DNA of 37,147 nucleotides from a virus, in the IMG/VR virus record IMGVR_UViG_3300046476_000186, positions 1-37,147 of that record; one strand, written 5' to 3'. Under the pieces are notes generated by a model. The model did no database searches, had not been told where the DNA came from, and saw nothing but the letters and a program-made list of their open reading frames with translations. This document shows, one piece after another, positions 1 through 37,147 of this stretch (position 1 is the stretch's first letter; each line of letters begins with the position of its first letter). The translations under genes were made by a program, and so were the position numbers.

Positions 1-159
1 GACAGACTGGAAGCTCGGGTAGCGGAGATGATCCCCGTCATCCAGAAGCTCAGCTCCGTGGTCGAGGCGTCCGTGGACGCTACGAAGGCTTCGACGGACG
101 CGATGGAGGAAATGACGAAGATGATGGAGTACAGGTGGCCGACACGGCGGTCCTCGTGA
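1..159 (+). CDS. 3' end of an unrecognised coiled-coil protein (partial)
   Basis: Frame 1 is open from the window edge to a TGA at 157-159 and gives 52 residues, so the gene starts upstream of the window. The visible part is rich in Ala, Glu, Met and Lys with heptad-like spacing (for example VIQKLSSVVEASVDATKAST), which suggests a helical or coiled-coil tail. The last residues are basic (RWPTRRSS). It overlaps the next gene by 25 bp, as is common in this genome. No family could be recognised from so short a piece. Confidence 0.5.
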   Translation, partial: DRLEARVAEMIPVIQKLSSVVEASVDATKASTDAMEEMTKMMEYRWPTRRSS

Positions 160-319
160 AGCGCTCCCCGGTAGACGAACTACTCGACGCCGCTGAGGAG
201 GCATACGTCGAGCTGCTCCGTGTCTTCGAGGAGCATGAGGAGACCTCCCAACGCCACGAGGAGGTCGCCACCCGTCTCCTAGACGTAGCCCAAGAGATCG
301 CTGAACGACCGGAGAACCC

Positions 320-323
<4 letters not shown>
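135..323 (+). CDS. Small acidic helical protein, unrecognised
   Basis: A 62-residue protein starting at a GTG, with GGAG at 126-129 as a plausible ribosome binding site. It is almost wholly charged and helical (runs such as EEAYVELLRVFEEHEET), so a coiled-coil partner or adaptor is the most that can be said. Its stop overlaps the ATG of the next gene as ATGA at 320, which suggests translational coupling with the membrane protein that follows. It has no signal peptide, membrane segment or cysteines. Confidence 0.6.
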
Positions 324-1355
<1,032 letters not shown>

Positions 1356-1387
1356 ATAGGCCATTCGGCCCTAATCCGGCTTCTGAC

Positions 1388-1418
1388 TGGACGGAACTAG
1401 CCTAACCGTGCTTAGGAT
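1388..1418 (+). promoter_or_regulatory. Promoter with operator-like dyad before the gam-like gene
   Basis: The dyad CTAACCGTGCTTAG at 1402-1415 matches CTAA-N6-TTAG. Its right arm runs into a TAnnnT -10 (TAGGAT, 1413-1418). TGGACG at 1388-1393 is a possible -35, though the 19-bp spacer is long. Transcription would start near 1425 and leave a short leader with ACGGAGGT ahead of the ATG at 1451. Confidence 0.5.
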
Positions 1419-1450
1419 GCCTCCGCTCGACTATCGAACGGAGGTCCCAC

Positions 1451-2050
1451 ATGGAGGAGAAGGCTTTACCCGCTGACGCGATTCGCGCCTCGGCCGGAGA
1501 CGTCGAACTAGCGGAGCAGTACGCCGCCGGGTCGATCGACCGGGAGTCCGCGGACCGTTGGCGGATCACGACCAAGGGGTCCGCGGCGTGGGCGATGGCC
1601 CGCTACCGGGAGGCGCAGGCGCTTCTCACCGGGCTCGGCCAGCAGGCGAAGGAATGGCACGACGATGTTGACGCCTGGTACCGGTCGTCCGCCGCACCGT
1701 TGGAGCGCACCCTCGACTACTTCGGGGAGAACCTCCGCATCTACGCGTTGACGCTCCGCGAGGAGCAAGGCGTCAAGACGGTCTCCCTCCCCGGGGGACG
1801 CGTCGAGACCCGGAGCCCGGGCCGTCCCCGCATCTCCGTGGACAACCGGGACGAGTTCACCGCGTGGGTCGAGAAGAACCAGCCGGAGGCGATCAAGACG
1901 ACGGTCGAGGCGCAGATCTCCCGGCTCGTCTACGAAGTCCGCCGGGACGAGGGAGCGGTCTTCGGGCAGCTCTACGACCCGGAGACCGGGGAGCGCATCC
2001 CCGGAGTCCACGCCGAATGGGCGGAGACCTCAGCGGAGGTCCGAACCTGA
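1451..2050 (+). CDS. Gam-like host-nuclease inhibitor / DNA end-binding protein
   Basis: A 199-residue protein. The segment around residues 70-130 carries the pattern of phage Mu Gam-type proteins: a helical region with AKEWHDDVDAWYRSSAAPLE, then LDYFGENLRIYALTLREE, then a short beta hairpin (TVSLPGGRVETRSPGRP). This family binds double-strand DNA ends and blocks exonucleases such as RecBCD or AddAB. It would protect linear phage DNA and recombination intermediates for the Erf-like protein encoded downstream. The start has a strong site (CGGAGGT) and its own promoter. The stop overlaps the next ATG (TGATG at 2048-2052). Confidence 0.75.
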   Translation: MEEKALPADAIRASAGDVELAEQYAAGSIDRESADRWRITTKGSAAWAMARYREAQALLTGLGQQAKEWHDDVDAWYRSSAAPLERTLDYFGENLRIYALTLREEQGVKTVSLPGGRVETRSPGRPRISVDNRDEFTAWVEKNQPEAIKTTVEAQISRLVYEVRRDEGAVFGQLYDPETGERIPGVHAEWAETSAEVRT

Positions 2051-2310
2051 TGGGCGAACGGATCATCACCCTCAACGTGAGCTACGACACGGACGCCGTC
2101 GCCCGGGAGTTCCACCGCTATCCCGGCGACTACTCCGATCCGCCGATCGAATCGGTCGAGTTCCTCATCCAGGCCATCGTTTCCCAGTTCCGTCTAGCTA
2201 TCCGCAGGGACCCGGCCCTCCGGGTGTGCGAGGTCGACGTGTTGACCGTCGACCACCGCACTCCTCCACCCCGTCAAGCAGCCACCGATACCAACGCCGA
2301 CTACTTCTGA
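2050..2310 (+). CDS. Unrecognised 86-residue protein in the gam operon
   Basis: Starts at ATG 2050, overlapping the stop of the gam-like gene, and gives 86 residues. It has an N-terminal beta-like stretch (ERIITLNVSYDTD), a helical middle (ESVEFLIQAIVSQFRLAIRRD) and a disordered Pro/Thr-rich end. The overlap suggests translation together with the Gam-like protein. No family was recognised. Confidence 0.65.
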   Translation: MGERIITLNVSYDTDAVAREFHRYPGDYSDPPIESVEFLIQAIVSQFRLAIRRDPALRVCEVDVLTVDHRTPPPRQAATDTNADYF

Positions 2311-2322
2311 AAGGGCTCAGCC

Positions 2323-3114
2323 ATGACCGTAACCATCCCCCGGAAGGCGCGTCGAATCGCGTCCGCCGTGCTCCTCACCGGAGCGTTCACCGCCGGGTAC
2401 GTCGCCGTCGGCGCGGGCATCGCGTCCGCGACCGACGCGTCCGCCACCGTCAACGTCAAGTGCGTCAAGCCGTCCGAGTCTCTGTGGTCCGCCACGGTGA
2501 CATTCACCAACCAGTGGGACGGAGAGACGACCGTCACCCTCGACGCTTCCCTCGCAGCGTTCCACGCCTCCCACACGTTCACCGGGAACGGCGCGACGTG
2601 GACGCCGTCCACGTTCATCACGTCGGACGCTTCGATCTCATTCATGGCGTCCTCGAACCATCCGGAGCACTTCCACAACAGCGTCCCGTCTCTCGTGTCC
2701 CGCCCGGCCGGGTGCGTCCCTCCGGCTACGTCCGAGCCGGGTACGACCACGACGACGACCTGCTCGATGGCGATCCCACCCCGGGGAGACTGCGGAGGCG
2801 CCACGACCGTCCCCACGATCCCCCCGACGACGGTCGCGGTGTGCCATCCCGGACCGGGGGAGCCCGGTTTCGATCAGTGCGGTGACTGCTCCACTCCGGA
2901 GGTCTGCGCCGCCTACCAGGCGACCACGACGACTACGACAGGCGCTCCCGCTGCCGTCACGGTCACGCCGACCGTGAAGAAGGCTGTCGCTACGACCGTC
3001 GCGCCGACGCTCCCCACGACCGGCGGAAGTGACGTCAAGCCGCTCGTCGCGGCCGCGCTCGCGCTCCTCCTGGGAGCGTTCCTAGTCCTCTTCACCCGTC
3101 GGCCCGCCAGGTGA
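2323..3114 (+). CDS. Secreted LPXTG (sortase-anchored) cell-wall surface protein
   Basis: A 263-residue protein with all parts of a sortase substrate. It has a basic N-terminus and a hydrophobic signal peptide (about residues 8-36, ending near ASATDA). A beta-rich ectodomain follows (about 38-125), then a Cys-, Pro- and Thr-rich linker with poly-Thr tracts. At the C-terminus are LPTTG (230-234), a hydrophobic segment and a positively charged end (FTRRPAR). Host sortase would cut LPTTG between Thr and Gly and attach the protein to peptidoglycan. A phage gene of this kind would change the surface of the infected or lysogenic cell, for example to block superinfection. That role is inference. AAAGGG upstream of the ATG is a suitable ribosome site. 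Confidence 0.82.
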   Translation: MTVTIPRKARRIASAVLLTGAFTAGYVAVGAGIASATDASATVNVKCVKPSESLWSATVTFTNQWDGETTVTLDASLAAFHASHTFTGNGATWTPSTFITSDASISFMASSNHPEHFHNSVPSLVSRPAGCVPPATSEPGTTTTTTCSMAIPPRGDCGGATTVPTIPPTTVAVCHPGPGEPGFDQCGDCSTPEVCAAYQATTTTTTGAPAAVTVTPTVKKAVATTVAPTLPTTGGSDVKPLVAAALALLLGAFLVLFTRRPAR

Positions 3115-3185
3115 CGGCAGTCGTGTGGAGCGTGACCATCATCCTGTTCGTGGCGGTGGTCACGCTCCTCTGGACCCGGTCCTGA
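3111..3185 (+). CDS. 24-residue membrane peptide
   Basis: A GTG at 3111 overlaps the stop of the LPXTG gene (GTGA), the usual coupling arrangement in this genome. The 24-residue product MTAVVWSVTIILFVAVVTLL plus WTRS is a single membrane helix with a basic end. A very strong terminator hairpin follows at once. It could be a small membrane partner of the surface protein or a holin-like peptide; the sequence does not decide. Confidence 0.5.
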   Translation: MTAVVWSVTIILFVAVVTLLWTRS

Positions 3186-3208
3186 CCCCCCTGGACCGGT
3201 GGCTTGAA

Positions 3209-3245
3209 GGACCGGGCCGCGACCCCCTAACGCGGCCCGGTCCTC
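3209..3245 (+). terminator. Strong terminator-like hairpin
   Basis: A perfect 14-bp inverted repeat (arms 3209-3222 and 3232-3245) with a 9-nt loop. It closes the envelope module just before the erf-like promoter. There is no U-tract, as is common in high-GC actinobacterial systems. Confidence 0.75.
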
Positions 3246-3257
3246 GCCGTAGTAACC

Positions 3258-3271
3258 TAACTAGCCTTAGC
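3258..3271 (+). promoter_or_regulatory. Operator-like dyad upstream of the erf-like gene
   Basis: CTAACTAGCCTTAG matches CTAA-N6-TTAG, the motif repeated across the window. A TAnnnT (TAGCCT, 3264-3269) lies inside it and would start transcription near 3276, leaving AAGGAGG as ribosome site for the ATG at 3289. No good -35 is visible. Confidence 0.45.
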
Positions 3272-3288
3272 CCAAGGAGGCACCGCAC

Positions 3289-4122
3289 ATGACCAACGCA
3301 ACAGGGGGAAACCCACCGCCGGAGGTCCCGCCCACGCTCGCCGCTTCCCTCGTCGGCGCGCTGGCGGAGATCCAGAACATCGGCCGGGATCGGGAGGTCA
3401 CGATTCAGGGGAAGGACGGGAAGCCGGGGTACACGATCAAGTACGCCGACCTCGCCACGGTCATCGATCACGTCAAGCCGACCCTCGCGAAGTGGGGTCT
3501 GGCGATGATCCAGGAGGTAGGCGGAGACGGGAAGACGATCTCCGTCACAACGACCCTGATCCACGTCTCCGGGGAGGAGCGCTCCTCTCCCGCTCTACAG
3601 ATGCCAGCCGGGAGCAACCCGCAGGCGACCGGGAGCGCGATCACGTACGCCCGCCGGTATCAGACGATGGCCGCGCTCGGGATCGCGCCGGACGACGACG
3701 ACGGGCAGGCCGCGGCCGCGTCTCCGTTCCGGGAGGAGGATCTTTCCCCGCCGCTGTTCTCCCCGGCGATGGCCGACGGCTACCTGCAACTGGCCCGGAA
3801 GCGCGGCCTGACGGACGCTGAGATCGAGCGCATCGTGCTCTACGTGTCCGACGGTCGCGCCACGGAGGTCCGCTACCTGTACCGGCCGGAGGAGGAGGCG
3901 CTCACCGCCGCCACCCGGGAAGCGCTCACCGCGAAGAACGCCACGACGCCCGGAGAAGCCTCTACAACGCCCGGAGAGCCGTCAGAAGGGTCCGCGGCTA
4001 CGGATACACCTCCGACGCCCGGTGAGAGCGCCTGGGAGCGTGAGGACCGGCAAGCGAAACAGGCTGAGCTTGACGCCAAGGTCGCGAAGGCGAAGGAAGC
4101 CCACGCCCCGAAGGCTCGCTAG
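3289..4122 (+). CDS. Erf-family single-strand annealing recombinase
   Basis: A 277-residue protein. Its N-terminal half (about residues 15-145) shows the ERF-family pattern: LAEIQNIGRDREV, YADLATVIDHVKPTLAKWGL, a beta-rich core, and the signature GSAITYARRYQTMAALGI followed by the acidic APDDDDG. Erf proteins form rings that bind single-stranded DNA and anneal complementary strands in phage recombination and genome circularisation. The C-terminal part is acidic and disordered, with repeated TPGE motifs, and ends in a charged helix. Together with the Gam-like protein it forms a typical annealing-recombination pair. The start follows a strong AAGGAGG. Confidence 0.85.
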   Translation: MTNATGGNPPPEVPPTLAASLVGALAEIQNIGRDREVTIQGKDGKPGYTIKYADLATVIDHVKPTLAKWGLAMIQEVGGDGKTISVTTTLIHVSGEERSSPALQMPAGSNPQATGSAITYARRYQTMAALGIAPDDDDGQAAAASPFREEDLSPPLFSPAMADGYLQLARKRGLTDAEIERIVLYVSDGRATEVRYLYRPEEEALTAATREALTAKNATTPGEASTTPGEPSEGSAATDTPPTPGESAWEREDRQAKQAELDAKVAKAKEAHAPKAR

Positions 4123-4130
4123 AACGCAAA

Positions 4131-4170
4131 CCGCCCGGGCCGGTATCTCCACGGACGCCGACCCGGGCGG
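4131..4170 (+). terminator. Terminator-like inverted repeat
   Basis: Nine-bp perfect arms, CCGCCCGGG (4131-4139) and CCCGGGCGG (4162-4170), with a 22-nt loop, just after the erf-like gene. There is no U-tract. It may only attenuate read-through into the replication genes, for which no separate promoter is obvious. Confidence 0.45.
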
Positions 4171-4212
4171 AGCGCATGACCAACTCCAACTACCCCGAAA
4201 GGACCCTAGCCC

Positions 4213-4956
4213 ATGACACGGAAGGTCCCCTTCCACTTCGCTCCCGTCCCACACGAGATGCTGTTCGACGGGACGCCTCCCCAGGTGATCCACCTCTGGG
4301 CCGCCATCTACCGGCTGACGGACCTCGCGGGCTCCGCCACGATCAGCCAGACCGAACTAGGAAGACGCCTGAGATGGTCAGATGACACGGTCGCGCGCTG
4401 GGCCAAGAAAGCGGCCGCCGCCGGGTGCCTCGAAGTCGAGCGCCGCTCCGGGTTCGCCAACGACTACCGGGCCATCGAACCCCCCGCAGAATCGCGGGTG
4501 GTAGAAGGCGAACCCCCCGCAGAATCGCGGGCAGTACCCCCCGCAGAACTGTCCGGTCTGTCCTCTCCTATAGAGAGAAGTAATAAGAGAGAGAAAGAAA
4601 CTATGGCGGCTGACGCCGCCGTGAGCGTCCTCCTGAGCTTCGATGCGTTCTGGGATCAGTACCCGAAGTCCCGCCGCCGGGAGCGCGCCAACTGCCTCGC
4701 TCTCTACACGAAGGCGTTGAAGAAGAGCACCGCGGAGGAGATCGCTGCCGGGCTCGGCCTGTATCTCCGCTACTGGCAGCAGGCGGAGACGGAGGAGCGC
4801 TTCATCACGACGTCGATCGTCTGGCTCCGGAACCGCCGTTGGGAGGACAACCCCACCCTGACGTCGTTCAGGCGACGGGAGGCGCGCCGGTACGACCCGG
4901 GTTCGGATCTCATGCAGGGCGCGACGGACAGGACGGGAGAGTCTGGTGTCTTCTGA
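4213..4956 (+). CDS. Replication initiator (phage O / DnaD-like, winged-helix)
   Basis: A 247-residue protein. Residues 1-90 form a helix-turn-helix/winged-helix module (LWAAIYRLTDLAGSATISQT, then ELGRRLRWSDDTVARWAKKA). A repetitive linker (PPAESRVVEGEPPAESRAVPPAE, in parts) follows. A C-terminal domain beginning FDAFWDQYPKSRRRERA is typical of phage replisome organisers that recruit the helicase loader. Its DNA contains three iterons and an AT-rich tract, so the origin probably lies inside the gene, as in lambda O. The next gene encodes a DnaC-like loader, which supports the assignment. AAAGGA precedes the ATG. Confidence 0.75.
   Translation: MTRKVPFHFAPVPHEMLFDGTPPQVIHLWAAIYRLTDLAGSATISQTELGRRLRWSDDTVARWAKKAAAAGCLEVERRSGFANDYRAIEPPAESRVVEGEPPAESRAVPPAELSGLSSPIERSNKREKETMAADAAVSVLLSFDAFWDQYPKSRRRERANCLALYTKALKKSTAEEIAAGLGLYLRYWQQAETEERFITTSIVWLRNRRWEDNPTLTSFRRREARRYDPGSDLMQGATDRTGESGVF
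4477..4605 (+). other. Predicted replication origin: iterons plus AT-rich tract
   Basis: Inside the initiator gene a 22-bp unit (core CCCCCCGCAGAATCGCGGG) occurs at 4477-4498 and 4510-4531, exactly 33 bp apart. A third, shorter copy (core CCCCCCGCAGAAC) begins at about 4534. Each full unit contains the dyad CCCGC-N6-GCGGG. Directly downstream, 4561-4605 is strongly A+T- and purine-rich (for example TAGAGAGAAGTAATAAGAG), very unlike the GC-rich surroundings. Iterons next to an easily melted tract within the initiator gene is the lambda-type origin layout. Confidence 0.65.
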
Positions 4957-5611
4957 CGATGAGATCCCGCCGATCAACCTCCGGGAGTGGGCGGTCCGGG
5001 CTCACGCCAAAGCGGCCGGGCATCCGTCCGCGGTCGAGCCGGACGACGCCGAACTTGACCAGCTCATCGCGTCGGCTACGTCCGGGGTGAACGAGCGCCG
5101 CTGGCACTCCGCGATCCCGCAGCGCTTCCACCGGGCGCAGATGGACGACTTCGCCGGGCAGCCGTTCTACGCCGACGTGATGGAGTGGTCCCTCCACGCC
5201 TACGGCCGGAACCTCGTCCTCGCCGGACCTACCGGAGTCGGGAAGACACGCCTGGCCTGCGCCGCTTGCCGCCAGGCGCTCTACGACGGTGCGGAGGTCC
5301 GCCTGTTCTCGATCGTGAAGCTTCTCGACCTGCTCCGGCCGGGAGGACCCGACGGCGCGCTGGATGATCTCGTGGACGTGGACCGGCTGATCATTGACGA
5401 CCTGGGGATGGAGAAGCCGTCCGACTGGACCGGGGAGCGGATCTCCGCCCTGATCGACGCCCGCTGGTCGGAGGAGCGCCCGACCGTCGTCACGACCAAC
5501 CTGCACCGGGAACCTCTCGCGGCTCATCTCGGCGCGTTCGCGTTCTCCCGCCTGATCGGGGACGGAGCGATCCGGCTCCGCCTCTCCGGCGATGACCGGC
5601 GCCAGCCCTAA
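4946..5611 (+). CDS. DnaC-like helicase loader ATPase (AAA+)
   Basis: A 221-residue AAA+ protein with Walker A GPTGVGKT (94-101), Walker B LIIDDLG (148-154), sensor-1-like VVTTN and an arginine-finger region near FSRLIGDG. This matches the DnaC/IstB-type family that loads the replicative helicase at the origin. It starts at a GTG overlapping the initiator gene by 11 bp, so the initiator and loader are translated together. The N-terminal 60 residues probably contact helicase or initiator. No replicative helicase or polymerase gene is in the window, so the phage may encode them elsewhere or use the host's. Confidence 0.8.
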   Translation: MSSDDEIPPINLREWAVRAHAKAAGHPSAVEPDDAELDQLIASATSGVNERRWHSAIPQRFHRAQMDDFAGQPFYADVMEWSLHAYGRNLVLAGPTGVGKTRLACAACRQALYDGAEVRLFSIVKLLDLLRPGGPDGALDDLVDVDRLIIDDLGMEKPSDWTGERISALIDARWSEERPTVVTTNLHREPLAAHLGAFAFSRLIGDGAIRLRLSGDDRRQP

Positions 5612-5624
5612 GACGGGTTAGGCT
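5608..5624 (+). promoter_or_regulatory. Operator overlapping a leaderless promoter
   Basis: CTAAGACGGGTTAG (5608-5621) fits CTAA-N6-TTAG and overlaps both the upstream stop codon and a -10 TAGGCT (5619-5624). Six nucleotides separate the -10 from the GTG at 5631, so the transcript should begin at or next to the start codon. Confidence 0.5.
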
Positions 5625-5630
5625 ACCGAC

Positions 5631-6089
5631 GTGGAACGAGTCGTAGATCCAGAGTTCGATGAGCGGCCGCCGGTCAAGCCCGGGGAGTGTCTCCTCGGGA
5701 AGTGCGACGGGACGGGCTGGATCCAGGTGTCCGAGGCATACGTGGATCACGCCGCCGGACCGCCCCCCTCGATCCCGGAAGGAGAGACGCCGCACGAGCG
5801 GGCGATGTTCGAGGCTGAGCACCGCGGCTACCGGGCGAAACGCGCGGCGCTGACGAACACGTCGTATCCGTGCCCGTCGTGCATGCCGATCCAGTTCGAG
5901 CGGTGGTCCGGCGGACATTGGGAACCGCGCCACGACCGGGACGCCTGCGATGACTGCCGCCGGGTAGACGCCTCGACCGGGAAGCGGGTGCGCGGCCGGA
6001 AGCGGCGCGAGGAGCCGGAACGGGCGCCGGAACCGACGTGGACTCCTCCGCCGGAAGAGCCGGAGCAGATCCGGGCGGACCTCCGATGA
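5631..6089 (+). CDS. Zinc-binding protein of unknown function
   Basis: A 152-residue protein with three cysteine pairs spread as CLLGKCDGTGW (from about residue 20), YPCPSC (about 80) and CDDC (about 102). The CxxxCxGTGW style recalls DnaJ-type zinc-binding modules. The C-terminal third is basic, then Pro/Glu-rich and probably disordered. It appears to be made from a leaderless GTG start. It overlaps the HNH gene (ATGA), which suggests a joint role in DNA handling, but no function can be assigned. Confidence 0.65.
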   Translation: MERVVDPEFDERPPVKPGECLLGKCDGTGWIQVSEAYVDHAAGPPPSIPEGETPHERAMFEAEHRGYRAKRAALTNTSYPCPSCMPIQFERWSGGHWEPRHDRDACDDCRRVDASTGKRVRGRKRREEPERAPEPTWTPPPEEPEQIRADLR

Positions 6090-6463
6090 AGCGCGGTGGG
6101 TACCTTCACCGCCGGACGCCGCTCCGCCGGGTCTCACCGCGACGGCTCAGTGAGAAAGCAGCCCGGGCCGCCGTCATCGAAGCGGTCCTCCTCCGGGACG
6201 GACCCGGCTGCTATGCGTTCCGACAGATCTCCTACCGCCATGAGACTGCCGTGGCGTGCGGCTGGCCCCTGACCTGCGCCCACCCGAACGGGAAGCAGCT
6301 CGACGCACACGAGGTCATCCCCCGGTCCGTCTGGCCGGGCGGACATCTCGTCATCTCGAACGTCCGGATGGTCTGCCGCCGCCACCACGAATGGATCGAC
6401 GCGCACGAGATCACCGCCTCGACGCTCGGGCTCCACGGCTTCTCCTGGGAACGGTCCACGTGA
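6086..6463 (+). CDS. HNH endonuclease
   Basis: A 125-residue protein with a basic N-terminus (RGGYLHRRTPLRRVSPRR) and an HNH core: DAHE (73-76), a glycine-rich loop with N92, and CRRHHEWID (97-105). Two further cysteines (C42, C58) may bind zinc. HNH proteins cut DNA with a divalent metal. In tailed phages they can assist the terminase, or act in recombination or host DNA breakdown. Its place between replication genes and a RusA-like resolvase favours a recombination role over a homing one, and no intron is seen. Start is ATG 6086, overlapping the previous stop. Confidence 0.8.
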   Translation: MKRGGYLHRRTPLRRVSPRRLSEKAARAAVIEAVLLRDGPGCYAFRQISYRHETAVACGWPLTCAHPNGKQLDAHEVIPRSVWPGGHLVISNVRMVCRRHHEWIDAHEITASTLGLHGFSWERST

Positions 6464-6921
6464 AACTCCCCCTCCCGACGATCGGGCTGACCGAGCTGGT
6501 CTTCTCCGTGGTCGGGCAGCCACGCCAGCAGGGCGACAAGGCGGCCGCGATCACGAAGACGGGACGCCCGTTCGTCTACGAGCAGCAGGACCGGCAGCGG
6601 AAAGACTGGCGCTCTGACGTGATCCGGGAGGCGCGCGCCGCGCTCGACGGCCGGGAAGGGTTCGGGAACACTCCGGTGGAGGTCTGGCTGACCTGGGTGT
6701 TCCCCCGGATCCAGCGCCTGAAGCCGACCGATCCTCTCGTGTACTCGAACACGCCTGACGGGGACAAGCTCGAACGGGCCGTCTGGGACGGGCTCACGCA
6801 GTCGACCGTGATCGGGGATGACCGCTACATCGCCCGCTGGCACGGTCAGAAGCGCTACTCCTCCGGCTCCTCTAACGATCCGCCGGGAGTTCACGTACGA
6901 ATCGTTCCCATCGTCGCCTAA
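6460..6921 (+). CDS. RusA-like Holliday junction resolvase
   Basis: A 153-residue protein whose C-terminal half has the RusA signature: NTPDGDKLERAVWDGLTQS (98-116), then VIGDDRYIARW with a basic end (GQKRY). The conserved acidic residues near 100, 102 and 120-121 would hold the catalytic magnesium. RusA dimers cut four-way junctions made by recombination or replication restart, which suits the Gam/Erf/HNH neighbourhood. I chose the GTG at 6460, which overlaps the HNH stop (GTGA); a longer start would lie deep inside the HNH gene. Confidence 0.85.
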   Translation: MKLPLPTIGLTELVFSVVGQPRQQGDKAAAITKTGRPFVYEQQDRQRKDWRSDVIREARAALDGREGFGNTPVEVWLTWVFPRIQRLKPTDPLVYSNTPDGDKLERAVWDGLTQSTVIGDDRYIARWHGQKRYSSGSSNDPPGVHVRIVPIVA

Positions 6922-6933
6922 CCGCGCTAAGGT
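6918..6933 (+). promoter_or_regulatory. Promoter and degenerate dyad upstream of 6963
   Basis: CTAACCGCGCTAAG (6918-6931) keeps the left arm of the common dyad and overlaps the RusA stop codon and a TAnnnT -10 (TAAGGT, 6928-6933). The transcript would begin near 6940 and carry an AGAGGAG site before the ATG at 6963. A very similar element precedes 25967. Confidence 0.4.
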
Positions 6934-6962
6934 CTCCCGAAACCCTAAGAGGAGCACCGCAC

Positions 6963-7484
6963 ATGCCCGCAACCAAGCACATGATCCCGTTCGGCGGCCA
7001 AGAGGTCGCTTCCGTCGCCGTGAAGGTCACCAACGCGGGTGACGGGCTCACCGAGGCGCTCCGGGTAGACCCGGTCGACCTCGCGTTCGGGCAGCGCGTC
7101 TACCAGGTGATCGAAGGGTTCGTGGTCAAGGCGGAGGTCATCCCGCAGAACCACCTCGATCCGCAGGGGCCGGTCGTGGTCAAGTACGTGATCAAGGCAG
7201 GGACGTCCACCCTCGTAGACGAGGCGACGGTCATCGCCGCGATCGACCTCACCCGCAACCGGGTCCTCGCGGCTCAGGAGGCTGCGTCCGACGCGAAGCA
7301 GCTAGAAGGGATGGAGCGGCCGGTCGAAGGCGCTCCGGAGTGGAAGGACCCGGAAGGGTCTGAGCTGGATGAGGCAGGCTTCCACGACCCTGCGCTGGCC
7401 GTCGCAGGGGACGGAGCGAAGACGGAGAAGCCCTCGGCTATCGGCCGGGCCAAGAAGCCGAAGGATGAACCCGCAGATGGCTGA
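6963..7484 (+). CDS. Unrecognised 173-residue protein in the recombination region
   Basis: Has a compact beta-rich N-terminal domain of about 105 residues (for example VASVAVKVTNAGDGLTEALR and GPVVVKYVIKAGTST) and an acidic to basic disordered tail ending in KKPKDEP. The ATG has a good AGAGGAG site, and the initiation region (GCACCGCACATG) is shared with the starts at 3289 and 22007. Position and fold suggest a nucleic-acid-related accessory protein, but no family was recognised. Confidence 0.65.
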   Translation: MPATKHMIPFGGQEVASVAVKVTNAGDGLTEALRVDPVDLAFGQRVYQVIEGFVVKAEVIPQNHLDPQGPVVVKYVIKAGTSTLVDEATVIAAIDLTRNRVLAAQEAASDAKQLEGMERPVEGAPEWKDPEGSELDEAGFHDPALAVAGDGAKTEKPSAIGRAKKPKDEPADG

Positions 7485-7764
7485 TCGAGTCGTGGAACCG
7501 AGACGGCACTCCCCGGAGCAGCGCGCCATCCTCCGGAAGCTCCGGACGGTCACGGCGCGGATCTCCGGGCACAAGGCCGACTTCGAGGTCCGCAACGCGC
7601 TCTACGTCGAAGGACGGCGCGTCGGGCTCGTCTACCTGGAACTAGCGGAGGTCGCCGGTACGTCCGAGGTCGCGGTGATCCAGGCGGTCAAGAAGGTGAC
7701 GACGGAGACGGGAGAGTCGGCCGACCCGCCGGAGCGTATCCGCCGGAAGTCGGCCACGAAGTAG
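7477..7764 (+). CDS. Small helix-turn-helix DNA-binding protein
   Basis: A 95-residue protein (ATG 7477; an in-frame ATG at 7465 would add four residues). After a basic helix, residues 58-80 form a helix-turn-helix (YLELAEVAGTSEVAVIQAVK). The tail is basic. It overlaps the previous gene by 8 bp. It could be a regulator of the dispersed operators in this window or a DNA-binding accessory protein. Nothing here decides between these. Confidence 0.65.
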   Translation: MADRVVEPRRHSPEQRAILRKLRTVTARISGHKADFEVRNALYVEGRRVGLVYLELAEVAGTSEVAVIQAVKKVTTETGESADPPERIRRKSATK

Positions 7765-7778
7765 CTGCGTGCTGCACC

Positions 7779-7807
7779 TGGACAGTTAAGGGCGGTTAGG
7801 TTAGAGT
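7779..7807 (+). promoter_or_regulatory. Spacer-operator promoter, leaderless
   Basis: -35 TGGACA (7779-7784), 17-bp spacer holding TTAAGGGCGGTTAG (7786-7799, a dyad variant), -10 TAGAGT (7802-7807). The ATG at 7814 follows after 6 nt, so the mRNA should begin at the start codon. Confidence 0.8.
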
Positions 7808-7813
7808 GAACAC

Positions 7814-8113
7814 ATGACCACCGCCGCCGCCCTCCACCGGACCCTGAAGAACGCTGGGCTGGTCCGCTCGACCAAGACGGGGACCGCCCGCACGCATGAC
7901 GGCCGCCCGGTCCAGTCGGTCTCCGGCGGCCGGACCTCCGGCTACGACCTCACCATCTACCACCTGACCCGCGAGAACGTCGCTTCGATCCGCTTCTACG
8001 GCTACGGGGACCGGTGCGTGACCGGCGCCGCCAAGATCCGCGAGGCGCTCGACGCCGCCGGGATCGCCTGGACGCCCGGCATCCTCTCCACCACGACCGA
8101 CGTGACGCTCTGA
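7814..8113 (+). CDS. Unrecognised 99-residue protein, leaderless
   Basis: The ATG sits 6 nt after a -10 box and has no ribosome site, typical of the leaderless genes here. The protein is a compact alpha/beta domain: helix (AALHRTLKNAGLVRS), polar strands (GYDLTIYHLTRENVASIRF), then helix (GAAKIREALDAAGIAW). It overlaps the next gene (ATGA-like, 8111-8115). No known family was recognised. Confidence 0.7.
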   Translation: MTTAAALHRTLKNAGLVRSTKTGTARTHDGRPVQSVSGGRTSGYDLTIYHLTRENVASIRFYGYGDRCVTGAAKIREALDAAGIAWTPGILSTTTDVTL

Positions 8114-8295
8114 TGAGCGCCGCCGGGTTCCGGGAGCGGGTGGCGTACCGCCGCTGGCAGGACGCCGTCAAGGCGCGCGACGCCGCCGACGTCTACGACC
8201 CGTCCTACTCCGCGCTCGCTGATGAGGCGCGGCGCCTACAGCGCGTCTGGGGTCACCTCTGGGACGCCAACACCCGGGAGCAGAACGCCCGATGA
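8113..8295 (+). CDS. Unrecognised 60-residue helical protein
   Basis: Starts at ATG 8113 overlapping the previous stop, and its own stop overlaps the helicase ATG at 8292. It is mostly helical and rich in Arg, Ala and Asp with several tryptophans (RRWQDAVKARDAADVYDPSY). The double overlap shows it belongs to the helicase operon. No function recognised. Confidence 0.6.
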   Translation: MSAAGFRERVAYRRWQDAVKARDAADVYDPSYSALADEARRLQRVWGHLWDANTREQNAR

Positions 8296-9974
8296 CCGTC
8301 ATCGCCCTTCGGGACTACCAGGAGGAGACGCTCAGCGCGATCCTCGCGGCGGAGGAGCGCGGCGTCCGACGGCAGGCGGTCTCCGCCGCGACCGGGCTCG
8401 GCAAGACGGTGATCTTCTGCGCCCTGGCGGCGCGGCGCGGCGGCCGGACCCTGATCCTCGCCCATCGTGACGAGCTGGTCTCCCAGGCGGTCGAGAAGAT
8501 GTTGCAGGTCTGGCCGGACTGCCCGGTCGGGGTAGTGAAGGCAGAACGGAACGAGACGGCCGCACAAGTCGTTGTGGCGTCCGTTCAGACGCTCTCGCGC
8601 TCCTCACGCCTCCGGCAGCTTCTCGACGCTCCTACAGCCCTACAGGGCTTCGGGCAGGAAGCCGGGTTCGATCTCGTGGTCGTGGACGAATGCCACCACT
8701 CGACGGCCGACTCGTACGTGAAGGTGATCGACGGGCTTGACGCGGGGAAGCCGGACGGACCGCTCCTCCTCGGCGTCACCGCGACACTCGACCGGGGAGA
8801 CGGGAAAGGGCTCGACGGGATCTTCGATGAGGTCGTCGCGGACTGGCCGATCCTCTGGGGAATCCAGCACGGCTACCTCTGTGACCTCACCGGCCGCCGC
8901 ATCCTCATCGAGGATCTCGACCTCTCCAAGGTGAAGGTGACCGCCGGGGACTACAACGTCGGCCATTCCGGCGCCGCTCTCCTCGAAGCCGGAGCGCCTC
9001 AGGCGATCGCCGCGACTCTCGTGGAGCACGCCGCCGACCGCTCGCGCTCCCTCGTGTTCACGCCGACCGTGGCCGTGGCCGTCCAGACCGCGGAGTGGTG
9101 CCAGACGTACGGGCTCCGCGCCGAGTGGGTGTCCGGGGAGACGCCGCTCGATGAGCGCCGCGCGATCCTCCGCCGCTTCGAGTCGGGAGAGACGAACGTC
9201 CTCGCCAACTGCGCCGTCCTCACGGAAGGGTACGACTGCCCAGGCGTCGACTGTGTGGTGGTCGCCCGGCCTACGAAGTCCCGGAGTCTCTACACGCAGA
9301 TGATCGGCCGGGGAACGCGCCGCTACCCGGAGAAGGCCAACTGCCTCATCCTGGACGTCGTCGGCGCCTCGGACCTCCACTCCCTCGTCCGCCTCCCCAC
9401 CCTCTTCGGGTTGGAGAAGCCGCTCGAATGGGAAGCGAAGGGCGAAGGGATCGCCGCCGGGCTGATGGAGCAGGCGGAGGAGAACGCCCGCCTCGGGCGG
9501 ATCACCGCTGAGGAAGCGGACCTGTTCCGGGTCGTTCAGGCGAACGGGACAACCTGGGTCTCCGTTCACGAGCCCGGAGCGCTCCGGAAGCGTTACGTCC
9601 GGCCGCTCCGCTCAATGGACCCGGCCGTCGTCCTCGCCCAGTTGGACGACGGGACGTGGGGAGCCGGGCTCCGCCTCCCCCGGGTAGACGAGACGGGGCG
9701 CGGCCACTACGGCGAAGCCGGATGGCGGACCCTGATCCGTGGCGTCAACCAGGAGACCGCCCAGGGCGTCGCGGAGGAATGGCTGCGGACGCAGACGTCC
9801 GGGTTCCTCGCGGACCGGGAAGCGAACTGGCGGAAGACACCGATCTCGGAGGGACAGCGGAAGCTCGCCGCCAAGCTCCGCATCCCGATCGAGCGCAAAT
9901 GGAAGTCCGGGGACGTCTCCGACGCGATCGACGCCCGGCTCGCCGTGAAGCACGAGCGCGCCGCCAACCGCTGA
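8292..9974 (+). CDS. SF2 DEAD/DEAH-box helicase
   Basis: A 560-residue superfamily 2 helicase with the motifs in order: a Q-like region (RDYQEETLSAI, 7-17), motif I ATGLGKT (33-39), Ia LAHRDEL, II DECH (132-135), III TAT (163-165), V region TEGYDCPG and VI QMIGRGTR (336-343). The arrangement resembles the RadD/SSL2-like group of phage and bacterial ATP-dependent DNA helicases. The C-terminal 170 residues are specific to this protein and may bind DNA or a partner. Likely roles are branch migration, fork remodelling or origin opening alongside the RusA-like and Erf-like proteins. Confidence 0.88.
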   Translation: MTVIALRDYQEETLSAILAAEERGVRRQAVSAATGLGKTVIFCALAARRGGRTLILAHRDELVSQAVEKMLQVWPDCPVGVVKAERNETAAQVVVASVQTLSRSSRLRQLLDAPTALQGFGQEAGFDLVVVDECHHSTADSYVKVIDGLDAGKPDGPLLLGVTATLDRGDGKGLDGIFDEVVADWPILWGIQHGYLCDLTGRRILIEDLDLSKVKVTAGDYNVGHSGAALLEAGAPQAIAATLVEHAADRSRSLVFTPTVAVAVQTAEWCQTYGLRAEWVSGETPLDERRAILRRFESGETNVLANCAVLTEGYDCPGVDCVVVARPTKSRSLYTQMIGRGTRRYPEKANCLILDVVGASDLHSLVRLPTLFGLEKPLEWEAKGEGIAAGLMEQAEENARLGRITAEEADLFRVVQANGTTWVSVHEPGALRKRYVRPLRSMDPAVVLAQLDDGTWGAGLRLPRVDETGRGHYGEAGWRTLIRGVNQETAQGVAEEWLRTQTSGFLADREANWRKTPISEGQRKLAAKLRIPIERKWKSGDVSDAIDARLAVKHERAANR

Positions 9975-9975
9975 C

Positions 9976-9981
9976 TACCGT
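9976..9981 (+). promoter_or_regulatory. -10 box for leaderless parB-like gene
   Basis: TACCGT fits TAnnnT and lies 7 nt before the ATG at 9989, just after the helicase stop. No convincing -35 or dyad is visible, so this would belong to the core-only promoter class. Confidence 0.4.
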
Positions 9982-9988
9982 CGCGACC

Positions 9989-10675
9989 ATGCCGGACACC
10001 GCACAGCTAGATCATCGTCGGGTCGCGCTTTCCGCTCTCCGCCCGCATCCCCGGAACTATCAGGCGCACCCGCCGGACCAGATCGCCCACATCAAGCAGT
10101 CCCTCATCGACTTCGGGCAGTACCGGGCGATCGTGGTGGCGCGGGACCTCACCATCCTCGCGGGGCACGGAGTAGTCGAAGCGGAGATCGAGCTGGGCTG
10201 GGACGTCACTGACGTCGTCGTGATCGACCTCGACCCGGACTCCCCGCTAGCGCTCCGCCTCCTCGCCGGAGACAACGAGATCAGCAACCTGGCCGACGTC
10301 AACGACCGGGCTCTCACGGAGCTTCTGCGCGAGGTCGCCGGAGATCCGCTCGCCGGTCTCCTCGGCTCCGGGTTCGATGAGCTTCAACTCGCCGCGCTGG
10401 CGATGACGTCCCGCCCGCAGTCGGAGCTGCGGGACCTCGCGGCGGCCGGGGAATGGCTCGGCCTGCCTGACTTCACCGCGACGCCGAAGGAACCGATCCT
10501 CGTGATCAAGTTCCTCTCCGTCGAGGATCAGGCCAGGTTCCTCGAAGAGATCCTCCCGGGCCACCACATCGTGAAGAAGGTCGGGGACGCCTGGACGACG
10601 TACTGGCCGAACCGCCGCATGAACGACCTCGCCGCGGTCAAGTTCGAGCCGGAGCCGTCCGATGCCGCGAGCTGA
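9989..10675 (+). CDS. ParB-like domain protein
   Basis: A 228-residue protein whose first 110 residues show the ParB/sulfiredoxin-fold pattern: LRPHPRNYQAHPPDQIAHIKQS, FGQYRAIVVARDLTILAGHG, then LGWDVTDVVVIDLD. The GHG replaces the usual GER/GHR box II. Phage ParB-fold proteins act as DNA-binding NTPases, nucleases or DNA-modification accessories rather than chromosome partitioners. The C-terminus (from about 155) is a separate small alpha/beta domain. It overlaps a TAGT-type glycosyltransferase, a pairing described in phage DNA-hypermodification clusters. No ParA is present, which argues against plasmid partition. Confidence 0.78.
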   Translation: MPDTAQLDHRRVALSALRPHPRNYQAHPPDQIAHIKQSLIDFGQYRAIVVARDLTILAGHGVVEAEIELGWDVTDVVVIDLDPDSPLALRLLAGDNEISNLADVNDRALTELLREVAGDPLAGLLGSGFDELQLAALAMTSRPQSELRDLAAAGEWLGLPDFTATPKEPILVIKFLSVEDQARFLEEILPGHHIVKKVGDAWTTYWPNRRMNDLAAVKFEPEPSDAAS

Positions 10676-11561
10676 GCGGACCCTTCCCCGCTACCCGGTC
10701 TTCGTCCCCTCGAAGGGACGGTGGCAGAACCCGATGACTGCCAAGTTCCTGACCAAGGATGGGGTCCCGTTCCGCCTCGTGGTCGAACCGGCGGAGGAGG
10801 CTGCCTACCGGGCCGCGCTCCCCGACGTCGAGATGCTCGTCACGCCCCACGACGACATGAAGCTCCTCGGGGTCCGCAACTGGATCCGGGACGTCTCGAT
10901 CGAGGAAGGCTGGTCCCGGCACTGGCAGTTGGACGACAACATCCAGGACACGCGGCGCCTCTACCGGGGAAAGCGAATCCCCTGCAACTCCGGGGTAGCG
11001 CTCCGGGTCTGTGAGGACTTCACCGACCGGTACACGAACATCGGCGTCTCCGGCCTGAACTACCAGATGTTCGTGACCGACGAGACCCCCACGCCGTTCT
11101 ACCTCAACTGCCACGTCTACTCCTGCTCCCTCGTCTCGAACGAGATGCCGTACCGGTGGCGCCTCATCTACAACGACGACACGGACCTCTGCCTCCAAGT
11201 CCTCGCCGGAGGTCTCTGCACCGTCGCGCTCAACGTGTTCATGGCCCACAAGCAGCGGACGATGGTTCACGCCGGAGGGAACACGACGTCGATCTACACC
11301 GGAGACGGACGCGCCGTAATGGCCCGCTCCCTCGAAAGGGTCTGGCCGTTCGTCGTCACGACGAAACGCCGCTTCCGCCGACCCCAACACGTCATCCGGG
11401 GAGCGTGGGCCGGGTTCGACACGCCCCTGATCCGCCGGACGGATATCGACTGGGACAACCTCCCGCCGATCGATGAGTACGGGCTCGATCTCATCCAGGT
11501 CGCGGAGGAGATCCGCTCCCCGGTGATCAAGAGCATCCTCGAAGATTGGAGAAGCCGGTGA
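10662..11561 (+). CDS. TET-associated-type glycosyltransferase (TAGT), DNA-base modification candidate
   Basis: A 299-residue GT-A-like glycosyltransferase. Seen in order: FVPSKGR (14-20), a strand with LVVEPAEE, the nucleotide-sugar/metal motif HWQLDDNI (88-94), VSGLNYQMF, LNCHVYSCSL, YRWRLIYNDDTDLCLQ (164-179) and a glycine-rich HAGGNTTSIY. This matches the TAGT family, whose members add sugars to hydroxylated bases in phage DNA, typically with TET/JBP oxygenases. It starts 14 bp inside the ParB-like gene and overlaps the methyltransferase after it. No oxygenase or base hydroxymethylase is in the window, so the base and the earlier step are unknown. A protein or surface-glycan substrate is less likely but possible. 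Confidence 0.75.
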   Translation: MPRAERTLPRYPVFVPSKGRWQNPMTAKFLTKDGVPFRLVVEPAEEAAYRAALPDVEMLVTPHDDMKLLGVRNWIRDVSIEEGWSRHWQLDDNIQDTRRLYRGKRIPCNSGVALRVCEDFTDRYTNIGVSGLNYQMFVTDETPTPFYLNCHVYSCSLVSNEMPYRWRLIYNDDTDLCLQVLAGGLCTVALNVFMAHKQRTMVHAGGNTTSIYTGDGRAVMARSLERVWPFVVTTKRRFRRPQHVIRGAWAGFDTPLIRRTDIDWDNLPPIDEYGLDLIQVAEEIRSPVIKSILEDWRSR

Positions 11562-12340
11562 CGCCGCTCTCCCTGACCGGCCGGGCCGCCCTGATCGACT
11601 TCGCCAACCGGCTCCTCGCGCTCGACGTCCCCCACGCCGACGTCGCCCACGTCGCGCAGATAGCGGACCAGACGATCCGCCACCTGACCGGGAAGGCGCG
11701 CGAACAGACCGGAGCCCTACAGGCGCTTGAACGGGAGTGGTACGCCTCGCTCGCCGCCGGGAAACCCGCGTTCGACGTGTACGAGCGGACGGAGTACCTC
11801 GGGGATCTCTGGGCGTGCTGGGCGCTCTACTCCCGCAAGTACGTCAACAACCTCGCCGGGCTCCCCGGTATCCGGGTCGGCGTGAACGTCGTCGCTGACG
11901 TCGGCTGCGGTCTCGGCTACTCCACCGCCGCGCTCCGGGCTGCGTTCCCCGGCGCGACCGTCTTCGGGACGAACCTCCCCGGGACGATCCAGACCGCCTT
12001 CGCTGAGCGTCTCGGCGTCGAACTCGGCTTCGACGTCGTCCCCGCCCTAGACCGCCCGGTGGATCTCCTCTTCGCCTCCGAATACTTCGAGCACTTCCAG
12101 GAGCCGGTCGCTCATCTCCGGGACCTCCTCCGGGCGGAGCCGTCCGTGGTCGTGACCGCCTCGACGTTCAACGCCGCGTCGATCGGCCACTTCCCCGCCT
12201 ACCTGATCGACGGGGAGACGCTCGACGGCCCGGCCACGTCCCGCCGCTTCAACAACGAGCTGCGCTCCTCCGGCTACGCCAAGATCGAAACCGGATTCTG
12301 GAACAACCGTCCGGCCGTCTGGCGCCAAACAAATGCCTGA
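11558..12340 (+). CDS. Class I SAM-dependent methyltransferase
   Basis: I chose the GTG at 11558: GGAG lies 6 nt upstream and it forms a GTGA overlap with the glycosyltransferase stop (a TTG at 11546 would add four residues). The 260-residue product has a helical N-terminal domain of about 100 residues. A Rossmann methyltransferase core follows: motif I VVADVGCGLGYSTA, motif II VFGTNLPG and motif IV-like LLFASEYFEHFQEP. There is no DPPY or PC motif, so it is not a standard DNA base methyltransferase. O- or N-methylation of a small molecule, a sugar or a modified base is more likely. Its coupling to the TAGT gene suggests it finishes the same modification. Confidence 0.78.
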   Translation: MTPLSLTGRAALIDFANRLLALDVPHADVAHVAQIADQTIRHLTGKAREQTGALQALEREWYASLAAGKPAFDVYERTEYLGDLWACWALYSRKYVNNLAGLPGIRVGVNVVADVGCGLGYSTAALRAAFPGATVFGTNLPGTIQTAFAERLGVELGFDVVPALDRPVDLLFASEYFEHFQEPVAHLRDLLRAEPSVVVTASTFNAASIGHFPAYLIDGETLDGPATSRRFNNELRSSGYAKIETGFWNNRPAVWRQTNA

Positions 12341-12359
12341 ATACCCTGGTAGTTGCACC

Positions 12360-12388
12360 TGGACAGGTAACGGCGGTTAGGTTAAGCT
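12360..12388 (+). promoter_or_regulatory. Spacer-operator promoter driving the candidate structured RNA
   Basis: -35 TGGACA (12360-12365), 17-bp spacer with GTAACGGCGGTTAG (12367-12380), -10 TAAGCT (12383-12388). It has the same architecture as the leaderless-gene promoters, but 6 nt downstream (12395) there is no start codon. The first paired strand of a helix begins there instead. Confidence 0.78.
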
Positions 12389-12394
12389 GTTCAC

Positions 12395-12835
12395 GTAGGA
12401 CGGGAACGAGGACCGTAGGGTCAAGCTCCCCACCGGGCTAGCGCCGCCGGACTCCCGCCCTACACCGGTCCCTCCAAAGGACGGTGTCACCGCCAGCGTG
12501 GTCGACGGCTCTAGTAGTCCTCGGCGGGGTGTTGGGAAGCGGAGCGCCTAGTGCGGAGGGACCACCGACGGCCGGTAGCCGTTCGGAGGCTTCGGCGCTC
12601 CGGTCCCCGCTAGACGGGGACGCGCAGGACCGGTAGGCCAGGTGAAGGGCTGAGGGTGGGACGCTATGAGCGGTCCTCTCAGCCGCCTACCGGGCAGTCC
12701 CTTCGGGGAGACGGACGCAACCGCATTTGGCTGAAGGCACCGCCCATCGGGGGAACGTTCCCCCGGGCTCCGCTGATAGGCACAACCGGACGCCCATCCG
12801 TCTCCCCGGAGAACATCCCAGGTGAAAGCACCTGG
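12395..12835 (+). ncRNA. Candidate large structured non-coding RNA (about 440 nt), no family recognised
   Basis: This gene-free stretch has its own promoter and no convincing reading frame. It is full of inverted repeats. GTAGGACGGGA (12395-12405, the predicted 5' end) pairs with TCCCGCCCTAC (12453-12463) with one mismatch. CACC/GTCC (12463-12471) pairs with GGAC/GGTG (12479-12486). CGGAGCGCC (12540-12548) pairs with GGCGCTCCG (12594-12602). GTCCCCG-CTAGA-CGGGGAC lies at 12603-12621. CCGGTAGGC (12630-12638) pairs with GCCTACCGG (12685-12693), enclosing GGCTGAG/CTCAGCC and a GGACGCT/AGCGGTCC hairpin. GGGGAGACGGA (12705-12715) pairs with TCCGTCTCCCC (12797-12807). An 18-bp palindrome lies at 12748-12765. 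CCAGGTG-AAAG-CACCTGG (12818-12835) probably ends it. It lacks a tRNA T-loop, a tmRNA tag frame or RNase P signatures. Size and promoter recall ornate phage RNAs such as GOLLD or ROOL, but I see no sequence match. Confidence 0.65.
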
Positions 12836-12861
12836 ACAGCTAACCTGACTTAGGTTAGAGT
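12833..12861 (+). promoter_or_regulatory. Spacer-operator promoter for the gene at 12899
   Basis: -35 TGGACA (12833-12838), spacer with CTAACCTGACTTAG (12840-12853), -10 TAGAGT (12856-12861). Transcription would start near 12868 and give a short leader with TAGGAGGGA before the ATG. The -35 overlaps the last hairpin of the candidate RNA, so ending one transcript and starting the next share sequence. Confidence 0.78.
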
Positions 12862-12898
12862 GATCTCACCGAACCACGATCCCCTAGGAGGGAACGAC

Positions 12899-13672
12899 AT
12901 GACCGAGACTAAGCAAGCACGCACGCCGGAGCAGAAGGCAGCCCACGCCGCTAAGGAGCGGGAGCGCCGCGCAGCCCGGAAGGCCGCCGAAGGGCGCGCC
13001 GACGAGATCCAGGCCGAGCGGACCGCCGCCGATGACTTCATCGACGCCGCCATCGCCGCTCACCCGTCCGGCGCCACGTTCACGGAGCAGGCGCAGGAGA
13101 TCATCGAGGACCCGGAAGCCGACCGGCTCGCCGCCGCGATCATCGACGGGACGGTCTCCTTCGAGGACGCCGCTACGGCGCTCCTCTCCGGCGCCTCCTT
13201 CTCCCAGGTCAACGCGAACCTGGCCGAGATGGACTCCATCACGCTCTACCGGAACGTCAAGGACGAGCTGACCGCCAAGAAGGTCACCCCGGACCTCCCC
13301 ACGCCCCACCTGGACGAGCTGAACGCCCGGAAGGGTCGGAAGGTTCTCTGGCCCCCGGCGAAGGCCACGGCGGACCGTCCCGCCCGTACGGAGCGGAAGC
13401 GTCCGGCCGCCCACCCGCTCTTCGAGCAGGCGACCGCCGCTCGGAAGGCCGCCAACAACAAGCGCGGGAAGGCCGCCGTCAAGCTCACCGCTGAGGAGCT
13501 GACCGCTCTCGCGGTCCGCTACGCCGCCGAAGGGCTCACGGAGAACCAGGGGCTGAACGTGGCCTACTGGGTCGAGCTGGCCGCGGTCTCTTCCGGCTCC
13601 TGGTCGAAGGCGTGGGAACTAGCCACGTCGGCTGGTGGCCCGTACGCCGCTGAGGAAGGAGGCGCCGTCTGA
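12899..13672 (+). CDS. Unrecognised 257-residue Ala/Lys-rich protein
   Basis: Begins after a strong TAGGAGGGA site. The N-terminal 60 residues are a highly charged helix (EQKAAHAAKERERRAARKAA), then a helical acidic domain (about 60-140), a basic Pro-rich linker and a C-terminal helical domain (about 190-257). The charge pattern would suit a nucleic-acid-binding or scaffolding protein. It has its own regulated promoter and a strong terminator, so it is a single-gene unit directly after the candidate RNA and could be its protein partner. That link is inference only. Confidence 0.65.
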   Translation: MTETKQARTPEQKAAHAAKERERRAARKAAEGRADEIQAERTAADDFIDAAIAAHPSGATFTEQAQEIIEDPEADRLAAAIIDGTVSFEDAATALLSGASFSQVNANLAEMDSITLYRNVKDELTAKKVTPDLPTPHLDELNARKGRKVLWPPAKATADRPARTERKRPAAHPLFEQATAARKAANNKRGKAAVKLTAEELTALAVRYAAEGLTENQGLNVAYWVELAAVSSGSWSKAWELATSAGGPYAAEEGGAV

Positions 13673-13696
13673 ATCCGCCCAGCGCAGTCGTCTACG

Positions 13697-13732
13697 GGAA
13701 GCGCCGTCTCTCCACAGGGGGACGGCGCTTCC
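13697..13732 (+). terminator. Terminator-like hairpin
   Basis: Perfect 12-bp arms GGAAGCGCCGTC (13697-13708) and GACGGCGCTTCC (13721-13732), 12-nt loop, no U-tract. It closes the unit that starts at the promoter 12833-12861. Confidence 0.7.
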
Positions 13733-13775
13733 GCGTGCCCGGCATAACCGCTGGCATATTTCCCGACGTACCACC

Positions 13776-13804
13776 TAGACGCCTAAGGGCGGTTAGGTTA
13801 GACT
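13776..13804 (+). promoter_or_regulatory. Spacer-operator promoter for the DUF932-like gene
   Basis: -35 TAGACG (13776-13781), spacer with CTAAGGGCGGTTAG (13783-13796), -10 TAGACT (13799-13804). A leader of about 45 nt with GAAGGGA precedes the ATG at 13856. Confidence 0.7.
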
Positions 13805-13855
13805 GGCTCTACCGGCCGGGACGTTCCCGGACCCGGAACACCGAAGGGACTCACG

Positions 13856-14992
13856 ATGTCTGACTTGCTCACTCCTCTCCGCCACTGTTCTGACCGCCTG
13901 CAATGGGTCGGCCGTCTCCGGGACATCTCCGAGGCGATGGTCGATGTGGTCGCCCCGCAGTTCGCGCTCTCCGCCGACGGGATGGAAGGGGAAGGCGTCG
14001 AGTGGATGCTCCTCCCCGACTTCCCGGCTCTTTCCCTGACCGCTGGCGCCCACCGCGACGTCGCCGGACGCCTGGACGTCCCGTCGAAATACTGGTTCCG
14101 GATCGTGGAGCAGTTCCCGTTCCTAGCGGCCCAGACCCACAACACGCTCGCCGCCGCCAGCCAGGCCACGGCGCTCTACCGGCTCCTGAAGGACGGGGAC
14201 GGCTACGTCCTCCGGGCGCAGCTCTCCGACCGGTACGGAGTGTTCGACAACTTCTCCGTCCTCCAAGCGGTCGGGGAAGGGCTCACCACGGCCGGGCACT
14301 CCCTAGAGGACGCCAAGATCGACGTGGATCTCACCTCAGACCGCTTCCGGATGCGGATCGTCCTCCCGTCCGTCGAGGCGCTCGCGCCGGATCTCCTCGC
14401 CGGGTACCGGTCCCCGTTCTCGATGCGCGACGGGGACGCTCCGCACACTCCGGGCTCATCCGTCCCGCCGGTCGTGTGGGCCGGAGTAGAGATCGGCAAC
14501 TCGGAGACCGGTGGCGGAGCGTTCTACATCGTTCCCCGGGCCGAGTTCCTCATCTGCACGAACGGGCTGACCCGTACGGAGGACGCCATCCGGCAGGTTC
14601 ACCTCGGGAGCCGCCTGGCTGAGGGAGCGGTCGACTGGTCGGAGAAGTCCCGGCGCCTCTCGATCGAGCTGCTCGCCTCGAAGGTCTCCGACGCGGTCGC
14701 CCAGTTCGCGTCCGTCGAGTACCTGGAACGGATGCTGGCCGACGCCCGCGCCGCCAAGAAGGTCAACGCCGACGTCGAGACCCTGACCCGGGTCTCCGCC
14801 GCTCACCAGTTGACGGAGACGGAGACGAAGTCGGTGATGGACATGTTCCTCCGGGGAGCCGACCCGACCCTGTTCGGCGTCGCGCAGGCGGTCACGGCGG
14901 CCGCTCAGGTGGTCGAGGACTCGGACCGGCAGGCGGAGATGGAATCGATGTTCTTCGCCATCGTGAACGGGCCGGAGCTGCGCCGCATCTAG
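13856..14992 (+). CDS. DUF932-like phage/plasmid protein
   Basis: A 378-residue protein with the pattern of the DUF932 family, found on many phages and plasmids. It has a helical N-terminus (SKYWFRIVEQFPFLAAQTHN), then LRAQLSDRYGVFDNFSVLQA, a beta-rich core (IDVDLTSDRFRMRIVLPS), then WAGVEIGNSETGGGAFYIVP and CTNGLTRTED. The function of the family is not established; links to replication and anti-restriction have been proposed. A dedicated promoter and a following terminator make it monocistronic, which suggests strong, separately timed expression. Confidence 0.7.
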   Translation: MSDLLTPLRHCSDRLQWVGRLRDISEAMVDVVAPQFALSADGMEGEGVEWMLLPDFPALSLTAGAHRDVAGRLDVPSKYWFRIVEQFPFLAAQTHNTLAAASQATALYRLLKDGDGYVLRAQLSDRYGVFDNFSVLQAVGEGLTTAGHSLEDAKIDVDLTSDRFRMRIVLPSVEALAPDLLAGYRSPFSMRDGDAPHTPGSSVPPVVWAGVEIGNSETGGGAFYIVPRAEFLICTNGLTRTEDAIRQVHLGSRLAEGAVDWSEKSRRLSIELLASKVSDAVAQFASVEYLERMLADARAAKKVNADVETLTRVSAAHQLTETETKSVMDMFLRGADPTLFGVAQAVTAAAQVVEDSDRQAEMESMFFAIVNGPELRRI

Positions 14993-15042
14993 TTCCCTAC
15001 CCGGCCGGGAGGCGTGGTCCCTCCTGGTCCGCGGTGGTGGTA

Positions 15043-15075
15043 GGTCCGGCCCGGGGTGATCCTCCGGGCCGGACC
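15043..15075 (+). terminator. Terminator-like hairpin
   Basis: Perfect 12-bp arms GGTCCGGCCCGG (15043-15054) and CCGGGCCGGACC (15064-15075) with a 9-nt loop, in the gap after the DUF932-like gene. Confidence 0.7.
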
Positions 15076-15108
15076 CGACATCCCTCCTACCCATCGAAAG
15101 GCACGCCG

Positions 15109-15441
15109 ATGACTACAACCGACCGTCCACGCGTCACGTTCTCCGGGGAGGACCGGGGCGGAACCTTCACGGATCACCTCTCCGATCCGGTCCCGATGAC
15201 GCTCCTCCGGGTCGACCTGATGGTTCTCGCCGGTCTCGTCCGGAAGATGCTCGACAAGGAACGCGTCACGCTCGCCCGGCTCCTCGCCCGTCCGGAGGTA
15301 GAGCAGAACCCGGCCCGGGAGGAGTCCGCCCGCTGGAAGATCGGGCAGCGGTCCCGTCTCTACGATCAGCTCATCCACGCCGCCGGGCCGCTCTACGACG
15401 AGCACTACGGCCGCCACGCCGAGGAGCCGTCCGATGGCTGA
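15109..15441 (+). CDS. Unrecognised 110-residue protein
   Basis: Starts at ATG 15109 after GAAAGG. The N-terminal 30 residues are polar, then come two predicted helices (LLRVDLMVLAGLVRKMLDKE and SARWKIGQRSRLYDQLIHAA). No promoter of its own is obvious behind the terminator. Its stop overlaps the next gene by 8 bp. No family recognised. Confidence 0.6.
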   Translation: MTTTDRPRVTFSGEDRGGTFTDHLSDPVPMTLLRVDLMVLAGLVRKMLDKERVTLARLLARPEVEQNPAREESARWKIGQRSRLYDQLIHAAGPLYDEHYGRHAEEPSDG

Positions 15442-15739
15442 GCGCACCGTCAACACCGACGACTGGCCCACGACCCTCGCCACGTTCCACCGGCTCTTCG
15501 GTGATCTCCACACCCGACGGCCGCCGCGCGGCGTCACCGATCGCAACTTCGTCACGTCCGAGTGGCTCGGCTACGTCCGGACCCCTGACGGAGGATCAGC
15601 GGAGATCAGCTCCGGCTGGTTCCTCGATCACCGGCTCTTCGGCGTCACGTTCGACCGGCTCCCGTCCGGGTTCCCCGATCCCCGCGACCAGATGTGCGAC
15701 ACGCTCGAAGAGGCGCTCGAACTGGTCCGACCGTCGTGA
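15434..15739 (+). CDS. Unrecognised 101-residue protein
   Basis: A small alpha/beta protein (for example FVTSEWLGYVRTPDGGSAEI, then SSGWFLDHRLFGVTF), in a four-gene overlapping run (15109-16159). Both ends overlap neighbours (ATG at 15434, GTGA at 15736). Its first residues MAER are shared with the gene at 15908. No function recognised. Confidence 0.6.
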   Translation: MAERTVNTDDWPTTLATFHRLFGDLHTRRPPRGVTDRNFVTSEWLGYVRTPDGGSAEISSGWFLDHRLFGVTFDRLPSGFPDPRDQMCDTLEEALELVRPS

Positions 15740-15915
15740 CCGTCTCCGTCGTCTGGGACCAGCCCGGCCCGCCCGGTCCGCTCTGCTCCTGCGGACACGA
15801 CGAAGGGGAGCACCTCGCCGGAGGGAAGTGCTTCAAGGCGGACGAGTGGTCGATCTCCACGCCGCAGCTCTGCGCCTGCACGGAGTACCGGCCGGAGGAG
15901 GACTCCGATGGCTGA
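15736..15915 (+). CDS. Small Cys-rich, probably zinc-binding protein
   Basis: A 59-residue protein from a GTG overlapping the previous stop. Cysteines and histidines cluster as CSCGHDEGEH, then GGKC and LCAC, enough to bind one zinc ion. Several other very small zinc-ribbon proteins occur in this genome (26197, 27884, 28653, 30711). Confidence 0.6.
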   Translation: MTVSVVWDQPGPPGPLCSCGHDEGEHLAGGKCFKADEWSISTPQLCACTEYRPEEDSDG

Positions 15916-16159
15916 GCGCGCCGACTGGTCAGTCCACACCGCGGCCCGGATCACGGACGAAGCCGGACGGTGGCTCCGGACCTGCCACGGCATCTGGACG
16001 GTCCGGAACGAGACGGAGGAGCACGCCCGCGCGATCGCGACGGACTGGGCCGTCACCGAAGTCCTCGCTCTACACCTCTCTGAGCCCGAGAGCGTCGAGA
16101 TCGAGCAGACGATCCGGTTCCCCCGGAAGAGGATGTCCGGCGCTTACGTGACCATCTAG
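15908..16159 (+). CDS. Unrecognised 83-residue protein
   Basis: Overlaps the upstream gene by 8 bp. It has a beta-rich start (DWSVHTAARITDEAGRWLRT), a helix (EEHARAIATDWAVTEVLAL) and ends with basic strands. It is the last gene before the terminase small subunit. No family recognised. Confidence 0.55.
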   Translation: MAERADWSVHTAARITDEAGRWLRTCHGIWTVRNETEEHARAIATDWAVTEVLALHLSEPESVEIEQTIRFPRKRMSGAYVTI

Positions 16160-16176
16160 GGACCTCTCCGGGGGAC

Positions 16177-16193
16177 CTAGGAGCGCCTAGGCT
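16177..16193 (+). promoter_or_regulatory. Leaderless promoter of terminase small subunit with variant dyad
   Basis: CTAGGAGCGCCTAG (16177-16190) has the 4-6-4 layout of the common operator but CTAG arms. It overlaps a -10 TAGGCT (16188-16193) exactly as at 5608-5624. The ATG at 16201 is 7 nt further on. Confidence 0.45.
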
Positions 16194-16200
16194 CCGGCGG

Positions 16201-16887
16201 ATGGCGTCGAAGGTGGCCCGGCAGCTTGAAGCGGAGACCGCGGCGAACGCCCGGGGGATGCCGCCCGTCCTCGACGCCCGGTTCATCTGGCCGGGCTCCG
16301 GGGAGGAGATGACCGTCGGGGAGGCGATCCCCCGGTGGATCGTCACGACGGGCTGTACCTACCCGGAGGCGCTCGCCCGCTGCGGAGTGTCCTCCCGGAC
16401 CGCGGAACGGTGGATGTATACCGGGGGCGCCGCCCACCGCGATATCGCGGACGGGAAGCTCACCGCCGATCAGCTCGACAGCTTCACCGCCCGCTCCCTC
16501 CGCTTCTGGGAAGCCGTCGCCGGAGCGTGCGCCGAGGTCGTGGTCCGCTGGCAGTCGATCCTCGAACTCGAAGGCCGGGGAGGCTTCCCGGTGACCCGGA
16601 CGACGGTGAAGGTCAAGCGCGACCGGGCCGGGGAGGAGATCGAGACGATCACGGAGACGATCACGGAGACCGCCCGCCCGAACGTGGACGTGATCATCTG
16701 GAAGATGCGGAAGCAGCTCGACCAGTACCGGGAGCGGCCCGTCATCTTCGTGTCCGGCTCCCCGCTCGACGTGCCGGAGCCCACGGAGACCGAAGTGGCG
16801 TCCTCCGCCGTGGCGTCCCTCACCCGGTACCGGGAGTCGATCCGGGCCAAGCAGGACGCCATCGAATCGACCGCCACCGAAAGATAG
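16201..16887 (+). CDS. terS: Terminase small subunit (putative)
   Basis: A 228-residue protein with a phage small-terminase style helix-turn-helix at residues 54-73 (YPEALARCGVSSRTAERWM). An oligomerisation region (FTARSLRFWEAVAGACAEVV) and a C-terminal segment follow. Small terminases recognise the packaging site and regulate the large subunit. The large subunit starts about 530 bp downstream, after two tiny genes, which supports the call. An alternative is another HTH regulator, but length and position favour terminase. Confidence 0.7.
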   Translation: MASKVARQLEAETAANARGMPPVLDARFIWPGSGEEMTVGEAIPRWIVTTGCTYPEALARCGVSSRTAERWMYTGGAAHRDIADGKLTADQLDSFTARSLRFWEAVAGACAEVVVRWQSILELEGRGGFPVTRTTVKVKRDRAGEEIETITETITETARPNVDVIIWKMRKQLDQYRERPVIFVSGSPLDVPEPTETEVASSAVASLTRYRESIRAKQDAIESTATER

Positions 16888-16901
16888 CTGGTCACCGGGG
16901 A

Positions 16902-16930
16902 TGGACAGCTAAGGCCGGTTAGGTTACGCT
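16902..16930 (+). promoter_or_regulatory. Spacer-operator promoter, leaderless
   Basis: -35 TGGACA (16902-16907), spacer with CTAAGGCCGGTTAG (16909-16922), -10 TACGCT (16925-16930), ATG 6 nt later at 16937. Confidence 0.8.
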
Positions 16931-16936
16931 GTCCCC

Positions 16937-17125
16937 ATGACGACACCGCAGACCTTCACGGAACGGTCCCAGGCTCTCCGGGCCGAAGCTGCCCAGCAGT
17001 ACGCCAAGTTCGACCGGCTGGCCGACCGCGGCTACAACACCGCCGCCGTCCGCGCCCTGCACGAGGGACGCCGCCTAGACGCCGCTGCGGCGAAGCTCGA
17101 AGCCCTCGCCGGAGAAGTCGCCTGA
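16937..17125 (+). CDS. Unrecognised 62-residue helical protein, leaderless
   Basis: Leaderless ATG behind a spacer-operator promoter. It is entirely helical, Ala/Arg-rich (ERSQALRAEAAQQYAKFDRL), likely a short coiled-coil or helical hairpin. A further ATG overlaps its stop but would encode only eight residues. Its role between the terminase genes is unknown. Confidence 0.65.
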   Translation: MTTPQTFTERSQALRAEAAQQYAKFDRLADRGYNTAAVRALHEGRRLDAAAAKLEALAGEVA

Positions 17126-17165
17126 TGGCAACGGCCGGGGTCATCAAGTAGCTGGTACTTGCACC

Positions 17166-17194
17166 TGGACAGCTAACCGCCCTTAGGTTAAGAT
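17166..17194 (+). promoter_or_regulatory. Spacer-operator promoter, leaderless
   Basis: -35 TGGACA (17166-17171), spacer with CTAACCGCCCTTAG (17173-17186), -10 TAAGAT (17189-17194), ATG at 17201 after 6 nt. The upstream TGCACC is also found before the promoters at 7779 and 12360. Confidence 0.82.
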
Positions 17195-17200
17195 GAGCAC

Positions 17201-17362
17201 ATGACCACAACCTACGCCCCCATCCGCCGGTTCATCCTCTACCGGACCAGCTACGGCTACGGGACCTGGGACCTGGACGACGCCACCCTGGTCGGCCGGG
17301 AGTACCGGGCGAAGAGCCGGGCGAAGGAGCAGACCGAGCTGCTCAACAACAAGAACGACTGA
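17201..17362 (+). CDS. Unrecognised 53-residue protein, leaderless
   Basis: A leaderless ATG reads MTTTYAPIRRFILYRTSYGY and continues to TELLNNKND before a TGA. It is basic and aromatic in its first half, charged and helical in the second. Its promoter fits the common model exactly, which is the main support for it being real. Confidence 0.65.
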   Translation: MTTTYAPIRRFILYRTSYGYGTWDLDDATLVGREYRAKSRAKEQTELLNNKND

Positions 17363-17368
17363 TCCCTG

Positions 17369-17398
17369 GGAGCCCTGGTCCGTAGCGGCCGGGGCTCC
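17369..17398 (+). terminator. Weak terminator-like inverted repeat
   Basis: Seven-bp arms GGAGCCC (17369-17375) and GGGCTCC (17392-17398) between the small gene and the large terminase. The loop is long and there is no U-tract. Confidence 0.3.
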
Positions 17399-17404
17399 GT
17401 CGCG

Positions 17405-17410
17405 TACCGT
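17405..17410 (+). promoter_or_regulatory. -10 box for leaderless terminase large subunit
   Basis: TACCGT fits TAnnnT and lies exactly 6 nt before the ATG at 17417. No -35 or dyad is visible. The same TACCGT box precedes starts at 9989 and 32952, and more loosely at 23184 (8 nt). Confidence 0.45.
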
Positions 17411-17416
17411 GAGCCG

Positions 17417-19102
17417 ATGCCGTCCGTCGACCGCCGCGCTCTCCCGCCGCAGGTCGATGATCCGATAGATGACCTCCGCCACCTCATCGCGGAGATGGAC
17501 CCGGACCAGCTCTCCTACTGGTACGAGACATCGGACCGGTCTACCCGCCAGTTGATCGACCGGATGATGGCGGAGGACGCCAACGAAGGCATCCGCGCCC
17601 ATCCCGCCCGTTTCGCCGCCACCCTGAAGGACGTCGTCCCGGGAGCCGACTACAACGTCTGGCGCTACGTCGAGCTGCTCTCCATGCGGTTCGCTGACCT
17701 GATCTTTCGGCGCCGCACCCGCCAGCTCTGGAAGATCCCCTCCCAGTACGGCAAGACGACCATGTGTTCCCGGGTCGGGCCGATCTGGGCGCTCGACCTG
17801 AACCCGCGGCTCCGGATCATGTACGTGTCCTATGACGCTGACAAGGCGGTGGAGGAGGCTGGGAACACCCGGGACCTCATCGACGCCAACTCGTCCAGTC
17901 TCCGCTTCCGGCTCCGCCCGGACCGGCGCGCCCGGGGGATGTGGAAGACGGACGAAGGCGGAGGCTTCTACGCCACCGGGATCGGCGGAGCGATCACCGG
18001 GTTCCCCGCCGACGTCCTCATCGGGGACGACATGATCAAAGGGTGGATGGCGGCCCACTCTGAGACGGAACGCGACCGCGCCTGGAACGTCTACCGGTCC
18101 CAGATGCGGATGAGAATCCAGCGGCCGGACGACCCGATCCTCCTCGCCGGTACCTGCTGGCACGAGGATGACGTCCTGGCGCGCGCCTCTCAGCTCACCG
18201 GGCTCGACACGTTCGAGGAGGTCCGCCTCCCCGCCATCGCGGAGGCGCCATCGAAGGAGTACCCGATCCCGGATCTCCTCGGCCGGGCTCCCGGAGAAGT
18301 CCTCGAACCTGACCGCTTCCCGGAGGAAGAGGTCCGTGCCCGGGCCGTCGTCCTCGGCTCCTACCTGGCGGCCGCCATGGAGCAGCAACGCCCGGCGCCG
18401 GAGGAAGGGCTTGACATCAAACGGGCGTGGTTCAAGCTCGACTCCGCTCCTCCGGCCCGCTTCGATCAGGTGGCGACGTCGTGGGACATGAAGCTGAAGG
18501 ACAACGAGCAGGGGGACTACGTCGTCGGGCTCACGGTCGGCCGGGTAGGCGGCGACTACTGGGTCCTGTCGATGCTCCGCGGCCAGTGGGATCAGGCCAC
18601 GACCCGGGCCGCGATGGCGCTCGCCGCCGTCCGGGACCCGCGGATCACGGCCCACTACTACGAGAACACCGGCTACGGCCCGGAGGTCGCCGCTCAACTT
18701 CGCAAGGCCGTGCCGGAGTACGTCGTCTCAGATGAGGTCGCCGGGGCGATCGGCGCTACCCGGGAGGAGCGCCGCGCGATCGAGTCGATCATCCACCGGG
18801 GCATCTCCGCGCTGATCAAGGTGACCCCGAAGGGACCGAAACCGGTCCGCGCCCGGGCGGTCGCCCCTATCGCGGAAGCGGGGAACGTCCACCTGGACCC
18901 CCGGATGGTCGGCGTCGACACGTTCCTGACGGAGGTCTCCTCGTTCCCGAACGGCGCCCACGACGACATCGTGGACGCCTGGTCCCAGGCGCTCTCCCGC
19001 ATGTCTAGGGGGATGGCGTCCGCCGAATCGGCCGTCGATATCCCGCTCCGGATAGAGCGCCCAGCCGCCGGAGCGATCGTCGCCGCGCTCCGCCGACGGT
19101 AA
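17417..19102 (+). CDS. terL: Terminase large subunit
   Basis: A 561-residue packaging motor. The ATPase half has an atypical Walker A PSQYGKTT (108-115), Walker B LIGDD (201-205) and a coupling-motif region near LLAGTCWHEDD. The RNase H-like nuclease half has SWDMKLKDNEQGDYVVG (355-371) with the first catalytic Asp, and FPNGAHDDIVDAW (HDD at 515-517) with the last catalytic acids. Length and motif order are normal for a complete TerL. The start is probably leaderless. It translocates DNA through the portal encoded at 23184 and cuts concatemers. Confidence 0.92.
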   Translation: MPSVDRRALPPQVDDPIDDLRHLIAEMDPDQLSYWYETSDRSTRQLIDRMMAEDANEGIRAHPARFAATLKDVVPGADYNVWRYVELLSMRFADLIFRRRTRQLWKIPSQYGKTTMCSRVGPIWALDLNPRLRIMYVSYDADKAVEEAGNTRDLIDANSSSLRFRLRPDRRARGMWKTDEGGGFYATGIGGAITGFPADVLIGDDMIKGWMAAHSETERDRAWNVYRSQMRMRIQRPDDPILLAGTCWHEDDVLARASQLTGLDTFEEVRLPAIAEAPSKEYPIPDLLGRAPGEVLEPDRFPEEEVRARAVVLGSYLAAAMEQQRPAPEEGLDIKRAWFKLDSAPPARFDQVATSWDMKLKDNEQGDYVVGLTVGRVGGDYWVLSMLRGQWDQATTRAAMALAAVRDPRITAHYYENTGYGPEVAAQLRKAVPEYVVSDEVAGAIGATREERRAIESIIHRGISALIKVTPKGPKPVRARAVAPIAEAGNVHLDPRMVGVDTFLTEVSSFPNGAHDDIVDAWSQALSRMSRGMASAESAVDIPLRIERPAAGAIVAALRRR

Positions 19103-19120
19103 AGACGCTGGTCAGACGTA

Positions 19121-19150
19121 TAGACAGGTTAACCTAGGTTAGGTTATACT
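19121..19150 (+). promoter_or_regulatory. Spacer-operator promoter, leaderless
   Basis: -35 TAGACA (19121-19126), 18-bp spacer with TTAACCTAGGTTAG (19129-19142), -10 TATACT (19145-19150, the closest to TATAAT in the set), ATG at 19157 after 6 nt. Confidence 0.8.
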
Positions 19151-19156
19151 GGCGCT

Positions 19157-19450
19157 ATGACACGACCCACCGACCACGGCGGCATCTGGATCGCCGCCCA
19201 CCGTCACACCCCTGAACTAGGCGCCCGCCACGATCACTATTCCCCGGCCTGCCACTCGATCCAGTTGACCGGCTTCGATGCCCAGACCGACATCTACGTG
19301 ACCGGCACGCCGGGTGAGCTTCACGCCTGGGCGCTCACCGTCCTCGCGGTAGCGGATCAGGCCGCCGCGGTAGAGGCGAAGATGGACGGGCCGCTCCTCA
19401 ACGGGAAGCCGGTCACTCCGGCCACGGACGAAGAGTTCGAGGTCTTCTGA
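19157..19450 (+). CDS. Unrecognised 97-residue protein, leaderless
   Basis: First gene of a run of overlapping small genes after the large terminase. It contains several histidines (AAHRHTPELGARHDHYSPACH), which could bind metal, then a helix (GELHAWALTVLAVADQAAAV). Its stop overlaps the ATG of the next gene by one base. No family recognised. Confidence 0.65.
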   Translation: MTRPTDHGGIWIAAHRHTPELGARHDHYSPACHSIQLTGFDAQTDIYVTGTPGELHAWALTVLAVADQAAAVEAKMDGPLLNGKPVTPATDEEFEVF

Positions 19451-19875
19451 TGGCCCGCCAACGGATCTGGATGTGGGAACAGAAACGTGCGCTCGCCCGC
19501 TACCTCTGGGAGCGCGGCCCGATGACCGCCCAGTACTCCGGGGAGATGTCCGCGAACGTCGCGAAGATCCTCGGGAAGGCGCTCGACTACGTGACGCCGC
19601 CGAACAAGTTCATGGGCGCCCGGGTCGTGTCTGAGATGGTCGGGGATGGCTCCCTCGTGATGGAAGGCCACCGGCAGAAGCCGACGAAGCTCACGTACGT
19701 GGGGCTCGACCCGGAGCTGATCGAGTGGGCTCCCGCTCCCGTCACGGCGGGCGCGATCCGCCGGGTGAACGTAGAGGAGCGCCTCACCGCCGTGGAGGGA
19801 AAGCTCGCCGCGTTGGACGCCGCCCTGGTAAAGCTCGGGTTGTGGGAAGCCGTCCGGGAGGAGGTTGATCCGTGA
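19450..19875 (+). CDS. Unrecognised 141-residue protein, possible winged helix
   Basis: Starts at the overlapping ATG 19450. The first 65 residues look like a helical DNA-binding domain (EQKRALARYLWERGPMTAQY, then SANVAKILGKALDYV). A beta hairpin follows (GDGSLVMEGHRQKPTKLTYV), then a C-terminal coiled coil (EERLTAVEGKLAALDAALVK). It may be a winged-helix regulator with a dimerisation tail; this is tentative. Confidence 0.6.
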   Translation: MARQRIWMWEQKRALARYLWERGPMTAQYSGEMSANVAKILGKALDYVTPPNKFMGARVVSEMVGDGSLVMEGHRQKPTKLTYVGLDPELIEWAPAPVTAGAIRRVNVEERLTAVEGKLAALDAALVKLGLWEAVREEVDP

Positions 19876-20147
19876 GCCGTCACCCCAACCGTCCGTGTTC
19901 CACGACGGTCTCCTCGTACCAATCGCACTTCTTCCGGGACCAGCCACCCCAGTACCAGTGGCTCTGTGAAGGCTGTGGGGACCTCACGTCCGGGTTCCTG
20001 ACGGAAGCCGCCGCGGAGATGGCCGGGCTGAACCACGCCGGTCTCGGGGAGATCACGGAGACGGAGACGGAGGAGATCGACCGCATCACTCTTCTCCGCG
20101 CCCAGCAGGCCGCCCAGGCGGACTCTCTCCCGGACTTCGTCCTGTGA
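19872..20147 (+). CDS. Unrecognised 91-residue protein with CxxC
   Basis: GTG start in a GTGA overlap. It contains WLCEGCGDLTSGF, a zinc-knuckle-like CxxC, and an acidic helical second half (ETETEEIDRITLLRAQQAAQ). No function recognised. Confidence 0.6.
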   Translation: MSRHPNRPCSTTVSSYQSHFFRDQPPQYQWLCEGCGDLTSGFLTEAAAEMAGLNHAGLGEITETETEEIDRITLLRAQQAAQADSLPDFVL

Positions 20148-20335
20148 ACGTCGGCCAGCTCCGGGCGATCCTCGCGCCGCTCGACTCGGAGCTACCCGTC
20201 CACGTCCTCTACCTCCCCATCGGAAGCGCGTTGATCAGGTCCGCCCTCCCCGCCGCGTCCGCGTGGGTCAACGCGAACGGAGACGGCGAAGTGCTCGGTG
20301 CTGCGAAAGGCGTCACGATCATTGGGCGCTCATGA
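20144..20335 (+). CDS. Unrecognised 63-residue protein
   Basis: GTG start overlapping the previous stop (GTGA). The start NVGQLRAILAPLDSELPVHV resembles small phage proteins that begin with an LRxxLxxLdpd-type helix followed by strands. The end (AAKGVTIIGRS) looks like a final strand. Function unknown. Confidence 0.6.
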   Translation: MNVGQLRAILAPLDSELPVHVLYLPIGSALIRSALPAASAWVNANGDGEVLGAAKGVTIIGRS

Positions 20336-20610
20336 CGGGCGAAGCGGTCGGGGAGATCACCGGCCTGCCGCTCGCCAAGTTCGCCACGGCGGAGCTGATC
20401 GCCCGCGCCCAGCGCGCCGGATATTCGACGCTCTGGGAGTACGTCGCCGCGCTCGAAGCGATCCGGGACCGGCCCTGGGAACAGGACTTCCCGTCCTGTG
20501 TCGATCCGTCCCACGAGAATCTCCGGGACTACGCCCGCCACGTCGATGACTGCATGAAACCGATCACCGGGCTCTGTTCCTGCGGACTCGATCAGGTACT
20601 CCGGTGGTGA
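20332..20610 (+). CDS. Unrecognised 92-residue protein with Cys cluster
   Basis: Starts at ATG 20332 (ATGA overlap). The helical N-terminus (KFATAELIARAQRAGYSTLW) is followed by cysteines and histidines (FPSCVDPSHE, HVDDCMK, LCSCGL), which suggests a metal site. Its stop overlaps the start of the lysozyme-like gene. Confidence 0.6.
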   Translation: MTGEAVGEITGLPLAKFATAELIARAQRAGYSTLWEYVAALEAIRDRPWEQDFPSCVDPSHENLRDYARHVDDCMKPITGLCSCGLDQVLRW

Positions 20611-21176
20611 CCTCCCGGCAGGGCTGGGTTCAGGTCTTCGTCGCCCTCGCCTTCGCCCTGGGAGCGGTCGCGCTGTGGGGACCGAGCGGAGAACCGCCGG
20701 AGAAGGCGCTAGAAGCCTCCACGACGGCCGAACCGGCGGCGCCGCTCTCCCTAGGACCCGCGACCGGTCCCGGCCCGTACACGGCCGCACAGCAGGCCGC
20801 CCGGGTCTCTCTCCCACCCCCGACGACGGCGCCTGATCCGCTCGACGGCTACCAGGGCCGCTACGCCTGCCGCTTCGCCACGGCCGGGAGGACGACTCCG
20901 TGCTGCCCGGACGCCGTCCCCGTCCTCGCGGAGCACTGGTCCGGCGCGGACCTCGCGGTGGCCGACTACATCATCGGCCGGGAATCCGGCTGCAACCCGG
21001 CGATCGTGAACACCTACGGCTGCGTCGGCTGGTTCCAGCTCTGCGGAAAGACGTGCCCGGGCTCCTGCCGGGAAGCTGAGCCCAACGCGGAGGAAGCGTT
21101 CCGACTGTGGACGGAGCGCGGCTGGTGTGACTGGCAGCTCTCCGGGGACCCGGTTACCGGGAGATCCTGTGCCTAG
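20607..21176 (+). CDS. Membrane-anchored or secreted lysozyme-like protein
   Basis: I prefer the GTG at 20607 (GTGA overlap; a GTG at 20604 adds one residue), giving 189 residues. A hydrophobic N-terminal segment (FVALAFALGAVALW) acts as signal or anchor. A Pro/Thr-rich linker follows, then a C-terminal domain with VADYIIGRESGCNPAIVNTY and GCVGWFQL, the pattern of lysozyme/transglycosylase-fold enzymes with the Glu of GRES as the likely acid. Several cysteines suggest disulfides outside the cell. It could be the lysis enzyme (a signal-anchor endolysin) or a wall-remodelling enzyme. No amidase or holin is recognisable nearby. Confidence 0.72.
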   Translation: MTSRQGWVQVFVALAFALGAVALWGPSGEPPEKALEASTTAEPAAPLSLGPATGPGPYTAAQQAARVSLPPPTTAPDPLDGYQGRYACRFATAGRTTPCCPDAVPVLAEHWSGADLAVADYIIGRESGCNPAIVNTYGCVGWFQLCGKTCPGSCREAEPNAEEAFRLWTERGWCDWQLSGDPVTGRSCA

Positions 21177-21420
21177 ACCCCGCGCCGCTGAACCTGTCTC
21201 CTCCCGCCACCTGATCGCGCTCCTCGGCGTGGTCGACGGCGCCCGCTCCGTCCGGGAAGTCCAGCTCGTCGGCGGGTGGCGCTCGAAGCAGACGGCCCAC
21301 GAGGCAATGCGCGCCCTACAGGACGTCCACCTGATCGACTGGGAAGCCGGGAAAGCCGGGACGCTCCGGGCTCTCGTCTACCGCGTCCCCGTCGACCTAA
21401 CCCCCCTTAGCGTAGAGTAG
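21169..21420 (+). CDS. Small winged-helix DNA-binding protein
   Basis: An 83-residue protein from a GTG overlapping the previous stop. It has the layout of a winged helix: a helix (SRHLIALLGVVDGA), a helix-turn-helix (SVREVQLVGGWRSKQTAHEA, then MRALQDVHLI), and a wing of two strands (WEAGKAGTLRALVYRV). It is a good candidate for a phage regulator. A copy of the common operator lies at its own 3' end. Confidence 0.65.
   Translation: MPRPRAAEPVSSRHLIALLGVVDGARSVREVQLVGGWRSKQTAHEAMRALQDVHLIDWEAGKAGTLRALVYRVPVDLTPLSVE
21397..21418 (+). promoter_or_regulatory. Operator and leaderless promoter inside the end of the winged-helix gene
   Basis: CTAACCCCCCTTAG (21397-21410) followed by -10 TAGAGT (21413-21418) in the exact geometry of the spacer-operator promoters, but with no TGGACA. 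The ATG at 21426 lies 7 nt downstream. Confidence 0.6.
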
Positions 21421-21425
21421 GAGCT

Positions 21426-21677
21426 ATGGCTGTTCACCTTCCCCTCGTCCTCGCCCGGGCCGATATCAAGGGCTCCGACGGGATCACGTACACGTCGGTC
21501 GCCATCCGGGTCCTCGACGGAGAAGCCCACCTAGCTGACGCGTCCGGAGGTGACCTCGGAATCCGGCAGGGCGTCACAGCGGTCGTCCCGGCTCCTCCCG
21601 GCTGGAACGTCACGTTCGACAACGCCGATGTCTGGGCGGTGGAGCGCGGCGGCTGCGGCTGCGGAGGGAGCGTATGA
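21426..21677 (+). CDS. Unrecognised 83-residue protein with C-terminal Cys/Gly end
   Basis: A beta-rich small protein (LPLVLARADIKGSDGITYTS, then NVTFDNADVWAVERG) ending GGCGCGGSV. It probably starts leaderless; the AGGAG just before the ATG may lie upstream of the transcript start. Overlaps the next gene (ATGA). Confidence 0.6.
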   Translation: MAVHLPLVLARADIKGSDGITYTSVAIRVLDGEAHLADASGGDLGIRQGVTAVVPAPPGWNVTFDNADVWAVERGGCGCGGSV

Positions 21678-21994
21678 CCCCCGACGAAACGGCCGCCGCT
21701 GAACGGGTTCGACAAGCCAGTATGAGCCGTCTCCGGGTGGACTTCTGGTGGCGGCAGGTCGGGACGGACATCGAGGTCCGGGTCACACCGGACTTCATGG
21801 CGCCCGGTCCGCCGTGGCAGCACCAGGAGGCGCCGACCGGGCTCCTCACGATCCATCTCGCCGGAGACCCCGAATCCGTGCGGCCCGATCCGGCGCTCGA
21901 TCCTCTAGAGACGCCCGGCCCGACGATCATCCGCCAAGCCGACTGGGATGAAGAGACCCAGACCTGGAAGATGCCGACGCTTCCCCAACCCTGA
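21674..21994 (+). CDS. Unrecognised 106-residue protein
   Basis: Starts at ATG 21674 in an ATGA overlap. Basic helix at the N-terminus, strands (VDFWWRQVGTDIEVRVTPDF), then an acidic Pro-rich end. No family recognised. Confidence 0.6.
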   Translation: MTPDETAAAERVRQASMSRLRVDFWWRQVGTDIEVRVTPDFMAPGPPWQHQEAPTGLLTIHLAGDPESVRPDPALDPLETPGPTIIRQADWDEETQTWKMPTLPQP

Positions 21995-22006
21995 AAGGCA
22001 CCGCAC

Positions 22007-22372
22007 ATGCCCGACCTCCTCGTGGACGCGCTCGCCGTTCACCGCCTCACCCGCCTCGTGACCGAGGACGTAATCACCCGCCCGCTCCGCGCCCGGATCA
22101 TCCGCTGGGCGTACGACCGCCGCCCGTACGGCATCCTCGTCTCAGAGGTAGACCGCAGCCACGCCTACTGGGACGCCCGTCCTCGCGGTGATGACGAGGC
22201 GCCGAAACTCGCCGCTCTCCTCACCTGTCCGTGGTGCGTGTCCGTCTACGTCGCCGCCGGAGCCCTCGCGGTCCGCCAGCTCGCGCCCGGCCTGTGGCGC
22301 GCGGCGTCGTACGGGCTGGCGCTCTCCTCCTCCGCCGCTCTCATCGCGAACCACGAGCAGCCGAAGCGATGA
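22007..22372 (+). CDS. DUF1360-like membrane protein
   Basis: A 121-residue protein: a helix (LVDALAVHRLTRLVTEDVIT), a polar middle, the hallmark KLAALLTCPWCVSVYVAAGA, and a C-terminal hydrophobic segment (ASYGLALSSSAALIA). The TCPWC motif next to a membrane segment is typical of DUF1360 proteins, found in many actinobacteriophages and of unknown function. Start ATG follows GAAAGGCACCGCAC. Confidence 0.75.
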   Translation: MPDLLVDALAVHRLTRLVTEDVITRPLRARIIRWAYDRRPYGILVSEVDRSHAYWDARPRGDDEAPKLAALLTCPWCVSVYVAAGALAVRQLAPGLWRAASYGLALSSSAALIANHEQPKR

Positions 22373-22512
22373 CCAAACGCATCCAGGTCTCCATGCCAGA
22401 TGAGATGGTCGACGCTCTACGCCGCCGGGCCGAGGAAACCGACCGCGACCTATCGAGCCAGATCCGCCGAGCCATCCGGGTCTACTTCGCCAAGTACCCG
22501 GATAAGCCGTGA
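22369..22512 (+). CDS. Ribbon-helix-helix (CopG/Arc-like) DNA-binding protein
   Basis: A 47-residue protein with the full ribbon-helix-helix pattern: strand KRIQVSMPDEM, helix VDALRRRAEETD, turn, helix LSSQIRRAIRVYFAKY. Such proteins bind palindromic operators as dimers through the beta strand. It is one of the best candidates in the window for reading the repeated CTAA-N6-TTAG dyad, but it is also coupled to the downstream methyltransferase and may only control that gene. Confidence 0.75.
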   Translation: MTKRIQVSMPDEMVDALRRRAEETDRDLSSQIRRAIRVYFAKYPDKP

Positions 22513-23177
22513 TCGGCCCGGTCCCCGCCTCCTACTCGTGGAAGACGAACGCCGATCTCATCGCGGACGTCGCCCGGCTCGGCTACTTCCGCGGTCCGGT
22601 CCTCGACGCCACGTACGGCGCCGGAGGCTTCTGGAAGAAATACCGGCCGGAGCATCTCTGCGGGACGGATCTCCGGGCCGGAGGAATCGCCCACGCCGAC
22701 TTCCGTGAGCTGCCGTTCCGCGACGGAGCGTTCGAGACCGTCGTGCTCGACCCGCCCTACAAGCTGAACGGCCGCCCCGACCCCTCAGTCGACCGCCGGT
22801 ACGGAGTCCACGAGCGGTCCTCCTGGCGTGACCGGCACGCCCTCATCTACGACGGGCTGGACGAAGCGGCCCGGGTCGCGGACCGCTGGATCATGTTGAA
22901 GTGCATGGATCAGGTGGTCGAAGGAGCGATCCGGTGGCAGACCCGACTGTTCGCTGACTACGCCGAGAAGCTCGGGCTCACCCTCACGGACCGCTTCGAC
23001 CTGACCGGCTCCTACCGGCAGCAGCCGCTCTTCGGGAGGCGCCCGGCCGGTCTGATCGGACCCCCGAAGCCACGGAAACAGGCTCACGCCCACGGCCGCC
23101 CCTCTACGCTGCTCGTCTTCTCCTGGTGGGGCGAGGACGACGTTCCCTCTGTCCGCCGCGGACGGCGAGTACCGTGA
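22509..23177 (+). CDS. DNA methyltransferase with DPPY motif
   Basis: A 222-residue protein from a GTG (GTGA overlap with the ribbon-helix-helix gene). The SAM-binding motif DATYGAGGF (33-41), an acidic loop CGTDLR (51-56) and the catalytic DPPY (81-84) fit an amino-methyltransferase acting on adenine N6 or cytosine N4. No target-recognition domain or restriction partner is seen, so it is an orphan phage methyltransferase, perhaps protecting phage DNA from host restriction. The basic C-terminus may bind DNA. Confidence 0.75.
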   Translation: MIGPVPASYSWKTNADLIADVARLGYFRGPVLDATYGAGGFWKKYRPEHLCGTDLRAGGIAHADFRELPFRDGAFETVVLDPPYKLNGRPDPSVDRRYGVHERSSWRDRHALIYDGLDEAARVADRWIMLKCMDQVVEGAIRWQTRLFADYAEKLGLTLTDRFDLTGSYRQQPLFGRRPAGLIGPPKPRKQAHAHGRPSTLLVFSWWGEDDVPSVRRGRRVP

Positions 23178-23183
23178 CGCCTT

Positions 23184-25739
23184 GTGGCAACCCGACTCGG
23201 CCGACGTCCACCGCCGACTGAGAAGCTGCCTCAGCGGACGGCGCTGACCGCCGCCGCCCAGCGGATCGACCTCACCCGCATCCCGAAAGGCTTCGGGAGG
23301 CGCCGCTCCCAGATAGGCCAGACCTGGCAACAGGACGCCTGGGACTACTACGACACGGTCCCGGAAGTCCAGTTCGCCGTCGGGTACGTCGGGAACACGA
23401 TGAGCAAGCTGCGCCTCTACGCCGCCTGCTACCCGCCCGATGCGGAAGCGGACGCCGATCCGGTCTCCGTCACGGACCCGGACTCCGGTATCCCGCCGGA
23501 CATCGCGGCCGCGGCCCAAGCCTCAATCTCAGGCGTCAAGTCGCTCTCCGGCGGACAGGGCGAGATCATCTCCAAGTTCTTCGAGAACACAGAGGTCGTA
23601 GGCGAGTGTTATCTCGTCTACTGGGCGGAACGGCCGCTAGTCGGGGACGACCGGACCAAGGTGCCGTTCTCCCCCTCCCAGTGGGAGGTGCATTCCGCCG
23701 ACGAGATCCGAGCGTTCAGCGACGCGACGGCGCCCGTCAACCCGGAGACCGGCGAAGCCATCTCGCTCTACGTCCGTTCCGACCCGTCAGAAACGAAGGC
23801 GGAGCAGATGCGGAAGCTCGTCCCGGGCTCCGACGTAGCGATCCGCCTCTGGGTGAAGCACCCGCGCTGGTCCGGCTGGGCGACCTCCTCGATGAAGTCC
23901 TGCCTCGGGGAGCTAGCCATCCTGAACGTCCTCTCCGGCCAAGTCCTGGCTGAGTCGATGTCCCGTCACAACGCGGGGATCATCACCGTCCCCACCGAAG
24001 CGGACTTCGACACGCCGGTAGGTCCCCCGAACGAACCGCAGCCCGACGGGACCGAAGCGCGCCCTCTCTCCCTCGCGACGAAGCTCGCCTTCGCCATCCT
24101 CGAACCGATCTCCGATCCGTCGTCCCCGGCCGCGGTCGTTCCCACGATCCTGAAGGCCGACGCCGAAAGCCTGAAAGCCGTCCAGTTCATCGACCTGTCC
24201 CGCACCTCGGACGTCGAGGCGAAGATCACCGCCCGGCTCGTCCGCTTCGCCCACGGAGTCAACCTCCCCCCGGAGGTCATCGAAGGGCACATGCAGACCA
24301 CGTTCGCCAACGCGGGCCAGATAGACGAGGACACGTTCGATGACTACCTCGACCCGCGCGCCCGCTTCCTAGCCCAGTCGTGGACGTACTCGATCCTCAC
24401 CCCCGACCTGATTCAGCTCTTCCCCGGGCAGGAGGACGTCGTCAACCGGATCTTCGTCTGGTACGACGCCTCAGACATCATCGAGACGACCGACCCGGCC
24501 GCCGGAGCGTTCAACGCCTGGGACCGCGGGCTCCTCTCCGATATCGCGGCCCGGAAGCATCTTGGCTACGACGAGTCCGACGCCCCGTCCGACCTGGAAC
24601 GCCTCACCCGTCTGGCGTTCAACGGAGTCGCCCGGCCCACCCCGGAGGTTCTCGACGCCATCTACGATCTCGTCGGCATCCACGTCACGCCGACGGTCCC
24701 CGCCGGAAACGTCGAGAAACCACCCCCGGTAGAGGATCCGAACACGGTCCCCGACCAGCCGCCACCTCCGCCGCCGACGCCCGGCGCGACCGCGGCCGCG
24801 CTCGCCTACCTGCGCCGCCACCCGGAGACGCTCACCCGCCTAGTCGACGCCGCCGCGGTGATCTCCCCGCCGATCGAAGCGACCCACCGTCCCGTCCCCG
24901 TCAAGGCGCTCACCGCCGGGCGGACCCGACCGCTGGGCCAGCGCCTCCTCGCGATCGACCGGGATCTCCGCACCCGTCTCCTCACCGCGGCGTCGATCGC
25001 GATGGACCGGGCGCTGGAACGGGCCACGAACAAGAGCCGGGGCGCGACGGCGCGCCGGAAGGCTGTCGCCGCTGACGCGCTCCCGCCGGAGGATCTCCTC
25101 GACGGCGCCTGGGACAAGCTCCACGATCAGTTCATGAGCTGGGGAGCCGGAGCGCAGGCTGACGCTCTGGACATAGCGTCTCGGGCCGCCTCGGGGCTGT
25201 CCACTGCCCAACGGGACCTGTTCAAGGTCCGCCAGGCCGGATCATTGGAGGAGGCGTGGGGCTGGTTCGAGCGGACCCTCACGACGCTCGCCACCGCGAC
25301 GCTGCTCGACCCGGCCGCGATCATCGAACCCGCGCAGGGTGAGTTCGATCTCGGGCTGCGCGTCCCGCCCGGGATCGTCCGGACCGCGATGGCGTACGCG
25401 GGCGGAGCGACCGGGCTACAGGTCACCGGGAAGGGCGGAGTCTTCCTCGCGCTCTCCCAGGGCGGGACCCGTCCGCCGGGAGGTATCGCGACCGGGGAGG
25501 ACATCTCCTCCGCTCTGTCCGAAGCCGGGACGTCCCAGGAGGGATACGCCTGGGTGTACGGCCCGGCCCGCCGCAAGACGTTCGAGCCGCACCTAGAGCT
25601 GGACGGGTTGGAGTTCGAGAACTTCGATGACGACTCCCTCGCGAACCGCGACAGCTTCCCGGAGACCGACTATTACATGCCAGGCGACCACGACGGCTGC
25701 CTCTGCGACTTCGAGCCGATCATCCTGTCTCCCACCTGA
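23184..25739 (+). CDS. Portal protein fused to a MuF-like head morphogenesis domain
   Basis: An 851-residue protein. Residues 1-490 form the portal: WQQDAWDYYDTVPEVQFAVG, a long alpha/beta core and clip/stem region (VEAKITARLVRFAHGVNLPP, then EVIEGHMQTTFANAG). A Pro-rich linker (PPPPPPTPGA) at about 525-535 leads to a helical region. The C-terminal end is MuF-like, ending in YAWVYG, FEPHLELDGLEF and PGDHDGCLCDFEP, with conserved His and Cys. In many phages portal and MuF are separate genes; here they are one. The GTG start has no ribosome site, and a TACCGT box lies 8 nt upstream (23170-23175), so it may be leaderless. The portal forms the DNA channel used by TerL. Confidence 0.85.
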   Translation: MATRLGRRPPPTEKLPQRTALTAAAQRIDLTRIPKGFGRRRSQIGQTWQQDAWDYYDTVPEVQFAVGYVGNTMSKLRLYAACYPPDAEADADPVSVTDPDSGIPPDIAAAAQASISGVKSLSGGQGEIISKFFENTEVVGECYLVYWAERPLVGDDRTKVPFSPSQWEVHSADEIRAFSDATAPVNPETGEAISLYVRSDPSETKAEQMRKLVPGSDVAIRLWVKHPRWSGWATSSMKSCLGELAILNVLSGQVLAESMSRHNAGIITVPTEADFDTPVGPPNEPQPDGTEARPLSLATKLAFAILEPISDPSSPAAVVPTILKADAESLKAVQFIDLSRTSDVEAKITARLVRFAHGVNLPPEVIEGHMQTTFANAGQIDEDTFDDYLDPRARFLAQSWTYSILTPDLIQLFPGQEDVVNRIFVWYDASDIIETTDPAAGAFNAWDRGLLSDIAARKHLGYDESDAPSDLERLTRLAFNGVARPTPEVLDAIYDLVGIHVTPTVPAGNVEKPPPVEDPNTVPDQPPPPPPTPGATAAALAYLRRHPETLTRLVDAAAVISPPIEATHRPVPVKALTAGRTRPLGQRLLAIDRDLRTRLLTAASIAMDRALERATNKSRGATARRKAVAADALPPEDLLDGAWDKLHDQFMSWGAGAQADALDIASRAASGLSTAQRDLFKVRQAGSLEEAWGWFERTLTTLATATLLDPAAIIEPAQGEFDLGLRVPPGIVRTAMAYAGGATGLQVTGKGGVFLALSQGGTRPPGGIATGEDISSALSEAGTSQEGYAWVYGPARRKTFEPHLELDGLEFENFDDDSLANRDSFPETDYYMPGDHDGCLCDFEPIILSPT

Positions 25740-25749
25740 CCGGGCCGGG

Positions 25750-25755
25750 TACGGT
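25750..25755 (+). promoter_or_regulatory. -10 box for a leaderless small membrane protein
   Basis: TACGGT fits TAnnnT and lies exactly 6 nt before the GTG at 25762, directly after the portal stop. No -35 seen. Confidence 0.4.
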
Positions 25756-25761
25756 GCCGCC

Positions 25762-25947
25762 GTGATCACCACCATTGCGCTCATCGTCGCCCTCGTCGCC
25801 TCCGTCGTCCTCATGGTGACCGGCTTCGGCTGGTTCGGCTCCTCCACGGACAACGCCCTCGGCTGGCTCGGGCTCGCCCTGACCGGGATCGTCGTCGCGA
25901 TGGCCGGGCTCGACGGAAGGATCGCAGCGCGCCGCGGCTCCGCCTAA
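25762..25947 (+). CDS. Small membrane protein with two helices
   Basis: A 61-residue protein with hydrophobic segments at about 2-22 (ITTIALIVALVASVVLMVTG) and 33-50 (LGWLGLALTGIVVAMAGL), and a basic C-terminal tail (RIAARRGS). The hairpin layout with a charged tail resembles small holins, but such features are not specific. It starts with a GTG that appears leaderless. Confidence 0.6.
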   Translation: MITTIALIVALVASVVLMVTGFGWFGSSTDNALGWLGLALTGIVVAMAGLDGRIAARRGSA

Positions 25948-25959
25948 CCGCGCTAAGGT
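25944..25959 (+). promoter_or_regulatory. Dyad and leaderless promoter overlapping the upstream stop codon
   Basis: CTAACC (25944-25949) and a later GGTTAG form a wider dyad across 25944-25962. TAAGGT (25954-25959) is the -10 and the ATG at 25967 follows 7 nt later. The TAA stop of the preceding gene is part of the left arm, as also seen at 5608 and 6918. Confidence 0.5.
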
Positions 25960-25966
25960 TAGGGCT

Positions 25967-26200
25967 ATGGCCCGCACCCAGATAGAAGTCCGCCACTTCG
26001 ACCTCTCCGGCATCCCCGGCCGGGGAGTCGCCTGCCACGTCGACGCAGGGGACCGGGGGACGGAGAGGATCGTCCCGCCCGCCGGGGAGACGTACGCGTT
26101 CACCCGGAAGCGCTGGGCGCGCCGCGTCGAGGTCTACGTGTCCCCGACCGGCCGATCCGTCCGGGTCTACGTGGACGGTCGCGAGGTCAAGAAGCCGTGA
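25967..26200 (+). CDS. Unrecognised 77-residue basic beta-rich protein
   Basis: Predicted mostly beta (QIEVRHFDLSGIPGRGVACH, then VEVYVSPTGRSVRVYVDGRE) with a strongly basic C-terminal half. Probably leaderless. It overlaps the next gene (GTGA). No family recognised. Confidence 0.6.
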   Translation: MARTQIEVRHFDLSGIPGRGVACHVDAGDRGTERIVPPAGETYAFTRKRWARRVEVYVSPTGRSVRVYVDGREVKKP

Positions 26201-26358
26201 ACCTGCCGGAGTACTGCTCTATCTGCGGCACCCGGGTCGAGTGGCGCCAGGATCTCAGCCGCTGGCTCCACACCACCGGCTACCGGGGAGCCCCCGGAAC
26301 GCTGCCCCACCAGCCCGAAGTTCGGGAGAAGCCCTGGCTAAGAGGGATGGACAGCTAA
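26197..26358 (+). CDS. Small zinc-ribbon-like protein
   Basis: A GTG at 26197 overlaps the previous stop (GTGA). The 53-residue product begins NLPEYCSICGTRVEWRQ, a CxxC zinc knuckle, with histidines later (HTTGY, PHQPE) as possible ligands. Its last codons and TAA lie inside the next promoter: GACAGC of the -35 region encodes Asp-Ser and the dyad supplies the stop. Confidence 0.6.
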   Translation: MNLPEYCSICGTRVEWRQDLSRWLHTTGYRGAPGTLPHQPEVREKPWLRGMDS

Positions 26359-26376
26359 CCTAGGTTAGGTTATGCT
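26348..26376 (+). promoter_or_regulatory. Spacer-operator promoter with perfect palindrome, leaderless
   Basis: -35 TGGACA (26348-26353), spacer with the perfect 14-bp palindrome CTAACCTAGGTTAG (26355-26368), -10 TATGCT (26371-26376), ATG 6 nt later at 26383. It is the most symmetric operator in the window. Confidence 0.85.
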
Positions 26377-26382
26377 GGGTAC

Positions 26383-26496
26383 ATGACCACCGCCATTCTC
26401 TACTTCACCTCTCTCACTGGGCTCGGTGGGTTCTTCTCCGCTGCCCTTCTCGCGGTCTCCCGCCTCTGCCCGATCGTGGAAGAGGAGGAGTCGTGA
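26383..26496 (+). CDS. 37-residue membrane peptide, leaderless
   Basis: Reads MTTAILYFTSLTGLGGFFSA followed by ALLAVSRLCPIVEEEES. It has one membrane helix and an acidic end. The exact fit of the promoter and the GTGA overlap with the next gene support it being translated. Possible roles include a small membrane regulator or lysis helper; none can be chosen. Confidence 0.55.
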   Translation: MTTAILYFTSLTGLGGFFSAALLAVSRLCPIVEEEES

Positions 26497-26666
26497 GCGG
26501 CCGGAACTGGGCCAGCTTCCGCTTGGGCGGTGGCTTCCGCCTGATCTTCTCGAAGACGGGTCCCCGGGTGGCGTTCCGGGGGAAGCACGTTCAGGTCTCC
26601 CCGCGGTCGACGTACGTGAAGGTCGGCCCGTTCCACCACTTCGCCGCCCGGAAACCGCGTCACTGA
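26493..26666 (+). CDS. Small basic beta protein, possibly DUF4236-like
   Basis: GTG at 26493 in a GTGA overlap, 57 residues. The sequence ASFRLGGGFRLIFSKTGPRV followed by a basic strand set resembles the short, Gly-rich beta repeats of DUF4236 proteins, but the match is weak. Ends close to the next ATG (TGATG). Confidence 0.5.
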   Translation: MSGRNWASFRLGGGFRLIFSKTGPRVAFRGKHVQVSPRSTYVKVGPFHHFAARKPRH

Positions 26667-26860
26667 TGCCCGGTCCGACGTCCCGGGGGACGTACATCGG
26701 GAAGAACAAGTTCGCCGGGCTGATGGCCGCGGCGGAGAAACGCGCCGCCGTCGGGTTCGATCACTTCCCGCGCTGCCGGGTCTGCTCAGCGCCGATGGTC
26801 TGCGGTCAGGAGACCTCCAACCGGGGCGCCCACTTCGTGTGCGCTCCCCCAACCACATAG
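26666..26860 (+). CDS. Small Cys-containing basic protein
   Basis: A 64-residue protein starting at ATG 26666, overlapping the upstream stop. It contains CRVCSAPMVCG and a later HFVC, a four-cysteine set able to bind zinc, after a basic N-terminal helix (KNKFAGLMAAAEKRAAV). No family recognised. Confidence 0.6.
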   Translation: MPGPTSRGTYIGKNKFAGLMAAAEKRAAVGFDHFPRCRVCSAPMVCGQETSNRGAHFVCAPPTT

Positions 26861-26867
26861 GAGCCAC

Positions 26868-27239
26868 ATGAAGAAGCTGATAGCGGTCCTCGTCCTCGCG
26901 CTCGGTATCGGCGTCGCGCCTCTCGCGACGTCCGCCCAGGCGAAAGGGTCGGTGGACTGCACCGTGTTCATCTACCAGCCGCAGAACTTCTTCCTGAGAG
27001 GTCCGTGGCGACCGAAGACGATGCCTCACGGCTGGACGACGGAGGACTGGTTCTACTACTGCTCCGGCCGGTTCCGCCCGGAGAAGAAGAGCCCGAACCG
27101 GTCGCCCGGCCACTGGGGCGTGAACATCACCCTGAACATCAAGAACTGCACCTACACGGCCGACGAGGCGTGGCTCCGGGAGCGGTCCGGCTGGAAGAAC
27201 GCCCGCATCTACATCTCCCCGTACCCGGTCGGAGGCTGA
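26868..27239 (+). CDS. Small secreted protein
   Basis: A 123-residue protein with a textbook signal peptide: MKK, a hydrophobic core (LIAVLVLALGIGVAPLA) and a likely cleavage after SAQA. The mature part is aromatic and basic with three cysteines (VDCTVF, YYCSGRF, KNCTYT) and a polar beta-rich pattern. It follows TAGGAGCC. A phage-secreted, non-enzymatic small protein could alter the host wall or surface; no family was recognised. Confidence 0.65.
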   Translation: MKKLIAVLVLALGIGVAPLATSAQAKGSVDCTVFIYQPQNFFLRGPWRPKTMPHGWTTEDWFYYCSGRFRPEKKSPNRSPGHWGVNITLNIKNCTYTADEAWLRERSGWKNARIYISPYPVGG

Positions 27240-27240
27240 C

Positions 27241-27582
27241 GTGTACCAGTACCGCGCGACCGTCACGGACGTCCACGACGGGGACACCTACACGCTCGAC
27301 CTCGACCTCGGGTTCGACGTCCACCTCCTAGGCCAGAAGCTCCGCCTCGCCCACGTCAACGCTCCGGAGCTGGCCACGCCGGAAGGGAAGACGGCCCGGG
27401 ACTGGGTCCTCTCCACGATGCCGATCGGAACCCGGGTGACGGTCGACACGGTCAAAGCGGAAGGGGAACGCGAGAAGTTCGGCCGCTGGCTCGCCCAAGT
27501 CACGCTCCCCGACGGCTCTGACCTCGGGGCCGCCCTGATCGCCGCCGGTCAGGCGGTCCCCTACGAAGGCGGACCGCGGTGA
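27241..27582 (+). CDS. Staphylococcal-nuclease-like (SNase) domain protein
   Basis: A 113-residue single-domain protein from a GTG just after the previous stop. It has the SNase pattern: VTDVHDGDTYTLDLD with metal-binding acids near 13-15, LRLAHVNAPELATPEG with R36 and E43, and EREKFGRWLAQV with R82, then the C-terminal helix (ALIAAGQAVPY). All the usual catalytic positions appear present, so it should be an active calcium-dependent nuclease. It has no signal peptide of its own, so it probably acts in the cytoplasm, for example on host DNA. Confidence 0.8.
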   Translation: MYQYRATVTDVHDGDTYTLDLDLGFDVHLLGQKLRLAHVNAPELATPEGKTARDWVLSTMPIGTRVTVDTVKAEGEREKFGRWLAQVTLPDGSDLGAALIAAGQAVPYEGGPR

Positions 27583-27887
27583 CTCCGGAGGAGGCGATGC
27601 TCGTCCGCTACCTGCGGAAACCCGACCACTTCCCGGGGATCAAGGAGGATGCCGCCGACGCCATCGAGTCGCTCTCCGCCCGTCTCACCGCCGCTGAAGC
27701 GAACGCCGAGCGGCTGGAAGCACAAACCCGCCGGTTAGAGGATGCGCTGTTGCTCCTATGGCACGAAGCCGACCACGCCGCGCTGCGCGACGAGTTGCCT
27801 GAACTCATGGACTTCTGCGCCCACGTCCACCATTCGATCGAACATGAACAGGCGATGGTGCGTCGCAATAGCTGGCTCGAACCATGA
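27579..27887 (+). CDS. Coiled-coil protein, unrecognised
   Basis: A 102-residue protein from a GTG (GTGA overlap). After 30 residues (MLVRYLRKPDHFPGIKEDAA) comes a long coiled coil (SLSARLTAAEANAERLEAQT and on) and a His/Trp-rich helix. The beginning resembles small phage proteins that pair with dNTP or nucleotide enzymes, but no firm family can be named. Confidence 0.6.
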   Translation: MTPEEAMLVRYLRKPDHFPGIKEDAADAIESLSARLTAAEANAERLEAQTRRLEDALLLLWHEADHAALRDELPELMDFCAHVHHSIEHEQAMVRRNSWLEP

Positions 27888-28183
27888 CCACCTGCGGCAA
27901 CTGCGGCCATCCATCGCCCGGCCATCAGGGTAACTGCTGGTATGAGATAGACGGACCTGGACCCGGACCGAAGCCGACGAACCCTCACGACGTTCCCTGC
28001 CCACACGGCGATGACGTGGGCTGCTGCCTGGTTTGCACCCCTCCCCTCGGCCGTCTCGCCGCCGCCGAAGCGGACCGGGACTACCAGCAGGCCAGGGCGG
28101 AGGAAGCGGAGGAGCTGCTCGGGGAGACCACGGCCGCTCTTACCCGGGCGAACAACCTTCTGACCGGCCAGAATCCCACTTAG
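27884..28183 (+). CDS. Cys/His-rich zinc-binding protein with coiled-coil tail
   Basis: A 99-residue protein in an ATGA overlap. It has TCGNCGHPSPGHQGNC and PCPHGDDVGCCLVC, up to two zinc sites, followed by a helical coiled-coil tail (LAAAEADRDYQQARAEEAEE). Its start (MTTCGNCGHPSPGH) resembles that of the protein at 30711 (MTTCGECGYNLPHH), so the two may share an origin. Confidence 0.6.
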   Translation: MTTCGNCGHPSPGHQGNCWYEIDGPGPGPKPTNPHDVPCPHGDDVGCCLVCTPPLGRLAAAEADRDYQQARAEEAEELLGETTAALTRANNLLTGQNPT

Positions 28184-28191
28184 AGCGCGAA

Positions 28192-28228
28192 TCTCGGCCC
28201 GGAGGTCTCCGCGATCCCCGGGCTGAGA
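28192..28228 (+). terminator. Terminator-like hairpin
   Basis: Eleven-bp arms TCTCGGCCCGG (28192-28202) and CCGGGCTGAGA (28218-28228), with one G-U pair and a 15-nt loop, in the gap after the small-gene run. No U-tract. Confidence 0.55.
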
Positions 28229-28269
28229 CCGCCTCCCGCCCACTCCTAGCGCGAAAGGCCAGGAAACCC

Positions 28270-28656
28270 ATGCTCACCAAGACGTTCACGATCACCGTCC
28301 ACCACGACGAGTCCCTCTTCCCCGACGAGGGAGCCCTCCACCACGCCATCGATCACGCCCTCCGCTCCCGCCGCCACTGGTTCGGCCCGGACATCCCCGA
28401 CGTGATGACGCTCACCCTCACAGAGGACGCCGAGGAGCTAACCGCCGCGAAGCAGACCGCTGACGACCTCTCCGGGATGGTCATCCGCCTCCACGACGAG
28501 AACGGCACGCTCCGCCACCTCCTCGCCGCCGCTGAAGCGGAAGTAGACCAACTGCACGGTCTACTGGAACAGGCCGACGAGTGGATCGACACCGCCACCT
28601 GCGGCGCCTGCGGCAAACCCGTCTTCCGGCCGGACACCGACAGCGCCCGCTCGTGA
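28270..28656 (+). CDS. Unrecognised 128-residue protein with zinc knuckle
   Basis: Starts at ATG 28270 behind CCAGGAAA. It has a beta strand (TKTFTITVHHDES), a helix with several histidines, a coiled coil (HLLAAAEAEVDQLHGLLEQA) and a C-terminal CGACGKP zinc knuckle. It is coupled to the next gene (GTGA). No family recognised. Confidence 0.6.
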   Translation: MLTKTFTITVHHDESLFPDEGALHHAIDHALRSRRHWFGPDIPDVMTLTLTEDAEELTAAKQTADDLSGMVIRLHDENGTLRHLLAAAEAEVDQLHGLLEQADEWIDTATCGACGKPVFRPDTDSARS

Positions 28657-28799
28657 AACGCCCCGTCCGCCTGACATGCCCCTGCTGCTACACCACGGAA
28701 GTCGTGGAACGCGACCGGGTAGGCGAATGGATCGAAACCCACGACTGCCCACCCGACAGCCCCCCGAAGACCTCGCGCGCCGCTCCCGATAGTGCGTAG
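28653..28799 (+). CDS. 48-residue zinc-knuckle protein
   Basis: GTG start overlapping the previous stop. It contains LTCPCCYTTEVVERDRVGEW with a CxxC pair and a later HDC as further ligands, so it likely folds around one zinc. It is the last gene before the capsid protease. Confidence 0.55.
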   Translation: MKRPVRLTCPCCYTTEVVERDRVGEWIETHDCPPDSPPKTSRAAPDSA

Positions 28800-28825
28800 T
28801 CCTCTGGTCGCGCGCTCGGAGGTCG

Positions 28826-28831
28826 TACCCT
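28826..28831 (+). promoter_or_regulatory. -10 box for leaderless capsid protease gene
   Basis: TACCCT fits TAnnnT and lies exactly 6 nt before the ATG at 28838. There is no ribosome site before this ATG. No dyad or -35 is visible. Confidence 0.42.
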
Positions 28832-28837
28832 TCCGGC

Positions 28838-30589
28838 ATGTTCAAGCTCCGGCAGACGGCCGACGGTTGGGAAGTTCTCGGGGACGCCGACGTTGTCCTG
28901 GCTTCGTTCGAGGGTGCGGCGGAGGAGGACGGCGCTCAGCGTCGGGCGTACGCCCTCGCGGTTCAGTGGCTGGCGGACAACGCTCCGGTTCCGGCTCCGG
29001 TCGTGGAACCCGTCGAGGGTGGCCCGACTCCGGGGGAACCTCCGGCTGGGGCGCTGTCTGATCGGTGGACCGCGGCGGAGCAGGGGATCGTCGCGGCCGG
29101 ACCGACCGGGGACGGGCGGGACTTCACCGGTTGCGTGTTCACGTGGCGGGCGACGGTGGCGCCGCTCCCCCTGATGCTCCTCTGTGAAACGGAGATGGGC
29201 CACTACGGCGCGGAGGTCTGCGGCTGGATCGACTCACAGGGCGATCCGACGGTCGCGGGTGGGGTGAGCGGCTGGTTCCACGACTCCGACTGCGGGCGGC
29301 AGGCCCGGGACATCCTCGCGGCGCAGGGCGCCTACGCCGTCTCCGTCGACCCGGGAATGGTCGAGGCGACGTTTACCTGCACGGAGGAAGACGGGGATGA
29401 GTGGGGGTCCTGGTGCGTTGATGGGGTCCTGACGTTCCAGGCGTATGAGATCGCCGGGTTGACGATGGTGCCGTTCCCCGCGTTCGGGACAGCCGCGATC
29501 ACGCTCGAAGCTCCGGTGGCGGCACCGACGATGGAACCGATGCCGGTCGAGGTCCCGCCGGGCTCCCCGGACGGTCAGGTCACGGCGGCGCTCACCGTCG
29601 CTGAGGCGCTCGCGGAAGGGCAGGGCGCCACGATGGCCGCGGATCTCCGGCCGAACGTCGTGGAGCTTCGCCCGGTCGCCGCGTCGGTAGCGGTCCGTCC
29701 TCCGGCCGCCTGGTTCGACTGGGGAGAGCCGGATGACGGCGCTGACGTGTACGTCCAGCAGAACGCTGGCGGCTCGGTAGGCGTCCCTCTCACGATCACG
29801 GATGACGGGCAGGTCTACGGGCACCTGGCGTTGTGGGAGGCGTGCCACATCGGTATGGCCGGGGAGTGCGTCGCTCCTCCCGCGTCCGGCGCCGCGTACG
29901 CCCACTTCCATCTCGGGGTCACCCGCACCGCGGACGGCTCTGACGTCGCGACCGGGGCGCTGACCGCCGGATGTGACCACGCCGCGCTCCGCCTCCGCGC
30001 TCCCGAAGCGACCGACTGGTACGCCCACAACGGTGTCGCGTGGGCTGACGTGCGCGCCTCGAACGGACGGCACGGCATCTGGCTTTCCGGCGCTCTCCGC
30101 CCTGACGTTACGGACGAGCAGGTTCGGGTCCTCCGGGCCGGAGCCCTCTCCGGGGACTGGCGCGACCGGGGTGGCAAGCTCGAACTCGTCGCCGCCCTCG
30201 CGGTCTCCGTGCCCGGGTTCCCGATCCTCCGGGAAGCGGTCGCCGCGTCCGCCTTGGATCTCGGGGAAGCGGTCCTCGGCTGGCAGATCGACGGCCGCCA
30301 GACGGCGCTGGTCGCGTCGGGGGTCGTACGACCGGCGGAGACCGCCCTAGAAGCCCTCGTAGCGGCCGGAACCGTGGAGGCGTGCGCCTCATGCGGCAAG
30401 CGGCTCCGGACCCGTCACACAGCCACACAGCAGCTGGACCGGGGAGACGGGCGTCGGCTCTCCGCGATCGATGGGCGCCTGGAACGGATCGAGGCGATCC
30501 TCTCGGCGCTCGACTACCGGACGCGCCCGGCCCGTCGGGAAGCAGCGCAGCAGGCGAAGGCGCGGCTCACGAAGGTCGTCGGCCGCTAA
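28838..30589 (+). CDS. Capsid maturation (prohead) protease
   Basis: A 583-residue protein of the type annotated as capsid maturation protease in actinobacteriophages. The first half contains the protease-like part (GGVSGWFHDSDCGRQARDIL, AYAVSVDPGMVEATF, LTFQAYEIAGLTMVPFPAFG). The second half has the characteristic segment VYGHLALWEACHIGMAGECV, WADVRASNGRHGIWLSGALR and GKLELVAALAVSVPGFPI. It ends in a basic coiled coil (RLERIEAILSALDY). It should process the scaffold part of the capsid protein at 31248. The C-terminal coiled coil may itself act as scaffold. Confidence 0.78.
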   Translation: MFKLRQTADGWEVLGDADVVLASFEGAAEEDGAQRRAYALAVQWLADNAPVPAPVVEPVEGGPTPGEPPAGALSDRWTAAEQGIVAAGPTGDGRDFTGCVFTWRATVAPLPLMLLCETEMGHYGAEVCGWIDSQGDPTVAGGVSGWFHDSDCGRQARDILAAQGAYAVSVDPGMVEATFTCTEEDGDEWGSWCVDGVLTFQAYEIAGLTMVPFPAFGTAAITLEAPVAAPTMEPMPVEVPPGSPDGQVTAALTVAEALAEGQGATMAADLRPNVVELRPVAASVAVRPPAAWFDWGEPDDGADVYVQQNAGGSVGVPLTITDDGQVYGHLALWEACHIGMAGECVAPPASGAAYAHFHLGVTRTADGSDVATGALTAGCDHAALRLRAPEATDWYAHNGVAWADVRASNGRHGIWLSGALRPDVTDEQVRVLRAGALSGDWRDRGGKLELVAALAVSVPGFPILREAVAASALDLGEAVLGWQIDGRQTALVASGVVRPAETALEALVAAGTVEACASCGKRLRTRHTATQQLDRGDGRRLSAIDGRLERIEAILSALDYRTRPARREAAQQAKARLTKVVGR

Positions 30590-30675
30590 GTCTCAGGGCC
30601 GGTCCGGCGCTTCCGTTGGTTGCCCGCCACCCATGTGTCGGGCCGGTCCTGGGAAACAAGCCTGCTCACGCCACC
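30590..30675 (+). other. Intergenic stretch with a short direct repeat
   Basis: The gap after the protease gene holds the direct repeat GGGCCGGTCC at 30596-30605 and 30640-30649. No stable hairpin or reading frame was seen. The promoter at 30676 follows. Confidence 0.4.
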
Positions 30676-30704
30676 TGGACAGCTAACCGCCCTTAGGTTA
30701 CGAT
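30676..30704 (+). promoter_or_regulatory. Spacer-operator promoter, leaderless
   Basis: -35 TGGACA (30676-30681), spacer with CTAACCGCCCTTAG (30683-30696), -10 TACGAT (30699-30704), ATG 6 nt later at 30711. Its spacer is identical to that at 17172-17188. Confidence 0.82.
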
Positions 30705-30710
30705 GGGCAC

Positions 30711-30914
30711 ATGACGACGTGCGGAGAATGCGGATACAACCTCCCGCACCACGACAGCGCCTGTTCGTCGGCGCCGAAGTACGTCGCCCTCTGCCCGGCT
30801 CACGCTCCCCGTCCGGTAGCTGACCGGGGCAGCGATGACGCCCGCCTGACCTGTAAGGCATGCCGGGCGACCGGCCAGCACGTCGGCTTGTTCTCCCTCA
30901 CGGTCGTCCAGTGA
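30711..30914 (+). CDS. Small zinc-ribbon protein, leaderless
   Basis: A 67-residue protein: MTTCGECGYNLPHHDSACSS at the N-terminus, then LCPAH and LTCKACRATGQH. It has up to seven cysteines with histidines, enough for two zinc knuckles. It has its own regulated promoter, placed between the protease and capsid genes, and overlaps the following membrane protein. DNA- or RNA-binding is plausible but unproven. Confidence 0.65.
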   Translation: MTTCGECGYNLPHHDSACSSAPKYVALCPAHAPRPVADRGSDDARLTCKACRATGQHVGLFSLTVVQ

Positions 30915-31099
30915 TGGCGCCGGAGCCGGACGACCGCTGGCCGTTCTGGCTTGGCGCGATCCTCGCGGCGGCCGGGTTCATCCTGACCGTCGTCCACTTC
31001 GAGGCTGGGCTCTGGTGGATCCTCCTCGCTCCGGCCGTCCTCGCGCCGCTCGTCCAGATCTTCTGGGCGGCCGGAGTCCGGCACGGCCGTTCCCGGTAG
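30914..31099 (+). CDS. Small membrane protein with two helices
   Basis: A 61-residue protein from ATG 30914 (TGATG overlap). Two hydrophobic segments (PFWLGAILAAAGFILTVVHF and WWILLAPAVLAPLVQIFWAA) flank a short turn, and the tail is basic (RHGRSR). The layout matches small phage holins, but this cannot be decided from sequence. Confidence 0.6.
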   Translation: MAPEPDDRWPFWLGAILAAAGFILTVVHFEAGLWWILLAPAVLAPLVQIFWAAGVRHGRSR

Positions 31100-31247
31100 G
31101 TATCCCTGCGCTCCCGTTCATCGCGCCGCTACTCTCTCGGCCCAACAGGCATCGAGTCGCCCTGACCTAGTCGGGCGGCCTGACGGCAGCCCTAGGCGTC
31201 GGCTCGGCATCCGATCGTTCCGTGATCCGCCAGGGAGGCGCACGAGC
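31100..31247 (+). other. Long 5' leader region of the capsid gene
   Basis: 148 bp without a gene. A TAnnnT (TACTCT, 31131-31136) is present with no good -35 and no start codon at the right distance, so a leader of about 100 nt is possible. GGGAGG stands before the ATG at 31248. No convincing hairpin was found. Confidence 0.35.
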
Positions 31248-32933
31248 ATGTTGACGCTTGAAGAGATCCGCGAGTGGCTCGCCCGCCTGGCTGAGCTGAC
31301 TGACGAGGAGCTGACCCAGCTAGACGAGTCGATCGAGGCTGTCGCCGCTGAGCTGCTCGACCAGGACGATGACGCCGCTGATACGGATGAGGCGATCCAG
31401 CTCCTCACCGAGGTCGCGGACGCCAAGGATGCCGTAGCCACGGAGAAGACGGGCCGGGAGGAGAAGGCCGCGGAGCGTAAGGCTGCCGCTGACGCTCTCC
31501 GCCAGCGCATCCGGGGAGACGCTGAAGGCGACGAGGGTGATGAGGGTGAAGGCGACGAGGAGACTCCTCCTCCCGCTGACCCGGCCGCTCCCGCGGAGGA
31601 GAAGGCGAAGGAGCCGGTCGCCGCTACGGCGAAGCCGAGCCCGGCCACGGCCCGCCGTCCGGTCACGACCCGTCCCCGTCAGGCGGACGCTCAGCACGCC
31701 GCTTTGACCCTCGTGGCTTCGGCCAACCTGCCCGGGGTGAACATGGGCACCCCCCTGACCGACCGGGACGTCCTCGCGAAGGCGATCATGGACACCTGGC
31801 GGGCCGGGATCGGCTACCAGGGCGGCCGCCACAACGTTCCGATCGCCTCCCTGAGCTACGACTTCCCGGAGGACCGGACGCTGGACGACAACCCGGACTC
31901 GAACGCCCGGAAGATCGACGCCGTCACGAGCCCTCAGGCGATCACGGCGGCCGGTGGTATCTGCGCTCCGGCGCCGATCCAGTACGACCTCCCCGTCATC
32001 GGGAGCACGGCCCGCCCGATCCGCGACGGTCTCCCCTCCTTCGGAGTGGCCCGCGGCGCGGTCCGGACGATCACGCCGCCCACGATCGACAACGTGGCGG
32101 GGAACACGCAGGCCGGTACCAACGTCGCAATCTGGACCGAGGCGAACGACCAGTCCCCGTCCGCTCCCGCTACGAAGCCGTGCCTCACGATCACCTGCGG
32201 CGCCGACACGACCACCGCCGTCGACGCGATTACCCAGTGCATCCAGACGGGCAACTTCCGGGATCGCTATTTCCAGGAGTCCGTCCAGGCGTGGCTCACC
32301 CTGAACGACGTCTGGGCTGCCCGGGTCAAGGAGCAGAACCTCCTCGCGAAGATCGCCGCCGGGTCCGTGACGTACACGGCCGGTACGGTCCTCGGGACCG
32401 CCCGCGACATGATCGCCGCGATCCAGCGGCACATCGCGACGATCCAGTACTGGTGGCGGCTGGACGACTCGATCCGCTTCCGGCTCCTCCTCCCCCGGTG
32501 GTTGCAGGAGAACATCGCGGTCGATCTCGCCCGGGAGCAGCCCGGCGCGACCGCTGAGCGTCTCCTCACCGACGACTCGTTCGTGAACCAGATCTTCTCG
32601 AACATGGGCTGCAACGTGACGTGGCTCATGGAAGGCGAATCGTCCCAGCGGTTCGTCCGCCCGAACGCTGGTCAGATCGAGCCGTGGCCGTCGCACGTCT
32701 TCGCCTACATCTTCCTCGAAGGCGCCTGGCTCTACCTGAACGGCGGGACGCTCAACCTGGGCGTCGTCCGGGACTCGACCCTGAACGCTACGAACAACTT
32801 CCAGATGTTCCAGGAGGAGTTCGAGCAGGCGCACTTCCACGGCACGTTCTCCCACAAGCTCGACATCGACATCTGCCCGTCGGGCGCGACGTCCCTGCCG
32901 ATCGCCGTGTCGGTCTGCACATCCGGCTCCTGA
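31248..32933 (+). CDS. Major capsid protein with N-terminal scaffold-like region
   Basis: A 561-residue protein. Residues 1-145 are highly charged and helical (IREWLARLAELTDEELTQLD, later GDEGDEGEGDEE and a Pro/Ala linker), like the delta/scaffold domain of HK97-type capsid proteins that the prohead protease removes. From about residue 150 the sequence turns into a folded shell domain (LVASANLPGVNMGTPLTDRD, YQGGRHNVPIASLSYDFPED, TARDMIAAIQRHIATIQYWW). The cut would lie in the basic linker near TTRPRQADA. It follows the protease gene and has a strong GGGAGG site, as expected for the most abundant virion protein. Confidence 0.8.
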   Translation: MLTLEEIREWLARLAELTDEELTQLDESIEAVAAELLDQDDDAADTDEAIQLLTEVADAKDAVATEKTGREEKAAERKAAADALRQRIRGDAEGDEGDEGEGDEETPPPADPAAPAEEKAKEPVAATAKPSPATARRPVTTRPRQADAQHAALTLVASANLPGVNMGTPLTDRDVLAKAIMDTWRAGIGYQGGRHNVPIASLSYDFPEDRTLDDNPDSNARKIDAVTSPQAITAAGGICAPAPIQYDLPVIGSTARPIRDGLPSFGVARGAVRTITPPTIDNVAGNTQAGTNVAIWTEANDQSPSAPATKPCLTITCGADTTTAVDAITQCIQTGNFRDRYFQESVQAWLTLNDVWAARVKEQNLLAKIAAGSVTYTAGTVLGTARDMIAAIQRHIATIQYWWRLDDSIRFRLLLPRWLQENIAVDLAREQPGATAERLLTDDSFVNQIFSNMGCNVTWLMEGESSQRFVRPNAGQIEPWPSHVFAYIFLEGAWLYLNGGTLNLGVVRDSTLNATNNFQMFQEEFEQAHFHGTFSHKLDIDICPSGATSLPIAVSVCTSGS

Positions 32934-32939
32934 TCCGTC

Positions 32940-32945
32940 TACCGT
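32940..32945 (+). promoter_or_regulatory. -10 box for a leaderless leader peptide
   Basis: TACCGT fits TAnnnT and lies exactly 6 nt before the GTG at 32952, just after the capsid gene stop. No -35 or dyad. Confidence 0.35.
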
Positions 32946-32951
32946 CCACTT

Positions 32952-33032
32952 GTGGGCGGCCGGGCCGTTCTCCATGTGCGGTGCCCGGTCCGGTCGTCCA
33001 CGCAGATCGAAGCTGAGGAGGAGCCAGGGTGA
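32952..33032 (+). CDS. Possible 26-residue leader peptide coupled to the next gene
   Basis: A GTG 6 nt after a TACCGT box opens a 26-codon frame (MGGRAVLHVRCPVRSSTQIE, then AEEEPG). Its TGA overlaps the GTG start of the next structural gene as GTGA at 33029-33032. The fit of both ends to rules seen throughout this window makes chance less likely. The peptide itself has no recognised motif, and its last codons contain the GAGGAGG ribosome site used for 33029. Confidence 0.4.
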   Translation: MGGRAVLHVRCPVRSSTQIEAEEEPG

Positions 33033-33883
33033 CCGTTGCCGAAACCATTGACGCATTCGCCCCGCCGCTCTCCCGGTTCTCCGCCCTGAACGCCCTCCCC
33101 GTCACCGACGACGATGACGCCCGCTGGCTTCTCGGGTTCCGGTTCCGGCCGGAGTCGTGCGCCTCGAACAACGGTGGCATCCTCGCGGCGGACTGCTTCG
33201 GGAAGACCTCCGCGATGTCGACCCACGCCGTTCAGACCCAGCAGGACGGGACCGGGTTCATCATCTACTGGCGGGACGACTGTTCCGTCTTCGGGTACGA
33301 GGCGTCCGACTACGAAGGCCGGGCGCGCCGCGGTCTCGCGTCGGTGGCGTCGTACCAGTTCGCGTTGGAGCTTCAGGCCGGAGCGATCACCGGTCCCGCC
33401 GGGAGCGCGTCCGTGGCTGAGCCGAACACGCCCCTGGCTGACGCCTCCGCCACGATCGTGACCGCTGCGCCATCTACACCCCTGAACGGTCTCGCCTGCC
33501 TAGAGAACGCCCTAGCGAAGAACACGAAGAACCGCCGCGGGTTCATCTTCATGCGCCCCCAGATCCTCGTGCTCCTCGCGTCGGCGTACGCGATCCAGTT
33601 GCAGGGCAACACGTGGTTGACGCCGATGGGCAACATCGTCGTTCCCGACGGCGCGTTCACCGGAGCGAACCCGTCCGGCGCGGCGCTCTCCTCGAACCAG
33701 TTCATGTACGCGACGTCGTGGATGGAGGTCCGCCGGGGAAGCGTCCTCGTGACCGGAGGTCTCGGCACCCAGATCGACCGCTCCGTGAACACGGTCACGA
33801 CGTACGCGATGCAGCCCTACATGTGGCAGTGGGATGGCTGTTTCCTCGGGGCCGCCGAACTCAACGTCGCAGTCTGCGGATAG
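33029..33883 (+). CDS. Virion structural protein (putative)
   Basis: A 284-residue protein directly after the major capsid protein, preceded by GAGGAGGAG. It is beta-rich with aromatic clusters (DARWLLGFRFRPESCASNNG, YGMQP-like MQPYMWQWDG). Near its C-terminus SWMEVRRGSVLVTGGLGTQI plus DRSVNTVTTYA is reminiscent of sequences in actinobacteriophage head or connector proteins. A head-tail connector or minor capsid role is inferred from position only. Confidence 0.6.
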   Translation: MTVAETIDAFAPPLSRFSALNALPVTDDDDARWLLGFRFRPESCASNNGGILAADCFGKTSAMSTHAVQTQQDGTGFIIYWRDDCSVFGYEASDYEGRARRGLASVASYQFALELQAGAITGPAGSASVAEPNTPLADASATIVTAAPSTPLNGLACLENALAKNTKNRRGFIFMRPQILVLLASAYAIQLQGNTWLTPMGNIVVPDGAFTGANPSGAALSSNQFMYATSWMEVRRGSVLVTGGLGTQIDRSVNTVTTYAMQPYMWQWDGCFLGAAELNVAVCG

Positions 33884-33890
33884 GAGCACG

Positions 33891-34244
33891 ATGACGACCG
33901 CACGCCTAGGGAACACCGCACCGCATCAAGGGCGGAAGGACGAGAACGGCGAGCCCGTCCTCGATGACAACGGGCAGAGAGCTTTCTTCCCGATCGAGCT
34001 GGACGCCCCCACCGAGGTTCTCGTGTCGCTCTCCCCGCAGGACACGCTGATGGAGCAGTTCCGGGCGATCGAGGATCTCTGGCGCTACCACTCCTCCGCT
34101 CCTCCGTCGTGGGTCTGGTCTGACAGCGCGGCGCTTCAAGGGCTCCTCGCGGAGCAGTTCCACGCTCCGGCCGGGCTCCCCGACGACGTAGAGGCGACCC
34201 ACTACACGCACTCCGGTCCTCCCGGGTCCGGCGGGGAAGGCTGA
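33891..34244 (+). CDS. Unrecognised 117-residue protein in the structural operon
   Basis: Starts at ATG 33891 after TAGGAG. It has a polar N-terminus (GRKDENGEPVLDDNGQRAFF), a beta strand (TEVLVSLSPQDT) and a helix (MEQFRAIEDLWRYHSS), with a Gly/Pro end. Position suggests a minor virion or assembly protein. No family recognised. Confidence 0.6.
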   Translation: MTTARLGNTAPHQGRKDENGEPVLDDNGQRAFFPIELDAPTEVLVSLSPQDTLMEQFRAIEDLWRYHSSAPPSWVWSDSAALQGLLAEQFHAPAGLPDDVEATHYTHSGPPGSGGEG

Positions 34245-34247
34245 GCG

Positions 34248-34880
34248 ATGACGAAGGTCAACTCGGGCAACGACATGCAGTCCCGCCAGATGGCCGGGCA
34301 GCAGGCCGGGTTCGCCGGTACGTCCACCGGCACATCCGCGACGACGCTCACGGACTCCGGGCAGGCGTGGGGCACCACCCAGTTCGTCGGCGCGTGGGTC
34401 GTGGCCGGAGGCGCAACAGGCGTCTACGGGGTCATCATCTCCCACACCGCTACCGTTCTCACCGTAGACCGGTGGACCGCCGTAGCGACCCCGGGAGGCG
34501 CCGCAGGATCGACTCCCGGCGCGACCGCGGCGTACTGCATCCTTCCCGGCGCCGCACCAGCCTGGTACATGGCGCTCACCGCCAACGCGGCGGCCGTCAA
34601 CGCGACGGACACGACCCTGACCGCGGAGATCACGACCGTCGGTGGCGGCCTGATCCGGAAGCTCGCCACGTACGCCCACACCGCGGCCGCCGCGTCCTAC
34701 ACGCTGACGGGCGCGTTCACGTCGAACGGCACGGACTCTCTCCCGGTCACCGTCGCGAAGATCGGCATCTTCAACGGGCTCCTCTCCGGCCAGATGATCT
34801 TCGAGACGCTCCTCGGTTCCACCGCGACGCTCACGACCTCCGGCGACAACGTCACCGTGACGGACACGGTCAGTCTGTAA
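34248..34880 (+). CDS. Beta-rich structural protein (putative tail or decoration)
   Basis: A 210-residue protein rich in Ala, Thr and Gly with alternating strands (TSTGTSATTLTDSGQAW, GVYGVIISHTATVLTVDRWT, TLTTSGDNVTVTDTVSL). Such composition is common in phage tail, fibre and decoration proteins. The TTLTDSGQAW and VITSHTATVLTVD-like pattern recalls repeats in bacterial and phage appendages. It follows the previous stop by 3 nt. Confidence 0.6.
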   Translation: MTKVNSGNDMQSRQMAGQQAGFAGTSTGTSATTLTDSGQAWGTTQFVGAWVVAGGATGVYGVIISHTATVLTVDRWTAVATPGGAAGSTPGATAAYCILPGAAPAWYMALTANAAAVNATDTTLTAEITTVGGGLIRKLATYAHTAAAASYTLTGAFTSNGTDSLPVTVAKIGIFNGLLSGQMIFETLLGSTATLTTSGDNVTVTDTVSL

Positions 34881-34883
34881 CCG

Positions 34884-35558
34884 ATGCCTGACGCCAAGAT
34901 CACCGCGCTGACGGCGCTGACCGGAGCGAACCTCGCGGACGGGGACATGTTCGTCGTCGTGGACGTCTCTGACACGACGATGGCGGCGAGCGGCACCGAC
35001 AAGAACATCACTCCGGCGGACCTGTTCACCTACCTGAACGGCCGGGTCCAAGTCGCGGGTGGTTCGGTCTCTACTCCCGGCGCGGGGTTCGCGTCGGACA
35101 CCTACCTGGCCGGGTCCGGGCTCCTCATCCCGAACGGCCGCCTGAAGGCGCAGACCATCTACCGGTGCGCGTTCGACGTCTCGAAGACCGGAGCGGGGAC
35201 CGCGACGCCGATCATCAATGTGCGGTTCGGGACCGCGGGGACGACCGCGGACACGTCCCGGGGGACGCTCACGTTCGCGGCTCAGACCGCGGTGGTCGAC
35301 GCGGGCATGTTCGAGATCGCGTGCATCTTCCGTACCGTCGGGTCCGGCACCGCGGCGGTCCTCCAATCGCGGGGCATTCTCTCCCACGGTCTCTCGATCA
35401 CCGGTCTCGGGACGGACGTCTCCGGCGTGAAGGTCGCGACGTCGTCCGGGTTTGACTCGACCCCGAACGCGAGCATCATCGGTCTCTCGGTGAACGGTGG
35501 CGCCTCGGCCGCCTGGACGATCACTCTGGTCGAGGCTGAACTTCTCAACCTGGGTTAG
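34884..35558 (+). CDS. Tail-fibre-like structural protein
   Basis: A 224-residue protein whose start (DAKITALTALTGANLADGDM, then FVVVDVSDTTMAASGTDKNI) is the N-terminal pattern widespread in phage tail fibre and receptor-binding proteins. A jelly-roll-like beta domain follows (YRCAFDVSKTGAGTATPIIN to WTITLVEAELLNLG). It may be trimeric. Its gene starts 3 nt after the previous stop. Confidence 0.65.
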   Translation: MPDAKITALTALTGANLADGDMFVVVDVSDTTMAASGTDKNITPADLFTYLNGRVQVAGGSVSTPGAGFASDTYLAGSGLLIPNGRLKAQTIYRCAFDVSKTGAGTATPIINVRFGTAGTTADTSRGTLTFAAQTAVVDAGMFEIACIFRTVGSGTAAVLQSRGILSHGLSITGLGTDVSGVKVATSSGFDSTPNASIIGLSVNGGASAAWTITLVEAELLNLG

Positions 35559-35570
35559 CGGGGAGCCGAG

Positions 35571-35810
35571 ATGGCCTCCCTGCCGTTCACCGCCGTGGCC
35601 GACGGCACCGTCACCGTCCTGCGGGCCAACTTGGCTGATACCGGATGGGTCCGCATCTTCCACGCTGACAACTCGGTGGGCGCCTGGACACCGATCACGG
35701 CTCCGACGACTGTCGTGCCGGTCCTCGCCGGTGACCTCGTCGTCCAGCGGCTCAACCGCAACGGCACCGCCTTGCTCGTGTTCATGATCATCAGCGCGGT
35801 CACTCCGTGA
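35571..35810 (+). CDS. Small beta-rich structural protein
   Basis: A 79-residue all-beta protein (LPFTAVADGTVTVLRANLAD, VPVLAGDLVVQRLNRNGTAL). It resembles a small decoration or fibre cap domain by composition only. Overlaps the next gene (GTGA). Confidence 0.55.
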   Translation: MASLPFTAVADGTVTVLRANLADTGWVRIFHADNSVGAWTPITAPTTVVPVLAGDLVVQRLNRNGTALLVFMIISAVTP

Positions 35811-37147
35811 CGATCACCGGCACCGCGTTCGGTGGCAACGAGGTCAACGCCGGGAACGTCGACCTCAACCCGGGCTCTCTCACGTCGGCGGCCGGGGACC
35901 GCATCGTCGTCGCCTACACCTGGTACGACCTCACCGGGTCGGTCACGCAGACGGCCGGACGGATCACGTCGACCCCGGCGAAGACGTTCACGAAGGATAC
36001 TGAGTTCCTCCAGACCGTCTCCGGCGCCCATCTGGGTGTCGCCATCTTCTCGTGGGTGTCGGACGGCACGACGCTGACTCAGATCAACGTCAACCCGGAC
36101 GCCTCCGGGGGTGGTATCGGGTCGGTCGGCGGGAGCGTCGTGCGGATCGTGTCGACGGTCGGGACCGTCACGTACGACTCGACCACGGTCGGGACCGGGA
36201 CCGACTCGACTTCGACGCTGGACTGGTCAGCCGGAGGAGCGGTCAACGGGGCCCAGATCGGGGTTTACGCCATCGGGCTTGACAACGGTGCGTCGGGAAC
36301 GTGGACGGCGTCATCGGGCTACACCGCCATGCACAGCTTCGGGAACGGCGCCGGAAGTCTCTGCAACCACGAAGCGTTCAAGGTCAACGAGACCGGCACG
36401 CCCGCCCTGTCCGTTGCCTACAACACGACGATCACCTCAGCGATCGAGCTGTTCGTCTCCTACCAGGAGCCCGCACCGGCCGGGTACACCGGCCCTGGCG
36501 TCGTGCGGTTGGAGGACAACTCCGAGATCCTCGAAGAGGTCGGGAATCCACCGACGTTCGTCGCGGTCGGGACGGATCACCCGGGCACGACGACCCCGAT
36601 CAACGTCGTGGTTCCCTCCGGTCTCGCGGGCGACTTCCTCCTCCTCTTCTGGGAGTCGGACACACCCGGGGACGTCGCCGCGGCGTCCGGGTACACCGCC
36701 GGGCTGAACGGCACCTACAACGGGTTCGCCGGTAACACCCGCGCGTTCGGGTTCCTCTACAAGTTCGACAACACGACCGGCGGAGGCACCCAGCTCGTTA
36801 CCGGCCTAACGGGTGGCGGTGCGTTCGCTGAAGAGTTCATCCAGCGGTACCGGGGCGTCGATCCGAACAACCCGATCAACGTCTCCAACCTGGATTCAAC
36901 GACGAACACGTCGAGCAACATCACGACCTCCCGGCCGGACACCGTCGAGGTCGGCGCGATCACCGACGATCAGGGACTACCTAACACTCCTCCGGCGGGT
37001 GGATGGACCGGGCGCCTGACGTCGGCCGCTGCGAACTTCTGGTCCGGTGACCGGGTCCAGACCCCGACGGGGCAGACCGGGGTAACGACCGGGTGGCCGT
37101 CCACGTCCGGAGGCATCGACAGCGGCATCATCCACCTCTCCCTGAAC
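35807..37147 (+). CDS. Large beta-repeat structural protein, 5' part (partial)
   Basis: A GTG at 35807 (GTGA overlap) opens a frame with no stop to the window edge, giving at least 447 residues. It holds at least two similar beta domains. The first runs VTITGTAFGGNEVNAGNVDL to about residue 225. The second begins about residue 230 (VRLEDNSEILEEVGNPPTFV) and contains ADFLLLFWESDT-like and EEFIQRYRGVDPNNPIN segments. The repeated theme of AGDRIVVAYTWYD / GDFLLLFWESD and SGYT suggests tandem carbohydrate-binding or adhesin modules in a tail or fibre protein. The function is inferred from composition and place. Confidence 0.65.
   Translation, partial: MTITGTAFGGNEVNAGNVDLNPGSLTSAAGDRIVVAYTWYDLTGSVTQTAGRITSTPAKTFTKDTEFLQTVSGAHLGVAIFSWVSDGTTLTQINVNPDASGGGIGSVGGSVVRIVSTVGTVTYDSTTVGTGTDSTSTLDWSAGGAVNGAQIGVYAIGLDNGASGTWTASSGYTAMHSFGNGAGSLCNHEAFKVNETGTPALSVAYNTTITSAIELFVSYQEPAPAGYTGPGVVRLEDNSEILEEVGNPPTFVAVGTDHPGTTTPINVVVPSGLAGDFLLLFWESDTPGDVAAASGYTAGLNGTYNGFAGNTRAFGFLYKFDNTTGGGTQLVTGLTGGGAFAEEFIQRYRGVDPNNPINVSNLDSTTNTSSNITTSRPDTVEVGAITDDQGLPNTPPAGGWTGRLTSAAANFWSGDRVQTPTGQTGVTTGWPSTSGGIDSGIIHLSLN

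Follow-up and report, generated by a model that had tools for sequence, protein, structure and literature searches.

A candidate orphan noncoding RNA with a folded 3' domain behind its own promoter in a likely actinobacterial phage

Some of the most elaborate known RNAs come from phages. ROOL forms a homo-octameric nanocage, and the roles of ROOL and GOLLD are still open. Both are large noncoding RNAs of phages and prophages with unknown function, and both are often found near tRNA islands (PMC12286853). Many GOLLD members are longer than 800 nt, and their 3' region is conserved and structured, while the 5' region is less conserved (PMC12286853). Furthermore, noncoding RNAs of phage PhiKZ have been detected by Grad-seq, and such experimental findings show that this kind of RNA is real (PMC8545117). 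Here we describe a locus in the IMG/VR virus record IMGVR_UViG_3300046476_000186, which was analyzed over its entire 37,147 bases (referred to as the window). As in PhiKZ, a noncoding transcript of the phage would arise here between genes; however, the first PhiKZ example is about 100 nt long and experimentally established (PMC8545117), whereas the candidate is longer and predicted only. With GOLLD it shares the status of a phage noncoding RNA, and the structured 3' region of GOLLD following a less conserved 5' region (PMC12286853) is reminiscent of its layout; with ROOL it shares being a large phage noncoding RNA of unknown function (PMC12286853). In contrast to GOLLD with more than 800 nt, the candidate comprises about 420-440 nt. 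It also differs from both families, because the Rfam covariance models, including those of GOLLD and ROOL, gave no match at the gathering score or at E<=5 (cmscan, 621-base search), and the window contains no tRNA or tmRNA gene according to ARAGORN, i.e., no tRNA island. The sequence-only reading, which preceded our analysis, had recognised no sequence match either. Judged by these searches, the candidate is neither GOLLD nor ROOL, and the best reading of the locus is an orphan, separately transcribed phage noncoding RNA with a folded 3' domain. With its sharply delimited promoter and unit ends, such an unrelated RNA would lend itself as a compact test case. Since the case rests on a single phage, with the region being present in one record, its main value is that of a precise prediction, namely a 5' end at 12395 and a length of about 420-440 nt.

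The phage itself is represented by a second record (IMGVR_UViG_3300046689_000588; 26,876 bases), which is 99.98% identical to the window over their overlap. This record begins inside terL (window 18450) and extends approximately 8 kb beyond the window end, hence, the phage genome exceeds the 37,147-base window. Matches to PHROGs in the left part of the window correspond to Mu Gam-like, Erf, replication initiator, DnaC-like loader and RusA proteins. These are followed by a helicase, a ParB-like protein, a TET-associated glycosyltransferase and a weak methyltransferase match, and then by terL, portal, a portal/protease-like protein and the major capsid protein (MCP). For phrog_1362, TerL and MCP, the best relatives among phages were mostly from phages of Arthrobacter, Gordonia, Mycobacterium and Microbacterium, hence, an actinobacterial host is likely.

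The candidate RNA region is preceded by a sigma70-type promoter, TGGACA-N17-TAAGCT, at 12360-12388 on the plus strand, the spacer of which bears a palindromic putative operator (TAAC...TTAGGTTA). This promoter is an exact member of a family with the hexamers TGGACA-17-TANNNT, in which the palindrome TAACC...GGTTA is often present in the spacer and probably represents an operator because of its palindromic nature. The corresponding pattern GGACAGNTAAN6TTAGGTTANNNTG occurred at seven zero-mismatch sites in the window compared to none in 100 dinucleotide-preserving shuffles of it, which corroborates the previously noticed promoter pointing into the gap. Together with two weaker copies (13779 and 19125), this phage-specific family occupies the window positions 7780, 12361, 12834, 13779, 16903, 17167, 19125, 26349 and 30677. 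Two further family promoters are found in the extension provided by the second record (L039:4216 and 7854), and the family was also detected in a 77% relative (L021, position 1969). Most sibling promoters are leaderless, with the A of the ATG being the 7th base past the -10 element. At the 12360 promoter, the positions 12389-12395 read GTTCAC-G, in which G12395 is the 7th base; because the spacing is the same as in the leaderless siblings, we infer that transcription starts at G12395. According to the sequence-only reading, all sibling promoters carry a start codon at this position. This applies to most of them, however, the promoters at 12833 and 13779 are followed by leaders with a Shine-Dalgarno (SD) sequence of about 30 and 50 nt, respectively. 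The leftmost exact family member, at 7.8 kb, comes after most of the recombination and replication genes when the window is read from the left. Other members drive ORF 12899, phrog_1362 and the terL unit, and a further one serves the unit that immediately precedes the major capsid gene; because the promoter type is shared with these units, the candidate RNA would be expressed with the non-replicative (middle/late) class.

The gap at 12341-12859 comprises 519 nt, and none of its frames has a protein relative or uses codons in the manner of this phage. Between 12395 and 12835 the mean codon log-odds ranged from -0.38 to -0.78 and were negative in all six frames; the flanking genes reached +0.53 and +0.58. 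Two small GTG-started frames of 50 and 65 amino acids exist in the region, which gave no match when compared with 50,697 phages by tblastn. Likewise, the ORFs of related IMG/VR loci did not match any of the six frames of the candidate RNA region (best E 0.12). The earlier description of a gap of more than 500 bp without a credible gene is thus confirmed, and no reading frame with a coding signal or a relative was found running through the region.

The folding energy of the 441-nt RNA (12395-12835) is -230.6 kcal/mol (z -3.65), and none of 100 shuffles was as good; 26 coding windows of equal length showed a mean z of -0.16 and a minimum of -1.69. This fold excess is confined to 12630-12816 (z -4.6), within which 12696-12816 reached -5.5 and 12630-12699 reached -3.23. 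The 5' part is no more structured than shuffles, with z values of +0.24 for 12395-12629 and +0.95 for 12395-12535. Dense structure over 440 nt had been claimed from the sequence; the comparison with shuffles bears this out only in part, since the RNA as a whole exceeds shuffles on account of its 3' part, and the first 235 nt do not. Among 494 plus-strand windows of 150 nt, only 3151-3300 (z -5.0), the top outlier in the window, was more extreme than 12676-12825. The minus strand folds just as stably (-233.0 kcal/mol, z -4.36), hence, the energy does not reveal the RNA strand, and selection may act on the structure at the DNA level, or the structure may be no more than a terminator.

Regarding individual helices, the 5' part (12395-12629) remained ambiguous, because competing ensemble folds shift with the chosen ends. 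The proposed 5' closing arm 12395-12405/12453-12463 has an ensemble probability of 0 and contains an A-C mismatch, hence, it is not supported; the helix 12540/12602 reached a probability of 0.62. The 7-bp hairpin at 12603-12621 (GUCCCCG-CUAGA-CGGGGAC; pair probability about 1.0) was clearly recovered, its helix 12603/12621 having an ensemble probability of 1.0. It is followed by a 70-nt element (12630-12699), for which either the stem 12648-12656/12676-12684 (probability 0.55) or the pairing 12630-12638/12685-12693 can be drawn; the latter, i.e., the helix 12630/12693 of the sequence-only reading, is disfavoured with a probability of 0.02. A hairpin arm of 111 nt is located at the 3' side (12701-12811). 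It is closed by a 15-bp base stem (12701-12715/12797-12811, probability 0.99) and includes internal loops and the apical helix GGGGGAAC/GUUCCCCC; the previously named helix 12705/12807 again reached a probability of 1.0. All six named helices together yield -221.3 compared to -230.6 kcal/mol, a cost of 9.3 kcal/mol, which makes their joint formation possible but not predicted.

The noncoding transcript would span 12395-12816 on the plus strand (z -3.08), with its 3' end probably lying between about 12811 and 12835. The best argument for regarding the region as a unit of its own is that its order of promoter (12360), body and strong arm (12701-12811), followed by the next promoter (12833), recurs in the next two units. 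In the first of them, the promoter TGGACA-N17-TAGAGT (12833-12861) drives the monocistronic ORF 12899-13672 through an SD leader, after which a 12-bp GC hairpin lacking a U tract follows at 13697-13732 that can serve as a model for unit ends in this phage. The second one consists of the promoter at 13779, ORF 13856-14992 and a 12-bp hairpin at 15043-15075. Perfect GC hairpins of 12-14 bp that lack a U tract are situated after genes at 3208-3244, 13697-13732 and 15043-15075, and they probably represent the terminators of this phage. A canonical terminator was not found for the RNA unit. Close to its presumed end, the 7-bp palindrome CCAGGTG-AAAG-CACCTGG (12818-12835) had been counted among the helices of the RNA. 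It does form with a probability of 0.98; however, its sequence CCAGGTGAAAGCACCTGGACAG aligns with the counterpart CCTGGTAGTTGCACCTGGACAG at the 12360 promoter (41-nt repeat, 73%), hence, it belongs to the next promoter as upstream element rather than to the RNA fold, and might act as a secondary terminator. The 257-aa product of ORF 12899-13672 had no relatives in the searches, including the IMG/VR scan; its structural model is mostly helical with a basic N-terminal helix, although of low confidence (pLDDT 49.5), and gave no information on whether this protein might be a partner of the RNA.

We favour, with a probability of about one half, a separately transcribed noncoding RNA whose folded 3' domain provides stability and binds a partner. 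According to this model, one short noncoding transcript would be made from 12395 to about 12815-12835, the last 190 nt of which would fold into a stable domain that ends in the 111-nt hairpin arm. The arm would shield the 3' end and may also stop transcription, similar to the U-less GC hairpins behind the neighbouring genes. The stable RNA, with a less structured 5' part, would then act in trans, its 3' domain hypothetically binding a phage or host protein or ribonucleoprotein. Base-pairing with phage mRNA is not indicated, because the best duplex in a genome-wide scan was no better on the plus strand (-61.9) than on the control strand (-63.0). An antisense interaction with the start region of ORF 16201 was considered in view of its z of -4.66 against shuffled RNA, and was rejected because of this genome-wide result for the control strand. 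It is doubtful whether the RNA stands for an undescribed class of large structured RNAs of soil actinophages that is made with the middle/late genes and contributes to phage production as an assembly, either with protein or of RNA only. The only hint towards the formerly suggested packaging or scaffold role is the promoter type common to the terL and pre-capsid units.

Several alternatives have to be weighed against a trans-acting RNA. The equal foldability of both strands and the perfect U-less hairpins in other gaps would also fit a DNA-level element or a plain boundary, where hairpins serve termination, replication or packaging and the promoter fires into a spacer without any functional RNA. 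We regard this as unlikely, because a dedicated exact promoter points into the gap, the 519 nt far exceed the needs of a terminator, tandem repeats or iterons are absent, and the packaging genes begin more than 4 kb away from the candidate RNA region. It is slightly less probable still that the region acts in cis as a leader or attenuator, with the 12360 promoter reading into ORF 12899, the 3' arm working as conditional terminator or in translation control, and the 12833 promoter providing a second start. The locus resembles structured 5' leaders with attenuators in that a structured RNA precedes a gene of the same orientation, here by 60-80 nt; moreover, the tandem promoters belong to the same family, and 12882-12896, the SD region of ORF 12899, finds an 80% complementary segment at 12466-12480. 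However, ORF 12899 possesses a complete promoter and SD leader of its own, the RNA pairs with the start region of this ORF no better than shuffled RNA does (z +0.78), and neither a riboswitch nor another known aptamer was matched in Rfam.

It appears quite improbable that a protein gene, decayed or very small, remained behind the promoter. Genes usually follow the promoters of this family, and the two GTG-started frames might be candidates, yet the codon log-odds are below zero throughout, a start codon is lacking at +1, and neither the phage collection nor the ORFs of the related records provided a match. Least probable is a member of GOLLD or ROOL that diverged past recognition: such an origin would agree with the phage location, the absence of coding and the ornate appearance, whereas the negative covariance search even at E<=5 and the absence of tRNA genes from the window speak against it. 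Moreover, the unit is shorter than either class, ROOL also being longer than the approximately 420-nt candidate.

Homologs in related phages, which had been proposed as a check, were not found in the collections searched. Blastn with the RNA revealed no homolog among phages (E<=1e-5 or E<=10), among plasmids or in some 100 related IMG/VR records. Scans of IMG/VR with the downstream ORF, phrog_1362, TerL and MCP did not lead to one either. Low-scoring blastn matches in related records were dismissed as chance, since the inspected ones were short and situated inside long open frames on either strand. Scanning IMG/VR with the promoter pattern retrieved only the same phage and the one 77% relative, a 9.9-kb fragment without the RNA region, and a scan with one 22-nt word of the RNA gave no match. 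A covariance model built from the single sequence of the 3' arm was run on 23 whole records and on related loci totalling 1.29 Mb, where it recovered nothing other than its own source sequence, and the GTDB scan with an MCP profile yielded one distant MAG locus. A lack of homologs is also expected for a sequence without conserved function. The whole-looking genome of another relative (54,943 bases; TerL 42%) showed no RNA counterpart upstream of phrog_1362; the stretch at this place looks coding by eye and contains a tRNA-Gly (CCC) gene (L036:1709-1781). Upstream of the candidate RNA, genes for the ParB-like protein, which also matches a phage DNA methyltransferase family, the TET-associated glycosyltransferase (PF20691) and the weak methyltransferase match adjoin each other at window 9656-12340, and they probably form a DNA base hypermodification module.
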